Of a DNA stretch of 64,000 bases, positions 1 to 64,000 are shown piece after piece. The notes below the pieces were generated by a model. The model saw only the letters and a list, made by a program, of their open reading frames with translations, had not been told where the DNA came from and made no database searches. Source of the stretch: Sphaerochaeta pleomorpha str. Grapes. Lineage in GTDB: Bacteria > Spirochaetota > Spirochaetia > Sphaerochaetales > Sphaerochaetaceae. The position numbers and the translations under genes are program-made. Location of the stretch: contig NC_016633.1 of the NCBI RefSeq assembly GCF_000236685.1, positions 1,240,001 through 1,304,000 on the forward strand, given 5' to 3'. How positions within the stretch are numbered: position 1 is the stretch's first letter; each line of letters opens with the position of its first letter.

Positions 1-381
1 ATGCACCAAAGGAACCATTTCCTCTTGGCTGACACATTGGTTTTCAAGGGAAAAAGCAATGTCCTCAGCCACCGACAGGCCTACGAACTGGCTGTCGGTA
101 TCTTGCAGGACGGTCCCGACTTTCTTGTTTATCTCGTAGATATCGGTGGTAGCGATATCGAGGGAAGCAACGGTTACCGTTCCTTCTATTTTTCCCGGGT
201 AGGCATTGGGTATCAAGGCATTGATACAATTGCCCAAGGTACTCTTGCCGCTTCCCGAGGGACCTACAATCAAAATCTTCTCACCCTTATAGATGGAAAG
301 GTCCAGATGTTTGATAGTAGGTTTCTGTTGGGCTTTGTATGTAAAGGAGAAGTCTTTGAACGATATGACTGTTTCTTGCAT
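1..381 (-). CDS. ECF transporter ATPase, partial (window edge)
   Basis: This is the N-terminal 127 codons of an ATP-binding subunit of an energy-coupling-factor (ECF) vitamin/metabolite transporter; the gene runs off the left edge. The Walker A motif GPSGSGKST is canonical and a Q-loop (VLQDTDSQF) follows near residue 98, as in EcfA proteins. The ATG at 381 lies 40 bp after the end of the S-component gene, in the same direction. The only Shine-Dalgarno-like bases (AGG) sit in the 3' arm of a GC-rich hairpin at 389-410. ATPases that accompany UPF0397 S components are often double-domain proteins; whether this one is cannot be seen here. Confidence 0.88.
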   Translation of the reverse strand, partial: MQETVISFKDFSFTYKAQQKPTIKHLDLSIYKGEKILIVGPSGSGKSTLGNCINALIPNAYPGKIEGTVTVASLDIATTDIYEINKKVGTVLQDTDSQFVGLSVAEDIAFSLENQCVSQEEMVPLVH

Positions 382-388
382 TATAATA

Positions 389-410
389 CCTGCAGGGGAA
401 ACCCTGCAGG
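389..410 (-). repeat. Hairpin between ECF S-component and ATPase genes
   Basis: A perfect inverted repeat, with arms CCTGCAGGG and CCCTGCAGG around a 4-base loop, fills the gap between the two ECF genes. It ends 7 bases before the ATPase ATG and contains the only AGG that could act as ribosome binding site. No U-run follows, so it is not a typical terminator. It may limit translation of the ATPase relative to the S component or mark an mRNA processing point (inference). Confidence 0.6.
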
Positions 411-421
411 CTTCTACCCCA

Positions 422-988
422 CTATTTGGATTCGTCAACTATCAGATTGCTGTTATCCTTGTTCCTTTTTGCAACGAGGAACATCAGCAGGGAACCCAAG
501 GTTCCAATGACAATCGTATTGGTGAAAGCAATAATCAGTTGTTGTGTAACAACCTTGTCCAGGGGTTCTGCGAAAAGCAGGAAATCCAGGATTGCACTGA
601 CCGAGTAGCCTATGAAGTTACCGACAAAAGCAAGCAGAATGAAAAAACCAACTTGCTTTTTGGAAAATATCCCGGTGTCAAGTGAATGCTTTGTCAGCAT
701 GGGGAAGAGCCCGATTGCGATACCGACGATTCCGCTTCCGAGCATCCAAGTGGGCCATACGCCCCAGCCGGCAAACATGTCGGTAATCCAATGGCCTAAA
801 AATCCAACCAAGAAACCTACTATCGGACCATACAGACCAGCAAACAATGCAAGAATAGCCATAGCAGGTTTGATAGTGGTATTTGCAAATACAGGGACAC
901 TGATCAAACCGCCGAGACCATACAAAGCCGCACCAATGGCAATGATTACAACCGCTTTGACGGCTTTCATGCCTTTAGACTGTTCCAT
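422..988 (-). CDS. ECF transporter S component, UPF0397 family
   Basis: This is a substrate-binding membrane subunit of an ECF transporter, 188 aa with about five hydrophobic segments. The conserved block [13 protein letters not shown] (near residues 62-74) and the overall pattern match the UPF0397 family. Some members of this family have been annotated as MtsA, the S component of a methionine-regulated ECF transporter; I recall that assignment and could not check it. The start has a good ribosome binding site (GAGGAAAACT). It lies 39 bp after a SAM hydroxide adenosyltransferase gene and just before an ECF ATPase gene, which suggests a substrate related to SAM breakdown such as methionine or a nucleoside (inference). 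No T component is visible; it may lie beyond the window or be shared. Confidence 0.8.
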
Positions 989-1027
989 AGTTTTCCTCCT
1001 CAGGAAAGTTGATTACAAATCAGCAAA

Positions 1028-1912
1028 TCATACCACGGATAGGGAGATAATCCACCCTTCTCCGGTTCCGATTCCATAAGTTGTAGAAAAATTCCCCTTG
1101 TTAAGGGCTATGCCCAGATTCAAAAGGCTGTTTACATAGATAAGCGGCTCCCCCTGCTTTACTTCCGTAAAACTTTTGCAGAGCCGGAGAGGGTACCCAT
1201 AGACAATCCGCCCATCCTTGGTGATGGTAACCTGTAACAGCTGCCCATAGGCCAAGTGCATTTCCTCGATGAAATCGCCGCTGATATTCGTCCAGAGAGA
1301 GCCATAGCGGGCATCGAGAATGTCGATGGCACCGATGAGCGTTGTATCGTCAGCCTTTCTCCCTTTCTGAAGCTTCAGTTTGACCAAAGATTCCTGAAGA
1401 GGCCCGATATCCTCAAACTCGACAGCCCCGCAGCTGAGGCGGGCCCCTGTAAAGGCATACACATCGCGTCCGAAAAAGGTATAGCTTTTCTGGCTTCCTT
1501 CCAGGCGGTTTGCAACCTCGCTGATTTCCCGGATCTCAACAATTCCTACATGTTCGGCAATGTGGGTCAAGGTCCCGTTATCGGGGGTAACCACCAGATG
1601 CCCCGATTTGGTCAAAGCCACAATACTTTTCCGGTCGCTTCCAACCCCGGGATCTACCACACACACAAACACGGTCCCTGCCGCCCAATAGGTCATGGCC
1701 TGCATCAGGCGATAGGAAGCTTCCCAGATATTGAACTGGGGAATCTCATGGGTAAGGTCATCCAAAAGCAAACTGCTTGAAACCTTGTTTGCCACCCCGT
1801 GCATAGCGCTTACCGCTCCATCTGCCAGACCAAAGTCACTGAGAAACACTACAGTCTGGCGTCTCTGCCATTCCTTTCCCTCTACGAGGGCATTCCTGCT
1901 ACTTCTGTCCAT
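1028..1912 (-). CDS. SAM hydroxide adenosyltransferase (DUF62 family)
   Basis: The predicted enzyme hydrolyses S-adenosylmethionine to adenosine and methionine using water/hydroxide, the activity known for DUF62 relatives of the SAM fluorinase and chlorinase. The 294-aa protein opens with the family signature FLSDFGLADGAVSAMHG and has the DPGVGSDR segment carrying conserved Asp and Arg. The family's C-terminal beta-barrel domain follows. I chose ATG 1912 because AAAGGA lies 8 bases upstream; the longer open frame has no ribosome site. The start overlaps the preceding small membrane-protein gene by 14 bp, so the two are probably co-translated. Its place before an ECF S component suggests product recovery or substrate uptake. 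Halogenase activity is unlikely but not excluded by eye. Confidence 0.85.
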   Translation of the reverse strand: MDRSSRNALVEGKEWQRRQTVVFLSDFGLADGAVSAMHGVANKVSSSLLLDDLTHEIPQFNIWEASYRLMQAMTYWAAGTVFVCVVDPGVGSDRKSIVALTKSGHLVVTPDNGTLTHIAEHVGIVEIREISEVANRLEGSQKSYTFFGRDVYAFTGARLSCGAVEFEDIGPLQESLVKLKLQKGRKADDTTLIGAIDILDARYGSLWTNISGDFIEEMHLAYGQLLQVTITKDGRIVYGYPLRLCKSFTEVKQGEPLIYVNSLLNLGIALNKGNFSTTYGIGTGEGWIISLSVV

Positions 1913-2117
1913 CTTTTGTTTCCTTTTGAAAGAACCGCACCAGCTTGACAGCATAGAACACCAAAGCTGCTGAAATCGATACTACCAACAGGCCAACGAG
2001 TCCCATTACCAGAAGGCTTCCCTCATAGACAAGTGCAAGTAGGATGTACCCGATGAGAAGGGAGCAGATGAGCACAATCAGAGAGACCGTAAGCGAACGC
2101 AACTGTTTTTTTGTCAT
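1899..2117 (-). CDS. Small two-helix membrane protein
   Basis: I do not recognise this 72-residue protein. It has a basic N-terminus (MTKKQLRS), two hydrophobic helices at about residues 8-30 and 35-57, and a charged tail (FFQKETKDGQK). It overlaps the upstream thrH-like gene by 4 bp and the downstream SAM hydroxide adenosyltransferase gene by 14 bp, so it is embedded in a translationally coupled set. The coupling argues that it is real. Its function cannot be stated. Confidence 0.7.
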   Translation of the reverse strand: MTKKQLRSLTVSLIVLICSLLIGYILLALVYEGSLLVMGLVGLLVVSISAALVFYAVKLVRFFQKETKDGQK

Positions 2118-2719
2118 GACTTGAGAAATTCCCGGATGGTCTGCAGGAACTCGGCATAGGTAGTGGAAAGTTTCAAATGTGGTTCCTCTTCCAAAATCTT
2201 CTCGGGAGCCCTGAATAGACAGCCTCCATCGGCTGTATGGATCATGGTAAGGTCATTGTAGGAATCCCCTGCGGCAAAGGTTCTGAAGTTCAAGGCCTTC
2301 AAGGCTTCGATTGCCTGGCGTTTTCCATCATTGAGCCGCATGCGATACCCTTCGATCATACCGTTTTCACCGACAATGAGGTCATTGCACCAAATCATTG
2401 GCCAATCCAATTGTTTCATCAGCGGCTGGGCGAATTCAGAAAAGGTATCACTGAGAATAACAACCTGAGTCATGCTCCGTAACTCCTGGAGGAATTCATA
2501 GGCACCCTCGAGCGGTTTCATTGTCGAAATGACATCCTGTATATCGGAAAGCTTGAGATTGTGCTGTTTGAGAATCGCAAGCCGGCTTGTCATCAGTTTA
2601 TCATAGTCGGGAACCTCACGGGTAGTGAGACGTAACTGCTCGATTCCCGTTTTCTCTGCAAAATTAATCCATATTTCAGGAACCAACACACCCTCTAGGT
2701 CAAGACATACAATATCCAT
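2114..2719 (-). CDS. thrH: Phosphoserine phosphatase/homoserine phosphotransferase ThrH-like
   Basis: This HAD-superfamily phosphatase is close to ThrH, which dephosphorylates phosphoserine and can transfer phosphate to homoserine. The 201-aa length and sequence follow ThrH closely: motif I with the nucleophilic Asp is LDLEGVLVPEIWINFAEKTG, motif II is VILSDT, and motif III is AGDSYND. ThrH has Glu in DLEG where classical SerB has DxDxT, and so does this protein. The start at 2719 is preceded by GGAGGG. It is the first gene of the run that continues with the small membrane protein, the SAM hydroxide adenosyltransferase and the ECF genes. Serine/homoserine metabolism fits a methionine or one-carbon theme (inference). 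Confidence 0.87.
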   Translation of the reverse strand: MDIVCLDLEGVLVPEIWINFAEKTGIEQLRLTTREVPDYDKLMTSRLAILKQHNLKLSDIQDVISTMKPLEGAYEFLQELRSMTQVVILSDTFSEFAQPLMKQLDWPMIWCNDLIVGENGMIEGYRMRLNDGKRQAIEALKALNFRTFAAGDSYNDLTMIHTADGGCLFRAPEKILEEEPHLKLSTTYAEFLQTIREFLKS

Positions 2720-2784
2720 GGTACATTCCCTCCGTCGTTACATTTAGGAAGGAACTGGACGTAACTCTTCCTTGCGGGGAATTA

Positions 2785-3543
2785 TCACCCAACTAGAGAG
2801 AGAATTGCAAGGGGCAAAGATGCCCCCAGATAGGCTGCAGTCTCACAAAGCACTTCGATTGCACCCAAAACGTCCCCGGTTATTCCCCCTAGGCGTTTGA
2901 CACTGAGATGCCGTATACAGAAAAACAACAGGGAAGCGAGGAATAGCGACCCGACTGCAGAATAGAATGAAGGGCTGTCAAGAAAAGCGAGTACTCCCAG
3001 AAAAAGCAGAATCTGGAAAGCTGGGGCCAAGGCATGCCATTTTTTGCTCTGATCGACCAACAGTTGTGCCGTCCCACCCTCCTTACGGGCATAGGTGCAG
3101 GTTGCACAAGCCATAACCTGCATGAAACGACCAACCATTGGCGAAAACAAAAGAATCGGCCATAAAAATACAATACTTGCCACTGAAGCAACCTGTACCA
3201 ACAGGACACACACCAAAGCAATGACGGCAAAGGAACCGACGTGTGAGTCTTTCATGATGGCAAGGGTCCTCTCCTTATCCCAGCCGCCGCCGAACCCATC
3301 GGCCATATCGCATAGGCCATCGAGGTGGAATCCCCTGGTCAGATAGGCCTGGAGAGCCACAATGAGGGAAGCAAGGAGAAAAGGAGAAAGAGGAAGGAGA
3401 GAAAGCAGTACGGAAAAAAAACCGAGCAGGATACCGACCAGAGGAAAATAGAACAGCATCCCGCTTTGGGTCTTGCTGTCTTTTCCCGGTACGGAAAAAC
3501 GAGTCAGGGTTCTCAAGGCACTGACAAAGGGAGAAATAATCAA
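2785..3543 (-). CDS. cobS: Adenosylcobinamide-GDP ribazoletransferase
   Basis: CobS joins adenosylcobinamide-GDP with alpha-ribazole or its 5'-phosphate to give adenosylcobalamin (phosphate), the last step of nucleotide-loop assembly, in the membrane. The 252-aa protein has several membrane segments and the conserved acidic block GFHLDGLCDMADGFGGG at about residues 70-86, followed by the DSHVGSFA segment. Length is typical of CobS. Its start overlaps the end of cobU by 4 bp. It is the last gene of the cobT-cbiR-cobU-cobS run. Confidence 0.95.
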   Translation of the reverse strand: MIISPFVSALRTLTRFSVPGKDSKTQSGMLFYFPLVGILLGFFSVLLSLLPLSPFLLASLIVALQAYLTRGFHLDGLCDMADGFGGGWDKERTLAIMKDSHVGSFAVIALVCVLLVQVASVASIVFLWPILLFSPMVGRFMQVMACATCTYARKEGGTAQLLVDQSKKWHALAPAFQILLFLGVLAFLDSPSFYSAVGSLFLASLLFFCIRHLSVKRLGGITGDVLGAIEVLCETAAYLGASLPLAILSLVG

Positions 3544-4187
3544 ATTACTACACCCTTTATTGCAAGGGGAATCCCTGCAACCATCAGGATTACATTTTTT
3601 GCAATGGCGGCGATATCCTGGTTCATCCAGCCTGCAAGGTCACGGAACCTACGGCTTTCTGCATCGGCTGGGATGATACCCAGACCAGTCTCGTTGGTCA
3701 CCAACACAATATCAAAAGGAGGTTTTTTCAGCAGGGTAAGCAATTCGTCCATCTGAGGATACCGCCCCTCAACGATTCCTTTATGGTACATGAGGTTGCC
3801 CATCCAGACCGTGAGACAGTCGACAACGACAACCTCCACAGAAGGAGGCAGGCTTGCAATGGCCCTGGCAATCTCCAAAGGCTCCTCAACGGTTATAAAT
3901 CGATCTCCCCTGTCTGCCTGATGAGCTGCAATACGTGCTTGCATCTCTTCATCGATGGCTTCTGCAGTTGCAATAAAGGCACGGGAAGAAGTGCCATCAC
4001 AGACATTGAGGGCATAATCCTGGGCAAAAGAGCTCTTTCCGCTACGACCTCCCCCTATTACCAACGACACTTGTTTTTTCAGTTTTGTCCTGATCCAGAT
4101 ATTCCCTGTCGTGGAAACTACCGAGGCTGGGCCCTTCCTTTTTTGTTTTCCCCTCTCCTGCATATCCTTGAAATCGATTGTAGGCAT
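3540..4187 (-). CDS. cobU: Adenosylcobinamide kinase/guanylyltransferase
   Basis: CobU phosphorylates adenosylcobinamide and transfers GMP to it, giving the activated substrate for CobS. The P-loop GGGRSGKS appears at about residue 46, the His that becomes guanylylated lies in the following AAHQADRGDRF segment, and LVTNETGLGIIP is the conserved late motif. At 215 aa it is longer than usual because of about 35 extra basic N-terminal residues before the P-loop strand. ATG 4187 is supported by GGAG 9 bases upstream, but an internal start cannot be ruled out. It begins 2 bp after the end of cbiR. Confidence 0.94.
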   Translation of the reverse strand: MPTIDFKDMQERGKQKRKGPASVVSTTGNIWIRTKLKKQVSLVIGGGRSGKSSFAQDYALNVCDGTSSRAFIATAEAIDEEMQARIAAHQADRGDRFITVEEPLEIARAIASLPPSVEVVVVDCLTVWMGNLMYHKGIVEGRYPQMDELLTLLKKPPFDIVLVTNETGLGIIPADAESRRFRDLAGWMNQDIAAIAKNVILMVAGIPLAIKGVVI

Positions 4188-4189
4188 AC

Positions 4190-4996
4190 CTATTGATCTC
4201 CTCTTTTTCCAATCATAGCATGGTTTTTTCCCAACGCTGTGAGTGAAGTGGAAAAGTCGTACTCGTTAAAAACTTCCAGGGTAAGCACTCTTTCTTTTCC
4301 GTCTGAACCTTGGCAATCCAAAGCATCGAGAAAATAGGAGATTTTTTCAGTTTTCCCTACCGCAAGGCTTTGGTGGTCTTTTCCGTCGCATACTCCATGC
4401 AGATGACAAACCCTGGTTTTGGGAAGCAAGGTAGAACAGGTTTGTTTTTCGTCATAGCCCATCAACCAGATATGCCCTATATCCAAAGTGACGGAAAGCT
4501 TGTGTTTTTCAACAAGGGGAAGAACATAGGAGAAAGGGTAACTAAGGGTTTCTACGCATACAAGCGAGGGGTCGAGGGACGAGCAGCGAAGCAGGTCTGC
4601 AAGGCTTTCATCCAAAGCATTCTGCCAGCCTTCCACATCCTGGGAAGGAACCGCTGACCAGGTATCCGGGGTCAAGTGGAGGACGTAGGCAAAAGGCTGT
4701 AACACCGCAGTAAGCTCAATAACCTTCAAGTACGTTTCCAAGCTCTTTTGCCGTTCTTGTCTGTCTCTCGAGCCTGGGAATACATCCAAGGGGAAATGCA
4801 CAGTATAGGTAAGGTCATGCTCTACGGCAATGCTTCTCAATTCCTCGATCACTTGGACGGAAGGGTAATTATCCTGCCCTTCGCTCTTAAAAAGAACCAG
4901 TTCGATGTCATCAACCAAAGGGGCCAGATACCGTACGTTCGGCAAAATCTCATCCGCAAGGATATAGCTGGTCGTCCCGATTCTCACATTTTCCAT
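4190..4996 (-). CDS. cbiR: Cobamide-remodelling phosphodiesterase CbiR-like
   Basis: This 268-aa TIM-barrel protein of the AP endonuclease 2/sugar isomerase superfamily sits between cobT and cobU. That is the context of CbiR, the enzyme described from Akkermansia muciniphila that cleaves the nucleotide loop of cobamides so that the lower base can be exchanged. Barrel-strand motifs visible are VLHLTPD (about 105), VCVETLSYPF (about 145), VTLDIGHIW (about 169), CHLHGV (about 196) and LTLEVFNEY (about 239), whose His/Glu/Asp residues would bind catalytic metals. The identity rests on fold plus operon context. Hydroxypyruvate isomerase-like or endonuclease roles are the alternatives and fit the neighbours poorly. 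Confidence 0.8.
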   Translation of the reverse strand: MENVRIGTTSYILADEILPNVRYLAPLVDDIELVLFKSEGQDNYPSVQVIEELRSIAVEHDLTYTVHFPLDVFPGSRDRQERQKSLETYLKVIELTAVLQPFAYVLHLTPDTWSAVPSQDVEGWQNALDESLADLLRCSSLDPSLVCVETLSYPFSYVLPLVEKHKLSVTLDIGHIWLMGYDEKQTCSTLLPKTRVCHLHGVCDGKDHQSLAVGKTEKISYFLDALDCQGSDGKERVLTLEVFNEYDFSTSLTALGKNHAMIGKRGDQ

Positions 4997-4998
4997 TG

Positions 4999-6045
4999 TT
5001 ACACCAGTCCTATTCTGGATAGAATTTCCGTACTGTCGGTAACCTTACCTTCACTAAAAGAAGTCATCTCAGGTAAAATCCTGCTTGCCAGGGCAACAAT
5101 AGGCCAGGCCACCAGAGATCCCGTACCTTCCCCGAGCTGCATGCCAAGGTCCAAGATCGGAGAATCGAGACCAAGATAGTGCAACAGCAAGGAATGCCCA
5201 TGCATACCGGAAACGTGGCAAGGAATAAGGTAGCTCTTACAGTTTGGTTCCAAGGCACAGGAGACCAAAGCCGCTGCTGTGGTGATGAATCCGTCAAGCA
5301 ACACTGGCAACCCAAGTTCGCAGGCTTCAAGGATCCCCCCGGCAATAGCTGCCAGCTCAAATCCACCGAGACAAGCAAGCAATTCCAGCGCATCATCAGT
5401 CGGATAGCGTGCAATGGCTTTTTCTATGACCTCTTGCTTGTGGAGCAGTTCAGCTTCGCTGATACCGGAACCCTTTCCGGTAACCTCAAAGGGGGCATAA
5501 CCGGTCAACGCAGAAGCAAGGGCAGAGGCACTGGTTGTATTGGCAACCCCCATCTCCCCAAAGGCAATAACATCGAACCCCGCCTGTCTTTTCTCCCTGA
5601 CCAAGATTCTGCCCTTCTCCATCGCCTGAGTGCATTGAGCTTGCGTCATTGCAGGTTCCTTGAGAAAATTTTTCGTACCAAAGGAAACTTTTTGATCAAG
5701 TACCAAGTCCTCTTGCGTAAAAACATGGTCAACACCGACATCGACAACGGTAAGCTCGACAGCATTACAGCGGGCAAAGAGACTACAGGCTCCCCCGCCG
5801 TGGGCGAAATTCACACATTGCTGCCAGGTAATTTCTTGGGGGCTATGGGTCACCGCTTCCTCAGCGATACCATGGTCCCCGGCAAAGAGGATCAAAGCTG
5901 GTTTTCTCAGTGGTTTGGGATTAATGAGGGCAAGTTTGACGGCAAGCTCGGCGAGCACCCCAAGGCTATGGGGAGGCATTGCCTTGCCAAGCAACTGCGC
6001 AACATATAGTTCTTTTTTGTTCCTATCGACCGGGGGTACTGACAT
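4999..6045 (-). CDS. cobT: Nicotinate-nucleotide:DMB phosphoribosyltransferase
   Basis: CobT activates the lower-ligand base by making alpha-ribazole phosphate from nicotinate mononucleotide. The protein is 348 aa, a normal length. Motifs include FAGDHGIAEEAVTHSPQ near residue 57, GEMGVANTTSASALASAL near 152 and the late MQLGEGTGS block holding the catalytic Glu. The open frame extends far upstream, but those residues overlap the divergent transporter gene and look unnatural, so I chose ATG 6045. No Shine-Dalgarno is present. Instead a -10-like TACAAT ends 6 bases before the ATG (leaderless candidate). It is the first gene of the cobamide operon, and no cobalamin riboswitch is visible in the 52-bp gap. 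Confidence 0.94.
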   Translation of the reverse strand: MSVPPVDRNKKELYVAQLLGKAMPPHSLGVLAELAVKLALINPKPLRKPALILFAGDHGIAEEAVTHSPQEITWQQCVNFAHGGGACSLFARCNAVELTVVDVGVDHVFTQEDLVLDQKVSFGTKNFLKEPAMTQAQCTQAMEKGRILVREKRQAGFDVIAFGEMGVANTTSASALASALTGYAPFEVTGKGSGISEAELLHKQEVIEKAIARYPTDDALELLACLGGFELAAIAGGILEACELGLPVLLDGFITTAAALVSCALEPNCKSYLIPCHVSGMHGHSLLLHYLGLDSPILDLGMQLGEGTGSLVAWPIVALASRILPEMTSFSEGKVTDSTEILSRIGLV

Positions 6046-6081
6046 AGGTGCATTGTAAGGATTATGAGGCTGGTATGGCAA
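6046..6081 (-). promoter_or_regulatory. Predicted leaderless promoter of cobT operon
   Basis: On the minus strand, TTGCCA (6081-6076) and TACAAT (6057-6052) are separated by 18 bases. The -10 hexamer ends 6 bases before the cobT ATG, so initiation about 7 bases downstream would fall on the A of the ATG. No Shine-Dalgarno is present. Confidence 0.55.
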
Positions 6082-6097
6082 GGGAGAAAAGGATACA

Positions 6098-7024
6098 ATG
6101 GCTTTTATGCAAACAGCAGCATATATTTTACTAGACTTCATTACTGGCATGGTCATTTCGATCATGGTGGTCTGCAATACCGAACTTGGGGTTGCCTCGA
6201 CAATGGGGGTTTCCCTGATAATCAACCATATCGTGGGGTTGACCATTCTCTTTGGCATCTTGTTTTTCGGACGAAAAAACAAAACCATAAATCCTCCGAG
6301 GTCGAAAGCACCTTGGTATTTGTGGTTTAGCGGGCTCTTTGGCCTTGCCATCCTCAATTGCAACTATTACACGATAGTATACACAGGGGCATCCCTTGCC
6401 ATGGCAAGCACAGTCTTCGGACAGAGTGCAGTCTCACTGGTCTATGACCTGACAGGGTTCATGGGCATGAAGAAATATACCCTCAACAAAAAGAAAATCC
6501 TCAGTCTCTCAATCTCTTTAGCCGGGATCCTCATTATGGCAAGTACGAATGAAGGTTCCTTTGCCTTCGCTTTCATCCTGCTAGGCGTGCTAGCCGGAGC
6601 TCTTACCATGACCCAGATGGTCCTCAACAGTACCTTCTCCCAATACAAGGGGTCGTTTTTTGCTGCCAGGCATAACTTTCTGGTGGGACTAGTAGCCGGA
6701 GTGCTCTTTTATTTCGTCTTTTCCCCCCAACAAACCTTCCAGGGGTTCAAGGTTATCGGCAAAATCCCTCTGCTTTTAACCGTCAGCGGGGGAACCCTTG
6801 CTGTCTTTGTCGTGGTTTCAACCAACATCGTAGTAACCAAGATCCCTGCAATCTATTCTGCCTTGCTCTTGTCTGGGGCGCAGATTCTGATGAGTCTGGC
6901 AATCGATGCTACATTCTATGACAAGTTCTCGCCAACCTTGCTCTACGGTTCCCTTTTGATGCTCATCGGAATGGCTGGAAATATTATAGCTGACAGAAGA
7001 CAAAAAGTAGCTATTCCCGTTTAA
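6098..7024 (+). CDS. DMT-superfamily permease (DUF606/YdcZ-like)
   Basis: This is a ten-helix-type membrane protein of 308 aa built from two similar halves. The second half contains MTQMVLNSTFSQYKG and NFLVGLVAGVL, the pattern seen in DUF606/YdcZ members of the drug/metabolite transporter superfamily. Substrate is unknown. ATG 6098 has AAAGGA 4 bases upstream; ATG 6107 is an alternative because TACAAT at 6094-6099 ends 7 bases before it. The gene is divergent from cobT with only 52 bp between, so co-regulation with cobamide salvage is possible but unproven. Its 3' end overlaps the convergent glycosylase gene by 14 bp. Confidence 0.8.
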   Translation: MAFMQTAAYILLDFITGMVISIMVVCNTELGVASTMGVSLIINHIVGLTILFGILFFGRKNKTINPPRSKAPWYLWFSGLFGLAILNCNYYTIVYTGASLAMASTVFGQSAVSLVYDLTGFMGMKKYTLNKKKILSLSISLAGILIMASTNEGSFAFAFILLGVLAGALTMTQMVLNSTFSQYKGSFFAARHNFLVGLVAGVLFYFVFSPQQTFQGFKVIGKIPLLLTVSGGTLAVFVVVSTNIVVTKIPAIYSALLLSGAQILMSLAIDATFYDKFSPTLLYGSLLMLIGMAGNIIADRRQKVAIPV

Positions 7025-7895
7025 TCCTGTATTCTGCCTCGTTTTCCTGTACAAAGCCTTCCTTTTCCAGTTGGCTCAGACAGGACAGGATCCGTTCCTC
7101 TTCAAAAGAAGGGAGCAGGGAATAAAGTCGGTGCAAAGATTTTGGACCTGTGTCTGAAAGAATATGGATCAACAATCCCCTGATCTGGCGGTTCGAGTTC
7201 TCGAACTTCGATTGTTTCGTATAATGGGCACTGCGAGTATTTGCATTGGGCAAGAGATTCTTGAGCAAAACCCCATAATCCATAAGGGCATAGTACCAGG
7301 TTTTCATGTCGTCATTCAGGTACGAAAGCTTTACAAGCAAAGTCTCGAGTTTTTTATCGGGGACTTCAGTCTCTTCGGGAAAGAAACACGTGAGCAGGAC
7401 CCTTCTGACGTTTGTTTCCAGATAGACGGCCTTTTCGTTGTAGCAGAAACAGAGGATGGCTGCCGAGGTAGACTTTCCAACCCCAGGCAAGGAAAGAATC
7501 TGCTGTATATCATTGGGGATAGTCCACCCCCACTGTTCTGTCATCTGTGCCGATTTTCTGAGATTCAAGGCTCGTCTATTGTACCCGAGACCTTTCCACT
7601 GAGCGAGCAAGGATTCGAGGGAGCTAGCGGCCAAGGCCTCGAAGGTAGGCCAGAGTTCCAAAAAGGTCTGATATTTCGGCTCGACCCGGGAGGTCTGGGT
7701 CTGTTGCAACATTACTTCCGAAAGAAGGATCCTGTAGGGATCAGAGGTATCCCTCCAGGCAAATGCACGTCCCTCTTTTTGGTAAAAATCCAAGATGAAA
7801 TCACGAAAGAGTTGCATCGAGGTGGCGTCTTCACCAAAGGTGTGTCCAAGGTATTGCTGTGCAGAAACCTCATCGAGGTGTGGAAATCCATTCAT
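7011..7895 (-). CDS. MutY-like HhH-GPD adenine glycosylase without Fe-S cluster
   Basis: This is a base-excision DNA glycosylase related to A/G-specific MutY, 294 aa. The catalytic-helix motif SEVMLQQTQTSRVEP carries the expected Glu, and the hairpin LPGVGKSTSAAIL follows. The Asp region reads YLETNVRRVLL, with Glu-Thr where MutY has Asp-Gly. After MDYGVLLKN the four cysteines of the [4Fe-4S] cluster are absent; the segment reads HYTKQSKFENSNRQIRG instead, a form I recall from treponemes and candidate-phyla bacteria. A winged-helix-like C-terminal region (about residues 235-294) replaces the MutT-like domain. The start overlaps the upstream permease stop (ATGA). Confidence 0.85.
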   Translation of the reverse strand: MNGFPHLDEVSAQQYLGHTFGEDATSMQLFRDFILDFYQKEGRAFAWRDTSDPYRILLSEVMLQQTQTSRVEPKYQTFLELWPTFEALAASSLESLLAQWKGLGYNRRALNLRKSAQMTEQWGWTIPNDIQQILSLPGVGKSTSAAILCFCYNEKAVYLETNVRRVLLTCFFPEETEVPDKKLETLLVKLSYLNDDMKTWYYALMDYGVLLKNLLPNANTRSAHYTKQSKFENSNRQIRGLLIHILSDTGPKSLHRLYSLLPSFEEERILSCLSQLEKEGFVQENEAEYRIKRE

Positions 7896-9124
7896 CTCTT
7901 TTCGGTAAAACTCTCAGGCATAATAAAATCACCCTTCTGGTTATTTCTCTTTGCCTCGGTATCTGCAGCCTTTTCCATGGCCTCGAGCGTAGGATTTTCC
8001 CCACGCTTGCATTTATCCTGTTTTCGGAGATACCTTGAAACTGCCGTTTGTTTTTCTTTCTCCCGTTGATAGCTCTTTCCACTGCTCATCAGCACTGCCG
8101 CAGGCCTAAGTGTCTTGATATTCGCGCAGAGAATCTGCAGGACACTGGTAAGGGGTACCGATATGAACATCCCCGGAATCCCCCAGATGTATCCCCACAG
8201 GGAGAGGGAAACAAGGATGACGAACGGAGAAATATTCAACTGTCCACCCTGAAGCCTGGGATCGATGATATTGCCCAGGATTGTCTGGATACTAATCGTC
8301 AATATTGCGATATATACCACCTGTGACCAATCGGGAGCAAACTGGATGATTCCCATCAGTATTGTCACGGAGGTGATGATGATCGAGCCTATGGAAGGGA
8401 TAAAATTGAAGATAAAGGCAAGCACTCCCCACAACAAGGGGAAATCGAGACCTGTGACAATGGCTGTTATGAAAAACATAATCCCTGTCAAAGCACTGAG
8501 AAGACTTTTGAGCAATAGGTATTTCGATACCTGACGGGTAATCCTCTCAAACATAACGGCCATTTTCATACCTTTGTTCCGGGGTATTGCGGCGAGGAGC
8601 TTGGGGACAAAGGATCGTCGTTCCAATAGAAGAAACAAGATAAAAATGTAGACCAGCAAGGCTACTTTTGTAATGGAAAGGAATCTTCCCGATATGCTGG
8701 TAAGGCTGTTTATCGCAAGGTTGGACCAATTTACCGGCAAAGCCGAGAGGAAAGAAGTACCTTCGGGCAAGTTAAGAATCCCTGATAGCCTTGTAGAAAG
8801 CAAGCCGTCCAAAGATGTTATTTTATCGGCATAGAAGGGGACAACCTTTACAAGGGTATCGATGGTAATGACTACGAACCAACCAAGGGCGACAAATATG
8901 AACAGCAAAAGTGCCATTACAAGGGTTATTGAGAAAAACTGGGGAATATGGAGTTTATCCATTTTCCTGACTATCGGGCTGAGGATGAGAAAAGTAAAAA
9001 AGGAAAGGACCAATGGTATCGAGACATCCTTGGATGCCTTTAATATTGCAAGAACCATGATCAAAACGATTATTCCGAGGAATATCTGCATATACCGATT
9101 GGAGGTCTGGGAGGTTTCCGTCAT
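7892..9124 (-). CDS. AI-2E family permease
   Basis: The predicted 410-aa integral membrane protein belongs to the AI-2E transporter family (PF01594-type), with about seven to eight helices. The conserved C-terminal block FNFIPSIGSIIIT, then DPRLQGGQLNISPFVIL and IPGMFISVPL, is typical. Substrates of this family range from autoinducer-2 to ions, so no specific substrate is claimed. The last 60 residues form a highly charged cytoplasmic tail. I chose ATG 9124 over a longer frame because a promoter (TTGAAG-17-TATAGT) ends 6 bases before it and the longer frame would run into the divergent gene. It is translationally coupled (ATGA) to the glycosylase gene. Confidence 0.85.
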   Translation of the reverse strand: MTETSQTSNRYMQIFLGIIVLIMVLAILKASKDVSIPLVLSFFTFLILSPIVRKMDKLHIPQFFSITLVMALLLFIFVALGWFVVITIDTLVKVVPFYADKITSLDGLLSTRLSGILNLPEGTSFLSALPVNWSNLAINSLTSISGRFLSITKVALLVYIFILFLLLERRSFVPKLLAAIPRNKGMKMAVMFERITRQVSKYLLLKSLLSALTGIMFFITAIVTGLDFPLLWGVLAFIFNFIPSIGSIIITSVTILMGIIQFAPDWSQVVYIAILTISIQTILGNIIDPRLQGGQLNISPFVILVSLSLWGYIWGIPGMFISVPLTSVLQILCANIKTLRPAAVLMSSGKSYQREKEKQTAVSRYLRKQDKCKRGENPTLEAMEKAADTEAKRNNQKGDFIMPESFTEKR

Positions 9125-9179
9125 GAAACAACTATAGACTAGCTTGGAAAAAGCTTCAATATCTGCTATTACTGGATTC
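9125..9179. promoter_or_regulatory. Overlapping divergent leaderless promoters
   Basis: Minus strand: TTGAAG (9159-9154), 17-base spacer, TATAGT (9136-9131), 6 bases, ATG 9124. Plus strand: TTGGAA (9144-9149), 17-base spacer, TATTAC (9167-9172), 7 bases, ATG 9180. The two promoters interleave within 55 bp, and neither gene has a Shine-Dalgarno sequence. Confidence 0.6.
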
Positions 9180-9923
9180 ATGGATCAACGAACAAACTTA
9201 GACAGGATTCAGATTGTGCTTGTGGACACCCAGGACGGAGCCAATATCGGCTCAGTCTGTAGAGCCATGAAGACAATGGGAATCACACGCCTCGCCCTTG
9301 TCGGGGAGCGGGAATATGATGAGAACAGGGTTCGCACACTCGCCTTGCATGCAAGCGATGTATGGGAAAACAGCATACGGTATCCTTCATTGGAAGCAGC
9401 ACTCGCTTCAAGTGTTCTTTCTGTGGCCTCGACTAGACGCCGCGGGAAATTCCGCAAAAACAGTGCAGTAAGTCCTGAACAATTGGCAGACATAGCGTCA
9501 AAAACAGGGGAAGGTTTGGTTTCGATTGTATTCGGCAGAGAGTCTGACGGACTCACCGACGAGGAGGTCGCCCAGTGTGCCTTGGTGGTTACCATCCCTA
9601 CCAGCGACCAATTCCCGTCCCTGAACCTTTCCCAGGCGGTTCAGATTATTACCTATAATCTCTTTGACAAACTCAAACCCTGGCCTGTCGAAGCGGTTCC
9701 GGTTACCCAGGAACGTTGTGAGAAAGGCGCGGCAACTGCCGTGGGCTCCTTGGAGGAAATCGGGTATTTCAAACAACCCCAGGAAAAACTCTGGACGTAC
9801 CGCTTTCTTCGGGATGTATTCGAACGGGCCTCCCTCAGTGAAAGTGAAATGCAGAAGATGGAAAAGGTCTTCGTAAAAATGTGCCGTATCAGCGCACACA
9901 AGGATGTCACAAAGGATGAATGA
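9180..9923 (+). CDS. trmJ: TrmJ-like tRNA 2'-O-methyltransferase (SPOUT)
   Basis: This SPOUT-class RNA methyltransferase probably 2'-O-methylates nucleotide 32 of tRNAs using SAM. The 247-aa protein begins with IVLVDTQDGANIGSVCRAMK, the TrmH/TrmJ motif. IVFGRESDGLTDEE holds the knot Gly-Arg-Glu, and VTIPTSDQFPSLNLSQAVQI is motif 3. The C-terminal extension (about 165-247) matches the TrmJ group rather than TrmL. A TTG at 9144 would extend the frame, but that TTG is part of the -35 box, so ATG 9180 is preferred. The next gene overlaps its end by 8 bp. Confidence 0.88.
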   Translation: MDQRTNLDRIQIVLVDTQDGANIGSVCRAMKTMGITRLALVGEREYDENRVRTLALHASDVWENSIRYPSLEAALASSVLSVASTRRRGKFRKNSAVSPEQLADIASKTGEGLVSIVFGRESDGLTDEEVAQCALVVTIPTSDQFPSLNLSQAVQIITYNLFDKLKPWPVEAVPVTQERCEKGAATAVGSLEEIGYFKQPQEKLWTYRFLRDVFERASLSESEMQKMEKVFVKMCRISAHKDVTKDE

Positions 9924-10728
9924 ACCCTTCCTTACTCCCATGCCCAAGGTAATAGCACATAGGGGGGACAGTGCAAACTATCCCGAAAACACACTCCCTG
10001 CCTTTCTCAGTGCCATGGCAATGCATATCGATGTCATCGAGACTGATGTACACCTTTCCAAAGACGGGATACTGGTAATCTGGCACGATCCCACCCTTGA
10101 AAGAAACACCAATGGTTCAGGCAGGATCGAGGACCACACCCTGGAGCAGCTGAAAACCTATGATGCAGGATATACGTTTACCAAAGATGGGGGGAAAACG
10201 TTTCCCTTCAGAGGCAAAGGCGTCCAGCTCTGTACCTTTGAGGAAGCCTTGAAAGCTTGTCCTGGCCAGCGCTTCAACGTTGACCTGAAAACCAAGGATG
10301 TAGCAATCGTAGATGTTTTTATTGACATCGTACGAAGAAACAATGCAGAAAACAGGGTATTGGGAGCCTCTTTTCATCTTTCCAATCTAAAAGACCTGAG
10401 AAAAAAAGAACCCAAAATCCTTACCAGCCTCACCACCGAAGAGGTTCGGCTCCTTCTTTTCCTGCAAAAACTCCATCTGTTGCCAAAGAAAATCGGCAAA
10501 GGGAGACGAATCGTTTTTCAGGTTCCCGTGAGCCAAGGTCCCATCCATGTCGTTACCAAGGGGTTTGTCACCCAGATGCACAAGAGAAATGCAGTAATCC
10601 AAGTCTGGACTATCAACGAGCGGGAAGAAATGCAACGACTGTTTGCAATGGGCGTCGACTCCATCATGACCGACAGACCCTCCTTGGTCATAGAAGTAGC
10701 CGAAGCGATGGGTTTAAGAAAGAGCTGA
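9916..10728 (+). CDS. Glycerophosphodiester phosphodiesterase
   Basis: This enzyme hydrolyses glycerophosphodiesters to glycerol-3-phosphate and an alcohol. The family landmarks are IAHRGDSANYPENT (catalytic His-Arg), VIETDVHLSKDG (metal-binding Glu/Asp) and IWHDPTLERNTNGSG (second catalytic His), with VWTINE and GVDSIMTDRP near the C-terminus. No signal peptide is seen, so it is probably cytosolic (GlpQ2/UgpQ type). Two nearby ATGs exist (9904 and 9916); 9916 has AGGA 11 bases upstream. It overlaps trmJ, so the two are likely cotranscribed. Confidence 0.9.
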   Translation: MNEPFLTPMPKVIAHRGDSANYPENTLPAFLSAMAMHIDVIETDVHLSKDGILVIWHDPTLERNTNGSGRIEDHTLEQLKTYDAGYTFTKDGGKTFPFRGKGVQLCTFEEALKACPGQRFNVDLKTKDVAIVDVFIDIVRRNNAENRVLGASFHLSNLKDLRKKEPKILTSLTTEEVRLLLFLQKLHLLPKKIGKGRRIVFQVPVSQGPIHVVTKGFVTQMHKRNAVIQVWTINEREEMQRLFAMGVDSIMTDRPSLVIEVAEAMGLRKS

Positions 10729-10739
10729 AAGGAAAAACG

Positions 10740-11849
10740 ATGAAACCTTCTGATGTATATTTTATCAACTTGCGTTGCAAGGACGGGGACTCCCGCCTGA
10801 CGAAACTCGAGCGGCTTATCAAGAAAGCCGGTATCGGGAAGATCGATATGGACGGGAAATTCGTAGCCATAAAGATACATTTCGGAGAACCTGGGAATCT
10901 GGCCTTTCTCAGGCCAAACTATGCAGCTACCGTTGTACAGGTAATCAAAGAGCTGGGGGGAAGACCCTTTCTCACTGATTGCAACACGTTGTATGTGGGA
11001 GGCAGGAAAAATGCCTTGGACCATATCGATAGTGCCTATAAGAACGGATATAGCCCTTATGCAACCGGCTGCCAGGTTATCATCGCCGACGGGCTGAAAG
11101 GAACCGATGAGGCTCTTATTCCGGTTCCTAGCGGAGAATATGTCAAGGAAGCAAAGATTGGCAGGGCCCTGGCCGATGCAGATATCATTGTCTCGCTGGC
11201 ACATTTCAAAGGCCATGAAGGCACCGGTTTTGGAGGTGCACTCAAGAATTTGGGCATGGGAGGCGGTTCGCGTGCAGGTAAAATGGAACAGCATAGCGAT
11301 GGCAAACCGTATGTAGACCAGGACCTTTGTATCGGATGTGGCAATTGCGTGCGCATCTGTGCCCATGATGCCCCGGTAATTACAAACAGGAAAGCTTCCA
11401 TTGACCATGACAAATGTGTCGGTTGCGGCCGTTGTATCGGGGTTTGCCCGAAAGATGCAGTACAACCCGGCGATGGCAGTTCCAACGACAAACTTAATTG
11501 CAAGATAAGCGAATATGCAATGGCAGTCTGTGAAGGAAAACCTAATTTCCATATCAATGTCGTAATTGATATCTCACCCTTCTGTGACTGCCATAGCGAA
11601 AATGATGTTTCTATCGTTCCCGATGTCGGGATGTTCGCTTCTTTCGACCCTGTTGCGTTGGACAGAGCCTGTGTTGATGCAGTGAATGCACAACCCCCTA
11701 TCATGGGTAGCAGACTGGGAGAGGTACCCCAGACCCAATGCGACCATCTCACCAACAGCCAAAGCTCCACCAATTGGAGGGTAGGACTTGACCATGCCCA
11801 AAAAATCGGACTGGGCACCCAAGAATACCGGCTGGTAACGATACAGTAA
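10740..11849 (+). CDS. DUF362 protein with two 4Fe-4S ferredoxin motifs
   Basis: This is a 369-aa protein of the DUF362 family. The N-terminal DUF362 domain has IKIHFGEPGN and FLTDCNTLYVGGR, and LAHFKGHEGTGFGGALKNLGMG near residue 157. A two-cluster ferredoxin insert carries CIGCGNCVRICAHD and CVGCGRCIGVCPKD (about residues 196-240). The C-terminal part resumes DUF362, with PDVGMFASFDPVALDRACVD. The biochemical role of DUF362 is not firmly known; an electron-transfer role in an anaerobe is inferred. AAAGGA lies 8 bases before the ATG. It is the last gene before a strong terminator. Confidence 0.88.
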   Translation: MKPSDVYFINLRCKDGDSRLTKLERLIKKAGIGKIDMDGKFVAIKIHFGEPGNLAFLRPNYAATVVQVIKELGGRPFLTDCNTLYVGGRKNALDHIDSAYKNGYSPYATGCQVIIADGLKGTDEALIPVPSGEYVKEAKIGRALADADIIVSLAHFKGHEGTGFGGALKNLGMGGGSRAGKMEQHSDGKPYVDQDLCIGCGNCVRICAHDAPVITNRKASIDHDKCVGCGRCIGVCPKDAVQPGDGSSNDKLNCKISEYAMAVCEGKPNFHINVVIDISPFCDCHSENDVSIVPDVGMFASFDPVALDRACVDAVNAQPPIMGSRLGEVPQTQCDHLTNSQSSTNWRVGLDHAQKIGLGTQEYRLVTIQ

Positions 11850-11882
11850 TACTAAAAACCCTACCGGTTGCCCTTAGATAGC

Positions 11883-11912
11883 CAATGGTCGGTTCCCAGG
11901 AACCGACCATTG
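11883..11912. terminator. Bidirectional hairpin terminator
   Basis: A 14-bp perfect inverted repeat (CAATGGTCGGTTCC and its complement) with a 2-base centre lies between the convergent DUF362 and nagB genes. A short T-rich stretch follows on the plus side. Confidence 0.75.
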
Positions 11913-11955
11913 TTTCATTACGTTGTTTTATAGATACAGGTACAGAATATCTGAA

Positions 11956-12768
11956 TTATCTGAGCATCTTTTTGACATCAAGGTGATCTTGCTCGATATC
12001 CTTGAAATATTTGTACGTATCGACCTTGAGCTCACCACAGGAAGGTTCATCACAGACAATGATTGCCTTGGGGTGCAGTTGCAGGGCGCTACAGGTCCAG
12101 CTCTGGCTCACTCCGCCTTCGATGGTAGCCTGCAGGGCGCGGGCCTTCGAATGGCCATTGACCAGAATTACAACTTCCTGGCTGTCGGTAACGGTCTTTA
12201 CCCCAACGGTCAGGGCCCTTTCGGGAACCATGCTGATATCATTTCCGAAAAATCTGCTGTTCATTACCTTGGTATCATAGGTCAATGATTTTACGCGGGT
12301 CCTGCTTGAGAGGGAACTGAACGGTTCATTGAAGGCAATATGGCCATCGGAACCAATGCCGCCAAGGAACAGCCGGATACCGCCAAAGGAGGCAATGGAA
12401 GCCTCATAGGCAGCACATTCGGCTTCGAGGTCAGGAGCGTTTCCATCGAGGATATGCACATTCTCTTTCTTTATATCTATATGGCTGAATAAATTTCCCC
12501 ACATAAAGGTGTAATAGCTCTGCTCATGGTCTCTCGGTATTCCCACATATTCATCCATATTGAAGGTTACTACATGAGCAAACGATACATACCCGCTTTT
12601 ATTGAGCCTGATCAACTCCGCATACGTACCAAGGGGGGACGAACCGGTAGGAAGTCCAAGTACGAAGGGTTTCGCTTCGGTGGGTTTGAAAGCATTGATG
12701 CTATTTGCTATATGTCTTGCTGCCCATAAAGACAGGTTTTCATAATCGTTTTGAATGATGACGCGCAT
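11956..12768 (-). CDS. nagB: Glucosamine-6-phosphate deaminase
   Basis: NagB converts glucosamine-6-phosphate to fructose-6-phosphate and ammonia. The protein is 270 aa, the usual length. Signatures are [26 protein letters not shown] and [15 protein letters not shown] (catalytic His/Glu region). ATG 12768 is chosen because AAAGGAG precedes it and the protein then begins MRVIIQ, as in homologues. No nagA or transporter is adjacent. It lies 65 bp downstream of mnmA in the same direction. Confidence 0.95.
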
Positions 12769-12833
12769 ATTGACTCCTTTTGTCCCTATAGTATCCCCAA
12801 ACGACTGACGATTCAATCGCTTTTGCAATGTTG

Positions 12834-13904
12834 TCAGATAGCTTCCTCGATAATACCGCCACAAAGAATGGTATCCCCAGCATACAGGACCAGGGACTGC
12901 CCAGTGGTCGCAGCCTTTATATCCAAAGAGAACACTGCGGTGATGGAACCATCTTCACCCTGGTGGGCCACGGCCTCGCTGGGATACCCTGTCGACCTGA
13001 TCTTGGCCTGGACCTGCTGGGTCCCCTCAAGGTGATCCACAGAGCCCCATACAACAGTATTTGCGGTAACGGAGCGCTGGAAGGTGTCTTCTTCGAATCC
13101 GACCACAACCTCGTTGGTCTGGGGTCTCAAAGAAAGGACATAGAGGGGTCGTTCGGCAGCTATCCCAAGGCCTTTGCGCTGTCCGATGGTATAATGCCAG
13201 ATTCCCTCATGCTGTCCCAGTACAGTCCCTTTGCTGTCGACGATATTTCCTCTTTTATTGGTTACATCCAACAAGTCGGTATAGTCCCCGCCGTAAAAAT
13301 CCTGGCTTTCTTCCTGATATACATCATGGAATCCTTGTTCCACATCAATTTTCCGGACATCTTCCTTGACCATTTCCCCCAGGGGGAAAAGAGTGGATGC
13401 AAGCTGTTCCTGGCTGAGTCTATAGAGAAAATAGGACTGGTCCTTTTTCAGATCGACAGCCCTCTTTATACCATAGCGACCGTCTTTCTCGACGATCCTT
13501 GCATAATGCCCGGTCGCAAACTTATCAAACTGGATTCCTTTCTCCCGGGCATAGTCAACCATTGCACCGAATTTAATCTTCGCATTGCACCATACACAGG
13601 GGTTCGGGGTCCTTCCGTTGAGATATTCATCCTGGAAATCCTTGAGGACTACCCTTTCATAGAGATCGCTCAGATCGAGTACCTGATGCTCAATCCCTAT
13701 TTTATCGCAGATTATCTTTGTTTTTTTTATATCTTCCGTCTTTTCAGGCGCAAAGCAGCTATTTGATTTTTTAGGTGCCGGTAGGTCAGCCTTACCATTC
13801 CAGATAGTCATGGTAACGCCGACAACTTCATGGCCCATCTGCTTGAGTAGATAGGCAGCTACCGACGAGTCGATACCACCACTCATGCCTACGAGAACTT
13901 TCAT
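12834..13904 (-). CDS. mnmA: tRNA-specific 2-thiouridylase MnmA
   Basis: MnmA adds sulfur to U34 of tRNA-Glu, -Gln and -Lys using ATP. The 356-aa protein has the PP-loop [15 protein letters not shown] at its start. Other landmarks are [13 protein letters not shown] (first catalytic Cys), [23 protein letters not shown] and [18 protein letters not shown] lies just before ATG 13904. Its promoter (TTGGAA-17-TATAAT) overlaps the terminator hairpin of the upstream tRNA-Asp gene. Confidence 0.95.
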
Positions 13905-13937
13905 TAGGACCTCCAAAAAAAATTGTATTGTCGTCAG

Positions 13938-13966
13938 ATTATACAAGAACCGCCTTGGAATTCCAA
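13938..13966 (-). promoter_or_regulatory. mnmA promoter overlapping tRNA terminator
   Basis: On the minus strand, TTGGAA (13966-13961) and a perfect TATAAT (13943-13938) are spaced by 17 bases, 33 bp before the mnmA ATG. The -35 box and spacer lie inside the tRNA-Asp terminator palindrome. Confidence 0.6.
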
Positions 13967-13974
13967 GGCGGCTC
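13947..13974 (-). terminator. Terminator hairpin of tRNA-Asp copy 1
   Basis: The perfect 22-base palindrome CCGCCTTGGAATTCCAAGGC (13950-13969, continuing as GG) lies just after the tRNA 3' end on the minus strand. It is followed by TTCTTG, a weak U-run. Confidence 0.6.
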
Positions 13975-13981
13975 TAACAAG

Positions 13982-14055
13982 CGAGAGCGACGGGACTCGA
14001 ACCCGCGATCTACGGCGTGACAGGCCGTCGCGATAACCAGCTTCGCTACGCCCTC
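13982..14055 (-). tRNA. tRNA-Asp (GTC), copy 1
   Basis: The minus strand folds into a full cloverleaf. The acceptor arm is GAGGGCG/CGCTCTC with discriminator G, the anticodon stem ACGGC/GCCGT frames loop CTGTCAC (anticodon GTC), and the T arm contains GGTTCGAGTCC. The 3' CCA is not encoded. Its own promoter (TTGACA, 17 bases, TAGCTT) ends 11 bases upstream. Confidence 0.95.
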
Positions 14056-14066
14056 GTAGCAAGGAG

Positions 14067-14095
14067 AAGCTACACTATCCAAACAGTTTTGTCAA
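14067..14095 (-). promoter_or_regulatory. Promoter of tRNA-Asp copy 1
   Basis: TTGACA (14095-14090), 17-base spacer, TAGCTT (14072-14067), on the minus strand. It ends 11 bases before the mature tRNA 5' end. Confidence 0.65.
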
Positions 14096-14261
14096 CAACT
14101 CGGGATCTGGCACCCGTCCACTTCGCAAATTTTATAAAGGCAATGATATACTGTAGCTAATCGGAAACCTCTAGCATAGCTAGGGGTACATACGTTCCGC
14201 TGCAACTGCCCAAGGGAAAATCCCCTGAAACCAAAATCCATGGATAGGTCAGAATAGACAA

Positions 14262-14290
14262 GAACCGCCTTGGAATTTCCAAGGCGGTTC
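14262..14290 (-). terminator. Terminator hairpin of tRNA-Asp copy 2
   Basis: The inverted repeat GAACCGCCTTGGAA/TTCCAAGGCGGTTC follows the second tRNA on the minus strand. It is a near copy of the first terminator with one extra central base. Confidence 0.6.
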
Positions 14291-14297
14291 AAACAAG

Positions 14298-14371
14298 CGA
14301 GAGCGACGGGACTCGAACCCGCGATCTACGGCGTGACAGGCCGTCGCGATAACCAGCTTCGCTACGCCCTC
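14298..14371 (-). tRNA. tRNA-Asp (GTC), copy 2
   Basis: Identical in sequence to the copy at 13982-14055 (anticodon GTC, discriminator G, no encoded CCA), with its own promoter and terminator. Confidence 0.95.
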
Positions 14372-14382
14372 GTAGCAAGGAG

Positions 14383-14411
14383 AAACTACACTATCCAAAA
14401 AGTTTTGTCAA
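14383..14411 (-). promoter_or_regulatory. Promoter of tRNA-Asp copy 2
   Basis: TTGACA (14411-14406), 17-base spacer, TAGTTT (14388-14383), on the minus strand, 11 bases before the tRNA 5' end. Confidence 0.65.
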
Positions 14412-14662
14412 CAACCCTTCAAAAAAAAATCATTCTCTCAGTTCCTATGCATTGCAATCTTGCATTAAAACAGAGTCAGATTCCAAAAATTGATTCTATG
14501 CCAAAGAGGATAATAAAGCCCTTTGGAAAACCTGTTTCCTTCAAGCTTAACAATATAAGAAGAAACAAAACACTACGGATGACCGGGTTGCCAAGAAACG
14601 CCCCCTCGCCTTATGCTGACTGGGAACCGGGATTAGCAAGGAATGTTTATGGCATAATGTTC

Positions 14663-14854
14663 TTTAAAATTGTTGCACTTTGTTGTATTATACGAACAGC
14701 TAGTTTGTTTTTACATGCTTTCATACCTATTTTCCCATAGGATTCCCTTGCCGGGGCAATGCATTGCAACCTATGGAATAACAGAGAAACGAGTGACTAG
14801 ATTCAATGTAAATGAAAACTACATATTCCTAATGCATACAGAAAAGGGGGGTAT
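14663..14854 (+). promoter_or_regulatory. Candidate promoter and structured leader of xdhABC
   Basis: The gap 14416-14854 holds no convincing gene. A weak promoter (TTTAAA at 14663-14668, 17 bases, TATTAT at 14686-14691) would give a leader of about 155 bases. Within it CCATAGG (14735-14741) pairs with CCTATGG (14770-14776), enclosing a TTGC/GCAA hairpin (14748-14759). The 11-mer ATGCATTGCAA occurs at 14759-14769 and again at 14447-14457. This could be a cis-regulatory RNA or an operator; I cannot match it to a known riboswitch class. A ribosome site (AAAAGGGGGG) precedes xdhA. Confidence 0.35.
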
Positions 14855-17143
14855 ATGAACATAATCGGAACACCTTTGAACAGGGTAGATGCACATGAGA
14901 AAGTTTCAGGTAAAGCAAAATATACAAGCGATTTGGTCACAGGCCATGCGTTGATAGCAAAAGTTTTGCATAGCACCATCGCAAACGGAGTGGTCAAATC
15001 CTTCGACCTCACTGAGGCCTGGGCAGTTAGCGGGGTTATCGACATCGTAACGTGTTTCGATGTACCGGACATCCAGTTCCCCACAGCCGGGCATCCATGG
15101 TCGACAGAAAAGAAACATCAGGATATTGCGGACAGGAAACTACTGAACAAACGAGTCAGGTTTTATGGCGATGACATTGCAGCGGTAATTGCGGAAGATG
15201 AAATCTCAGCAATCGAGGCAGTAAGGAAAATCAAGGTTACCTACGAGCAATACGCTCCAATCCTCACCATCGAGGATGCAATGAAGAGCGGTGCCATGGC
15301 AATCCATGAAGAGAAACCAGACAATGTAGTCGTCAAATCTTCCTATGAGGTCGGTTCCTTCGACGAAGCTAGCAAAGAACCTGACCTGATCAAAATCGAA
15401 GGCGACTACGACACCCCTATCGTCCAGCATTGCCATATTGAGAATGCAAACTCATTCGCCTATATGGAGAATGGTAAAATCGTCGTGGTTAGCTCCACCC
15501 AAATCCCACACATTGTCCGCAGGGTATGTTCCCAGGCCCTTGGCATCGGGCATGGCGATATCCGGATTATCAAGCCCTATATAGGGGGAGGATTCGGAAA
15601 CAAGCAGGATGCACTCACCGAGCCGCTGAATGCCTTTCTTACCACACGGGTGGGAGGACGGCTTGTCCACTTGGAATACACCAGGGAAGAAACCTTCAAC
15701 TGCACAAGGGTTCGCCATGCAATGAAATTCCATATCGTCAGTTATGTCCGCAAGGACGGAAGCTTTGCAGCCCGTTCCATCGTTGCTTACTCCAACCAAG
15801 GCGCTTATGCTTCGCATGCACACGCTTTAGTTGCCAATGCAGTCAACGGCTTCCGTATGATGTACCCGGTAGGGGCTATCAAGGGTGAGGCCTACACCGT
15901 CTACACCAACCTGCCTACCGCAGGGGCCATGCGTGCCTATGGAATTCCCCAGATCGGTTTTGCTCTGGAGTCCCACATCGAGGACATTGTTTCAAAAGCA
16001 GGTTTCGACTCCATCGCTTTCAGGAAACAAAACATGATGAAACTCGGGTATGTCGACCCGGGTACTACCATCACCTGCCATTCCACGGGATTGGACGAAT
16101 GCATCGACAAGGGGGAGCACTATCTCCACTACAAGGAAAAACGCGCACTCTATGCAAACCAGACCGGCCCTGTCAGAAAAGGTGTCGGAATGGCTATATT
16201 CAACTACAAGACAGGCGTCTATCCCATAGCGCTCGAAACTTCTGCCTGCCGTATGCTTCTCAACCAAGATGGGTCGTTACAGCTGCAGATGGGAGCGACT
16301 GAGATCGGCCAGGGGGCAGACACTGTCTTCTCCATGATGGCCGCCGAGACCATTGGCCTATCTGTCGACAAAGTGCATATCATCAGTAAACAAGATACCG
16401 ATGTAACCCCCTATGATACAGGTGCCTATGCATCCAGGCAGACGTATGTTGCCGGGATGGCGGTTAAAAAGACAGCCGAAAGTTTCAAGGCAAAGCTCCT
16501 TGAATTTGCAGCTTTCATGTTGAAGAAAGAAGCCTTCGACCTGGATATCAAAGATAACTTCATTGTCCACAAAAACAAGGATGAGCATTTGCTTTCTGTC
16601 GCAGAAGTGGCTATGGAATCCTGCTATAGCATGACGAACTCCCGACACATCGCCGCAGAAGAAACCCATCACTGTACGGACAACACCTACTCCTTCGGCG
16701 TCTGTTTTGTCGAAATCGAGGTCGATATCCCTATGTGCCAGGTACGGGTACTCGATATCATCAACGTCCATGATTCAGGTAGGATTATCAACCACCAGAC
16801 AGCCCAGGGGCAGGTGCATGGCGGCATGAGCATGGGTCTTGGCTACGGACTGTATGAACATCTGGAATTTGACAAGAAGACCGGACGGATGCTGAACGAC
16901 AATCTCCTTGACTATAAGTTGATGACAGCGCTCGACACTCCGGAACTACAGGTCGCATTCGTTGAGACAGAGGATCCTACAGGGCCTTACGGGAACAAAT
17001 CGTTGGGAGAACCACCTGTAATTCCCGTGGCCCCTGCTATACGCAATGCCCTGCTCAACGCTACCGGCGTTGCAGTCGATTCGATTCCTCTCAATCCCGA
17101 GAAACTGTTCTTTGCGTTTGAGAATGCAGGATTAATCAAATAA
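14855..17143 (+). CDS. xdhA: Xanthine dehydrogenase molybdenum subunit
   Basis: This is the large molybdopterin-binding subunit, hydroxylating xanthine or a related purine. The 762-aa sequence tracks E. coli XdhA along its length: PYIGGGFGNKQDALTEPLNA, NQGAYASHAHAL, NLPTAGAMRAYGIPQ, GATEIGQGADTVF, DTDVTPYDTGAYASRQTYVA, and the late YGNKSLGEPP block with the catalytic Glu. Closeness to E. coli XdhA makes a purine substrate more likely than nicotinate or an aldehyde. It is the first of three genes and probably forms the usual three-subunit complex. Molybdenum cofactor insertion genes are not in the window. Confidence 0.93.
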   Translation: MNIIGTPLNRVDAHEKVSGKAKYTSDLVTGHALIAKVLHSTIANGVVKSFDLTEAWAVSGVIDIVTCFDVPDIQFPTAGHPWSTEKKHQDIADRKLLNKRVRFYGDDIAAVIAEDEISAIEAVRKIKVTYEQYAPILTIEDAMKSGAMAIHEEKPDNVVVKSSYEVGSFDEASKEPDLIKIEGDYDTPIVQHCHIENANSFAYMENGKIVVVSSTQIPHIVRRVCSQALGIGHGDIRIIKPYIGGGFGNKQDALTEPLNAFLTTRVGGRLVHLEYTREETFNCTRVRHAMKFHIVSYVRKDGSFAARSIVAYSNQGAYASHAHALVANAVNGFRMMYPVGAIKGEAYTVYTNLPTAGAMRAYGIPQIGFALESHIEDIVSKAGFDSIAFRKQNMMKLGYVDPGTTITCHSTGLDECIDKGEHYLHYKEKRALYANQTGPVRKGVGMAIFNYKTGVYPIALETSACRMLLNQDGSLQLQMGATEIGQGADTVFSMMAAETIGLSVDKVHIISKQDTDVTPYDTGAYASRQTYVAGMAVKKTAESFKAKLLEFAAFMLKKEAFDLDIKDNFIVHKNKDEHLLSVAEVAMESCYSMTNSRHIAAEETHHCTDNTYSFGVCFVEIEVDIPMCQVRVLDIINVHDSGRIINHQTAQGQVHGGMSMGLGYGLYEHLEFDKKTGRMLNDNLLDYKLMTALDTPELQVAFVETEDPTGPYGNKSLGEPPVIPVAPAIRNALLNATGVAVDSIPLNPEKLFFAFENAGLIK

Positions 17144-17155
17144 AGGAAGAAGAGA

Positions 17156-18043
17156 ATGTACGATTTCAATACCTTATATGAAGCAAGTTCCGTTGAAGAT
17201 GCACTGAGACTCAAAAAGGAACATCCCCAGGCCCGTATTCTTGCAGGAGGAAGCGATATCCTTATTGGGATTCGCGACGGCAAGCTTGCAGGATGCGACC
17301 TCATCAGCATCTATGCCCTTGATGATCTGCGTGGCATCTGCCTGGAAGACGACGGGACCCTGCTTATCAGACCGCTTACCAGTTTCACCAATATCACGAT
17401 GCACCCCCTGATCAAAGAGCACCTCCCTGTCCTGGGTGAGGCAGTCGACCAGATCGGAGGCCCACAGATACGAAACATCGGGACTATCGGGGGAAATATC
17501 TGCAATGGAGTCACCAGCGCAGATTCTGCCTCCACCCTCAAAGCCTATGATGCAGTTCTCGAGCTGACAAGCCTCGAGGGGGTACGATCCCTTCCGTATG
17601 CAGATTTCAACCTCGGGGCAGGCAAAGTCGATCTTCGAAGCGGAGAAATGCTCACAGGCATACGCATCAGAAAGGAAAGCTGGGAAAACACCTACGGCAA
17701 CTACATCAAGTACTCGATGCGCAGGGCAATGGATATCGCAACACTTGCCTGTTCGGTAAATGTCAGGCTGACAGAAGATAAAAAGCGGATAGACAGGCTT
17801 CGCATCGCATTCGGTGTTGCAGCCCCCACCCCGATTCGTGCTTTCACCGCAGAAAAAAGCGCACAGGGACATTTGCTTGACAAGGAACTCCTAACCTTAG
17901 TCAGCGAGGGAGCCTTGGCAGACGTCATGCCGAGAAGCAGCTGGAGAGCCTCCAAAGAATTCAGGCTCCATCTGGTCGAAGAGCTCGCACGGCGCGCAAC
18001 CATAGTTTCAATCGAAAAAGCAGGAGGAAATATCAATGGCTAG
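17156..18043 (+). CDS. xdhB: Xanthine dehydrogenase FAD subunit
   Basis: This 295-aa subunit binds FAD and passes electrons from the iron-sulfur subunit to the acceptor. ILAGGSDILIGIRDGK is the flavin-binding motif, and GPQIRNIGTIGGNICNGVTS is the second conserved FAD-contact block. The C-terminal CO-dehydrogenase-flavoprotein domain follows. It starts 12 bp after xdhA and its end overlaps xdhC by 8 bp. Confidence 0.93.
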   Translation: MYDFNTLYEASSVEDALRLKKEHPQARILAGGSDILIGIRDGKLAGCDLISIYALDDLRGICLEDDGTLLIRPLTSFTNITMHPLIKEHLPVLGEAVDQIGGPQIRNIGTIGGNICNGVTSADSASTLKAYDAVLELTSLEGVRSLPYADFNLGAGKVDLRSGEMLTGIRIRKESWENTYGNYIKYSMRRAMDIATLACSVNVRLTEDKKRIDRLRIAFGVAAPTPIRAFTAEKSAQGHLLDKELLTLVSEGALADVMPRSSWRASKEFRLHLVEELARRATIVSIEKAGGNING

Positions 18044-18539
18044 GAAATTGGTTACATGCACTATCAATGGTAAAAAAAGAGAACATTCTGTAGACATCCG
18101 TTCCTCCCTTTCGGATATGCTTCGTGGCGAGGAAGGGCTTGACAGCGTAAAACATGGTTGTGACGTTGGCGAATGCGGTGCATGCACCGTACTCATTGAC
18201 GGACAGCCGTTCAATTCATGCATATATCTCGCTATTTGGGCTGAAGGAAAAACCATATTGACCTTGGAGGGTCTCAGCGATACCAAAGGTACCATCTCTG
18301 ATATTCAGCAGGCTTTCATAGATGAGGGGGCCGTACAATGTGGGTTCTGTACCCCTGGGTTCATTATGTCGTCGTTGCCGATCATAGATAGTGACGAGGC
18401 TATAAGCAGAGACGAGATCCGCAAGCAGATTTCCGGCAATCTCTGCAGGTGCACTGGTTACGAGAACATCGTCAATGCCATCGAGAAAACCCAGAAGAAA
18501 CGAATAGAAGAGAAAAAAGCTTCCAAAGAACAAGAGTAG
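18036..18539 (+). CDS. xdhC: Xanthine dehydrogenase 2Fe-2S subunit
   Basis: This 167-aa iron-sulfur subunit has two [2Fe-2S] sites: the plant-ferredoxin type GCDVGECGACTV with a following Cys, and the all-helical type with QCGFCTPGF and GNLCRCTGY. The last 20 residues are highly charged. AGGAGG precedes the ATG, which overlaps the xdhB stop. A strong terminator follows at 18582-18629. The symbol follows E. coli xdhABC and does not refer to the XdhC insertion factor of other species. Confidence 0.93.
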   Translation: MARKLVTCTINGKKREHSVDIRSSLSDMLRGEEGLDSVKHGCDVGECGACTVLIDGQPFNSCIYLAIWAEGKTILTLEGLSDTKGTISDIQQAFIDEGAVQCGFCTPGFIMSSLPIIDSDEAISRDEIRKQISGNLCRCTGYENIVNAIEKTQKKRIEEKKASKEQE

Positions 18540-18581
18540 TTGCAGACTCTGTAGACAAGGAAGGTTTTTACCTGGAAGGAA

Positions 18582-18629
18582 GGGGAAGTGAAGTCCGGAA
18601 AACGGATTGCCACTTCCCTTTGCTTTTTG
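18582..18629 (+). terminator. Terminator after xdhABC
   Basis: GGGAAGTG pairs with CACTTCCC around an inner TCCG/CGGA hairpin, followed by TTTGCTTTTT. Confidence 0.75.
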
Positions 18630-18710
18630 CAATGGTTTTCACCAGACTTTCCCAAAAGCTCTGGTTGCAACCCGCTATTTCCTCTTCTATACTGCAACCA
18701 AGGAGCCATC

Positions 18711-19592
18711 ATGCAAGAAACCATCCTGCTTTTTTTCCAGAACATTGCGAATCCCTTCCTGGATTCCTTCGCGAATATCTGTTCCGCCCTCGGTGAACAA
18801 ACCTTTGTAATTGCTTTTATTGTGGCAATACTCTGGTGCTTTGACAAGAAAAAGGGATTTGTCATCTGCTCATCGATGCTCTTCAGCGTAACTTCGATGG
18901 GAATCCTGAAAGCAATCGTACGGGCTCCGAGACCTTTTACCGTCCTCCCTTCCATCGCAGGCAAACGCCTGGCAACGGCTACCGGCTACTCATTCCCTTC
19001 AGGGCATACGACAACGGCTGCCTCATTTTATTCAGCCCTTGCCGTAGCCTATAAAAAACGCACTCTCAGCATTATCAGTGCCATTATGATCATATTGGTA
19101 GGAACCAGTAGACTCTATCTTGGTGTTCACTGGCCTATAGACGTGTTCGGGGGATTGGTTCTTGGCGTTTCCATCAGCCTACTTGCCTCATCAAAACTCA
19201 GCAAGCTCTATGAGGACAAAAAAAAGAGATACAGGTTCTCTCTCACCCTTGGCTCCATAGTGCTTGTAGCAGGCTCTATCCTAGCAATCCTGCTGCAAGC
19301 GGGACTGGTTGACGAGGTAGCTTTTTCTGATCTCATGAAAACCCTGGTTCTATCAGGAGGTGGATACCTTGGCTTTGCCTTGGAAGCCAAGAAAGTGAAT
19401 TACAGCACCGAGGGGACGGCAGGAAGGAAAATCATCAGATTCCTTGCCGGTCTTGCAGGGGTCCTTGCCATTATGGCACTGAAACTGATAATACCCTCTT
19501 CCCTCTACTTTTTAGGATCGATGCTGCGGTATGCCTTGATCGGGTTCTGGGCAACAGGGCTCTACCCTCTTATAGGAAAAAGTCTTTTCTGA
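18711..19592 (+). CDS. PAP2-family membrane phosphatase
   Basis: This 293-aa integral membrane protein has the type 2 phosphatidic acid phosphatase signature in three pieces: KAIVRAPRP, SFPSGHTT and SRLYLGVHWPIDVFGG. These supply the conserved Lys/Arg, Ser-Gly-His and His-Asp catalytic residues. It probably dephosphorylates a lipid phosphate such as phosphatidate or undecaprenyl diphosphate; the substrate cannot be told. ATG 18711 has AAGGAG 6 bases upstream. A C-terminal membrane extension of about 100 residues goes beyond the core domain. Its end overlaps the convergent exonuclease gene by 23 bp. Confidence 0.87.
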   Translation: MQETILLFFQNIANPFLDSFANICSALGEQTFVIAFIVAILWCFDKKKGFVICSSMLFSVTSMGILKAIVRAPRPFTVLPSIAGKRLATATGYSFPSGHTTTAASFYSALAVAYKKRTLSIISAIMIILVGTSRLYLGVHWPIDVFGGLVLGVSISLLASSKLSKLYEDKKKRYRFSLTLGSIVLVAGSILAILLQAGLVDEVAFSDLMKTLVLSGGGYLGFALEAKKVNYSTEGTAGRKIIRFLAGLAGVLAIMALKLIIPSSLYFLGSMLRYALIGFWATGLYPLIGKSLF

Positions 19593-20157
19593 GATTCTCG
19601 ATGGTTTTGGGCTCAATGCCCTTGGTTATGAGAAACCTGCGTAGGTCAAGCATTTCATTGAGGTGCCCCGAGCATTCCTTATGCAGGATTTTCCCGCACA
19701 TTATGGCATCGTCAAGAGCATAGTGTGCTTGGTAGACCAACCCGAAATGGTCGCACAGGAACGTCAGTTTATAGCTGGGTATCTCGGGCCAAACCTTGCG
19801 GGCTATCGTATACGTACACAGATAGTGCATGGCTCTAGTCTCGATATCGTAGGACTCGAGACATCCTTTGAGCACTTTCATGTCAAAGGCCGCATTGTGG
19901 GCAACAAGGATGTCCTTTGCAATGAATTCTTTCATGGCAGGCCATACCGAATCGAATTCGCCGGCAGAGAGGCACGCGTCACTGTCTAGATGATGTACAG
20001 CTGTCATTCCCGGGTCAAAATAGGGATGTTTTGGTCGTATAAGGCTATAATAGCTGTCAAGAAGGGTTCCTTCCTCATCAAAGCGGGCCAGCGCTACGGC
20101 ACAGGCCCCTCCCTCATAGCTGTTTGCAGTTTCAAAATCAAGTGCTACATAATTCAT
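19570..20157 (-). CDS. DEDDh 3'-5' exonuclease, DnaQ-like
   Basis: This 195-aa exonuclease is related to the polymerase III epsilon subunit. The DEDDh residues are visible: ALDFETAN (Asp/Glu), LVAHNAAFDMKVL (Asp) and HYALDDAIMCGKIL (His, Asp). It lacks extra domains, so it is more likely a stand-alone repair or RNase-type exonuclease than the replicative proofreader. Its start overlaps the cyuA-like stop by 4 bp with AGGAAAAC just ahead, so it is coupled to that gene. Confidence 0.88.
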   Translation of the reverse strand: MNYVALDFETANSYEGGACAVALARFDEEGTLLDSYYSLIRPKHPYFDPGMTAVHHLDSDACLSAGEFDSVWPAMKEFIAKDILVAHNAAFDMKVLKGCLESYDIETRAMHYLCTYTIARKVWPEIPSYKLTFLCDHFGLVYQAHYALDDAIMCGKILHKECSGHLNEMLDLRRFLITKGIEPKTIENLRKDFFL

Positions 20158-21428
20158 TTTTGTTTTCCTAGCATAATCGAGAGAATCGTTTTATCCGTCT
20201 CTGCCATGCCTTCATGGCTGAGCCGTGACAGGAAGCCCATGCTTTCCAGGCTATCCTTGCCAACAATGCCACTTTCACTACCGGGGGAGAATCCGCGGAA
20301 AGCCAGCTTACAGGCAAGGCAGGCAGCCTCTACGCAGGAATAGATTTTCAAGGCGCAGGTCATCTTCGCCCCGTCACAGATAATCCCGGTCAGGTTTCCA
20401 ATCATTGTATTGATTGCCCTATCCATCACAGCAATATCTCCATCAAGCAGATAGACAAGGCCGCAGGCACAGCCGATTGCAGCCGTAAAGGCTCCACAAA
20501 GTGCGCTGAGACGATCTTTTCGTGCAGTCAGGGAGAGACCGACCAGTTCACTGACAACCAAGGCCTTGGCCAGTTTTTCGTCACTGGAATGCAGATACCG
20601 GGCAACTACAGCCAGAGGGACAGTAAGGGTAATCCCTTGGTTCCCGCTTCCACTGTTGATTATTACAGGAAGAGGACAGCCTGCCATCCGGGCATCGCTT
20701 GCAGCTGCGGCAAGGGAGGATGCAAGGCTAAATGCCTCAGCAAGGCTTTTAGGATCGGCATGCAGATCCTCACCGGCAATTTTACCAACCGAGAGCCCGT
20801 ATTGGTTCTGGATTGCATGCAAAGCAATAGCCATATTGGTTTCTTTTGCCTCGAGCATCAACACCAGGACCTCTGCTTCTGCACTAGCTGCATAGGTAAC
20901 GATGTCACTCAGCGATGCCGATTTTATGATATTTTCATCAAGACCCTCAAGAGGGGTGGTACAGTTGTCAACCGGAAGGTCCAGCAATACCGTTCCGTCT
21001 ATTTCCAGATGGCTGAACCGGTCATGTTCACCACTGATAACGGCAACTGCCAAATGGGCATCCTTATGAGCGGTAACACTGATATACAGTGCGGGAATAT
21101 TTTCCTGTATCGTAAGCTTTACCGACAGATCTTTTGCCAAGGCAAGCTGGGTTTCTTCAATCTTACTGAGAATGCTCAGGCCCTTTTCGACTGACCCTCC
21201 GCAAGCGCCAAGGGCCACAGCTGCCTGGATGCCCTTCAGTTCACAGTTTGGCAAGCCGACTCCCATGGCATTCTTAACCATGTCACGGGAGGTCGAGACT
21301 TCCACTGAAGAGGGAATCATGCCAAGCAATTCCGTCGCCTTCGCTCCGGCAAGCGCGGAGGCCGCCGGCTCAGTACAGCCCATCGCCGGTCTCATTTCTT
21401 TCTTAAGCAATGCATAAAATTTGTCCAT
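20154..21428 (-). CDS. L-cysteine desulfidase family protein (UPF0597/CyuA-like)
   Basis: This 424-aa enzyme of the serine dehydratase alpha/UPF0597 family is related to Fe-S L-cysteine desulfidase (CyuA/YhaM), which breaks cysteine into pyruvate, ammonia and sulfide. Conserved pieces are MGCTEPAASALAGAKA near the start, VIINSGSGNQGITLTVP, CGAFTAAIGCACGLVYLLDG and GNLTGIICDGAKMTCALK. The cysteines in MGCTEP, GCACG, ICDGAKMTCALK could ligate the cluster. I chose ATG 21428: it matches the family start, and TATAGT ends 6 bases before it. The dehydratase alternative (serine) cannot be excluded. Confidence 0.85.
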   Translation of the reverse strand: MDKFYALLKKEMRPAMGCTEPAASALAGAKATELLGMIPSSVEVSTSRDMVKNAMGVGLPNCELKGIQAAVALGACGGSVEKGLSILSKIEETQLALAKDLSVKLTIQENIPALYISVTAHKDAHLAVAVISGEHDRFSHLEIDGTVLLDLPVDNCTTPLEGLDENIIKSASLSDIVTYAASAEAEVLVLMLEAKETNMAIALHAIQNQYGLSVGKIAGEDLHADPKSLAEAFSLASSLAAAASDARMAGCPLPVIINSGSGNQGITLTVPLAVVARYLHSSDEKLAKALVVSELVGLSLTARKDRLSALCGAFTAAIGCACGLVYLLDGDIAVMDRAINTMIGNLTGIICDGAKMTCALKIYSCVEAACLACKLAFRGFSPGSESGIVGKDSLESMGFLSRLSHEGMAETDKTILSIMLGKQK

Positions 21429-21464
21429 GGGAAGACTATACCATTTGAAGGCATAGTGTTCCAA
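21429..21464 (-). promoter_or_regulatory. Predicted leaderless promoter of cyuA-like gene
   Basis: TTGGAA (21464-21459), 18-base spacer, TATAGT (21440-21435), then 6 bases and the ATG at 21428. No Shine-Dalgarno sequence. Confidence 0.6.
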
Positions 21465-21481
21465 GACAAGCAAGGGCTCTT

Positions 21482-22693
21482 TTACCGGGGAACCTCTGCA
21501 ATGAAAAGAGTACCTTCGACCTCCAGATGATAATCTGCAAGGGAAGCAGCTACTACGTAGCATTCACCCTTTTTTATGGTTGCAGACCCTTCTTCGCAGG
21601 TAAAAGACACCTGTCCCTCGGTGCAGAACAGTAATTCGATACTCTTCCTGTTATGGATATCATACGTACCTGTCTTGCAAACCTTCAATAGAAATTCTTC
21701 GGTTGGAGTAAGGATATGGATGCGACCGGATTTCCCTTTCAGCTGGGGCGCACAATCAGCCTGTTTGCTCTTGATATCCAGAACCTTCATCAGCTCTTTC
21801 ACATCGACTTTCTTATGCGTCAACCCGCCTCGAAGGACATTGTCAGAGGCACTCATCAATTCGATACCGTTACCGAGTACATAGGCATGAAGGGTCCGAG
21901 GCTCAAGGAACAAGGCTTCACCTGGGTGAAGGTGTTTGACATTCAGCAAAAACGGGGAGAAAAGTCCCGGGTCCTCGGGAAAAGCCCCATAGCAGGAAAG
22001 GGCGATGCCCTTGCTCTCCAGAAAACGTCCATCTCCGGAGGCAAAGGGGAGCTCTTCCATTTTCTTCAGGGAGGTGATGTACTCTGCAATGCAGTCTTGC
22101 AGATCTTCCTTGTCCAGGGTATAGAGCTTTTCGAATATCTTACCTATCTCTTTGTCAGGATCAGGCGAAAGTTCATCGATATCCGAGAAATATCGGCCAT
22201 AGCTCTCTGGAAGAAGCATGGTAAAAGCTGCAACAATTTGGCTGAGAGGACGAAAGGCACACATTGCCGTTACCGGGGTCAAGGCATAGATTACCTCAGC
22301 TTTCCTGTTTGGGTCCTTATAGTTCCATTGGTCCTTGGGAAGCCTGGAATGAATCGGTTCTTCCCGAATCCATCCTTCCTTGGCTTGGGATGCAGAGGGA
22401 TGGCACTGTATGGACAAGGGCCTGTCAATGGCAAGCACTTTCAGCAACAGGGGAAGCACAGGCCCGAAATAATCCAAGTGTTCCTGTCCAAACCAGTTCA
22501 AACTATCATTGGCAAGGAATTGTGAAAGTTTTTCACCGGTGCCCACTACGGTAGCCTCACCGCTTTCATGGGTACCCATCCAAAGCTCAGCCTTAGGATT
22601 TCCGTCTTCGCTGATACCGAGTAAATTAGGGATAAACGAGACATTTCCCCAATCGTATTCCTTGACTTGGGGTTTGATTTGGATATATTTCAT
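21482..22693 (-). CDS. manA: Mannose-6-phosphate isomerase, class I
   Basis: ManA interconverts mannose-6-phosphate and fructose-6-phosphate using Zn. The 403-aa protein has the metal-site motif LSIQCHPSASQAKEG, the WNYKDPNRKAEVIYAL block and PGEALFLEPRTLHAYVLGNG. GGAGG precedes the ATG at 22693. It lies downstream of the nhaC-like gene, with a clear terminator between them (22741-22764), so it is probably transcribed from its own promoter in the short gap. Confidence 0.95.
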   Translation of the reverse strand: MKYIQIKPQVKEYDWGNVSFIPNLLGISEDGNPKAELWMGTHESGEATVVGTGEKLSQFLANDSLNWFGQEHLDYFGPVLPLLLKVLAIDRPLSIQCHPSASQAKEGWIREEPIHSRLPKDQWNYKDPNRKAEVIYALTPVTAMCAFRPLSQIVAAFTMLLPESYGRYFSDIDELSPDPDKEIGKIFEKLYTLDKEDLQDCIAEYITSLKKMEELPFASGDGRFLESKGIALSCYGAFPEDPGLFSPFLLNVKHLHPGEALFLEPRTLHAYVLGNGIELMSASDNVLRGGLTHKKVDVKELMKVLDIKSKQADCAPQLKGKSGRIHILTPTEEFLLKVCKTGTYDIHNRKSIELLFCTEGQVSFTCEEGSATIKKGECYVVAASLADYHLEVEGTLFIAEVPR

Positions 22694-22740
22694 GCAAGCC
22701 TCCGCTTCTGATTATAGAAGGCTTGACTCCCTATAGCAAG

Positions 22741-22764
22741 TAAAAGCCCGCCAAACGGCGGGCT
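22741..22764 (-). terminator. Terminator after nhaC-like gene
   Basis: AGCCCGCC, loop GTTT, GGCGGGCT, then TTTTA on the minus strand. Confidence 0.8.
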
Positions 22765-22784
22765 CTGTCTGAAAGAAACAACTA

Positions 22785-24404
22785 CTAGGCCTTGTAGATT
22801 CTTGGCAGGAACACCAAGGCAAGGACAAAGGCACCTAGGGCTGCCAGCCAGGCAACAAACAGATTCAGGAAAATACCACCGATAAGGAACCCAATAAAGG
22901 CACATACGGCACAGGTAATTGCATAGGGCATCTGTGTTGCAACATGTTCGAGGTGAGGACACCCGGCACCTGTAGAGGAGAGAATGGTAGTATCGCTTAT
23001 CGGGGAAGCATGATCTCCAAAGACAGACCCGCCAAGCACTGCGCTGATACTGATAAGCACACTGTTGAGCATTGCTCCATCCATCAAGCCCTTAGCCTGG
23101 GCAAGGCCAACTACGATTGGCATTACAATCGGAATCATGATGGCAAAAGTCCCCCAGGAAGTACCGGTGGAGAAAGAGATCAAGGCAGAGAGTGCAAAGG
23201 CAATGACAGGAATCAGGGCAATGGGGAACCCACCGCCAACAACCACTTCAGAAAGGTAGGCAGCCAAGCCAAGCCCACCGTCTTCCGGACTGCTCTTGAT
23301 AACTGAACCGATAGTCCAGGCCATGGTCAGGATGATGAGAGCAGGAACCATTGATTTGATTCCGTCGCCGATGGCATCGCTTGCGCTCTTGATCGTAAAG
23401 AGTTTGCGTACGGTATAGTAGATATAGGTAATCAGCAGTGTAAAGATTACTGCATAGAACAGTGCCATCGAGGCATCGGTGTTGTTGAATGCATCACCCA
23501 GGCTCATGGAACCCATTGCAGCCCCAAGGGAGGTGATCGATTCACCGTCTATAGCACCAAGGTAAGTAGTCATAGGGAAGAGAATGACCGCAGAGGCAAT
23601 AAGAACGAGAATCGGGAAAAGCATGTCCATCGGACGGGCTTTCGAAGAATTCTGCTCCCCTTCCACTTCAATCTCACCGGGGGCAGGACCGTAGTCTTCG
23701 TTGTAAAGCTTTCCGGTTTCCTTGGCATATTTGATACTCTTTGCCATTGGACCGAAGTTTCGGCCAGTCAAAATGAGGGTAAGGACCATGATCAACGTCA
23801 GAATTGCATAAATGTTAAAAGGAACCGACCGCATGAAAAATTCGAATTCGCTGATCCCCAATGAAGAAAATCCTTCGGAACCCTTAACGATCGACATGAC
23901 AGTAATGACCCAACTGGAAATTGGAACCAAGATACACACAGGAGCTGCCGTAGAATCGAGGATATAGGCAAGCTGTGCACGGGGTACATTGTTTTTGTCG
24001 GTAATAGGGCGCATGACCGTCCCTACCGCAAGGCTGTTGAAATAGTCATCGATAAAAATCACAAGGCCACAGAACCAAGCCATCAGAAGGCTGGTCTTTG
24101 GGCTATTGAGCTTGTCTGCAGCCCATCTTCCGAAGGCCCTTGCAGAACCGGTCTTGCTCAACATTCCCACCAAGCCACCAAGCAAGGCACAGAACAAGAA
24201 GATTCGGATATTCCATCCGTCGTTGAGTGAGCCTGCGAGCATATCGGTCAGGTTGAGGATTGCAATAATCGGATTGCCACCGGCAACAATCAAAGTACCG
24301 GAAAGAATGCCGAGAAACAACGAAACCATCACGTCTTTTGTTATAAAAGCCAGCGTAATGGTCAAAACTGGTGGAATAAGACCCCAAATTCCAAAACTTA
24401 CCAT
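22785..24404 (-). CDS. NhaC-family Na+/H+ antiporter
   Basis: This is a 539-aa polytopic membrane protein. Features of the NhaC superfamily include the paired re-entrant segments FIDDYFNSLAVGTVMRPI and VFGDHASPISDTTILSST, with acidic and polar residues for cation passage, and SFSTGTSWGTFAIMIPI. Relatives exchange Na+ for H+ or for amino acids/organic acids, so the exchanged solute is uncertain. A cytoplasmic acidic loop lies near residues 225-255. GAGAGG precedes the ATG. The 226-bp upstream gap holds the terminator of the preceding gene and no other coding. Confidence 0.85.
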   Translation of the reverse strand: MVSFGIWGLIPPVLTITLAFITKDVMVSLFLGILSGTLIVAGGNPIIAILNLTDMLAGSLNDGWNIRIFLFCALLGGLVGMLSKTGSARAFGRWAADKLNSPKTSLLMAWFCGLVIFIDDYFNSLAVGTVMRPITDKNNVPRAQLAYILDSTAAPVCILVPISSWVITVMSIVKGSEGFSSLGISEFEFFMRSVPFNIYAILTLIMVLTLILTGRNFGPMAKSIKYAKETGKLYNEDYGPAPGEIEVEGEQNSSKARPMDMLFPILVLIASAVILFPMTTYLGAIDGESITSLGAAMGSMSLGDAFNNTDASMALFYAVIFTLLITYIYYTVRKLFTIKSASDAIGDGIKSMVPALIILTMAWTIGSVIKSSPEDGGLGLAAYLSEVVVGGGFPIALIPVIAFALSALISFSTGTSWGTFAIMIPIVMPIVVGLAQAKGLMDGAMLNSVLISISAVLGGSVFGDHASPISDTTILSSTGAGCPHLEHVATQMPYAITCAVCAFIGFLIGGIFLNLFVAWLAALGAFVLALVFLPRIYKA

Positions 24405-24564
24405 AGGAACCTCTCTATCAGGTGAATAACACCTTGTGTAATTGTCTGACTATATCATGACATTCGTTACAAAGTACAGATTTTTCTGTTCAATATGTGG
24501 CTTTTTTAAATCTTTTGTTATCTATATAACACTATTTGAACTAGAGCGAGGACACAATAAAGAA

Positions 24565-24597
24565 GGGATGCCTCCCCAAATAAAGAAAGGACATCCC
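24565..24597 (-). terminator. Terminator after lipoprotein hydrolase
   Basis: GGGATGTC pairs with GGCATCCC (one G-T pair), followed by TTCTTTATT on the minus strand. Confidence 0.55.
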
Positions 24598-24630
24598 AAT
24601 AGCATAAAAAGGGTATAACCGTCAGCAATC

Positions 24631-26073
24631 CTAGTTTGTAACAGAAAGGATCCAAGAGGATAGCAAGGAAAGCACTGAGGGATCGATTGTAGTCTCTATG
24701 GTTTCATACTCAGTTGGCTGTCCGGTTATGGCAGGCTGCAGCAAATGGTTCAACCCATCGAGAACCTTGACGCTTACCTCCATATTCCCATTCGAAGCAA
24801 GGGCTTGCTGCAGTGAAGAGACATTTCTCTCGGTGGGGACCTGTAGGTCTTTGGTTCCGGATACAATCAAGACCGGGCAGGAAACCCTGGAAAAATAGGT
24901 TACCGGGTCAAGGGCCAGAAAGGTGAGATACCAAGGGGAAAGCAAAGCATTCACCTGCTCTAGCGCTTTTTCAGCAGGATATCCACTTGCCATGAGCATT
25001 GCTTCAAGAGACAGCTTCCGAGCCTCGAGACTTACAGAGGAGTCAAGGGCAGTCGTATACAGTTTCTTATTGGTAGCAATAATAGCTTCAATCTGTTCTT
25101 CGCTGAACCCCTGCCCCTGCACAAGCGCTCTGGTCTGCTGCAATACGAGGTCCATTCCTGCAAGTCCAGGCCCACTCAACAGAATTACAAAAGCAACCGA
25201 AGGATTGTCTGCTGCAAGGATTCCTGCAATGATGGCACCTTCACTATGGCCCAAAACCCCAATGGTATCCTGTTGCACATATTCTTTTGTTTTTAAAAAG
25301 GAAAGGACGGATGCTGCATCGTCGGCAAAATCAAGGGAGGTAGCGTTCTTTCCATCACCTCCAGACTGAGCGAATCCCCGGTCATCATAACGAATTACCA
25401 CGATGCCGGCTTTGGTCAACGCATCGGCAATGACAAGAAACGGCTTATGGCCTAAAATTTCCTCGTTCCTGTCTTGGAGCCCTGAACCCGTTACCAGGAT
25501 GACGCAAGGATGTTTCGCCTTGTCATCGGGACGGGTTATGGTACCTGCGAGGGAGAAGCCGTTTGCCGTCGGTATCGAGACATCTTCCGAAATATAAGGA
25601 TACGGGGCGACAACTTCCTGCAGACGATGGGAAACCGTATGGTTTTTTTCCAAAACCAAAGGGAGCAATGCCCCACCCTGGGAAAAAGTTCCTTCTATTG
25701 TATTTGGGGATGCAGTTGCGTCGAGAAGGCCGGTAAAAGTTGCCTGCAATGCGGCAATATCAAAGGTAATTGATCCTGTTGCCTCATCAAAGACGGTTGT
25801 ATGTACCTGCAAGGAATCAATTGCTTGTTGCCGAATTGAGAGAAACGAGGAGTATCCATCAGGTGCGGTAACAACCTCAAACTGAAGTAGTAGTTGTATA
25901 TCCCCTGGCAAAGGCAGGGAACCTTCCCACCAACCGGTAATATCGGGCACGGTTTTCACCTCCTCAGGAATCTCAGGGGGGAGCACTTCTGCTTTCTCTA
26001 CACTGGTACAGGAAACGAAAGATAGTAGTATTGCAATCAAGAACAACAATGAACCGAGACGATTTCCTTTCAT
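24631..26073 (-). CDS. Lipoprotein alpha/beta hydrolase
   Basis: This is a predicted cell-envelope serine hydrolase of 480 aa. Residues 1-22 form a lipoprotein signal ending LLSFVSC, where Cys would be lipidated. A beta-rich N-terminal domain (about 45-150) containing GWWEGSLPLPGDIQLLLQFE resembles domains attached to such hydrolases. The alpha/beta hydrolase core has ILVTGSGLQDRNEE (oxyanion region), nucleophile motif GHSEG, acid SGTKD and His in LDGLNHLLQP. Substrate unknown; esterase/peptidase-like. A ribosome site (GGAG) lies 7 bases before the ATG. Confidence 0.85.
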   Translation of the reverse strand: MKGNRLGSLLFLIAILLSFVSCTSVEKAEVLPPEIPEEVKTVPDITGWWEGSLPLPGDIQLLLQFEVVTAPDGYSSFLSIRQQAIDSLQVHTTVFDEATGSITFDIAALQATFTGLLDATASPNTIEGTFSQGGALLPLVLEKNHTVSHRLQEVVAPYPYISEDVSIPTANGFSLAGTITRPDDKAKHPCVILVTGSGLQDRNEEILGHKPFLVIADALTKAGIVVIRYDDRGFAQSGGDGKNATSLDFADDAASVLSFLKTKEYVQQDTIGVLGHSEGAIIAGILAADNPSVAFVILLSGPGLAGMDLVLQQTRALVQGQGFSEEQIEAIIATNKKLYTTALDSSVSLEARKLSLEAMLMASGYPAEKALEQVNALLSPWYLTFLALDPVTYFSRVSCPVLIVSGTKDLQVPTERNVSSLQQALASNGNMEVSVKVLDGLNHLLQPAITGQPTEYETIETTIDPSVLSLLSSWILSVTN

Positions 26074-26180
26074 AGGGATTCTCCATGGTAGCGACTACGT
26101 TGACAATCTATTTTTAATATTTTCTAAATAGACAGTAAACCTATCACCTTTTACAGTCAAGGGAAAGATAGGTGAATACC

Positions 26181-26212
26181 AAAAAATTGCCCTCATTTGC
26201 AGTGAGGGCAAT
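26181..26212 (-). terminator. Strong intrinsic terminator after OMP-lipoprotein operon
   Basis: ATTGCCCTCA, 7-base loop, TGAGGGCAAT, then TTTTT on the minus strand. It closes the 28939-26239 operon. Confidence 0.88.
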
Positions 26213-26238
26213 CTACGAAACATGAGAGGAAAGTACGC

Positions 26239-27492
26239 CTATCTGGAAAGGAGAGAGAACCGGAGAGAAACCGCATCGATGGGTTTGCTCCCAATCTGAT
26301 CTCCATATTCCATTGTGTAGTAGGCGGCATCGAGGTGGAATATCAAGAGGTCGAAGCCGACTCCGAAGGACTGATACCCCTGGCTCAAGCCGTAGCGCAG
26401 GTCAAGAATCGAAAGTAACCGTACCGAAGCTCCGAGATGGGTGCGTTCAAAGAATGCCCTCTGCAGTTCTGCTTCGCTCAAATCTGCAAGACCCATGATA
26501 TCGAGTACATCCACTGAGATGATCGGTTTGAGTAAGGCTCCAAGTTTCGGTGCCCAGGTCAGGCCTCCGTTGAGGCTCCAACCAGCATCGGTGGTGAATG
26601 TTTCACTGGTGAAAGGATCTGAGTTGGTATCGTCAACAAAGGATTCTCCCAATACTTCCTTGCTCCAGTCGTTGATTGACTGGTAGGTAGACATGTAGTA
26701 GGTTCCATTGAAGTTCCTTGCAACTGCAGAAAGCGTAAGGCCCAAGGGGAAGTTCAAGTTCATACCTACATTTACAGGGAACGAATACCCTGCAATGAGA
26801 GGAACGTCATTGAGATAGCTATCAAGAGGGTCTGCACCATCATCACCAAGCATTTCGGTAATGGAGCTTGCACTCTGTTTCTCGAGGTACATCTTGTAGA
26901 TCGCCTTTCCTGAAACACCAAGGTCAATGCTCATTACATCGGGAATGGCATTAATGCGGAAACCCAGACCAGCAGTGGCTGCCATGGTAACCTGTGCGAT
27001 CAGGTTGGTCGATGTCAAATCTGCACTGGTCTTATAACTCATCAACCGTTCCTGAGCCTCAAGGCCTAAGCCGAAATTTCCAAGGCCAAGCACGAAAGAC
27101 ACATCGGTAGTCAGCACATCGCCATAATTCTTCCCAATTACACCAAGGAAATCTTGTGCCGCTTCTACCAAGGAGCCTTCATCAAGAGCCTCGAACATTC
27201 CACTTTCAAGGATAGCGCTCGGGTTGAAGGCCGTCACCGTTATCGCAGGAATGGAAATTTTCAATCCTCCTGAGCCCAGGTTTGCAGGGTTCAATAGGAA
27301 ACTGTCATAGTAACCGGTAATACCAAGGCCTGCACCGCCCATTCCCATGACCCGGGTGCTGGTTCCCATAAAGGGTTCAGCAGTCTGTGCATAGGCATCT
27401 GTTGTCGGTTCGTAAATCGAAGTTGCAACAAGGGGTGCTGTAACCAGAAGGACCAAAGCAATTATTATAAACAGGTGCTTTTTGTTTTTCAT
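26239..27492 (-). CDS. Predicted outer-membrane beta-barrel protein (UPF0164/FadL-like)
   Basis: This is a 417-aa protein with a signal peptide (cleavage after about APLVATS). FMGTSTRVMGMGGAGLGIT with FLLNPANLG closely follows, an opening typical of FadL/PorV-like and treponemal UPF0164 barrels. Many alternating hydrophobic strands and the ending VSLRFSLLSR fit a barrel. A role in lipid or hydrophobic-molecule transport is only suggested by the fold. It lies 10 bp after the large lipoprotein gene, shares its transcript and ends at a strong terminator. Confidence 0.72.
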   Translation of the reverse strand: MKNKKHLFIIIALVLLVTAPLVATSIYEPTTDAYAQTAEPFMGTSTRVMGMGGAGLGITGYYDSFLLNPANLGSGGLKISIPAITVTAFNPSAILESGMFEALDEGSLVEAAQDFLGVIGKNYGDVLTTDVSFVLGLGNFGLGLEAQERLMSYKTSADLTSTNLIAQVTMAATAGLGFRINAIPDVMSIDLGVSGKAIYKMYLEKQSASSITEMLGDDGADPLDSYLNDVPLIAGYSFPVNVGMNLNFPLGLTLSAVARNFNGTYYMSTYQSINDWSKEVLGESFVDDTNSDPFTSETFTTDAGWSLNGGLTWAPKLGALLKPIISVDVLDIMGLADLSEAELQRAFFERTHLGASVRLLSILDLRYGLSQGYQSFGVGFDLLIFHLDAAYYTMEYGDQIGSKPIDAVSLRFSLLSR

Positions 27493-27502
27493 TCTGTTCC
27501 TC

Positions 27503-28939
27503 CTACTCTACCAAACTGTCATACCAAGCTTGTAGATTATTAGCATTGGTAGTATCAAGCAAATCATCTAACACTCCGTCCAGCTGGGGTATTCTATTGA
27601 TACTGTTGATTGTCTTGAGATTATTCACCAGAGCCTCAAAGAAATCATAGCCAAGGGAATCAAGGTATCCAGGCATCTCATTCTCAATGACAAAACCAAG
27701 TCCTGTCGAATCGAAATCTCCTAGGGAATCAGTGGTTGCCAAGGTCCCTGAGATCAACTTCGGATTAGCAGTCAGATAGACTGCGATAATCGAGGCAGGG
27801 GTAGCTGTCGTGGAAGCAGTCTTCTTATCCTGATAGAAATCCTCAAACTCGGTGATAGCTACCGACAGCACATATTTAACCAAGGTACTGGAATCAAAGA
27901 CAACTTCAGTGGGGACAACCCCTGATCGGCTCATCAAGACCAGCGCCTGTTCAAGGCCTGCGCGGTAGATCTGCTGGTTAAGGAGGAAACTCTGGTACTG
28001 TGGTTCTGTAAAGGTATAGCTACCATTTGCAAAGGAACCACCTAACAAGCTGATAATCCTCGGTGCCAATCTATTGATTGTCTGGATATAAGCTCCTGTA
28101 TCAGATAAGGAAATATCCTTTGTTCCCTTGGTAAGGTCCTCAATCAGACTTCCAAAGTCAACCTGGCCAAAGAAGTCGATATTTGCTGCACCGGAAAGTT
28201 CTTCTGCCACCTGGGCTGCAAAGAGAGCATCATCAACAATAGATAGTATTTGGGTTTGATTCTCCGCTAGGGTAGCATCATCGAGATTAGCCAAATCACC
28301 ACCTGTAGCAATACCTTGCAAGGTAGTAACTACATTGTTAACTAGGTTGGTCATTAGCTGCATAGTCAGCACATCAGCCTGGGTCATCGTCGTAGGAGCT
28401 GTGATATTCAATCTACCCAACGCGGTACCAAGGGCTGTAGACATTGTAAGGCTCGTCTGTAATTGAGCAACCGTTGCATTGAAAACAGCAATTGAACCAG
28501 TGGCGGCAGTCACCTGGGCAAGAGTCGCAGGCTGGGAGAGTGTTTCGACCAAAGCGGTTCTCTGAGTTGGAGAATTGAAAGCCTCGGCAAGGTCAGATTC
28601 CAACTCTTCCTGTTCATCGGCATCCTGGGGTGCCAACGTAACCAAATCCCCGGAACTTGGAACACTTATAGGTAAGGTCCCAACGTTGACAGAAGCATTG
28701 GTCCCATCACTGGTATTGGTTTCTGTGGTACCTGCCCCGGTTCCGATGTCTGCCACAACTGCAGCAGCAGCCTCTGCCTCGGCAGTATTGGCTTCAAGAA
28801 GCCCATTTTCCAAGAATACATTTCCGGAAACATTATCCATCAGGTCTGCAATCTGTGAGCGGATATCCGCGTCACACGATATGAACGTTAGCGCAAGAAT
28901 TGACACTAACAGAAGAAGCACTAGCGATCTTTTTTTCAT
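27503..28939 (-). CDS. Large lipoprotein of unknown function
   Basis: I do not recognise the family. The 478-aa protein has a lipoprotein signal (LTFISCDADI, lipidated Cys near residue 22). An Ala/Thr/Ser/Gly-rich, low-complexity stretch follows (about residues 50-100), then a mostly helical body with repeated Leu/Thr/Ala segments and very few Cys or Trp. AAGGAGGG precedes the ATG. It is cotranscribed with the beta-barrel gene 10 bp downstream, so the two may form an envelope complex. The organisation recalls spirochaete surface lipoprotein/barrel pairs (inference). Confidence 0.75.
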   Translation of the reverse strand: MKKRSLVLLLLVSILALTFISCDADIRSQIADLMDNVSGNVFLENGLLEANTAEAEAAAAVVADIGTGAGTTETNTSDGTNASVNVGTLPISVPSSGDLVTLAPQDADEQEELESDLAEAFNSPTQRTALVETLSQPATLAQVTAATGSIAVFNATVAQLQTSLTMSTALGTALGRLNITAPTTMTQADVLTMQLMTNLVNNVVTTLQGIATGGDLANLDDATLAENQTQILSIVDDALFAAQVAEELSGAANIDFFGQVDFGSLIEDLTKGTKDISLSDTGAYIQTINRLAPRIISLLGGSFANGSYTFTEPQYQSFLLNQQIYRAGLEQALVLMSRSGVVPTEVVFDSSTLVKYVLSVAITEFEDFYQDKKTASTTATPASIIAVYLTANPKLISGTLATTDSLGDFDSTGLGFVIENEMPGYLDSLGYDFFEALVNNLKTINSINRIPQLDGVLDDLLDTTNANNLQAWYDSLVE

Positions 28940-29129
28940 GAGGCCCTCCTTAAACTATTGGGAAACAAAAACAAGGTAATCTGTATAAATCCTCTTAAAA
29001 TATCCTATACCCTCAGTCGTTTTTCAAGAGAAGTATACCGACATATCAATAAATTCAACAACTATATACATATAAAACTCACTTATGGCATAAGCGTTAC
29101 ACAAATATTCACATTTGTCCATTGTCCCA

Positions 29130-29162
29130 TAGCAAAATTAAGCGGGACCAGTTTGATCCCGC
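29130..29162 (-). terminator. Terminator after acyl-CoA synthetase gene
   Basis: GCGGGA, loop, TCCCGC, then TTAATTTT on the minus strand. Confidence 0.75.
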
Positions 29163-29207
29163 CAAAAATAGTGCTACAAGATTAATGCTTAGGTAACAAA
29201 TCAATAC

Positions 29208-31127
29208 TTAGAAATAGAGCTCTTTCACGACCTTCAGGTTCTCTTCCCTGTTTTCAAGCTCACCTGCATACAGGGTATCGATTCTCTCTTTGTAGAATTC
29301 AACGGTCTTGTACCTGACCAACTTCATCGTCGAGTTGACAAGCCCGTCGGCTTCGCTGAACGGTTTTGCGATAAGGGCAAAACGTGAGGGCAACCAGATA
29401 TTCGGAATGGCTTTGGCAAATTGCTCATAGGACCTAAGTTCGGTAATGATGGCATCCAAGGCAGATTCCGCATCCTTACAGCCTTTCTCCTCAAGCAAAC
29501 GCTTGACCACATCATCCTGCAAGGTGACAAGGGCTGTGGTAATCATCTGGTGGTCGTTGTACACCATTAACTGGTTGAGAATGTCAAGGTTATTTACCAT
29601 GACTTCCTCGACTTCCTCTGGGCTGTACTTCTCTCCGTCCTTGGCAATGAGCAAAGCCTTTGCCCTTCCGGTAACGACGAGAAAACCATCTTCGTCGAAA
29701 TACCCGAGATCCCCGGTCCAGAGCCAGCCATCACGGAGGGCCTCAGCCGATGCTGTCGGGTTCTTGAAATACCCTTTCATGACATTGTCGCCTTGAATGA
29801 CCAACTCGCCACGTTGCCCTACTTTTGCTTCATGGGTATCATCAAGCATGATTTTACATTTTTCGGAGGCTGCGACCATGCCGCTGGTACCGAACTTGTA
29901 CCTCAGGGGACTGTTGCTGCTGATAATCGGGGCTGCCTCAGTAAGGCCATAGCCTTGATAGACAGGCAGGCCGATGGCAGCAAAGAATTTCTGTTGCTTG
30001 GCTTCAAGTAAGGCCCCGCCGCCAACACAATACTGCATCCTGTTTCCAAAAATTTCCCTCAGCTTCGGGAACACCAGCTTATTGGCCAACGTATAGGGAA
30101 GCCAGGTCTTGAATCGGACAGCCCTGCTCGCCTTATGAAATCCATCGCCATTGCGCAGGATCCCTGCTTCCAGGCCACGATTGAAAATCCCTTCGATGAA
30201 CGGGCCTTTCTGGTGAATCCCCTGGGTCATTTTTTTCATAAAATTACCGGTAATGGAAGGAACCGTCATCAAAAAGAGAGGGTTCACCTCCAAAAGGTTT
30301 TTGGGGAAGTTTCGGATAATGGAAGCATTCGAGCCCCGGGCATCAACAAAATGCAAGGTAATTCCGCGGATCAAAGCCGTGTAGATACCTACCGTATGGG
30401 CAAAGGAATGGTCTACCGGTAATACTACCAGCGTTTCCATCTGGGCGTCAGGCAATTTGAACAGCTCAACGGCGTCGTGGCTGTTGGTCCAATAGTTCAG
30501 GTGGGTGAGCATGATGCCCTTCGGGTTGCCGGTGGTCCCACTGGTATAGCAAATATTTACTGTATCGTTTTCCTCTATGCTGGCTTCTACTTTCTTGACC
30601 AGATCGTTCTGCTTTTCAAGGGCTTTCTTACCCAACGAAAGCAAAGCACCCCAGGATAAGAAATCCTCGCCTTCTTTCCACCCTGATTCCTCAGCTTGGG
30701 CTTTTAGGCGATCGTCCATCTCATCTAAATACACAAAAAGCACCTTATGGTCAAACATGGGCATTGCCTTGGCCGTATTTGCGAGGGTATTGCTACTCAC
30801 GGCAAGCGCTACAGCTTCGCTGTGGTTTACCCTAAAGGCAATTTCCTCGGGAGTTAACTTTATGGAAAGGGGAACACTGATACCCCTGGCTTTGATTACA
30901 CCCAGCTCGAAGGTTACCCATTGGGTTTTCCCTTCACTAAGGATACCGATAGTCTGCTCGCTCTTCATTCCGCGGGAAAGAAGCAAAGCTGCGACTTGGT
31001 CGGAAATTTCATCAGCCTGAACAAAAGAACAGGCTTCCCACCCCTGATCGGTTTTTACATTGGTATAAGCGCGTCCGGCATATTTATTTGCCGCCTCATG
31101 CAACATTGCAACAATTGTCCTCTCCAT
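29208..31127 (-). CDS. Long-chain acyl-CoA synthetase (AMP-forming)
   Basis: This enzyme activates a fatty acid to acyl-AMP and acyl-CoA. The 639-aa protein has the P-loop NICYTSGTTGNPKGIMLTH, the A5 motif YQGYGLTEAAPIISS, the WLWTGDLGYFDEDGFL block and the hinge VVTGRAKALLIAKDGEKYSP. The C-terminal catalytic Lys lies in DGLVNSTMKLVRYKTVEFY. I chose ATG 31127, which has GGAG 9 bases upstream; the open frame begins 15 bases earlier at TTG. It has its own terminator. Part of the enzyme resembles FadD/LC-FACS enzymes of treponemes. Confidence 0.9.
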   Translation of the reverse strand: MERTIVAMLHEAANKYAGRAYTNVKTDQGWEACSFVQADEISDQVAALLLSRGMKSEQTIGILSEGKTQWVTFELGVIKARGISVPLSIKLTPEEIAFRVNHSEAVALAVSSNTLANTAKAMPMFDHKVLFVYLDEMDDRLKAQAEESGWKEGEDFLSWGALLSLGKKALEKQNDLVKKVEASIEENDTVNICYTSGTTGNPKGIMLTHLNYWTNSHDAVELFKLPDAQMETLVVLPVDHSFAHTVGIYTALIRGITLHFVDARGSNASIIRNFPKNLLEVNPLFLMTVPSITGNFMKKMTQGIHQKGPFIEGIFNRGLEAGILRNGDGFHKASRAVRFKTWLPYTLANKLVFPKLREIFGNRMQYCVGGGALLEAKQQKFFAAIGLPVYQGYGLTEAAPIISSNSPLRYKFGTSGMVAASEKCKIMLDDTHEAKVGQRGELVIQGDNVMKGYFKNPTASAEALRDGWLWTGDLGYFDEDGFLVVTGRAKALLIAKDGEKYSPEEVEEVMVNNLDILNQLMVYNDHQMITTALVTLQDDVVKRLLEEKGCKDAESALDAIITELRSYEQFAKAIPNIWLPSRFALIAKPFSEADGLVNSTMKLVRYKTVEFYKERIDTLYAGELENREENLKVVKELYF

Positions 31128-31283
31128 GGCAGTTTTCTCCAAATCAGAACCTTGTAAACGTAGATAGCTATATTTCTATGTTTACACGTATACTCCAATT
31201 GTCAGAAAAAAGCAACGAAAAAGCAAATTACCTACAGGTGGGGAAAGGTTCCCTGCAAAGGATATACGTTTTTTCCATTATGC

Positions 31284-32012
31284 CTAGAAAGCCGCTTCTA
31301 TGTCATTTTCCACTGCAAATTCGTAGAGGGAACCGTTAAAAATATTCGTACACCTTCCGATAACCGTACCATCCTCAAGGACACAGATCCCACGACACCA
31401 GAGATTTGCAGAACCGGGTTTAGTCTGCAAAACCTCGCAAATCTCTTCGTTCGAAACAACCGCTGCTACAGCTCCTCTCCTGAAATGGCACTTCTGACCA
31501 TATACTTGGTACATCGATTCAAAAAAAGAGATTGACAAGCAAGGTTGTCCCAAGGGATACACATCTTTGAACCGTTCGCAAACATAATAATCACTGAGTA
31601 CTGCGGGAATTCCGTTTTTCGCCCCAAGGACCTTGAAATGCCAGAGCATAGGCCAAGTTGAGCCTGATAGCAGGCCTATCAGTTTATTGTCAGTTGGGGA
31701 TGCCGCAATTTTTTCACTCAGCAAAATCTTATATTGATATGCATTGGCAACCTGGGGAAAATCTGGATGTGATTTTACCTCAGAGGCTCCTATGAGCTCG
31801 CGTTGGGAAAGCACAAAAGACCCTTTTCCCCTTGTCCTTGCTATATATCCATTGGATACCAAACCCTTGAGGGCCCTGCGTATCGTGACCCTGGAGACCC
31901 CGTACTGCGTGCATAATTCCATTTCGGTTGGTATTTGTGAGCCATCGCCCCATTCCCCGCCAATAATCTTCATTTGAAGACGCGTGAAAACTGCCTGAAA
32001 TTTTAAAGCCAT
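31284..32012 (-). CDS. GntR-family regulator (HutC/UTRA type)
   Basis: This is a 242-aa transcription factor. The N-terminal winged helix-turn-helix (IPTEMELCTQYGVSRVTIRRAL, about residues 27-48) is followed by GYIARTRGKGSFV. The rest is a UTRA-type ligand-binding domain with the family's ending pattern (GRCTNIFNGSLYEF). GGAGG lies upstream of ATG 32012. The effector is unknown. The acyl-CoA synthetase gene downstream (157 bp away, same strand) or the genes beyond the 409-bp upstream gap are possible targets. Confidence 0.85.
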   Translation of the reverse strand: MALKFQAVFTRLQMKIIGGEWGDGSQIPTEMELCTQYGVSRVTIRRALKGLVSNGYIARTRGKGSFVLSQRELIGASEVKSHPDFPQVANAYQYKILLSEKIAASPTDNKLIGLLSGSTWPMLWHFKVLGAKNGIPAVLSDYYVCERFKDVYPLGQPCLSISFFESMYQVYGQKCHFRRGAVAAVVSNEEICEVLQTKPGSANLWCRGICVLEDGTVIGRCTNIFNGSLYEFAVENDIEAAF

Positions 32013-32421
32013 CAGTATTCCTCCGTTAGTGCAAGTTCGGGAGTTGCTACCGTTTGAGTATACTACGCTATTTGGCAAAGAGCACTAGTAACATACCCTT
32101 ACAATACAAATTTTTTTACATTTAATATAATCATTCAGTACACTAATATCTCTTAAAGCCATTTTATTCAGTTTTAATTCATACACAATGTATTCAACGG
32201 AAGCACAAATCCAATACAAGGAACTGCTGCATGAAACCAAAGATAGGACAAATTCTTTATACCCACTGGGTTGCTGCAATCATTTCCAACAGAATTGAAT
32301 CTAACCCTTTTTTATAGATACACATAGAAATCCTTGACCCTTTATTTCCGACAAGGGAGCATATATACTGAAAGGCCGAGGGACGATTATGTAAATAGTC
32401 AGGTATATGAGGGGGAAACCT
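32013..32421. other. Intergenic region between gntR and the encapsulin operon
   Basis: I see no credible gene here. It is AT-rich around 32085-32170. It must hold divergent control signals for the GntR gene and encFtn. The palindromic AGTATACT lies at about 32056-32063 and a CCTTG/CAAGG inverted pair at about 32335-32360, but no promoter with good spacing stands out. Confidence 0.4.
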
Positions 32422-32772
32422 ATGGCTTACGTTGAACCGTATGATGCCTTGGATGAAAAAACCAAGGATATTTCCAGGGCCATTACCAGTCTCAAAGAAG
32501 AAATCGAGGCTGTGGATTGGTACAACCAACGGGTAAACACCTGCAAGGACCAAGAGCTGAAAGAGGTTATGGCCCATAACAGGGATGAAGAAATCGAACA
32601 TGCCACTATGCATCTGGAATGGCTCAGGCGCAACATGGAAGGCTGGGACAAAAACCTAAAAACCTTTTTGTTCCGTTCAGGTTCCCTGCTGGAGGCAGAG
32701 ACCGACCAAAAAGCAGATACATCGCTTTCACCTTCTTTGGGTATCGGGACGTTGAAATCAGAACAGGCATAA
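32422..32772 (+). CDS. Encapsulated ferritin-like protein (EncFtn)
   Basis: This is the cargo ferroxidase of an iron-storing encapsulin. The 116-aa protein has the EncFtn helices with EAVDWYNQR (metal-site Glu, Trp) and AHNRDEEIEHATMHLEWLR (Glu and His of the ferroxidase site). The linker ends in the encapsulation tag SLGIGTLK, nearly the SLGIGSLK seen in other EncFtn proteins, which docks on the shell interior. EncFtn oxidises Fe(II) as a ring-shaped decamer and depends on the shell to store iron. GAGGGGG precedes the ATG. The shell gene follows after 16 bp. Confidence 0.93.
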   Translation: MAYVEPYDALDEKTKDISRAITSLKEEIEAVDWYNQRVNTCKDQELKEVMAHNRDEEIEHATMHLEWLRRNMEGWDKNLKTFLFRSGSLLEAETDQKADTSLSPSLGIGTLKSEQA

Positions 32773-32788
32773 CGAGGAGGAATTTGAC

Positions 32789-33577
32789 ATGGATATGTTC
32801 AAAAGGGAATTGGCTCCTTTATCTCTGCAAGGATGGAAAGAAATAGAAAACAGGGCAAAGGAAATATTACTGACGCATCTCACCGCAAGAAAGGTCGTAA
32901 AAGTATTGGGGCCGAAAGGAATTGATTATACTGCAGTCAGCGAAGGACGCCTAAAGCTGTGCGATGATGGGGAAGTAAAGGCAGGTTTCTACATGGTCAA
33001 ACCCCTTGTAGAGGCACGTGTACAGTTTTCGCTCAACCGCTGGGAAATCGACAATCTGGACAGGGGTGCAAAGGATATCGACTTCGGAGGTTTGGACAAA
33101 GCCATTGCCAATCTAGCCGAATTCGAGGAAAAGGCTCTCTTCGAGGGTTATGAGCTCGGGGGAATAAAAGGTTTGCGGCAGGCTTCCACCAATAAAACCC
33201 TTGTACTGGGAAACACGGCACAAGAAACCCTGGCAGCCTTGACCGAGGGAATAATTATTCTCAAGCAACATTTCGCCACGAGCCCCTACGCTCTCATTGT
33301 CGGTACGAAAACCTGGATTTCGCTGCACAAGGACGTTGCAGGCCTCCCTCTTATCGAAAGGGTAGAAAGACTGCTTGGGGGAAAGGTTGTCCATGCCCTG
33401 ACTTTGGAAGGTGCACTACTCATTCCCTTTGACGATCCCTCGATTGAGATGACCATAGGACAGGACTTTGCCCTCGGATATGAAATGCATGACTCAAAAG
33501 AGGTACGGTTATTCGCTACCGAGTCTTTCACCTTCAGGGTTTTGGATCCAAAGAGAATCGTCCCCTACAAAGCCTAA
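32789..33577 (+). CDS. Encapsulin shell protein (family 1)
   Basis: This is an HK97-fold protein that self-assembles into a closed protein nanocompartment. The 262-aa length and sequence are typical: LAPLSLQGWKEIENRAKEIL at the N-terminus, VLGPKGIDYTAV, VKPLVEARVQFSLNRWEIDN (E-loop region) and a C-terminal GQDFALGYEMHD with RLFATESFTFRV. It would enclose the EncFtn made from the preceding gene, giving an iron store and protection against peroxide chemistry. A ribosome site (GAGGAGG) lies in the 16-bp gap. A terminator follows at once. Confidence 0.95.
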   Translation: MDMFKRELAPLSLQGWKEIENRAKEILLTHLTARKVVKVLGPKGIDYTAVSEGRLKLCDDGEVKAGFYMVKPLVEARVQFSLNRWEIDNLDRGAKDIDFGGLDKAIANLAEFEEKALFEGYELGGIKGLRQASTNKTLVLGNTAQETLAALTEGIIILKQHFATSPYALIVGTKTWISLHKDVAGLPLIERVERLLGGKVVHALTLEGALLIPFDDPSIEMTIGQDFALGYEMHDSKEVRLFATESFTFRVLDPKRIVPYKA

Positions 33578-33585
33578 AGAAAAGG

Positions 33586-33619
33586 AAACCCCCATTCCGC
33601 TTAATACGGATTGGGGGTT
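33586..33619. terminator. Bidirectional terminator (encapsulin/tRNA-Gly)
   Basis: AACCCCCA(T)TCCG pairs with CGGA(T)TGGGGGTT. On the minus strand TTTCCTTTTCTTT follows, a good end for tRNA-Gly; on the plus strand it lies 8 bp after the encapsulin stop. Confidence 0.8.
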
Positions 33620-33624
33620 GATCG

Positions 33625-33696
33625 AGCGCCAGAAGGGAATCGAACCCTCGTCACATGCTTGGGAAGCACGAGCACTAACCATTGTGCGACTGGCGC
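33625..33696 (-). tRNA. tRNA-Gly (CCC)
   Basis: Cloverleaf on the minus strand: acceptor GCGCCAG/CTGGCGC, anticodon stem CGTGC/GCATG framing TTCCCAA (anticodon CCC), T arm with GGTTCGATTCC, discriminator T. CCA is not encoded. Confidence 0.94.
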
Positions 33697-33801
33697 ATCT
33701 TGCAAGATAATAGCACAAGACAGCTTTATTTGTAAATAGCATTCAGAAAGCTTTTAGACAACAGTTTTTGACGGTGAAAAAGCAAAAAAGCCATATTTGG
33801 T

Positions 33802-33830
33802 TTGACAGCTCCTTTATGTAGGGTTACACT
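33802..33830 (+). promoter_or_regulatory. Promoter of sugar-ABC ATPase gene
   Basis: TTGACA (33802-33807), 17-base spacer, TACACT (33825-33830), with a 30-base leader and a GGAGG site before the ATG. Confidence 0.75.
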
Positions 33831-33860
33831 TACGCTCAGATAAAATAATTTGGAGGCATC

Positions 33861-34979
33861 ATGGCCACAGTACAACTGAAAAACATTTGCAAGGTGTACG
33901 AAGGTGGAGTGAAGGCCGTCGACAATGTAAACATCGACGTTAAAGATCGGGACTTTGTAGTCTTGGTCGGTCCTTCAGGTTGTGGAAAATCCACAACTCT
34001 CCGCATGATCGCTGGTTTGGAAGACATCACCAGCGGCGAATTGTACATTGATGGGAATCTTGTAAACGACGTTCCCCCGAAAGACAGGGACATAGCAATG
34101 GTATTCCAGAACTATGCTCTGTATCCGCATATGACCGTATATGATAACATGGCATTCGGTCTGAAAATCCGCAAATTCCCCAAGGAAGAAATTGATCAGC
34201 GCGTTCGCGAAGCTGCAAAAATCCTGGAAATTGAAGAATTGCTCGACAGAAAGCCAAAAGCTCTTTCTGGTGGACAGAGACAGCGTGTAGCCGTAGGCCG
34301 TGCAATCGTCAGAAAACCAAAGGTATTCCTTTTTGACGAACCTCTCTCCAACTTGGATGCAAAGCTCCGTGTCCAGATGCGTGCAGAGATTTCCTCATTG
34401 CATAATCGTCTTAAGGCAACCATGATTTACGTCACCCATGACCAGGTTGAAGCACTTACCATGGCTACCCAGATTGTTGTCATGAAGTTTGGTGTAATCC
34501 AGCAGATTGGTGGACCTCTTCCGTTGTACAACGAGCCTAACAACAAGTTTGTTGCCGGATTCATCGGTTCCCCACCAATGAACTTCCTGGAAACCGCTGT
34601 AGAAGCAGATGGTACCGATATCTATGTCAATGAAGGTTCTTTCCGCCTCAAGGTCAATGCAGAGCAGAAAAAGTTCTTGACACCTTATGTAGGCAAGAGT
34701 GTTACCTTTGGTATTCGCCCTGAGGATGTAACTTTCAGCCATACTCCAAAAGATGGTGAGACCATTGACGGCCATGTAAGTGTTGTCGAACCCCTCGGTT
34801 CCGAGACCCATGTCTATGTTGCAACAACCAAGAGCCAGGTAATCGGAAAGATCGACCCGAATATTACTATTGCAGTCGATACCAAGATCTCCTTGATCCC
34901 GGATATTGCAAAAGCAAAATTCTTTGACCTTGAAACCGAAGCGGTAATCAATTCTTCAAAGAAAGCTGCAAAGAAATAA
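33861..34979 (+). CDS. Carbohydrate ABC transporter ATPase (MsmK/UgpC-like)
   Basis: This is a 372-aa ATP-binding subunit of the CUT1 sugar-importer type. Motifs are Walker A GPSGCGKST, Q-loop VFQNYALYPHMTV, signature LSGGQRQR, Walker B VFLFDEPLSNLDAKLR and switch His in VTHDQVEA. A C-terminal OB-fold regulatory domain (about residues 240-372) follows. No permease or binding-protein gene is adjacent, so it may be a shared ATPase serving several sugar importers, as MsmK does in streptococci (inference). It has its own promoter and terminator. Confidence 0.92.
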   Translation: MATVQLKNICKVYEGGVKAVDNVNIDVKDRDFVVLVGPSGCGKSTTLRMIAGLEDITSGELYIDGNLVNDVPPKDRDIAMVFQNYALYPHMTVYDNMAFGLKIRKFPKEEIDQRVREAAKILEIEELLDRKPKALSGGQRQRVAVGRAIVRKPKVFLFDEPLSNLDAKLRVQMRAEISSLHNRLKATMIYVTHDQVEALTMATQIVVMKFGVIQQIGGPLPLYNEPNNKFVAGFIGSPPMNFLETAVEADGTDIYVNEGSFRLKVNAEQKKFLTPYVGKSVTFGIRPEDVTFSHTPKDGETIDGHVSVVEPLGSETHVYVATTKSQVIGKIDPNITIAVDTKISLIPDIAKAKFFDLETEAVINSSKKAAKK

Positions 34980-34998
34980 CCAGCAGACAAGTAATTCG

Positions 34999-35026
34999 CC
35001 GGTCCAGAAATGGGCCGGTTTTTTTA
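34999..35026 (+). terminator. Terminator after sugar-ABC ATPase
   Basis: CCGGTCC, loop AGAAAT, GGGCCGG, then TTTTTTT. Strong intrinsic terminator. Confidence 0.88.
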
Positions 35027-35183
35027 TTGCCGATTCCCTACCATAAAGGAGGAGGTCTCTATTGACTGCATAGTTTCACAGGGTTGATGATATATTTCAG
35101 AAGTCCCTTCTTCCTACATTCACCATATCGGGCATGAATTTCTTAGGTGTCATTGACCTGTAAAAGGAAAAATGGAGTAACAA

Positions 35184-36365
35184 ATGAGAAAATCACTGAT
35201 AATTCTTTTCATTTTTTCGCTTTTTATCACATCGGCACTGGTCGCCGGGCCTGTTGAAAACCTCTATACATTGATCGTTCCCCAGACTTCTAGCCGTTTG
35301 TTCTTCAATGGGGGGCTGGGAAGTCCTGTTATCAGCGACAAAATTGATGATGTAGTAGAAATCAACATGGGATTCGACCCATTTGACCTTTCCATCGCAA
35401 CAGGGGTCCAGGCCACATATGTATATGGGAAGCAAACACTTGACGATTCTCTTGCAATCGATACCGTAGCTAACCTGACACTTTCAGATACCCTATCCAA
35501 TCTATATTTCGAGGGGACCGGGTCATATAAAAGCTATACCCTTAACCTGCAGGAATACCTAGGGTTCTATGATTTTTCCTTACATGCTCGCCTCAATACA
35601 AACCTCTCATCAAATACAGTAACCACAGTTCTTGATTTGGATCCAAAAGGAGCAATTGGCATAGGAAGGAGTTACTCTATTACAACGCTGAAGCAAATCG
35701 AATTAATGTTCAAATACCTTGCCATTCCCCTTACTGAACAAACCATACGAACTGCAGCAGAATTCCTCTATACACGTGAAAACAGGCTTTCACGATATTC
35801 AGATGACAATCGTCTCAATTTCACTACCTATTACAGGGACCTTGCCCAGGCTTTGAATGTTCCAGATAAAGTCCTGAATCTTATATATATAGACCAATCC
35901 CAGGAATTTGCCTTCGAAAGGGCACGGTTCGACGACCTACGGTACGGATGGGAAGCCCAGCTTGCAATAGAACCAAAATTCCATCTGGAAACCGGTTCCA
36001 GTTACAGCAAAACAGATGTAATCCTAAGCGGGGAATATGCTGCCTTCTTCATGGAAAATAGGCTTCATTGCCAAGCAAACGGATCAATAGGCGTAGCCTA
36101 TTCTTCACAAGGATCACAGGGGTTTTCTTTTAGGACAACATTGGGCGGTCGAGCAAGGTATCTTCCCCAGAACTATCACTGGTGGGTTGATTCTGGCATG
36201 CAAGTTGTTTTCGATACCACTGATTCTCCAAAATTCCACATGCAATTGAACGGAGAGTTGAATTATATGCTCACTCCCAATTTTGTTACCTATGCAGGAC
36301 TTGAAGTATACAATACTTTCAAGGATTACATGTTGTATGCCGGTGGACGGTATCGTATCTGGTAA
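35184..36365 (+). CDS. Predicted secreted/outer-membrane protein of unknown function
   Basis: I do not recognise a family. The 393-aa protein has a signal peptide (residues 1 to about 21, ending LVAG). Alternating beta-type segments rich in aromatic residues run through to the end LYAGGRYRIW, where the aromatic terminus fits an outer-membrane barrel. There are no obvious catalytic motifs and hardly any Cys. It is monocistronic between two terminators. The 157-bp upstream gap holds no gene. A ribosome site (TGGAGT) precedes the ATG. Confidence 0.65.
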   Translation: MRKSLIILFIFSLFITSALVAGPVENLYTLIVPQTSSRLFFNGGLGSPVISDKIDDVVEINMGFDPFDLSIATGVQATYVYGKQTLDDSLAIDTVANLTLSDTLSNLYFEGTGSYKSYTLNLQEYLGFYDFSLHARLNTNLSSNTVTTVLDLDPKGAIGIGRSYSITTLKQIELMFKYLAIPLTEQTIRTAAEFLYTRENRLSRYSDDNRLNFTTYYRDLAQALNVPDKVLNLIYIDQSQEFAFERARFDDLRYGWEAQLAIEPKFHLETGSSYSKTDVILSGEYAAFFMENRLHCQANGSIGVAYSSQGSQGFSFRTTLGGRARYLPQNYHWWVDSGMQVVFDTTDSPKFHMQLNGELNYMLTPNFVTYAGLEVYNTFKDYMLYAGGRYRIW

Positions 36366-36434
36366 AAAAGTATCAGGTATACCATTTTTATACAGAATAC
36401 TACATGCATTTGAGATACTAATGCTATTGCAAAT

Positions 36435-36459
36435 GAAAGCTGCCCATCAGGCAGCTTTC
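36435..36459. terminator. Bidirectional terminator
   Basis: GAAAGCTGCC, loop, GGCAGCTTTC between convergent genes; a T-run lies on both sides of the stem. Confidence 0.8.
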
Positions 36460-36485
36460 CTATAAGAATGTACTGGCGAGAAATC

Positions 36486-37790
36486 CTAGAAAAGTGCCTT
36501 GTACAGGCTCTTCACTGCATCTTGCGCTTTTTCTGAATCGACTCCGATGAGAAGGGAGGTATCGGAAGAACCGTAGTTAAGGAAATTAAGCTTGATATTC
36601 GATTCAGCCAAGGCTGTGGCACAATTTGCAATCAGGTTGCTGTCTTCCATAACCCCATTCCCTACGACTCCAACAATGGCATGGCCTTTGTCCACTTCAA
36701 TAGAATCCAAGGCGAATTCGCTTTTCAACCGGGTGCACATTGCATTGACGACACTATCGCTAGCCTGGGAGGTTTCAAAAAACCAGACAATGCTATCGAC
36801 CCCAAAAAGGGAGAAGGACGGTCTGATACCAAAGATATGCAACATAGTCAGCAAGGCGTGACGGATACCTGATTTCTTAAAAAGCATCAGTTTTCTAAGC
36901 CGGACCCTACTGAATCCATTCTTTGCAGAAATTCCGACAAGAGGGTTTTCACCGATTTCCCTCGAAGGGACAATCACAGTTCCCCTGTCCAAGGGAAAAT
37001 TTGTATTTTTGACATTGATAGGAATACCACAGGAGACAACAGGAGCTATGGCTTCTTCATGGAAAACCCCAGCACCTACCCCTGCGAGCTCCCTTACCTC
37101 ACGGTAGGACATAGTCGCAACTACCTTGGCATCTTCAACCAAGCGTGGATCTACAGAGAAAACCCCTGAAACATCCGTCCAGTTCTCGTATATGGAGGCA
37201 TTTACCGCCCTCGAAAGAATCGCACCGGTAATATCGGAACCTCCTCGACTGAAGGTTTTGACATTTCCTTCAGTGTCAGCACCATAAAAACCCGGTACAA
37301 TATAATGCTGCCCTTTCTTGATTGCCAAATCAAGGTTTTTCCAAGTCGATTCATGAACCGTCCCATCATGGTTAATGACGATTGCAGGGTCAGTATCTAG
37401 GAAATTCCAACCGAAAAAGGTTGCGACCAGACGGGCTGAAAGATATTCCCCACGGCTTGCAGAATACTCTGCACCATGTCCTGCATCGATCATTTGCCTG
37501 ACTTCTTCCAATACCGGGAGGAAGGGTTTTTCATCCATCCCCAAGTCTGCAAGAATATCGGTATAGCGCGAAGCCACCTTCTTGAAAAGGGAGCGGCAGG
37601 AAAGCCCTTGCTGGACCAAGGCATTACAGGCATACAGCATATCGGTGACCTTCTCGTCATCTTTGCTTCTGCGACCTGGAGCAGATACCACGACGACTTG
37701 TCTTTCAGGATCAGCATCGACAATCGACTTCACTTTCCGTATCTGCGTTGCATCCGCAACCGAGCTTCCGCCAAATTTACATACTATCAT
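36486..37790 (-). CDS. lysC: Aspartate kinase
   Basis: This enzyme phosphorylates aspartate, opening the lysine/threonine/methionine/diaminopimelate pathway. The 434-aa monofunctional protein begins IVCKFGGSSVAD, with FSRGGSDITGAILSRAV (aspartate/ATP site) and YRE-type VREL elements. Tandem ACT regulatory domains lie at the C-terminus (from about residue 300). ATG 37790 is preferred because it puts the FGGSS motif at the family position and has GAGG about 10 bases upstream. No lysine riboswitch is visible; the likely -10 (TACAAT) is only about 40-50 bp upstream. Confidence 0.93.
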   Translation of the reverse strand: MIVCKFGGSSVADATQIRKVKSIVDADPERQVVVVSAPGRRSKDDEKVTDMLYACNALVQQGLSCRSLFKKVASRYTDILADLGMDEKPFLPVLEEVRQMIDAGHGAEYSASRGEYLSARLVATFFGWNFLDTDPAIVINHDGTVHESTWKNLDLAIKKGQHYIVPGFYGADTEGNVKTFSRGGSDITGAILSRAVNASIYENWTDVSGVFSVDPRLVEDAKVVATMSYREVRELAGVGAGVFHEEAIAPVVSCGIPINVKNTNFPLDRGTVIVPSREIGENPLVGISAKNGFSRVRLRKLMLFKKSGIRHALLTMLHIFGIRPSFSLFGVDSIVWFFETSQASDSVVNAMCTRLKSEFALDSIEVDKGHAIVGVVGNGVMEDSNLIANCATALAESNIKLNFLNYGSSDTSLLIGVDSEKAQDAVKSLYKALF

Positions 37791-37999
37791 GGGGGGATAC
37801 CTCACTGGGGGTTTATTGTTTTACTGTCTGGTATTGTATTGAACAGTAGGTACTTGTGCAAGAGAATGCGCATCAGACTATGTTCGCTTATCAAAAAGAG
37901 ACTCTCCCAACTACCCGATAGAGGTCCAATGTTCCTTTACATATATTTTTGGTTATGCTATGACGTTACTGTCATCATGCATTGATGAAAGGAATACCT

Positions 38000-39397
38000 G
38001 TGCTACAGAAACAAGAAAACAAAATGGGAATTCTCCCTGTCCCCAGACTAGTCCTCTCGATGTCCATACCCATCATGATCAGCATGCTTATACAGGCTTT
38101 ATATAACATTGTTGACAGCATGTTCGTAGCAAGGGTAAGCGAAGAGGCTTTGACCGCAGTATCCCTGGCCTTCCCCATCCAGAACCTGGTCATAGCTGTT
38201 GCGATAGGCACATCCATAGGAATCAACTCGCTGCTCTCGCGCAGTCTTGGAGCAAAAAATATCGAAACAGCAGAAAAGGCTGCAAACAACGGTATTGTAT
38301 TGGGATTGCTCAGCTGGATCGTCTTCGCAATCCTCGGCCTGACTTTGTCCAAAAACTTCTTTGCCTTGTTTACGGACAATCCTACGCTCTTGAAGATGGG
38401 AACCCAGTACATTTCAGTTTGCCTTGTTTTCTCTTTGGGAATTTTTATCGACATTACCTGTGAACGCATCCTCCAAGCAACCGGCGATACTATCCATCCC
38501 ATGATTATCCAGAGCATCGGAGCCATTTCAAACATCATACTCGACCCTATCATGATCTTTGGGTTATTTGGGTTCCCTGCCTTGGGAATATTCGGTGCTG
38601 CCATTGCAACGGTCATATCACAGCATATCTCGGCCTTGCTGGCCATCTATTATGTAAGGCGAAACACGGAAGTCCAGATACAGGCAAGATTCTTCAAGCT
38701 AGAGAAAAAAATCGTCTTAGCCATATATGCAGTCGGTATTCCCACGATCATCATGCAAGCGATAGGGACCCTTATGGTAACAAGCCTCAATAAGATCATT
38801 ATAGGCTATGGCATATCGGCAGTAGCGGTCTTCGGAATCTATTTCAAGGTGCAGTCCTTTATCTTCATGCCGGTATTCGGGCTGAACTCCGGCATGATCC
38901 CTGTCATTGGGTTCAATTACGGGGCAAAGCAACCAAAGAGAATCATGGAGGCACTGAAAGTCGGAATTTCCATTTCCGTTTCAATCATGGCTATCGGGAT
39001 GTTTATTTTCCTGGCCTTCCCCCATGTGCTATTGAGTTGGTTCAATGCCTCACCCGAAATGCTGGCAATCGGGATAGTTGCCTTGCCAAGGATAAGCCTC
39101 TGCTTTCTCAGTGCCGGTATCTGCATTGTGCTTGGAGCACTTTTCCAGGCAACCGGGGACGGATATATCAGTATGATTATTTCCATCACAAGACAAATGG
39201 TTTTCCTTCTTCCCTCTGCTTACTTTCTTGGTAAATTCTTTGGCCTCGATGCAATCTGGTTTTCCTTTATCATTGCAGAGTCATCATCCTTTTTTCTATC
39301 TCTATTCTTTTTCAAACAAGAATACACAAAGAAACTCAAACCGCTCTATGTAAAAAAAGACCCAGTCCTCGTTGAAACAGAGGAAACCAGGTCATAG
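38000..39397 (+). CDS. MATE-family efflux transporter
   Basis: This is a multidrug and toxic compound extrusion-type transporter of 465 aa with twelve hydrophobic segments in two similar halves. The first half has QALYNIVDSMFVARVSEEALTAV and the second GIYFKVQSFIFMPVFGLNSGMIPVIGFNYGAKQP, the hallmark repeated motif. I place the start at GTG 38000, which has AAAGGA 6 bases upstream; ATG 37985 in the same frame is an alternative. Cargo is unknown. It ends at a shared terminator facing guaA. Confidence 0.88.
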   Translation: MLQKQENKMGILPVPRLVLSMSIPIMISMLIQALYNIVDSMFVARVSEEALTAVSLAFPIQNLVIAVAIGTSIGINSLLSRSLGAKNIETAEKAANNGIVLGLLSWIVFAILGLTLSKNFFALFTDNPTLLKMGTQYISVCLVFSLGIFIDITCERILQATGDTIHPMIIQSIGAISNIILDPIMIFGLFGFPALGIFGAAIATVISQHISALLAIYYVRRNTEVQIQARFFKLEKKIVLAIYAVGIPTIIMQAIGTLMVTSLNKIIIGYGISAVAVFGIYFKVQSFIFMPVFGLNSGMIPVIGFNYGAKQPKRIMEALKVGISISVSIMAIGMFIFLAFPHVLLSWFNASPEMLAIGIVALPRISLCFLSAGICIVLGALFQATGDGYISMIISITRQMVFLLPSAYFLGKFFGLDAIWFSFIIAESSSFFLSLFFFKQEYTKKLKPLYVKKDPVLVETEETRS

Positions 39398-39410
39398 AAC
39401 CAAAAGAGAA

Positions 39411-39431
39411 CAGCCCCACAAGGTGAGGCTG
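39411..39431. terminator. Bidirectional terminator (MATE/guaA)
   Basis: CAGCCCCAC, loop AAG, GTGAGGCTG. The minus strand continues TTCTCTTTTGG. Confidence 0.75.
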
Positions 39432-39441
39432 CTTTGTAATC

Positions 39442-40995
39442 TTATTCCCACTCAATAGTCCCCGGGGGTTTGCTCGTGATATCGTAGAGGACACGGTTTA
39501 CCCCACTGACCTCATTGCAGATCCTGCTTGAAGCTCTCTGCAGAACTTCAGGGGGGAACCTGAACCAGTCAGCAGTCATTGCATCCTCGCTCGTAACAGC
39601 CCTTAGGGAACATACTTCCTCATAGGTGCGTTCATCGCCCTGGACCCCGACACTCTTGACGGGAAGCAAACAGGCCAAGGCCTGCCAGATATCGTCATAG
39701 AGGCCTGCCTTCCTGATCTCATCGATAAAAATTGCATCGACATCACGAAGGGTATCGAGACGTTCCTTGGTGATTTCCCCGACACAGCGAACGCCAAGCC
39801 CGGGACCGGGGAACGGATGACGGGTAACCATTTCCTCGGGAAGCCCCAGCTCCCTTCCGAGTTGCCTTACTTCATCCTTGAACAGTTCACGTAACGGTTC
39901 GAGAAGTTCCCATTTCAAGTCTTCAGGCAAACCACCTACGTTATGGTGGCTTTTTATCGTTGCAGAAGGCCCTCCTGAAGGGCTCTTGCTCTCGATTACA
40001 TCCGGATAGAGTGTCCCCTGTGCCAGAAAAGAAATTTCACCTGCGTTCCTTGCTTCGTTGTAGAAGGTGTCGACAAACAGCTTGCCAATGATCTTGCGCT
40101 TTGCCTCAGGTTCAGAAACACCATGGAGAGCGGAAAGGAATGCCTGCTCGGCATCGGCATACTGCAATCTGATATTGTAATTGTCGCGGAACACTTTCTG
40201 GACCATCTCGGCTTCACCTTTCCGAAGCAAACCGTTATTGACAAATACGCAGACCAGCTGGTCGCCTATCGCCCGATGGATCAACACAGCGGCAACAGCA
40301 GAGTCTACGCCACCGGAAAGTCCGCAGAGAACCTGTTTGTCACCGACCTTTGAACGAATATCTTCGATCGCTGTGTTTACAAAGGAACCCATATCCCAGT
40401 CGGTGGCAGCTTTACACACAGTAAGTACAAAGTTGGAAAGGATTTGTTTCCCTTGAGCACTATGGACTACCTCTGGGTGAAACTGGACCCCATAGAACTG
40501 CTTACCTGCATTTTCTATTACTGTATAGGGACAGTTGAAGGTGCTGCCGGTGGTTTCGAACCCTGCAGGAATAGACATGACCGAATCACCATGGCTCATC
40601 CAGACCCTTGAATTCTCACTGATTCCCCTAAGTAGGACAGAATCTTTTCCAAGAAGCTGGAGATCGGCAAAACCGTATTCCCGTTTCTCGGGTCTCTGCA
40701 CCGAGCCACCATTCTGCACGCTCAAGACCTGCAGGCCATAACAGATCCCCAGAATGGGAATTCCGAGGTCATAGATGGCGGCATCAGGGCGGGGAGACCC
40801 TTCTGCACTCACGCTGGCAGGGCCACCGGAAAAGATGATGCCTTTGGGTTGCATCTGTTTCAGTTCCTCGGCACTGATGGTATAGGGGACAATTTGACTG
40901 TATACGTGCAACTCTCGTACGCGCCGGGCGATGAGCTGGCTGTACTGGGCACCAAAATCAAGTACGACTACAGTGTCATGGGAGAACTTTTGCAT
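39442..40995 (-). CDS. guaA: GMP synthase (glutamine-hydrolysing)
   Basis: GuaA aminates XMP to GMP with ATP and glutamine. The 517-aa protein has the class I amidotransferase Cys in ILGICYGLQ, the His/Glu of QFHPEVVHS, the ATP-pyrophosphatase loop LSGGVDSAVAAVL, and the C-terminal XMP-binding/dimerisation domain ending PPGTIEWE. AGGAG precedes the ATG. A 7-bp inverted repeat (GGAGTAT/ATACTCC) lies in the 58-bp gap ahead of it. With xdhABC this gives the window two purine-related loci. Confidence 0.97.
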   Translation of the reverse strand: MQKFSHDTVVVLDFGAQYSQLIARRVRELHVYSQIVPYTISAEELKQMQPKGIIFSGGPASVSAEGSPRPDAAIYDLGIPILGICYGLQVLSVQNGGSVQRPEKREYGFADLQLLGKDSVLLRGISENSRVWMSHGDSVMSIPAGFETTGSTFNCPYTVIENAGKQFYGVQFHPEVVHSAQGKQILSNFVLTVCKAATDWDMGSFVNTAIEDIRSKVGDKQVLCGLSGGVDSAVAAVLIHRAIGDQLVCVFVNNGLLRKGEAEMVQKVFRDNYNIRLQYADAEQAFLSALHGVSEPEAKRKIIGKLFVDTFYNEARNAGEISFLAQGTLYPDVIESKSPSGGPSATIKSHHNVGGLPEDLKWELLEPLRELFKDEVRQLGRELGLPEEMVTRHPFPGPGLGVRCVGEITKERLDTLRDVDAIFIDEIRKAGLYDDIWQALACLLPVKSVGVQGDERTYEEVCSLRAVTSEDAMTADWFRFPPEVLQRASSRICNEVSGVNRVLYDITSKPPGTIEWE

Positions 40996-41053
40996 TGAAT
41001 GCTCCTGAATAATCTAGTATTACGGGGAGTATACCTGATACTCCTGAATTTAT

Positions 41054-41575
41054 TTACCAAGCCAAGCCACGAACAGGTGGATAGGCTCTCTGTACAGCAT
41101 AGGAAACCGCCAAACCCAAAACGACACCAACCCCACTCTGGGCAATGTTTCCGGGGACCTCAGCAGCCGCTACGCTGAAACCGCTGATAAAGATTCCTGA
41201 AAGTACGAAATAACCAAGCGTTACCGTTGCGACACATACGATTCCTGCAAGCAGTTTCTTGACGGCCGGAATGGCTTTATCAGATTCTTGCCTCACGATG
41301 AGAGCAACCAAAAACCCTTCGACTCCATGGACCACGAAAGAAATCGGAGCCCACTGGGCATACCCACTGATCAAATCGGCAATGGCGGTTCCAAGACCAC
41401 CGGCGATGAAAGCCGTCCAGGGCCCAAAGGTAAAGGCAATAAAGCAAATAGCTACATCACAAAGATTAAGATATCCTTTTGCCGTAGGAATACGAACAAT
41501 CATGGTAAAAACCACAACCACTGCGGTCAAGACCGCCACAACAGCAACTTTCAGTGCATTTTTCTTTTCTTGCAA
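41054..41575 (-). CDS. ECF transporter S component, substrate unknown
   Basis: This is a 173-aa, roughly six-helix membrane protein. TMIVRIPTAKGYLNLCDVAI with FGPWTAFIAGGLGTAIADLISGY is the common S-component pattern, most like thiamine-precursor, pyridoxine or related vitamin binders; the substrate is not assigned. It begins at TTG 41575, with GAGGG 7 bases upstream. It is the last gene of a complete ECF set (double ATPase, T, S), separated by 16 bp from the T component. Confidence 0.83.
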   Translation of the reverse strand: MQEKKNALKVAVVAVLTAVVVVFTMIVRIPTAKGYLNLCDVAICFIAFTFGPWTAFIAGGLGTAIADLISGYAQWAPISFVVHGVEGFLVALIVRQESDKAIPAVKKLLAGIVCVATVTLGYFVLSGIFISGFSVAAAEVPGNIAQSGVGVVLGLAVSYAVQRAYPPVRGLAW

Positions 41576-41591
41576 GTTTATACCCTCAATA

Positions 41592-42365
41592 CTACTGGAT
41601 TTTACAGATATACCAGAGAATCAAGGGAATGATAACTGAAACAACAAATTGGGTAAAGGTATGCCTATACGATTCAAGGGAATGGTAACTGCTTCGTTTT
41701 TCGCTTCTGCCAAAGCCACGTTGCTCCAGGCTCATGGCAAGGTTCGGAATCGAGCGCAGGGCGACAACCAGGGCGCTGGTAAGGGTTGGTACCAAGTTTG
41801 AAAGCCTTGAGAAAATATTCTTTTTCCCTTCTCCCTCCCCTGCCTCACGCAACCGATGGGAATCGGCAATCTGTATGAAACTATCTGCGATGAAGGGTAT
41901 GTAGGTAAAGGCAAGTGTTATGACCAGCGAAGCTTTATAGGGAAGCCTGTACCATCGCAAGGCAAGCATGACTTCGTTCATCCGTGTGGTGGCAAATAGC
42001 AGGGTACAGACATAGGTAATGCCTATAAAACGGCCGGCAAGCCTGGTCGCCTGCAAAAGCCCTTCCTTCGTCACAAAAACAAACGATCCGAAAGATATAA
42101 GGCTCTGGCCGGAACGCACATTGAAGGGGATGAATAAAACCATGAAAACCAGCATAGGAAGAATAGACAGGAAGGTTTTCCAGCTTTGCTCAAGCCCGGT
42201 ATTTATGGTTCCCACTACGATTATCAGAAAAACCACCCCATAGAGTCCTGTCAGGGTGACTGGAAGAAAGAACCAGACACAGAACAAAACCAGCAGCAGG
42301 ACCTTCGCACGTGGATCAAAACGATAGAGAAATGAATTTCCGGCAACAAACGTATTGGTTGTCAT
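41592..42365 (-). CDS. ecfT: ECF transporter T component
   Basis: EcfT is the membrane scaffold that couples the two ATPase domains to the S component. The 257-aa protein has YRFDPRAKVLLLV near the N-terminus, hydrophobic helices, and the cytoplasmic coupling helices with LRSIPNLAMSLEQRGFG, in which the A-R-G-type motif is represented by EQRG. ATG 42365 overlaps the ATPase stop by 4 bp; an in-frame GTG at 42371 is possible. Confidence 0.88.
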   Translation of the reverse strand: MTTNTFVAGNSFLYRFDPRAKVLLLVLFCVWFFLPVTLTGLYGVVFLIIVVGTINTGLEQSWKTFLSILPMLVFMVLFIPFNVRSGQSLISFGSFVFVTKEGLLQATRLAGRFIGITYVCTLLFATTRMNEVMLALRWYRLPYKASLVITLAFTYIPFIADSFIQIADSHRLREAGEGEGKKNIFSRLSNLVPTLTSALVVALRSIPNLAMSLEQRGFGRSEKRSSYHSLESYRHTFTQFVVSVIIPLILWYICKIQ

Positions 42366-43786
42366 TGGCACCCCAGCTTTCCATCTGTAATGGCAAAGGT
42401 AGTACGGGAGACCAAGGATGCAAAATTCTGGTCATGGGTTATCAAGAGGATGCCGGCACCGTTACGACGTAACCGGGTAATTATCTTAAGGGCCGTAGCA
42501 TAGGTAAGGGCATTATCCAGTTCATCGAGAATGTAGAAAGGTCGGTCCAGAAGGTAATAGACCGCGGCCTGGAGTGCCTTTCTCAAGGGATAACTCATTG
42601 TCGAGGGGGTATCCTCCAGTTCAAGGTCAAAAAGAATCGCACAGTCACTCACCATTTTTTCGATTTCGGCGGCAGAAAGGTTTTTCCGGCGTTTCAATGA
42701 CCAGGAAAGCTCTTCGCGTACGGTTGGGAGAAATATCTGCAGGTCAGGGTTTTGAAACAGATAGCCAACTGTCCTGTTGAGGGTTTTTGCAGAGACAATT
42801 TTGCCGTCGAGTGTAAATTCCCCTTCACTGGGTACATCGAGGCCGCAGAGAAGCCTGCTGAACGTACTCTTTCCGCTTCCGTTCGGACCAACCAAGGTAG
42901 AGAGGTCTCCACTGGAAAGGGAGAAAGAGGGTACTGCAAGGGTAAAAGGTTTCTCATCGATGGAACTCACCCGTGAACGGGTAGTTTTCAGGGCGGAACA
43001 GGTAAGGGTTTGGCGTCTAGGGACTTGAATGACCTGTTCCTCGAGGGGGTTCGGCAGATCATCCCCACAGAGATGGGAAAAGGATTGAAGGATCTCCTGT
43101 TTTTCACCAAAACGTAGTTTGCCGTTCTCGATCAGGGCATATCGATCGAAAAGTCCTTCAAACTGTGAAAGATACCGGGAGGCCAGTACCAAAACCGTGT
43201 GGTTGTCTTCCTTGATTTTTTCAGCAAGGAGAGAGCGCCAACGAAGATCCAGGTCATCAAAGGATTCATCCAGTATCCAAAAGGTAGGGTTTATCACCTG
43301 TTGCACTGCAAGCAGCACCCGTTTTCTTTCCCCCCCGCTCAGTTCTTGTTCACTCGAACCTCGCATGGGAAGCAAGTCCCACTGGGCAAGGGCCTCATCG
43401 ACCCTTCGCTCTATGGTTTTTCTGTCAAGGCCGAGGGATTCCAAAGGAAAGGCCAACTCATCCTCTACACTTGTAGCAATGAACTGTTCCTGTGGGTCCT
43501 GTGATACGTACCCACAATCGAGGAGCAAATCCCACGGCTCAGTAAGGGAAAGGTCTTTTCCACATATAGTGACACTTCCTTGGAGATCACCTTGGATATA
43601 TTTGGGGCATACATCGCTCAAAATACGGGCAAACGTACTTTTACCCCCATCAAAAGGGGCAAGCAACAAGGTTTTACTATTTTTCGGGAAGGTACAATCA
43701 AGGTGTTCGAGAACCGGTCTGTTTGGTTTCCCTGTCCAGGAACGGTAGGTAAAACTGAGGTCCTTGACGATGGCAGTGTCATTCAT
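42362..43786 (-). CDS. ECF transporter double ATPase with one degenerate site
   Basis: Two ECF ATPase domains are fused in one 474-aa chain. Domain 1 (about residues 1-230) has a changed Walker A (APFDGGKST, lacking the first Gly), a good Q-loop (YVSQDPQEQF), a canonical signature LSGGERKR and Walker B FWILDES, but Ser-Arg (VLASRYLSQ) where the switch His should be. Domain 2 (about 260-474) has canonical Walker A GPNGSGKST, Q-loop LFQNPDLQIF, Walker B FYILDEL and switch His (ITHDQ), but a degenerate signature (MSYPLRKA). In a head-to-tail dimer this gives one intact and one degenerate ATP site. It is coupled to ecfT (4-bp overlap). Confidence 0.9.
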   Translation of the reverse strand: MNDTAIVKDLSFTYRSWTGKPNRPVLEHLDCTFPKNSKTLLLAPFDGGKSTFARILSDVCPKYIQGDLQGSVTICGKDLSLTEPWDLLLDCGYVSQDPQEQFIATSVEDELAFPLESLGLDRKTIERRVDEALAQWDLLPMRGSSEQELSGGERKRVLLAVQQVINPTFWILDESFDDLDLRWRSLLAEKIKEDNHTVLVLASRYLSQFEGLFDRYALIENGKLRFGEKQEILQSFSHLCGDDLPNPLEEQVIQVPRRQTLTCSALKTTRSRVSSIDEKPFTLAVPSFSLSSGDLSTLVGPNGSGKSTFSRLLCGLDVPSEGEFTLDGKIVSAKTLNRTVGYLFQNPDLQIFLPTVREELSWSLKRRKNLSAAEIEKMVSDCAILFDLELEDTPSTMSYPLRKALQAAVYYLLDRPFYILDELDNALTYATALKIITRLRRNGAGILLITHDQNFASLVSRTTFAITDGKLGCQ

Positions 43787-43794
43787 TGGCGAGC

Positions 43795-44535
43795 CTAACT
43801 GAGTTGGAGAAGTTCGTCATGCCGCCTGGATATTTCACCATAGACAACTTGGGGAAGTGTCTCCAGTTCCTCAGGGGTAAGATTTGCGGTTGAAATCGGT
43901 TTACCGATTGACAGCCTGGCATGGACCCGTTTGAACCCATGGATAGTTTCCAAGCCATCCCGGGTTCCCTGTATGGTCAAAGGAACGATGATAGCTTTCG
44001 CACGGGTTGCAAGTTTCAGGCTTCCTGCCTTCATTTCACCGATTTGGCCTGTTTTACTCCTAGTCCCTTCGGGGAATATGAGCATCGGTTTACCTTGCTT
44101 GAGTTTCTGCACCCCTGCAAGGATTGCCTTGACGGCTGAATGGGGGCTATTCCGATCAATGAAGATGCATCCAATCGCCATGCACCAGAAATTCACAATG
44201 GGAACTTTTCTCAGTTCCGCCTTTGCAATGATACAGGCCCAAAGATTTGCAGGACCGACAAATGCGATAATGTCCAACATACTGTGATGATTGGCTACAA
44301 AACAAACATTCTTCTCGGAGGGGAGATTTTCCCTTCCGTCTACAGAAACCGACACCCCAAGCATAAACAGGCTGAACTGTGATATTCCATGCCCACAGAT
44401 CCGCAGCCAGCGTTCGGCACTCTTGTCAGCCTTGAAGACCTTGAGAATTCCAGCTGGAACAAAGGCATATATCGTTGAAAGAATTAACAATGGTATTACG
44501 AACAGGTAGGCTATTGCCATTCGGATATAATGCAT
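43795..44535 (-). CDS. plsC: 1-acyl-sn-glycerol-3-phosphate acyltransferase
   Basis: PlsC acylates lysophosphatidic acid to phosphatidic acid at the membrane. The 246-aa protein has an N-terminal membrane segment, the catalytic NHHSMLDI (HX4D), the CIFIDR block and the FPEGTRSKTG motif, followed by IVPLTIQGTRDG. GAGGAAG precedes ATG 44535. It lies between the ABC exporter gene (12-bp gap upstream) and the ECF ATPase gene, so membrane-lipid synthesis may share transcripts with both transporters. Confidence 0.92.
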   Translation of the reverse strand: MHYIRMAIAYLFVIPLLILSTIYAFVPAGILKVFKADKSAERWLRICGHGISQFSLFMLGVSVSVDGRENLPSEKNVCFVANHHSMLDIIAFVGPANLWACIIAKAELRKVPIVNFWCMAIGCIFIDRNSPHSAVKAILAGVQKLKQGKPMLIFPEGTRSKTGQIGEMKAGSLKLATRAKAIIVPLTIQGTRDGLETIHGFKRVHARLSIGKPISTANLTPEELETLPQVVYGEISRRHDELLQLS

Positions 44536-44547
44536 ACACTTCCTCGA

Positions 44548-46266
44548 TTACGAAAAATCTTGCTTGCTATAAAGTTTTGCATACTGGCCACCTTTGGCCA
44601 AAAGCTCGGTATGCGTCCCTTCCTCAATTAGTTTACCTTTATCAAGGACAAAAATACAATCAGCATTCTTTACCGTTGTGAGCCGATGCGCAATTACGAT
44701 TGCGGTCCTCCCATGGGAAAGCCTGCTGAAAGCTTCGGTAATCAATTCCTCGCTTTCACTGTCGAGACTGCTTGTCGCTTCATCAAAGATAAGTATCGGA
44801 GGGTTTTTCAGAAAGACCCTTGCTATAGAAATGCGTTGCTTCTGGCCACCCGAGAGCAAAGTCCCACGCTCACCTACCTGGGTATCCAGCCCATCAGGGA
44901 GACTCCTGACGAATGAACCGAGGTTTGCGGCATCAAGGGCAGCATACATTTCGGAATCGGAAGCATCTACCTTTCCGTAGCGGAGGTTTTCCCTGATGGT
45001 GTCATCGAAAAGAAACACGTTCTGCTGCACAAAGCCAATATTCTGGTGCAAGGAGCTTTGTCGTACATCTGCCACATCCTGCCCATCGATAAGTACTTTA
45101 CCAGAAGCAGCCTCGTAGAATCGGGGAATAAGTGATGCAAAGGTACTCTTTCCGGCCCCTGATTCCCCGACCAAGGCAACTGTAGAGCCTCCTTTGATCG
45201 TAAGGCAGATATCATCAAGGATTGTCTCGACAGAGCTTTCATACTGGAAGGTAACCTGGTCATAGGTAACATTTCCCTCTGTAACGACCAGGGGAACGGC
45301 ATTTTTCTTGTCTGTGATGGAAGGCTGCTCATCCATTACCTGGGTAAACCGCTCGAAGGAAGCCATACCCTGTTGCAACTGTTCGGTAAAGTTAATCAAA
45401 CGGTCGATAGGGGGAAGGACTACCCCGACATAGAGGATAAAGGCAACCAAATCATACGCTTGGACTTTTCCCAGGAGAATCAGCAAGGCCCCGCCAGCGA
45501 TGGTGCAAAAATAGTACAGGTCTCTGAAAAGTCCGAGTATGGAGTGATAACTTCCCATGACCTTATACTGTTGCATTTTGCTATCGCGCAATACGTTGTT
45601 GACATTATCGAATTTCTTGGACTGGTACTCTTCCCTGCTGAAGGACTTGACTTCACGTATACCTTGCAGGGAATTTTCCACGGTGCTGTTCACATCAGCG
45701 ACCGTTCGCCTGACTTCCCTGAAGGTCTGTTTCATTTTCAGGCCGTAATGGACCCCATAGAACACCATGATCGGCAAGGGGATCAGGGAAACCAAAGAAA
45801 GGGAGACATTATAGGAAAACATAATGATATAGGAACCGAGGATTGTCGCCAGACTGATCAACAGGTCTTCCGGTGCGTGGTGGGCTGTCTCGGTTATCTG
45901 GAACAAGTCATTGGTAATCCTGCTCATCACATGACCGGTCTTCGTCTTGTCAAAATACCCGAAGGAAAGTTTCTGCAGATGCGAGAACAATTCGCTACGC
46001 ATGTCGTTTTCCATCTGGACTCCCAGGATATGTCCCCAGGTAACCCTGATATACTGGCAGACAGCCTGCAGGATATAAATGAGCAACATTACCCCGAAAA
46101 TAATGAACATAGTACGGACATTACCCTCGGGAATCTCGGTTTTCAAGAGCTGCCGGGTCAGAGAAGGAAACAGGATAGAAAGAAAGGAAGAAAACACAGC
46201 TACCCCCATATCAAGGAAAAATAGTCCTTTATATGGGCGGTAGTAAGAAATAAAACGCTTGAGCAT
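44548..46266 (-). CDS. ABC exporter (MsbA/multidrug type)
   Basis: This 572-aa half-transporter fuses six membrane helices (about 1-310) to an ATPase domain. Motifs are Walker A GESGAGKST, Q-loop FVQQNVFLFDDTI, signature LLSGGQKQR, Walker B ILIFDEATSSLDSESE and switch His IAHRL. It likely works as a homodimer exporting a lipid or drug; no pair gene is adjacent. ATG 46266 (MLKRFISYYRPYKG) follows the helicase stop by one base, and GGAAG lies 11 bases upstream inside the helicase gene. It precedes plsC, which hints at a lipid cargo (inference). Confidence 0.88.
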   Translation of the reverse strand: MLKRFISYYRPYKGLFFLDMGVAVFSSFLSILFPSLTRQLLKTEIPEGNVRTMFIIFGVMLLIYILQAVCQYIRVTWGHILGVQMENDMRSELFSHLQKLSFGYFDKTKTGHVMSRITNDLFQITETAHHAPEDLLISLATILGSYIIMFSYNVSLSLVSLIPLPIMVFYGVHYGLKMKQTFREVRRTVADVNSTVENSLQGIREVKSFSREEYQSKKFDNVNNVLRDSKMQQYKVMGSYHSILGLFRDLYYFCTIAGGALLILLGKVQAYDLVAFILYVGVVLPPIDRLINFTEQLQQGMASFERFTQVMDEQPSITDKKNAVPLVVTEGNVTYDQVTFQYESSVETILDDICLTIKGGSTVALVGESGAGKSTFASLIPRFYEAASGKVLIDGQDVADVRQSSLHQNIGFVQQNVFLFDDTIRENLRYGKVDASDSEMYAALDAANLGSFVRSLPDGLDTQVGERGTLLSGGQKQRISIARVFLKNPPILIFDEATSSLDSESEELITEAFSRLSHGRTAIVIAHRLTTVKNADCIFVLDKGKLIEEGTHTELLAKGGQYAKLYSKQDFS

Positions 46267-46267
46267 A

Positions 46268-47956
46268 TCAGTGTTTCTTCCCAAAAAGTCTCGCAAAGAA
46301 TCCTTTTTTCGGCAAAGGTTTTTCAACAGTGACAGGAGGTTTTACCGGGGAAACGGTTTTTTTCTGAACAGGTTTCTTCTGGGCAGGTTCTCTTCTGTTG
46401 GCTGCAGGGGAAGCAGGTGCAGAACCAGATTCTCCCTTGTACTGCTGCTTGTAGTATGCCAATCTTTCTTCCAAAGAAAGATTCTGGATTTCTGCATAGC
46501 TCTTGGAGCCTGTTTTACGTCTTGGTGCTGGATTCGAAGGACGGGCTGCAAGGGGCTGGCGGGGTTTGGTCGCAGCAGTCCTTGGCTCGTTGACCCTTGG
46601 CTCACTGGCAGGTTTACCGGCATATTTGCCAGCAGGACGGGCAGGACCTCTTCTGGCAGGTCCACTTGCATCCCTTCTTGGCGGGGCAGATCTCCTTGAG
46701 GGAGAAGATGTAGGGCGTCCATTTCTGCTACGACCACCTCGATCAGGGGAAGAAGCATATTCGTCGTTGCTTACCAAATCGCGGAAAGAGTATTTGGCAC
46801 TCTTGTCCTCGACTACAGGCAATTCGCCTTCCGCAGGCCAAATTACAGGAATTTTCATCTGGATATAGTTTTCGATCGGTTCAAGGCCAAATACATACTC
46901 TTCATCGGCCAAGGTAATGGACTTGCCTGTTTTCCCGGCGCGGGCAGTTCGCCCTATTCGATGAACATAACTCTCGAAATCGTCGGGGATGTCATAGTTG
47001 ACTACCAGCTGGAGATCGTCGATCTGGAGTCCTCTAGCAGCTACGTCAGTGGCCACAAGGAATTTGATCGTCCCATCTTTCATCTTATCGATGGTTTCCA
47101 GGCGTTTCGACTGGGGAAGGTCTCCCATCAGGTACTTTGAGGCATATCCATTGAGCGACAACCGTTTGGCAACCTCTATGCAACGTGCCTTGGTGTTTGT
47201 GAAAACCAAGCAGTTTTCTGGGTTTTCCCTATGCAGGAGCTGGAGAAGCAAACCGAATTTCTCATCCTTGGAAATATGGTACAGCTCCTGGGTAATTGCA
47301 TTTACGGTTATTTCCTCGGGCTGGACCTCGACTTCTACAGGACTATTCATGAAAGACCAGGCAAGATTGCGCACCCTGGTTCCCAAAGTCGCCGAGAACA
47401 GCATGGTCTGCCTTTCTTTGGCCGGCCTCAGCAGGCTGAACATTTTCTGGACATCAGGATAAAACCCCATGTCAAAGAGCCGGTCTGCCTCATCGACAAC
47501 AAAGGTATCGAACTGGCGGAAATCAATCTTATGCATCTTCTGGTAATCCAGGATTCTTCCCGGGGTACAGACAAAGATATCACACCCTTTCTCGATCAAG
47601 GCATCCTGCTTTCCATACCCGACCCCTCCATAAAAACAACCTACCGTCAGTCCCTCGATGGCTGAAGACAGTTTTGCCGTATCTTCGTCAATTTGGACAG
47701 CCAGTTCCCTGGTCGGGGCTACGATCAAAGCTTTTGGAAGGGGTTTCCCTTCTTTCTGTGCCGTCACATATTTTTGGAGGATAGAAAGAACATATACGGC
47801 AGTTTTTCCGCTACCAGTCTTTGACTGGACCATAACATCTCGGTAGGCAAGGCTAATTGGAAGGATTTTCTCCTGTACCTCGGTACAATCGCTAAATCCT
47901 GCAGCCTCGATACCTTTGAGCACCTGCTCACTTAAGGGTAATTCAGTAAATTTCAT
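46268..47956 (-). CDS. DEAD-box RNA helicase with basic disordered tail
   Basis: This is a 562-aa ATP-dependent RNA helicase. Core motifs: SKTGSGKT (I), PTRELAVQ (Ia), VDEADRLFD (II, DEAD), FSATLG (III), VATDVAARGLQ (V) and HRIGRTARAGKTG (VI). From about residue 400 the chain is low-complexity and rich in Arg, Pro, Ala, Ser and Gly, then ends with a Lys-rich KKGFFARLFGKKH. Such tails bind RNA and can favour condensates (inference). No Shine-Dalgarno precedes the ATG; TATATA ends 6 bases upstream. The ABC exporter gene starts one base after its stop. Confidence 0.92.
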   Translation of the reverse strand: MKFTELPLSEQVLKGIEAAGFSDCTEVQEKILPISLAYRDVMVQSKTGSGKTAVYVLSILQKYVTAQKEGKPLPKALIVAPTRELAVQIDEDTAKLSSAIEGLTVGCFYGGVGYGKQDALIEKGCDIFVCTPGRILDYQKMHKIDFRQFDTFVVDEADRLFDMGFYPDVQKMFSLLRPAKERQTMLFSATLGTRVRNLAWSFMNSPVEVEVQPEEITVNAITQELYHISKDEKFGLLLQLLHRENPENCLVFTNTKARCIEVAKRLSLNGYASKYLMGDLPQSKRLETIDKMKDGTIKFLVATDVAARGLQIDDLQLVVNYDIPDDFESYVHRIGRTARAGKTGKSITLADEEYVFGLEPIENYIQMKIPVIWPAEGELPVVEDKSAKYSFRDLVSNDEYASSPDRGGRSRNGRPTSSPSRRSAPPRRDASGPARRGPARPAGKYAGKPASEPRVNEPRTAATKPRQPLAARPSNPAPRRKTGSKSYAEIQNLSLEERLAYYKQQYKGESGSAPASPAANRREPAQKKPVQKKTVSPVKPPVTVEKPLPKKGFFARLFGKKH

Positions 47957-47991
47957 GGATACTATATATCGCCTTTATAATAATTTGCCAA
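47957..47991 (-). promoter_or_regulatory. Predicted leaderless promoter of DEAD helicase gene
   Basis: TTGGCA (47991-47986), 17-base spacer, TATATA (47968-47963), then 6 bases and ATG 47956; no ribosome site. Confidence 0.55.
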
Positions 47992-47999
47992 CACACAAC

Positions 48000-48031
48000 A
48001 GAAAGGGAGAAAATACATTTACTCCCTTTCT
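48000..48031 (-). terminator. Terminator after aminotransferase/ftsK transcript
   Basis: GAAAGGGAG and CTCCCTTTC form a 9-bp stem with a 12-base loop after the aminotransferase gene. The U-run is weak (TGTTGTG). Confidence 0.55.
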
Positions 48032-48088
48032 ACAAGATAGATTAAAATAACAGTATTGTCCACCTCCACAAGGAGACGGCAAAAACAC

Positions 48089-48901
48089 TCAGTCCTCTAG
48101 CTCCCATTCCCTTACCTGATGGCAGATAGCAAGGGTCCTCGTAAACGGACCGGCAAAGCTTTTCCCATCGACAGAGTATATCGGCATAGCCGCCATACTG
48201 GTGGCGGAGATAAACAATTCATCGTACAACCCGGAACGGACATCCTTTGCCAAAGGGGATTCGTAGACAACCTCTATGCCATTTTTAAGCGCAGCCTGGA
48301 CAACCCGGTCCCGGGTTACCCCCAGCAACACCTTTTCAGAGGGAGCTGTATACAGCTTACCTTCCCTGAAGGCAAAGAAATTGCTACGCGTCCCCTCCAG
48401 GATTTCCCCTTCCCTATTGACTAGAAGTGCTTCAAATCCACCTTGGCGGCGGGCAGCTTCAAGAGCCATATAATTCAACAGCAGATTCCCTGTCTTACAG
48501 GATGGCATCAATCGTTCGCCTTCATAGGTAAAGGTTACAACTCCTTCTCTGTAATAGCTATCAGGGTATGAAATCAGAGGTGCTGCCGTTATAAAACATT
48601 GAGGATCCTTGCCCCCGACAACAAGGATACGTACAGAAGCTTCCACCAAGGAATCCACCTGTATGAGAGCATGTACCCAGTTTGTCAATTCCTCGTTGGT
48701 GAATGAATGGGAAAGGAAGATGCCCTCACAGGACTTGTCCAATCGCCTCAAATGATCGGCAAGATGTACAGGTCTCCCCTTGATGACCCGAATGGATTCA
48801 TAGGTAGAAAACCCAAACTGCACTTCCCTGTTTGTCACACTGAGTGTGGCGTCCGCTTCCTTAATGATAACCCCGTTCCGTACGGCATGTTCAGCGACCA
48901 T
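48089..48901 (-). CDS. Class IV (fold-type IV) PLP aminotransferase
   Basis: This 270-aa PLP enzyme belongs to the branched-chain aminotransferase/D-amino acid aminotransferase/PabC group. The catalytic Lys lies in MPSCKTGNLLLNYMALEAAR, the cofactor-binding Glu in GEILEGTRSNFFAF, and LLGVTRDRV and FISATSMAAMPI complete the pattern. I cannot separate IlvE, D-Ala aminotransferase and aminodeoxychorismate lyase by eye. AAGGA lies 6 bases before the ATG. The gene starts 13 bp after ftsK. Confidence 0.85.
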   Translation of the reverse strand: MVAEHAVRNGVIIKEADATLSVTNREVQFGFSTYESIRVIKGRPVHLADHLRRLDKSCEGIFLSHSFTNEELTNWVHALIQVDSLVEASVRILVVGGKDPQCFITAAPLISYPDSYYREGVVTFTYEGERLMPSCKTGNLLLNYMALEAARRQGGFEALLVNREGEILEGTRSNFFAFREGKLYTAPSEKVLLGVTRDRVVQAALKNGIEVVYESPLAKDVRSGLYDELFISATSMAAMPIYSVDGKSFAGPFTRTLAICHQVREWELED

Positions 48902-48914
48902 TGCATTCCTTCTT

Positions 48915-51758
48915 TTACGATGGATATTTAATCAATTCCCTGGGCTTGCTCCCATTCGGAGGCCCGACATATCCCATCTCTTCCATCTGCTCTACCAGAC
49001 GTGCAGCCCGGTTGTACCCTATCTTAAGCCTTCGCTGCAAGTAGGAAGCTGAAGCACAACGCCTTTCGACAACAATCTGGAGGGCTTTTTCCATCAGCGC
49101 ATCATCATCGTTCCCTTCAACTTCATCAGACGAAGCATCACTGCTGTCAACATTTTCATCCTCGAAGAAGGAATCGTCGATAAAATCCTGGACTCCCTGG
49201 GTACTTGCGAACCTGACCACTTCCTCGACTTCATTGTCACTCAGATAAGCCCCTTGGATGCGCATGGGAATCGGATCGGTACTTGCAACATAGAGCATAT
49301 CGCCCTTACCAAGTAACTTTTCTGCTCCGCCTTCATCGATAATGATCCGGCTATCGGTCGTACTGGTAACGGCAAAAGCGATTCGAGTAGGTATATTGCT
49401 TTTTATCACCCCGGTAATGACATCGACAGAGGGGCGCTGCGTCGCCAGAATCAGATGTATCCCGACTGCCCTGCTCATGGCAGCCAGACGGGAAACTTTG
49501 TTCTCCAGCTCCTTGCCCACCGTATGCATCAAGTCGGCAAACTCATCTATGACCACGACAATGAACGGGAGTTTTTCCCTTGCAAGATGACTTTCCTCAA
49601 TCTTTTCATTATAGCCGGTGATATTTCGCGCGTTTATCCCTTGCAGCAGCCGATACCTCCTATCCATCTCATATAGACAGAAATCGAAGGCCTTGAGCGT
49701 CTTCTTAGGATCTGTGATGACCGGGGTCAAAAGATGTGGGATGCCATTGTAGATGTTCAGCTCCACAATTTTGGGATCTACAAGAATGAGTCTCACTTCT
49801 TTCGGGCTCTTACGGAATAATATGGAGCAGATCATCGAATTGACACAGACGCTCTTGCCACTTCCGGTAGACCCTGCAATGAGAAGATGCGGGGCTTTCT
49901 CGACATCGATGACAATAGGCTCCCCAAGAAGGTTCTTACCGAGAACCATGGGGATATTGCCCCTTTTCTGGTCCATGGAAGGAAGCATCTCCTTGAAACC
50001 GATGATATCGCGTTTCCTGTTTGGGATTTCTATTCCAACGGCAGAGCGCCCGGGTATCGGGGCAACGATGCGTACCTGCAGTGCTGCAAGGCTGAGGGCT
50101 ATGTTATCTGCAAGGCTGACGATTGTATTCACCCTGACCCCGGGGGCAGGAAGAATCTCAAACATGGTTACGGTAGGCCCCCGTACAATGCTGACCAACT
50201 CAACCCTCACGTTGAATTCCATAAGAGTAGCAACCAGCTTGTCCCCTCTCTCCAAGGTCTCCGTGTCAATTACATTTCCGGTTTTGGGATACCTCACCAG
50301 GATTTCCTCGGGAGGAAAGCGGTATATAAGCCTTCCTTTATTGATCAGTGCACTGCCACTTCCGTTCGAGGAAGCGAGACCGCCCACCCCGCTTGCTGTA
50401 TCAATGTCGAGATCACCTTCCAGTACCTCAGAAATAGGGGGTACATCATCCGAAAACCCTCCATTGATAGGTTTGGCGGTGCTCAAAGGAGCAAAAAACT
50501 CTGGGCGTTCAGTCTTCGGCTCGTCAAAAGAGGGTCTGACGGAAATGACCTGGTCCCGTATGGAAATCGTAGCTTTCCCGCTCTCCTCGGCAGGGAGTTG
50601 CAAAGATTCCTTTTCTCTTCTTTCCAAGGAGGGACTTCCCATAGAAACCTTGACTTCAACGGGATTGGCAATCGTAACAGAAGCAGGGGTTTCAGGCCGA
50701 GAAAACAAACCATGGTCTTCTGTTTCTTCCACGGCCCTTGCAAGCATTCCCTTGGCTTTTCCTGTCCTCTTGGGAACAGGCTCGCTATGGGCTGCAGGAT
50801 TCTTCCCTATGACCTCCAAGGCTGCCTGGAGAAAGCCTGAAAGCGGTTCATGTTTCCTTTCATCGGATTTTGCTTTCTTTTTCTCTGTCCTGGTTTCGTC
50901 TTTTTCTACCTTGCGTTCCCGCATGTGTTCTTCTTTGATAGTCTGGAGAGCCCCTATACTGGCAAGTCCATAAGAAGGGGTGGGCGCCAACTCCTCTACA
51001 TCGATGATATCTTTGTTGGCAACTGCTCTCTCGGGCGATCGTGCAAGGCTATTGAGAGGGGGAACTTCCATAACCTGGGGGAATTCCATTTTCCCTGAGA
51101 AATCCTTTTCCTCTGGTTTCTGTTTTTGTTTGAGTACAACGATAGCCTCATCCTCAGTAAGTTTTTCCTGCCGTTTCTTTTCTGAGGCCAATCTTCTCTT
51201 TTCTCCCCGCGAAAGGGAGGAGGTATCAATTTTCTGGCCAGCTTGCATCTGCTTCAGTTTCAAGGCAAAAGCCTTTTTCTTTCGGTAATGCCGGTCAAGG
51301 ATATCGCCTATTAGGGTGAGGGCAACAAAAAGGCCAGTCTCGAAAAGGAAGGCTAGGACCACTTTGAGGGAAGCTGTATGCAACGTGGCACCATTTGCAA
51401 ACAGAAAATCCATAATCACCTTCGGGCGGCCTGTCTGCTGAAGCATCTGAGCCAGGAGGTATACGGTAAAATACATGAGTGCGGTTACCGGAATCAACAC
51501 GAAGGAAAAAGGTTTGCGGCCCCTGAAAGAAAAAGCCATGCAAGCCCAGAGGATAAGCAGAAAACAGAAAGGAATAAGTCCAAAAGGATTAGCCAATGCC
51601 GAAAAACCAATATACGGGGCCAGCCATTGCAAAAATCCAGTGAGAAAAGATGCTTTTACACTGAACAGAGGTAACACAATCCCCAATGACAACACCATTG
51701 CCAAAAAGAGTGACAAAAAGCCAAAAACCAATGAAAAACGACCTTTTCCTTTGTTCAA
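48915..51758 (-). CDS. ftsK: DNA translocase FtsK/SpoIIIE
   Basis: FtsK pumps chromosomal DNA at the division septum and activates dimer resolution. The 947-aa protein has about four N-terminal membrane helices, a basic/acidic linker (about 170-480), and the alpha-beta motor with Walker A GSTGSGKSVCVNSM and Walker B FIVVVIDEFADLM. The LILATQRPSVDVITGVIK block follows, then a C-terminal winged-helix gamma domain (ASYLQRRLKIGYNRAARLVE). I place the start at TTG 51758, with GAGGAG 6 bases upstream; the open frame extends 18 bases further without a ribosome site. Confidence 0.94.
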   Translation of the reverse strand: MNKGKGRFSLVFGFLSLFLAMVLSLGIVLPLFSVKASFLTGFLQWLAPYIGFSALANPFGLIPFCFLLILWACMAFSFRGRKPFSFVLIPVTALMYFTVYLLAQMLQQTGRPKVIMDFLFANGATLHTASLKVVLAFLFETGLFVALTLIGDILDRHYRKKKAFALKLKQMQAGQKIDTSSLSRGEKRRLASEKKRQEKLTEDEAIVVLKQKQKPEEKDFSGKMEFPQVMEVPPLNSLARSPERAVANKDIIDVEELAPTPSYGLASIGALQTIKEEHMRERKVEKDETRTEKKKAKSDERKHEPLSGFLQAALEVIGKNPAAHSEPVPKRTGKAKGMLARAVEETEDHGLFSRPETPASVTIANPVEVKVSMGSPSLERREKESLQLPAEESGKATISIRDQVISVRPSFDEPKTERPEFFAPLSTAKPINGGFSDDVPPISEVLEGDLDIDTASGVGGLASSNGSGSALINKGRLIYRFPPEEILVRYPKTGNVIDTETLERGDKLVATLMEFNVRVELVSIVRGPTVTMFEILPAPGVRVNTIVSLADNIALSLAALQVRIVAPIPGRSAVGIEIPNRKRDIIGFKEMLPSMDQKRGNIPMVLGKNLLGEPIVIDVEKAPHLLIAGSTGSGKSVCVNSMICSILFRKSPKEVRLILVDPKIVELNIYNGIPHLLTPVITDPKKTLKAFDFCLYEMDRRYRLLQGINARNITGYNEKIEESHLAREKLPFIVVVIDEFADLMHTVGKELENKVSRLAAMSRAVGIHLILATQRPSVDVITGVIKSNIPTRIAFAVTSTTDSRIIIDEGGAEKLLGKGDMLYVASTDPIPMRIQGAYLSDNEVEEVVRFASTQGVQDFIDDSFFEDENVDSSDASSDEVEGNDDDALMEKALQIVVERRCASASYLQRRLKIGYNRAARLVEQMEEMGYVGPPNGSKPRELIKYPS

Positions 51759-51816
51759 AACATTCTCCTCATGCAAAACCCCAATATCATTGAAACAACA
51801 AACCCATCCTCAGGTA

Positions 51817-52473
51817 TCACCCCTTGTGCAAGATACAGAGCATTCGCTGGGCATCGAGATACGGTACGGACAAAGAGACCTGGCTCACAGTCCATTTACT
51901 CTTGCATTGTTTCTCAACTTGCTCCAACTCCATTCGGAGCTGGTCTTCCTGCCCCTTATAGGCACAGATCACCCCATCGGGAGCCAGGATTGGCTCGACG
52001 GCATCAAGGATATCATACAATGGGTGGAAAGCCCTGAAAGTTACCAAATCGAAAGAACCTTTGACTTGCGAGAGGTCTTGGTCATACACACTGACCCTAT
52101 CGCTCAGGCGGCATAGGACAAGGGCATTATTGAGAAACCCCACCCTACGGCCCATACGTTCAACCAAGGTAAACCGGTAATCCCGCAATGCAATTGCCAA
52201 GGGAATGCCAGGCAACCCGGCCCCCGAGCCAAGGTCGGCGATGGTTGGGTCTTGTTTGCCTGAAAGCAAATCCAGAATTGTAGGGACAGAGGACAGGCTA
52301 TCGACAATATGCTTGGTAATCAATTCATTCCCGCTTGCACCTACAAGCTTATAGGTGGGGTTCCACAGTTCAAGCTCCTTAATGTAGGTGGAAAGCTGAG
52401 CATATTGGGTATCATCAAACTGCAGACCAAGCTGGTCGATGGAATCATGCAACAGGTTGTCATACGTTGCCAT
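51817..52473 (-). CDS. rsmG: 16S rRNA m7G527 methyltransferase
   Basis: RsmG methylates G527 of 16S rRNA with SAM. The 218-aa protein contains the SAM-binding IADLGSGAGLPGIPLAIAL, LVERMGRRVGFL and the FDLVTFRAF motif. ATG 52473 has GGGAGG about 5 bases upstream and overlaps the mnmG stop by 14 bp. It completes the widespread mnmE-mnmG-rsmG order. Confidence 0.93.
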   Translation of the reverse strand: MATYDNLLHDSIDQLGLQFDDTQYAQLSTYIKELELWNPTYKLVGASGNELITKHIVDSLSSVPTILDLLSGKQDPTIADLGSGAGLPGIPLAIALRDYRFTLVERMGRRVGFLNNALVLCRLSDRVSVYDQDLSQVKGSFDLVTFRAFHPLYDILDAVEPILAPDGVICAYKGQEDQLRMELEQVEKQCKSKWTVSQVSLSVPYLDAQRMLCILHKG

Positions 52474-54277
52474 GGCGGCCTCCCTTGCCAACATGCAGGA
52501 TAAGGATTGCAAGATCGCTGGTACGGACCCCGTTTATCCTGCTCGCCTGCCCAACGGAGCGTGGCTTTATTGTCTTGAGTTTTTCCCTGGACTCTGCGCT
52601 TAGTCCCTCAAGGGTCCCATAGTCGAGGGTATCGGGAATCAAAAGGCCTTCCAGTTTCTCGAACCGTGAAACCTGCCGGTCCTGCCGGTGGATATATCCC
52701 TCGTACTTTATATCGAGTTCAACCTGGTAACGGGTAGGTTCATCAAACGCATCCAATTCGGGAATAGAGGACCTCAGGTCATCTATTGTCACTTCAGGCA
52801 TTTTCAGGGCAGTGAGGGCGGTTTTCTGTTCATACTTATGTTTGGAAAGCAAGTCCTTCACGGCCTCAATCTTTTCCATTTTCTGTTTCAGGCGTTCCAA
52901 TTTTTCCTCGCTCTGCAAGCCGACTGAATACCCTTTTCCAGTCAAGCGCTGGTCACAGGTATCATGGCGGAGATTCAACCGGTATTCTGCCCTGCTGGTA
53001 AACATCCTATACGGTTCCTTGGTTCCCATGGTCACCAGATCGTCAATCAAAACGCCGGTATAGGCTTCATTGCGGGAAAGAACCAGCGGTTTTTCGCCCT
53101 TCAATTTCTGGGCGGCATTGATTCCGGCCATCAAACCCTGGCAGGCTGCTTCCTCATATCCGCTGGTACCGTTGGTTTGTCCTGCAACGAACAGATTCCC
53201 AACATGCTTGCTCTCCAAGGATGCATAGAGGTTCTGGGGATCGAGGTAGTCGTACTCCACTGCATAGGCAGGGCGCATAATCTGGGCATGCTCGAGGCCT
53301 GCAATGCTATGGATAAAGTCCCACTGGACATCCTCAGGCAAGGAGGAGGAGATGCCGTTGAGATACATTTCCTCGGTACCGACCCCCTCCGGTTCCACAA
53401 AGATCTGGTGCCGGTCCCTATCTGGGAACCGGACTACCTTATCCTCGATGGAAGGGCAATAGCGTGGACCTTTGCCTACGATTTTCCCTCCATACAGAGG
53501 GGAACGGTGGATATTGTCTCTAATTATCTGATGGGTTTTGTCGTTGGTCCAGGTAATATGGCAAGGAAGCATGGGGCGCTCCACGCTGTCATAATCGAAA
53601 CTGAAGGGCATCAAAACGGGATCACCGTCCTGCAGTTCCATTTTCTCAAAATCCAGCGAACTTTTACGTACCCTGGCGGGGGTACCCGTCTTCAGTCTTC
53701 CCACTGGGAATCCTTTCTCACGTAAGGCTGTCCCCAAGCCCATGGCTGCCGGCTCATCAAGACGGCCAAAGGGTGCATCGTATTCCCCGATGAAAATCCG
53801 CCCTTCCATAAATGTACCGGTAGTGAGGACCATCACCTTGCAGGAAATGACATGACCACGTGCAGTTTTGACCCCCACCAGGTTTTTCCCTTCCTTGTCC
53901 AAGACCAAATCGACAACGGTGTCCATAAATAGGGAGAGATTACTCTGGCTTTCCAACGTTTCTTTTGCGAGGCGGGCATAGGTGAATTTATCAGCCTGGG
54001 CACGGGGTGCCTGCACTGCAGGACCCCTACGACGGTTGAGAATCCTATATTGAATCATTGAATGGTCGATCAAGTGGGCCATTTCACCCCCGAGAGCATC
54101 GACTTCCCTTACTATATTTCCCTTTGAAAGCCCCCCGATTGCAGGATTGCAGGACAAACGCCCGATTGCATCCAGATTCTGGGTAATCAAAAGAGTGCTG
54201 AAACCAATTCTCGAGAGGGCCAGAGATGCCTCGATTCCGGCATGGCCCCCTCCCACTACTATTGCATCATAATCCAT
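52460..54277 (-). CDS. mnmG: tRNA uridine-5-carboxymethylaminomethyl enzyme MnmG
   Basis: MnmG, with MnmE, modifies U34 of several tRNAs to (carboxymethyl)aminomethyluridine using FAD, NADH and a folate C1 unit. The 605-aa protein has the FAD motif VVGGGHAGIEASLALSRIG, CNPAIGGLSKGNIVREVDALGG, GRLKTGTPAR, and GQTNGTSGYEEAACQGLMAG. AGGGAAGT precedes ATG 54277. The mnmE stop lies 2 bp upstream. Confidence 0.96.
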   Translation of the reverse strand: MDYDAIVVGGGHAGIEASLALSRIGFSTLLITQNLDAIGRLSCNPAIGGLSKGNIVREVDALGGEMAHLIDHSMIQYRILNRRRGPAVQAPRAQADKFTYARLAKETLESQSNLSLFMDTVVDLVLDKEGKNLVGVKTARGHVISCKVMVLTTGTFMEGRIFIGEYDAPFGRLDEPAAMGLGTALREKGFPVGRLKTGTPARVRKSSLDFEKMELQDGDPVLMPFSFDYDSVERPMLPCHITWTNDKTHQIIRDNIHRSPLYGGKIVGKGPRYCPSIEDKVVRFPDRDRHQIFVEPEGVGTEEMYLNGISSSLPEDVQWDFIHSIAGLEHAQIMRPAYAVEYDYLDPQNLYASLESKHVGNLFVAGQTNGTSGYEEAACQGLMAGINAAQKLKGEKPLVLSRNEAYTGVLIDDLVTMGTKEPYRMFTSRAEYRLNLRHDTCDQRLTGKGYSVGLQSEEKLERLKQKMEKIEAVKDLLSKHKYEQKTALTALKMPEVTIDDLRSSIPELDAFDEPTRYQVELDIKYEGYIHRQDRQVSRFEKLEGLLIPDTLDYGTLEGLSAESREKLKTIKPRSVGQASRINGVRTSDLAILILHVGKGGRHGNV

Positions 54278-54279
54278 AG

Positions 54280-55611
54280 TTACTTCCCTACGCAAAATCC
54301 GCTGAATATCTTTTGAAGGATATCCGCGGGGGTGACTTCCCCGGTAAGTTCTCCGAGACTCTGCATTGCTTCACCCAACTCCGCGGCTACAATGTCCAAC
54401 GGAATATCCAATTCAACAAGGGCTATCGCCCTTTGAACAGCTTCACTTGCCTGGAGCAACAGAACTTTCTGCCGCTCCGATTCGATTACCACCTGGTCTT
54501 CCCCTGTCGTGGGCAACCCCTGCCGCAGGCGTTTTGCAATGGCACTTGCCAATGCGGCTATTCCTTCCCCGCTCTGGGCACTGACAGAAAGACTGCCTTG
54601 CGGGGCTTTGGCCAAATCGCTCTTATTGAAAACGACAAGGGTTTTGTCATCAGAGCGATAACTCTGCTGTACCTCGGTGCTATCGACAAGATAGACAACC
54701 AAGTCGGCCTGGTCTATCAGTTGCTCGGTTCTTTTGATACCCTCTGCCTCGATAGTGTCACTGCTCTCGCGCAACCCGGCAGTGTCATAAAGCCGGACAG
54801 GGATTCCTTCAAAGGAACAATCTGCCTCGATATAATCTCGGGTAGTTCCCTTGGTCGCGCTTACTATCGACCGTTGTTGTTTAAGCAAAAGGTTGAAAAG
54901 CGAGCTTTTCCCTGCATTGGTGGCCCCTGCAAGGACAACCCTTGCCCCTTGGCCATAGAGGCGTCCGACCGAATAGGAAGAGGCAAGCCTTTCAAGGGCA
55001 ATTTCTACTTCCTGGAGCCGGGACAGAGGAAACACGAACTCATCAAGTTCATCCTCTGCATAGTCCAGCTGCACCTCGACGGCTGCCAAAACAACAAGCA
55101 AGTCTTCCTTGACTGCTGAAATCCTATCTTTAAGAGACCCTTCCAACCGTGAAAGGGCCATAGCCTGGCTCCGCGGGCTCTGGGCTGCAACCAGTTCTTG
55201 TACTGCCTCGGCCTGGGTTAAGTCCATTCTCCCATGCAAAAAAGCACGGAAGGTAAACTCGCCACCCTGGGCAGGGCGCAAACCGATACGCTTGAACAAA
55301 GCAAGCAATTTCTGAAGCCCCGGCAGCGACCCATGGCAGGTAAACTCAACAGATTCCTCCAAAGTATACCCATGCCCATGCGTATAGACAGCCGCGACAA
55401 CCTCATCGAGGTTCTCTCCATTTTGCCCATCGGTTATGAACCCATGGACCAACGTGGCATTCTTAGCCTGCAACAAAGCCTTCGGACGGGAAAAACATTC
55501 CCCCAAAGCCTTTCTGCAACCTTCACCGCTGACACGGATTACGGCCAAAGCACTCTGGGCCCAGGCTGTTGCCAATGCATATATTATATCGTCAGTATTA
55601 TAACTTTCCAT
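54280..55611 (-). CDS. mnmE: tRNA modification GTPase MnmE
   Basis: MnmE is the GTPase partner of MnmG. The 443-aa protein has the N-terminal folate-binding domain (IYALATAWAQSALAVIRVSG), a G domain with GATNAGKSSLFNLL (G1), TRDYIEADC (G2), DTAGLR (G3) and NKSD (G4), and the C-terminal FCVGK tetrad that provides the catalytic Cys. The open frame extends upstream into unrelated sequence; ATG 55611 matches the family start. It has no ribosome site, but TATACT ends 7 bases upstream. Confidence 0.96.
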   Translation of the reverse strand: MESYNTDDIIYALATAWAQSALAVIRVSGEGCRKALGECFSRPKALLQAKNATLVHGFITDGQNGENLDEVVAAVYTHGHGYTLEESVEFTCHGSLPGLQKLLALFKRIGLRPAQGGEFTFRAFLHGRMDLTQAEAVQELVAAQSPRSQAMALSRLEGSLKDRISAVKEDLLVVLAAVEVQLDYAEDELDEFVFPLSRLQEVEIALERLASSYSVGRLYGQGARVVLAGATNAGKSSLFNLLLKQQRSIVSATKGTTRDYIEADCSFEGIPVRLYDTAGLRESSDTIEAEGIKRTEQLIDQADLVVYLVDSTEVQQSYRSDDKTLVVFNKSDLAKAPQGSLSVSAQSGEGIAALASAIAKRLRQGLPTTGEDQVVIESERQKVLLLQASEAVQRAIALVELDIPLDIVAAELGEAMQSLGELTGEVTPADILQKIFSGFCVGK

Positions 55612-55678
55612 GTCGAGCAGTATACTGTAGTGGCGGCAGACCTTGCAACAAGAGCATCTCATTGGATATGATACCGCC
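55612..55678. promoter_or_regulatory. Bidirectional leaderless promoter, shared TTGCAA -35
   Basis: The self-complementary hexamer TTGCAA (55643-55648) is flanked on each side by an 18-base spacer. On the minus strand comes TATACT (55624-55619), 7 bases, then the mnmE ATG (55611). On the plus strand comes TATGAT (55667-55672), 6 bases, then the epmA ATG (55679). Neither gene has a Shine-Dalgarno sequence. Confidence 0.62.
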
Positions 55679-56683
55679 ATGGATATTTCTGCAAAAAATG
55701 CGGCTCTTCTTCGAAGCCGCCTATACAAATCGATGCGTTCCTTTTTCGACGAACGGTCGTATACCGAAGTCGATACTCCTTCGCTGTCCCCTGACCTCAT
55801 CCCAGAGCCAACGATAGAGAATTTCGGAACCCGTTTTGACAATGAATTCATAGGTTCTTTGGATATGTATCTGATTCCCTCCCCTGAGGTTTTCATGAAA
55901 AAACTGATTGCAGCCGGTTTTGGAAGCATATATCAGTTCAGCCACTGTTTCCGCAACTGCGAACAGATAGGCAAGATACACAATCCTGAGTTCTCTATGC
56001 TCGAATATTATACGGTAGGGGCGGACGAACAGGATTCCATCGAAATTACCGCAGAATTGCTTGCAAAGACCGCCTTGCCCAACTGCCCGACGCACTTGTT
56101 GCCACCCTTCAACCATTTGACTGTGGAAGAAGCCATGTGGCGCTATGCCCAGGTAGACTTGGAAAAGAACCAGAGCCAGAAAAATCTTGCCAATGAGGCA
56201 AGGCGGCTCGGTTTGCATCTCGGAACCGAACCGGAGAGCTGGGAAGACACCTTCAACAGGATTTTTTTGACTTTTGTCGAACCAAACCTGCCCCAGGATA
56301 AGCCTTTGGTGCTCGACCGATACCCAGCCCAGATTGAATGTTTGGCAAAACGTGAGGGAAATTATAGAAAACGCTGGGAAATGTATGCGGGTGGCATAGA
56401 AATTGCGAACTGTTACGATGAAGAACGAGAGGTAGCGGTGATAGAGGCATATTATCGCCAAGAGTATGCCAAACTTATCCAACAGCGAACAATCAAGCAG
56501 TCGGTCATCCCTGATACAGACCCTTCCTTTGCTACTTTGTTCACCACTTTCCCCCAGTGTTCAGGTGTTGCTTTGGGGATGGACAGGTTGCTGATGCTAC
56601 AGTTGGGAAAAACCAGCCTTGAGGGGGTGATTCTTTTTCCTATTTCTGGTATGCTTGGCAACGGTAAAAATTGTAATATTTAA
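55679..56683 (+). CDS. epmA: EF-P lysine lysyltransferase EpmA
   Basis: EpmA (PoxA/GenX/YjeA) is a truncated class II lysyl-tRNA synthetase that attaches beta-lysine to EF-P. The 334-aa length and the absence of a tRNA anticodon-binding domain set it apart from LysRS. Motif 2 reads QFSHCFRNCEQIGKIHNPEFSML, and motif 3 is SGVALGMDRLLML. YAGGIEIANCYDE is the lysine-site region. The efp gene follows after 17 bp, which strongly supports the role. The start has no ribosome site but sits 6 bases after a -10 box. Confidence 0.95.
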   Translation: MDISAKNAALLRSRLYKSMRSFFDERSYTEVDTPSLSPDLIPEPTIENFGTRFDNEFIGSLDMYLIPSPEVFMKKLIAAGFGSIYQFSHCFRNCEQIGKIHNPEFSMLEYYTVGADEQDSIEITAELLAKTALPNCPTHLLPPFNHLTVEEAMWRYAQVDLEKNQSQKNLANEARRLGLHLGTEPESWEDTFNRIFLTFVEPNLPQDKPLVLDRYPAQIECLAKREGNYRKRWEMYAGGIEIANCYDEEREVAVIEAYYRQEYAKLIQQRTIKQSVIPDTDPSFATLFTTFPQCSGVALGMDRLLMLQLGKTSLEGVILFPISGMLGNGKNCNI

Positions 56684-56700
56684 CATACGAGGTAATTAGC

Positions 56701-57264
56701 ATGATTAAAGCAGGTCAAATCGAAAAGGGAACAGCCCTTCTCATTAAAGGACAGCCCTTTGTTTGCATCGACCGTGAATTTGTAAACCCCGGTAAAGGAT
56801 CGGCCTTTGTTCGTCTGAAACTCAAGAGCCCCTCAAGTGGCCAGACCCTCAGCGAAACCATGAAGAGCCAGGACAATGCCGAGGATATCATGGTTGTGGA
56901 TCGCGATTGCCAATATCTGTTCAATGATGGCGAAAGCTTCCACTTCATGCTGACTGATACATACGACCAGATTGAAGTCCCTATGGTAAACTTCCCCGAC
57001 TATCAGTTCATCATGAAAGACGGTGAAACCTATCGCTGCACATTCTGGGAAACCCAGCTTCTCGATATCCAGGTCCCACCCAAGGTAATCTTTTTGGTAG
57101 CCGAGGCAGAGGAAGCCGTCAAAGGCGACACTGTCCAGGGAGCAACCAAATATGTGGTGACCGAGACAGGCCTCAAGGTTCGAGTTCCCATTTTCATCAA
57201 ACAGGGTGAAAAGATCAGGGTAAACACCGAAACCAAGGAATACCTGGAACGGGTCAACAGCTAG
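56701..57264 (+). CDS. efp: Elongation factor P
   Basis: EF-P relieves ribosome stalling at polyproline stretches. The 187-aa protein has the KOW-like domain I with the modifiable Lys at the tip of NPGKGSAFVR (Lys32), followed by two OB domains. Val-rich VRVPIFIKQGEKIRVNTETKEY closes it. GAGG precedes the ATG. It is cotranscribed with epmA, and a Lys rather than Arg at the tip agrees with the lysylation pathway. Confidence 0.97.
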   Translation: MIKAGQIEKGTALLIKGQPFVCIDREFVNPGKGSAFVRLKLKSPSSGQTLSETMKSQDNAEDIMVVDRDCQYLFNDGESFHFMLTDTYDQIEVPMVNFPDYQFIMKDGETYRCTFWETQLLDIQVPPKVIFLVAEAEEAVKGDTVQGATKYVVTETGLKVRVPIFIKQGEKIRVNTETKEYLERVNS

Positions 57265-57287
57265 AAAAAGTGGTTTTCCATCGCAAT

Positions 57288-57315
57288 AAAAGAGCCAGCA
57301 CGTGCCGGCTCTTTT
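57288..57315. terminator. Bidirectional terminator (efp/hcp)
   Basis: AAAAGAGCC and GGCTCTTTT stem with a GC/GC inner stem and ACGT loop, A/T runs on both sides. Confidence 0.85.
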
Positions 57316-57422
57316 ATTATGTCCCTATATGTGCATACTTTTCAGCAGACAGAGACAGGAAACCGCTAAGGGGGGGACTCCCTGTCTCAATACCTGGGCA
57401 ACAGGTACGCTCTGGTATCGTA

Positions 57423-59057
57423 TCAGCCAACCAGAAGGCTTATGTCATCCTCAACATTGGAAATACCGGCAATTCCGAAGTTCTCAACCAATACGTTTGC
57501 AACGTTAGGAGACAGGAAGGCAGGAAGCGTAGGTCCGAGATGAATGTTCTTCACCCCAAGGGACAATAACGCCAACAGCACGATGACAGCTTTCTGTTCA
57601 TACCAGGCAATATTGTAAGCGATCGGAAGTTCGTTGATATCGTCCAGGGCAAACACTTCTTTGAGCTTGAGGGCAATGAGAGCCAAAGAGTAGGAATCAT
57701 TGCACTGACCGGCATCGAGCACACGGGGAATACCACCGATATCGCCAAGATTGAGCTTGATATATTTGTACTTTGCACAACCAGCGGTAAGGATTACGGT
57801 ATCCTTGGGTAGGGCCTTTGCAAATTCTGTGTAGTAATCCCTCGATTTCGAACGTCCGTCACAGCCGGCCATGACTACAAACTTCTTTATCGCCCCGCTC
57901 TTCACGGCATCGACAACCTTGTCTGCCAAAGCGAACACCTGGTTGTGGGCAAAACCGCCGACCAGCTTACCAGTCTCAAGTTCTGTTGGGGCTTCACATT
58001 TCTTGGCCATTTCAATGATCTGGGAGAAATCTTTTGTCTCTCCGATATCGCCACCAATATGCTTGACCCCGGGGAACCCTGTAGCACCGGTAGTAAAGAT
58101 GCGGTCTTTATAGGAAGCATCGGGTGCAACGATACAGTTGGTGGTCATCAAGATCGGGCCATTGAACGAAGCGAATTCCTGCTTTTGCTTCCACCAGGCG
58201 TTACCGTAGTTACCGACAAAATTCGGATATTTCTTGAATGCAGGGTAGTAATGGGCGGGAAGCATTTCCGAGTGGGTATATACATCTACCCCGGTCCCTT
58301 GGGTCTGTTCCAACAACATCTTTAAGTCACGCAAATCATGTCCTGAGATCAGAATCCCAGGGTTTTTACCAACACCAAGCTTGACCTCGGTAATTTCAGG
58401 ATTGCCGTAAGCACCTGTATTTGCACTATCAAGCAAAGCCATTCCGGTCACACCCCACTTACCTGTTTCCAACGTGAGGGCTACAAGCTCATCCACGCTC
58501 TTTTTTTCAAGCAAAGCGGCAAGGGAACTTTGGATAAAGCTATCGAGGGCCTCATCATCCTTGATAAGGACGTTGGCATGTTTGCTATAGGCAGAGACTC
58601 CCTTCAAACCGTAGGTAATCAGTTCCTTGAGACTCCTTATATCCTCATTTTTCTCGGAAAGGACACCGATTGACCTTGCCTTATCTTCAATGGTACGTCT
58701 GTCGCTCTCTACATATAAGGCTGCCTCACTAAGGTTTGAAGCATCAGCAAGCTGGGCGATAAGCCTGGTTTTCATATCAATGGTAAGCAGAATCCTTGTA
58801 TAGATTGCCTGGTCATCGAAATTGGCATTGGTAATGGTGCTGAACAGGTTGAACGTTACCAGATGGTTGACCTCAGATCCTACGTCCTTGCCTTCACTGC
58901 GCAAACGGGTCGAAACCTGGCTCAAGCCTTTGGTTACCCATACAAGCATATCCATCAGGTTCGAGACTTCTGCAGATTTTCCACAGACACCGGCGAGCGT
59001 ACAGCCACTATTGCGTGCTGTTTCCTGGCATTGGTAACAAAACATTTTTGAATCCAT
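57423..59057 (-). CDS. hcp: Hybrid cluster protein (hydroxylamine reductase)
   Basis: Hcp is an iron-sulfur-oxo protein acting in NO/hydroxylamine detoxification. The 544-aa protein starts with the cluster Cys motif [20 protein letters not shown]. The hybrid-cluster ligands appear in [43 protein letters not shown] and GQCNDSYS. The spacing of the first cysteines (CxxC, then C at +8, +6) is the short anaerobe type. GGAGAG precedes ATG 59057. No dedicated Hcr reductase is adjacent; the DUF362 ferredoxin or others may donate electrons. Confidence 0.96.
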
Positions 59058-59076
59058 ATTAGCTCTCCTTCTCATT

Positions 59077-59403
59077 CTAGAAAATTACGATCAGGAACAT
59101 TTTGAAACGTTCGGGGGCAACTATTGCGTGAGGATGCTTAGCTGGCATGAGAATCGATTCGCCTGCCTTGAGGATATGTTTTTCCCCGTCTATGGTAACC
59201 TCACCTTTCCCATCAAGGGCGACTACCAAGGCATCACCTCCACTTTCATGGCTGCTTATCTCCTCACCTTTTTCAAAAGCAAACAAGGTCAGACTATGAT
59301 TTTGGTCTTGTGCAAGGGTCTTGCTGACAACCTGGCCGCTTTGATAACTTACCTGCTGGGCAAAATCCAAGACTTTCGCATATTCGAAATTTTTGATTTT
59401 CAT
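59077..59403 (-). CDS. Small cupin-domain protein
   Basis: This is a 108-aa single-cupin protein of unknown substrate. The two cupin motifs are visible: [29 protein letters not shown], then [29 protein letters not shown] lies 6 bases before ATG 59403. It directly precedes hcp (19 bp), a pairing common in anaerobes, so a stress or metal-related role with Hcp is inferred. Confidence 0.82.
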
Positions 59404-59465
59404 ACTCATCCTCCTGGGATTTTTAGTATCAACACCCCTAGTGTAGAAGGAAAGAACTGTACAGT

Positions 59466-59483
59466 ATGTTGTTTTTCCAACAT
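59466..59483. promoter_or_regulatory. Candidate operator upstream of cupin-hcp
   Basis: The inverted repeat ATGTTG-N6-CAACAT lies about 63-80 bp before the cupin start, near a TTGATG that could act as -35. Spacing fits a dimeric regulator (nitrosative-stress type, inferred from hcp). Confidence 0.4.
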
Positions 59484-59500
59484 CAATAAATTTTACCACC

Positions 59501-59540
59501 AAAAAAACAAAGCCAGTAATCGTCTTCTGATTGCTGGCTT
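59501..59540 (-). terminator. Terminator after small secreted protein gene
   Basis: AAGCCAG(C)AATC pairs with GATT(A)CTGGCTT, followed by TGTTTTTTT on the minus strand. Confidence 0.85.
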
Positions 59541-59570
59541 CTCATATGCATGGTGATGTGTTTAGGGTAT

Positions 59571-59804
59571 TTACCAAGTCTTTACCTTGACTGTAATAGT
59601 ATTTGTATTCTGGTCTGATTGCACTTCACAGTGGAAATTTCTGTTATTTGATGAGATTACTACACCACCTTCTGAGGAATCGACATGCGAAGTCTTAGGG
59701 ACCTTACCATGCAGATATAAATTCGAAGCCCCTTGGGAGAAAATGGAAAAGGAGAAGAGACTCAGCAAAACAAGAAAAAGGAATAGTTTCAAAACCTTTG
59801 ACAT
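59571..59804 (-). CDS. Small secreted protein, function unknown
   Basis: This is a 77-aa precursor with a clear signal peptide (MSKVLKLFLFLVLLSLFSFS, cleaved near IFSQG), leaving about 52 residues. The mature part is polar with beta-type alternation (GGVVISSNNRNFHCEVQ, TNTITVKVKTW) and a single Cys. GGAGGG precedes the ATG and a strong terminator follows, so it is a real monocistronic gene. I do not recognise the family; an export/adhesion or periplasmic role cannot be specified. Confidence 0.7.
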   Translation of the reverse strand: MSKVLKLFLFLVLLSLFSFSIFSQGASNLYLHGKVPKTSHVDSSEGGVVISSNNRNFHCEVQSDQNTNTITVKVKTW

Positions 59805-60017
59805 CGAATCCCTCCATAATTATTCAAGGTATCTGCCTACAAGCATAGAAGCCCTGAGGGTTGCTGTCAAGCAATAATGTTTTTTATTTCTTTTTATGTA
59901 TATAATTATATTTTACTTTAAGTTATAAATCCAGATAAACCCATGCATTTTACAAGCCTTGAACAGACCTATCCAAACATCCTATACTTGCTTCATTCGT
60001 TTGTCTGGAGTAGAAAT

Positions 60018-60593
60018 TTGGGAATCTTTGAATTGATATTGGTCTCTATAGGGTTGGCAATGGACGCCTTTGCAGTTTCCCTGTGCAAGGGTTTGCGAAT
60101 GAAAACTATAAACTACCGGCAAGGTGCGATTATTTCCTTTACCTTCGGTTTTTTCCAGGCCTTGATGCCTTTGCTCGGATGGACCTTGGGTCTCCAGTTT
60201 GAAAAGTATATTACCACATTCGACCATTGGATTGCCTTTGTCCTTCTTTTTGCCATCGGGGGTAAGATGCTCTGGGATGCATTCCATGAGGATGGATCGT
60301 GCCCGATCGGAGAAAACGAAAGGATCAAAGTAAAGGAACTTTTCCTATTGGCAATCGCAACAAGTATCGATGCATTGGCTGTTGGCATTACCCTTGCTTT
60401 TTTGAAGGTAGACATACTCCTGTCAGTATCGTTGATCGGGATAATCACCTTTGCAATATCGTTTTTCGGAGTTGTGCTTGGACACAGGTTCGGAACCAGG
60501 TTCCAAGGCAAGGCCGAGATGGCAGGCGGAATAGTCCTCATCCTGATCGGGATAAAAATCTTATGCTCCCACCTTGGTATCCTCATGTTTTAA
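60018..60593 (+). CDS. mntP: Manganese efflux pump MntP
   Basis: MntP exports Mn2+. The 191-aa, six-helix protein carries the paired motifs SIGLAMDAFAVSLCKG and TSIDALAVGITLAF, one in each half, whose Asp residues bind the ion, and GVVLGHRFGTRF. The frame opens at ATG 59943, but TTG 60018 has GGAG 8 bases upstream and gives the family's normal length and N-terminus, so I use it. The 138 bp upstream is AT-rich; I see no yybP-ykoY riboswitch or MntR box with confidence. Confidence 0.88.
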   Translation: MGIFELILVSIGLAMDAFAVSLCKGLRMKTINYRQGAIISFTFGFFQALMPLLGWTLGLQFEKYITTFDHWIAFVLLFAIGGKMLWDAFHEDGSCPIGENERIKVKELFLLAIATSIDALAVGITLAFLKVDILLSVSLIGIITFAISFFGVVLGHRFGTRFQGKAEMAGGIVLILIGIKILCSHLGILMF

Positions 60594-60618
60594 ACGGACA
60601 AACCTCCGCTTGTACAGA

Positions 60619-60666
60619 GAAAAAAGGCCAAATACCAATGCATGGTAATTTTGGCCTTTTTTTACT
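60619..60666. terminator. Bidirectional terminator (mntP/MFS)
   Basis: AAAAAGGCCAAA(A)TACC pairs with GGTA(A)TTTTGGCCTTTTT, A- and T-runs at both ends. Confidence 0.88.
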
Positions 60667-60689
60667 TTTTTTACTTTCTTGCAGTCTTC

Positions 60690-62003
60690 TTATTTAAGTA
60701 CTTTTTGAGCATCATCTTCCGGTTCACCCCGATGGACATGACCCATCAGAATATAGGCGATGAACATCGATACGGCACCATACAGGAAAATTGCCCTGAA
60801 GCCGAATGCATCGATGAAAGCACCTGTAATCGGTGGTGAGATGATTGAAGCCAACTGACTGAAGAAATAATACAGCCCGGTGTATATACCTACTGTCTGA
60901 TAGGTAGACATCTGCCAAAGCATCGGAAAACTGTTGGTGACAATCGAGACCCAGAAAATGCCAAACAAGAACAAAAGCGCCCAGAAAGTGTATTGTCTGA
61001 GGGAAGCTCCCAAGGAAGCAGTCAAAGGGTCATGGAAGAAAATGAACACGAGGATGGCGAAAATGCAGACCAAGGAAGTCCTGATCGTTTTCTTTCTTCC
61101 TATGCGGTGGGCAAGTACTCCAGATGGAATCGCAAAGATTGCATAGGCAATGCCAACCATGCCTGCGGCAAGGGAGGCCGTTCCGCTGCTGGTCTGGAGG
61201 ATATCCTTTGAATAGAGCCCGACAAAGGGAAGAATCCCCTGGTACCCGATAAACCAGAAAAGCAAAGAAAGGAGAATAAACAGCGCACTCTTATCCTGTT
61301 CCTTGAAAATAACACGCAAGGAATGGAGTATGGGCACAGACTTCTCGCTTTCACCCACATTTAACGCTTTCTTTTCTTTCACAAAGCTAAAAAGCAGAAT
61401 AACTGCGATAACAACAAGCACCCCTGAGATAGGGAAAGCCAAAATATCTTTTTGCAATCCGTACCCCGGAACCATGACTGGGACATCCATCAGCCTGGCA
61501 AGGCCGACAGTACCTACAATGGTTGCGATTCCCCCCATCGTATTAATAACACCGTTTGCCTCGCTTCTGAGATCGCCAGGTACCATATCCGGCATCAAAG
61601 CTACAACAGGACCCCGTACCGCCTGCTTGAACAGGTTCAAACCGAAAACCAGGACGATCAACATCCAGAGACTGCTTAAAGCCGCAAAAGGGATAAGCCC
61701 GAAAGCAACAGCGGTCAAGGGAAGACAAATGACAATAAAAGGCATACGTCTTCCGATCTTTGTATGGGTGCGGTCGCTCAAGGCACTGAAAACAGGAATC
61801 AGAAAAATTGCAAGCACATTATCCAGAGTCATGATGGACCCGATCAAAGCCTTTGATTCAACAAAACGGGAGAGAAATATTGGAATGAAAGTATCGTACA
61901 GGGGGTCCATAAGACCCATGGTAAAAAACCCAAGCCCGATAAGGAAGGTTGTAAGATAATACCCCTGCAACCCTTTCTTTTTGCTTTTTTCTACAGTGGC
62001 CAT
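60690..62003 (-). CDS. MFS transporter (sugar/SLC45-like)
   Basis: This is a 437-aa, twelve-helix major facilitator. Between helices 2 and 3 is ALSDRTHTKIGRRMPFI, the form seen in GPH/SLC45 sugar transporters, and HRIGRKKTIRT repeats it in the second half. TFIPIFLSRFVESKALIGSIM and PDMVPGDLRSEANGV are further matches to that group. Substrate unassigned; a sugar or glycoside is likely. AGGAG precedes the ATG. It has no co-oriented partner. Confidence 0.85.
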   Translation of the reverse strand: MATVEKSKKKGLQGYYLTTFLIGLGFFTMGLMDPLYDTFIPIFLSRFVESKALIGSIMTLDNVLAIFLIPVFSALSDRTHTKIGRRMPFIVICLPLTAVAFGLIPFAALSSLWMLIVLVFGLNLFKQAVRGPVVALMPDMVPGDLRSEANGVINTMGGIATIVGTVGLARLMDVPVMVPGYGLQKDILAFPISGVLVVIAVILLFSFVKEKKALNVGESEKSVPILHSLRVIFKEQDKSALFILLSLLFWFIGYQGILPFVGLYSKDILQTSSGTASLAAGMVGIAYAIFAIPSGVLAHRIGRKKTIRTSLVCIFAILVFIFFHDPLTASLGASLRQYTFWALLFLFGIFWVSIVTNSFPMLWQMSTYQTVGIYTGLYYFFSQLASIISPPITGAFIDAFGFRAIFLYGAVSMFIAYILMGHVHRGEPEDDAQKVLK

Positions 62004-62220
62004 TTGTGTCTCCTAACATATGAAACATTTTGACCTAGTGTATCATAAAAAGGGACACTTGCAGTGAAAAATCCAGACTTGCTGCCCTCAAAAAGCAACA
62101 GGAAACACCCAAACACAAGGAAGACCAAATCATTACAAGAGATGCAAAGGCATTGCCCCAAGATTGTCGGCTTCTTTCCAGATACTGGACGAAAACGCTC
62201 CTTTGCTGTAAACCACAGGG

Positions 62221-63291
62221 ATGGAACAAGAGAAACAAGACCATACCATAAGGAGTATGGCAAAACTAGGGTCGCTTTTGACCCTCAGTGAGGATGAAAA
62301 GACTTTTCAGGAAGGGAAACAAGCCTTACCTGTTGCAATAAACCCCTATTTTTTCAACCTGATCGATCCCAAGGACCCAAAGGACCCCTTGCGCAGGCAG
62401 GTTGTACCTACCCGTTTTGAACAAATAGAAAACAGGGGCGAAGATATCGATCCGCTTGAGGAAATTGACCATAGTATCACCGAAAGACTGATACACCGGT
62501 ATGAAAACAGAGTTGCCTTTCTCGTAACCGATATCTGTCCCCTCTATTGTAGGCATTGTTTCCGTCGCCGGTTCACCGGTACGTTTAACGGTCCAGCAAC
62601 CAGAAGACAGATAGAAGAAGCCGCCGAATATATACAGCAACATCCCAAGGTCAAGGAAATCCTGTTGACAGGAGGGGATATGATGACCCTTTCTGATTCC
62701 AGGATCGATGAAATGGTTACCATATTCCGTACGGCACGTCCTGACTTGATCATTCGTCTTTGCACCCGTACCCCTGCTACCTGGCCACAGAGAATCACCG
62801 ATGACCTGATTGCTATTTTCAAGAAGCATTCGACGGCACCGTTTTATGTGATGACCCAGTTCAATCACCCCCGGGAGCTGACAGAAGAGGCAAAGATTGC
62901 CATTTCCAGGTTTGTCGATGCCGGGATTCCAGCCATGAACCAGACGGTCCTGCTCAGGGGGGTCAATGACTCGGTAGATACCCTTGAGGAACTTTGCAAC
63001 AAGCTTCTGGCTAACAGGGTGAAACCCTACTACCTCTTCCAAGGAGACTTGGTCTCAGGAACAGCCCATTTCAGGGTTCCTCTCATACGTGGCATGGAAA
63101 TCGAAGAAGAATTGCACCGGCGGCTTTCGGGGCTGGCAATGCCCTCGTATACGGTCGACCTACCCGAAGGAGGGGGAAAAGTCCCCTTGGCAAAATGCTA
63201 CATCGAAGGAAATGACGGACAAGGTACCTGGAAAATAAGAACGCCCGAGGGAGGGGTCAGGTATTACCAAGACCCTCCATCAGGCGACTGA
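62221..63291 (+). CDS. Lysine 2,3-aminomutase family protein (KamA/EpmB-like)
   Basis: This is a radical SAM, PLP-dependent aminomutase of 356 aa that should turn L-lysine into beta-lysine. The cluster motif is CPLYCRHCFRRRFTG. The PLP Lys lies in EGGGKVPLA, and substrate-binding Asp residues are in LLRGVND and YTVDLPEGGG, as in clostridial KamA. It is shorter than KamA (about 415 aa) and close to EpmB in length, but has the KamA-type second Asp. No lysine-fermentation genes are adjacent, and epmA-efp lie 5.5 kb away. Start uncertain: ATG 62221 or 62257, neither with an ideal ribosome site. Confidence 0.88.
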   Translation: MEQEKQDHTIRSMAKLGSLLTLSEDEKTFQEGKQALPVAINPYFFNLIDPKDPKDPLRRQVVPTRFEQIENRGEDIDPLEEIDHSITERLIHRYENRVAFLVTDICPLYCRHCFRRRFTGTFNGPATRRQIEEAAEYIQQHPKVKEILLTGGDMMTLSDSRIDEMVTIFRTARPDLIIRLCTRTPATWPQRITDDLIAIFKKHSTAPFYVMTQFNHPRELTEEAKIAISRFVDAGIPAMNQTVLLRGVNDSVDTLEELCNKLLANRVKPYYLFQGDLVSGTAHFRVPLIRGMEIEEELHRRLSGLAMPSYTVDLPEGGGKVPLAKCYIEGNDGQGTWKIRTPEGGVRYYQDPPSGD

Positions 63292-63312
63292 TGAAAATCA
63301 GATATTCTTGTA

Positions 63313-64000
63313 TTACTCTACTGCGTTGAGTCGTTCAAGAATCTGATCAATGGCCAGTTTACGGATTTCATCGCGCTTTTGGTCATATTCGGTGGGTTCA
63401 ATGAAAACCACAGGCTCTTTTTCAGAGAATACCGGCACCGTAACCACAGGTAAGGATACCTTAGCCTTCGCAGGCTCAATTATGGTGGCAGCAGGGACAA
63501 CCGTGGCAGCTTCAGCGACAACCTCGGGAGAAACAACAGGAGCAATTACAGGGGCAACCGTGGCAGGTTTGGCGACAACCTCGGGAGAACCTACAGGGGC
63601 AATTGCAGGGGCAACTGTGACAGGGTTGGCAACAACCTCGGGAGAAACAACAGGGGTCTTTGCCACAGAAGGCTTTGCAGGGGCTGCAGGAACAATAGTA
63701 GTTGGCTTCACGGTTTCTACCATGGAATCAACCATACTTTTGGCAGGTTTTTCCAGGGAATCCAGAATAGAGGGAACCAAGTCGGCTACTATGCGGTCAC
63801 GGTAAGTGCCATAAAGGGCAACAAGCTGTTGCTCATCAAGCACCTGGGGAAAGTAAGGTTTCAGTTCTTCGGCGAAATAGGGCATATAGGTTTCTTTGTT
63901 ATCTGTCAGGTCTTTATAGACCCCCTCTACGACCTGCGGCAACAGAAGGTCGACCAACTGGGGAATATAGGCTGACACTTCATTGGAAATCTCACCCTTC
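63313..64000 (-). CDS. Partial protein with Val/Pro/Ala-rich repeats
   Basis: The frame is open to the window edge, so the true start lies outside. The visible 228 codons have an acidic/hydrophobic N-terminal part (IPQLVDLLLPQVVEGVYKDL) and then a low-complexity stretch of 19-residue repeats of the type SPEVVAxPxTVAPxIAPV. The C-terminal segment is charged (YDQKRDEIRKLAIDQILERL). No family recognised. Such repeats suggest an extended linker or spacer, perhaps periplasmic. Confidence 0.6.
   Translation of the reverse strand, partial: KGEISNEVSAYIPQLVDLLLPQVVEGVYKDLTDNKETYMPYFAEELKPYFPQVLDEQQLVALYGTYRDRIVADLVPSILDSLEKPAKSMVDSMVETVKPTTIVPAAPAKPSVAKTPVVSPEVVANPVTVAPAIAPVGSPEVVAKPATVAPVIAPVVSPEVVAEAATVVPAATIIEPAKAKVSLPVVTVPVFSEKEPVVFIEPTEYDQKRDEIRKLAIDQILERLNAVE
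63480..63660 (-). repeat. 57-bp tandem repeat within coding sequence
   Basis: Units starting at 63517, 63574 and 63631 (marked by GACAACCTCGGGAG or a one-base variant) are spaced exactly 57 bp, encoding 19-residue units. The flanking partial units are more diverged. Confidence 0.85.

Follow-up and report, generated by a model that had tools for sequence, protein, structure and literature searches.

Can a single −35 element serve two divergent promoters whose transcripts begin at their start codons, and would such sharing set two operons against each other? The question is raised by a short intergenic region of Sphaerochaeta pleomorpha str. Grapes. The window, meaning the whole stretch of 64,000 nucleotides that was analysed, comes from a complete genome (3.59 Mb) in the GTDB genus containing Sphaerochaeta. 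Read directly from the sequence, the start codons of mnmE (minus strand, ATG at 55611) and an epmA-like gene (plus strand, ATG at 55679) are separated by 67 bp. The plus strand from 55609 to 55681 reads CAT-GTCGAGC-AGTATA, 18 bp, TTGCAA, 18 bp, and TATGAT-ACCGCC-ATG. The central hexamer TTGCAA (55643–55648) is palindromic and has no strand of its own; it is read here as the putative −35 of both divergent promoters. No other hexamer begins with TTG on both strands.

The mnmE promoter consists of this hexamer, an 18-bp spacer and the −10 element TATACT (55619–55624, minus strand), which ends 7 nt before the ATG. On the other side, an 18-bp spacer leads to the epmA −10 element TATGAT (55667–55672, plus strand), which ends 6 nt before the ATG; 42 bp separate the two −10 elements. 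The stretches between −10 and ATG, GCTCGAC for mnmE (55612–55618, minus strand) and ACCGCC for epmA (55673–55678, plus strand), are without a Shine-Dalgarno (SD) sequence. On rereading of the sequence, the original prediction proved exact to the base in its coordinates, letters, 18/18 spacers, distances of 6–7 nt to the ATGs and lack of an SD sequence. The promoter matches are modest, with 4/6 at the −35 and 5/6 at the −10. A terminator-like hairpin with a T run is present at 55700–55720 (minus strand), antisense inside the 5' end of the epmA-like gene. It immediately precedes the mnmE promoter and might protect it against antisense transcription; the hairpin sequence is apparently not conserved in the nearest relative.

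The genes on either side belong to two operons. mnmE (54280–55611, minus strand; TIGR00450, 348 bits) is the first gene of mnmE-mnmG-rsmG. It is followed 2 nt downstream by mnmG (52460–54277, minus strand; TIGR00136, 822 bits), the end of which is overlapped by rsmG (51817–52512, minus strand; TIGR00138). All three score over their NCBIfam cut-offs, as does efp, encoding elongation factor P (56701–57264, plus strand; TIGR00038), which is located 17 nt downstream of epmA. The gene at 55679–56683 (plus strand) matches the family of EF-P lysine ligases, paralogues of LysRS. It is called epmA-like because the EpmA/GenX model TIGR00462 is its best-scoring family and it adjoins efp, yet its 245.9 bits are below the curated cut-off of 286.9. 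The epmA-like gene adjoins efp in nearly all loci of the genus, and the divergent order of mnmE and epmA-efp is kept across the genus. Translation of epmA from an upstream TTG (55643) was discounted, as an in-frame stop is found inside the epmA −10 in three relatives (L003–L005). About 5 kb from efp, the window also contains a radical-SAM lysine-2,3-aminomutase-like gene (62233–63180, plus strand), which reaches 241 bits against the EpmB model TIGR03821 and is thus below cut-off; two more lysine-2,3-aminomutase-like genes elsewhere in the genome have similar TIGR03821 scores.

In one genome, the arrangement is close to what chance supplies. A promoter scan gave the mnmE and epmA sites 9/12 matches each, a score near chance, with 7 sites found versus 4.7 ± 2.3 in shuffles. 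The 12-letter joint pattern ANNNTA-18-TTGCAA-18-TANNNT has exactly one match in the 3.59-Mb genome, namely the mnmE/epmA site, and about 0.4 sites are expected per 3.59 Mb by base composition. Taken by itself, this lone match is weak evidence against chance. Judged by its conservation in the aligned loci, the geometry is far more than chance.

TTGCAA is invariant in all 24 loci of the genus that have both genes; these loci are related by descent and do not amount to 24 independent tests. The epmA spacer is 18 bp throughout, the mnmE spacer is 18 bp or, in four loci, 17 bp, and both −10 boxes are present and end 6–7 nt before the ATG in 24/24 (for epmA, TA..AT is conserved). The epmA −10 at spacing 18 was located by script in 23 loci and by eye in L004 (TAAGAT), where the script register is wrong. 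The check in close relatives proposed with the original prediction therefore came out in its favour, since the hexamer, both −10 boxes, both spacers and the distances to the ATGs are kept at every genus locus. Among alignment columns, 15 of the 18 in the motif are invariant, versus 3 of the 49 other intergenic ones (Fisher P = 1.6e-9), and identity outside the motif is 27–61% between seven lineages. The three invariant columns outside the motif all flank TTGCAA, giving CTTGCAACA (55642–55650, plus strand), the sole conserved block between the two −10 elements. These conserved flanks are non-palindromic, and a symmetric −35 does not account for them. No further conserved element was found between the −10 boxes in the alignment of the genus loci. 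A 25th genome (G025) has an identical 54-bp core; no epmA match was found in the 26th (G011), which is 81% complete.

The presence of TTGCAA at 17–18 bp from both −10 elements of divergent genes in all 24 loci supports the shared palindromic −35 originally proposed. The fixity of the hexamer, the fixed spacing on both sides and the lack of another conserved candidate argue for double use, and the shared −35 is the best reading of a region with no other conserved element between its −10 boxes. The hexamer is thus presumably used as −35 by both promoters.

The second part of the proposal concerns the transcripts. When a −10 hexamer occupies −12 to −7, the six following bases place +1 on the A of the ATG. 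Since TATGAT ends 6 nt before the epmA ATG, the A of this ATG is the expected +1. Genome statistics were obtained from 844 kb of the same genome (the window and 39 stretches, the stretches being a 22% sample), with genes called by a simple codon model that has imprecise starts and misplaces that of epmA. In this sample, the frequency of hexamers that match TATAAT in at least five of six positions is highest at 6 and 7 nt before candidate ATGs lacking an SD sequence (1.8% and 2.7%, respectively). Internal ATGs have such a hexamer at these distances in about 0.35% of cases, and SD-led ATGs in the 844 kb never have one at 6–7 nt. Counted per gene, 27 of 327 first genes have the hexamer 6–7 nt before an SD-less ATG, versus 3–17 at control distances. 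Leaderless genes are therefore a real but minority class in this genome, perhaps 5–10% of first genes as estimated from the excess, a fraction small enough to leave room for error at single loci. The estimate is in line with a survey in which leaderless 'TA-led' genes were detected in 6 of 18 Spirochaetes genomes, averaging 3.9% of genes (PMC3160421, Zheng et al. 2011). As proposed for mnmE and epmA, TA-led genes have a −10-like hexamer placed so that transcription begins at the start codon; shared promoters are not treated in that survey, and the words 'divergent' and 'Sphaerochaeta' are absent from its text. A literature search lying outside most subscription journals found no paper containing both 'Sphaerochaeta' and 'leaderless'.

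Among 81 divergent pairs in the 844-kb sample, mnmE/epmA is the best dual-leaderless candidate. No SD sequence is found on either side in 22 of the 24 genus loci. The other two, L024 and L027, have an AAGG, but it precedes the mnmE −10 and would not be part of the predicted mRNA. L021 is a species in which a leadered start is possible as well: its −10 contains an in-frame ATG, with a purine-rich GGGGAGG upstream. The −10 boxes 6–7 nt before SD-less ATGs, conserved in the genus, bear out the predicted pair of leaderless promoters as far as sequence can, and both transcripts would start at their ATGs. Elsewhere in the window, at 9122–9182, one more divergent gene pair is separated by very little DNA (about 55 bp), and its minus-strand gene has TATAGT six nt before the ATG.

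Taken together, it is likely that the 67-bp region is a compact bidirectional promoter with a shared TTGCAA −35 and two leaderless mRNAs. In the proposed mechanism, a sigma-70-type RNA polymerase would dock on the palindromic TTGCAA in either orientation. It would melt the −10 on one side, at a distance of about 18 bp, and that −10 would decide the direction. RNA synthesis would then begin on the A of the ATG or no more than one base from it, yielding leaderless mnmE-mnmG-rsmG and epmA-efp mRNAs. With leaderless mRNAs, start sites, start codons and both promoters can fit in 47–68 bp.

The original prediction described a single instance. Within the genus the architecture is recurrent, and in the family it appears as one register in a series of overlapping promoters. 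This comparison covers 67 loci from other genera, with promoter elements chosen automatically, so single loci can be wrong. In these loci, mnmE and epmA mostly keep −10 elements 6–8 nt from the ATG; it is the relation of the two −35 boxes that differs. A shared −35 is found outside the genus in g38, in one g4 species and in eight g39 species. In four species, the −35 boxes are offset by 3 (TTGTTGCAA). In the interdigitated +17 register, each −35 abuts the −10 of the other promoter and the ATGs are 47–52 bp apart. Full interdigitation of this kind, with only 47–50 bp between the ATGs, is seen in L074–L077, L156, L164, L168, L170, L171, L173–L175 and L180. The remaining loci have separate boxes or boxes that overlap in some other register; the offsets in the family comprise 0, +3, +11/12, +17, −11, −17 and −57. 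Mapped on a protein tree of 91 rows, sharing takes seven changes, versus 27 in shuffles; the shared state is thus clade-bound and either arose or was lost several times.

The original prediction further held that the two operons would be expressed in mutual competition. With starts 67 bp apart and a common −35, simultaneous occupancy by two polymerases is physically implausible, and because of this geometry binding at the mnmE/epmA region may well be mutually exclusive. Such exclusion becomes measurable as competition only when occupancy is high. The modest promoter matches suggest weak coupling unless growth conditions raise occupancy, and any link that exclusion creates between the operons at basal strength is probably light. 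It seems slightly on the probable side that the two transcription units are independent in practice, owing to low occupancy, and that sharing reflects compaction and not regulation. Such independence would be a rival to competition and is compatible with a shared −35. It is favoured by work on E. coli bidirectional promoters (PMC12825309), which compete little at basal activity: knockdown of one direction hardly altered the other. Clear competition, with an effect on noise, required strengthening of one direction. The drift of the −35 register in the family points the same way: the leaderless promoters stay, suggesting that no single register is required for function. However, the shared state is kept without exception across a deeply diverged genus and recurs in other clades. 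Selection for coupling of the two operons could be the reason.

The double use of the hexamer faces a rival of its own, in which TTGCAA is the −35 of one promoter only (e.g., that of epmA) and the other is driven by its −10 alone. Some promoters work without a −35, and each −10 here is a good TANNNT match. Nevertheless, this explanation is improbable: six bases are fixed, at a spacing of 17–18 bp to both −10 elements, in 24 loci in which the intervening DNA is nearly saturated, and neither side has a conserved TGN extended −10. Moreover, an epmA −35 that is not shared does vary at its fourth base, as seen in the g39 clade of another genus, where the −35 boxes are separate and the epmA-only −35 is TTGCAA in 7 cases and TTGAAA in 6. 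More unlikely still is that TTGCAA is an operator for a transcription factor controlling both genes, its distance to the −10 boxes being incidental: although the conserved block of 9 bp (CTTGCAACA) is longer than a −35 hexamer and CTTGCAAG is present at some other sites, the enrichment depends on the 17–18 bp spacing to the −10 elements and the block at mnmE/epmA is non-palindromic.

Two further candidates were rejected. A CTTGCAAG regulon shows no enrichment, its 49 occurrences in 844 kb being about the chance expectation from 727 TTGCAA sites. A shared symmetric mnmE −10 is suggested by this genome, where the element is symmetric (AGTATACT), but relatives do not keep the plus-strand reading (AGTATACC and AGTATACA).

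The preferred reading, a −35 shared by two leaderless promoters, has known neighbours: bidirectional promoters that share a −10 have been described, and so have overlapping divergent promoters for which polymerase is the switch. In the promoters studied by Warman, Grainger and colleagues (PMC12825309), one element is likewise read in two orientations and its symmetry gives divergent mRNAs; binding is mutually exclusive and functionally linked pairs are common. These promoters, however, share a −10, have a separate −35 on each side, and commonly start 10, 18 or 23 bp apart. At mnmE/epmA the shared element would be the −35, with starts about 67 bp apart and both mRNAs predicted to be leaderless; a shared symmetric −10 with starts about 10–23 bp apart is not found there. 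The Pc/Pr pair of plasmid pLS20 also consists of divergent promoters on the same DNA, for which polymerase itself, unable to bind both, was proposed as a switch (PMC4207663). In contrast to mnmE/epmA, the −10 of one promoter coincides with the −35 of the other, one promoter is much stronger than the other, and the outcome is set by a regulator together with DNA looping. The pLS20 layout is closer to the +17 register of other Sphaerochaetaceae (L074–L077). A search that lay outside most subscription journals turned up no published case of a conserved palindromic −35 shared by two promoters whose transcripts are both leaderless. A conserved shared −35 predicts a further class of divergent starts about 64–68 bp apart, for which 5'-end maps already existing for other bacteria are searchable. 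As the same gene pair occurs in different registers (shared, +3, +12, +17, −11, −17 and −57), a comparison across them could measure how polymerase exclusion affects two translation-quality operons.

The geometry is also found at other loci of the genus. The pattern ANNNTA-17-TTGCAA-18-TANNNT has 60 matches in 26 genus genomes, versus 12 and 13 at the wrong spacings 27/28 or 12/13; matches in different genomes are often orthologues of each other and not independent events. With equal spacers, 18/18 or 17/17, the pattern becomes palindromic and is found at 25 sites in either case, about 6 being expected from the wrong-spacing controls; mnmE/epmA itself makes up 21 of the 25 18/18 sites. A reversed pattern was discarded as control, as AACGTT is five times rarer than TTGCAA, and wrong spacings were used instead. 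These matches, together with the register series, lead to a wider proposal that we rate as slightly short of probable. TTGCAA-centred bidirectional promoters would form a recurrent Sphaerochaeta class with several conserved loci and often leaderless transcripts, and the mnmE/epmA promoters would slide through discrete registers family-wide, polymerase exclusion being gained, kept or lost. If true, this would provide a natural series for exclusion between a tRNA-modification operon and an EF-P operon.

Three such loci illustrate the range of arrangements. In 15 genomes, TTGCAA with a −10 on each side is located between a B12-binding radical-SAM gene and the gene just upstream of a topA-like gene, named by eye from its N-terminus (L194–L198, e.g. 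L194:1446–1498). There, the −10 boxes are 5–7 nt from both ATGs. A match in 14 genomes (L199:1537–1589) places TTGCAA between queH and a gene for a TPR protein. The gene queH encodes epoxyqueuosine reductase, an enzyme of tRNA modification, and has TATCGT 6 nt from its ATG, a leaderless form; the TPR-protein gene opposite has a leader with an SD sequence. In the genome of the window itself, a 17/17 TTGCAA is found between FMN-reductase-like and RidA-family genes (L129:15868–15919). The former has a −10 six nt before its ATG and is leaderless in form, and the latter is leadered.
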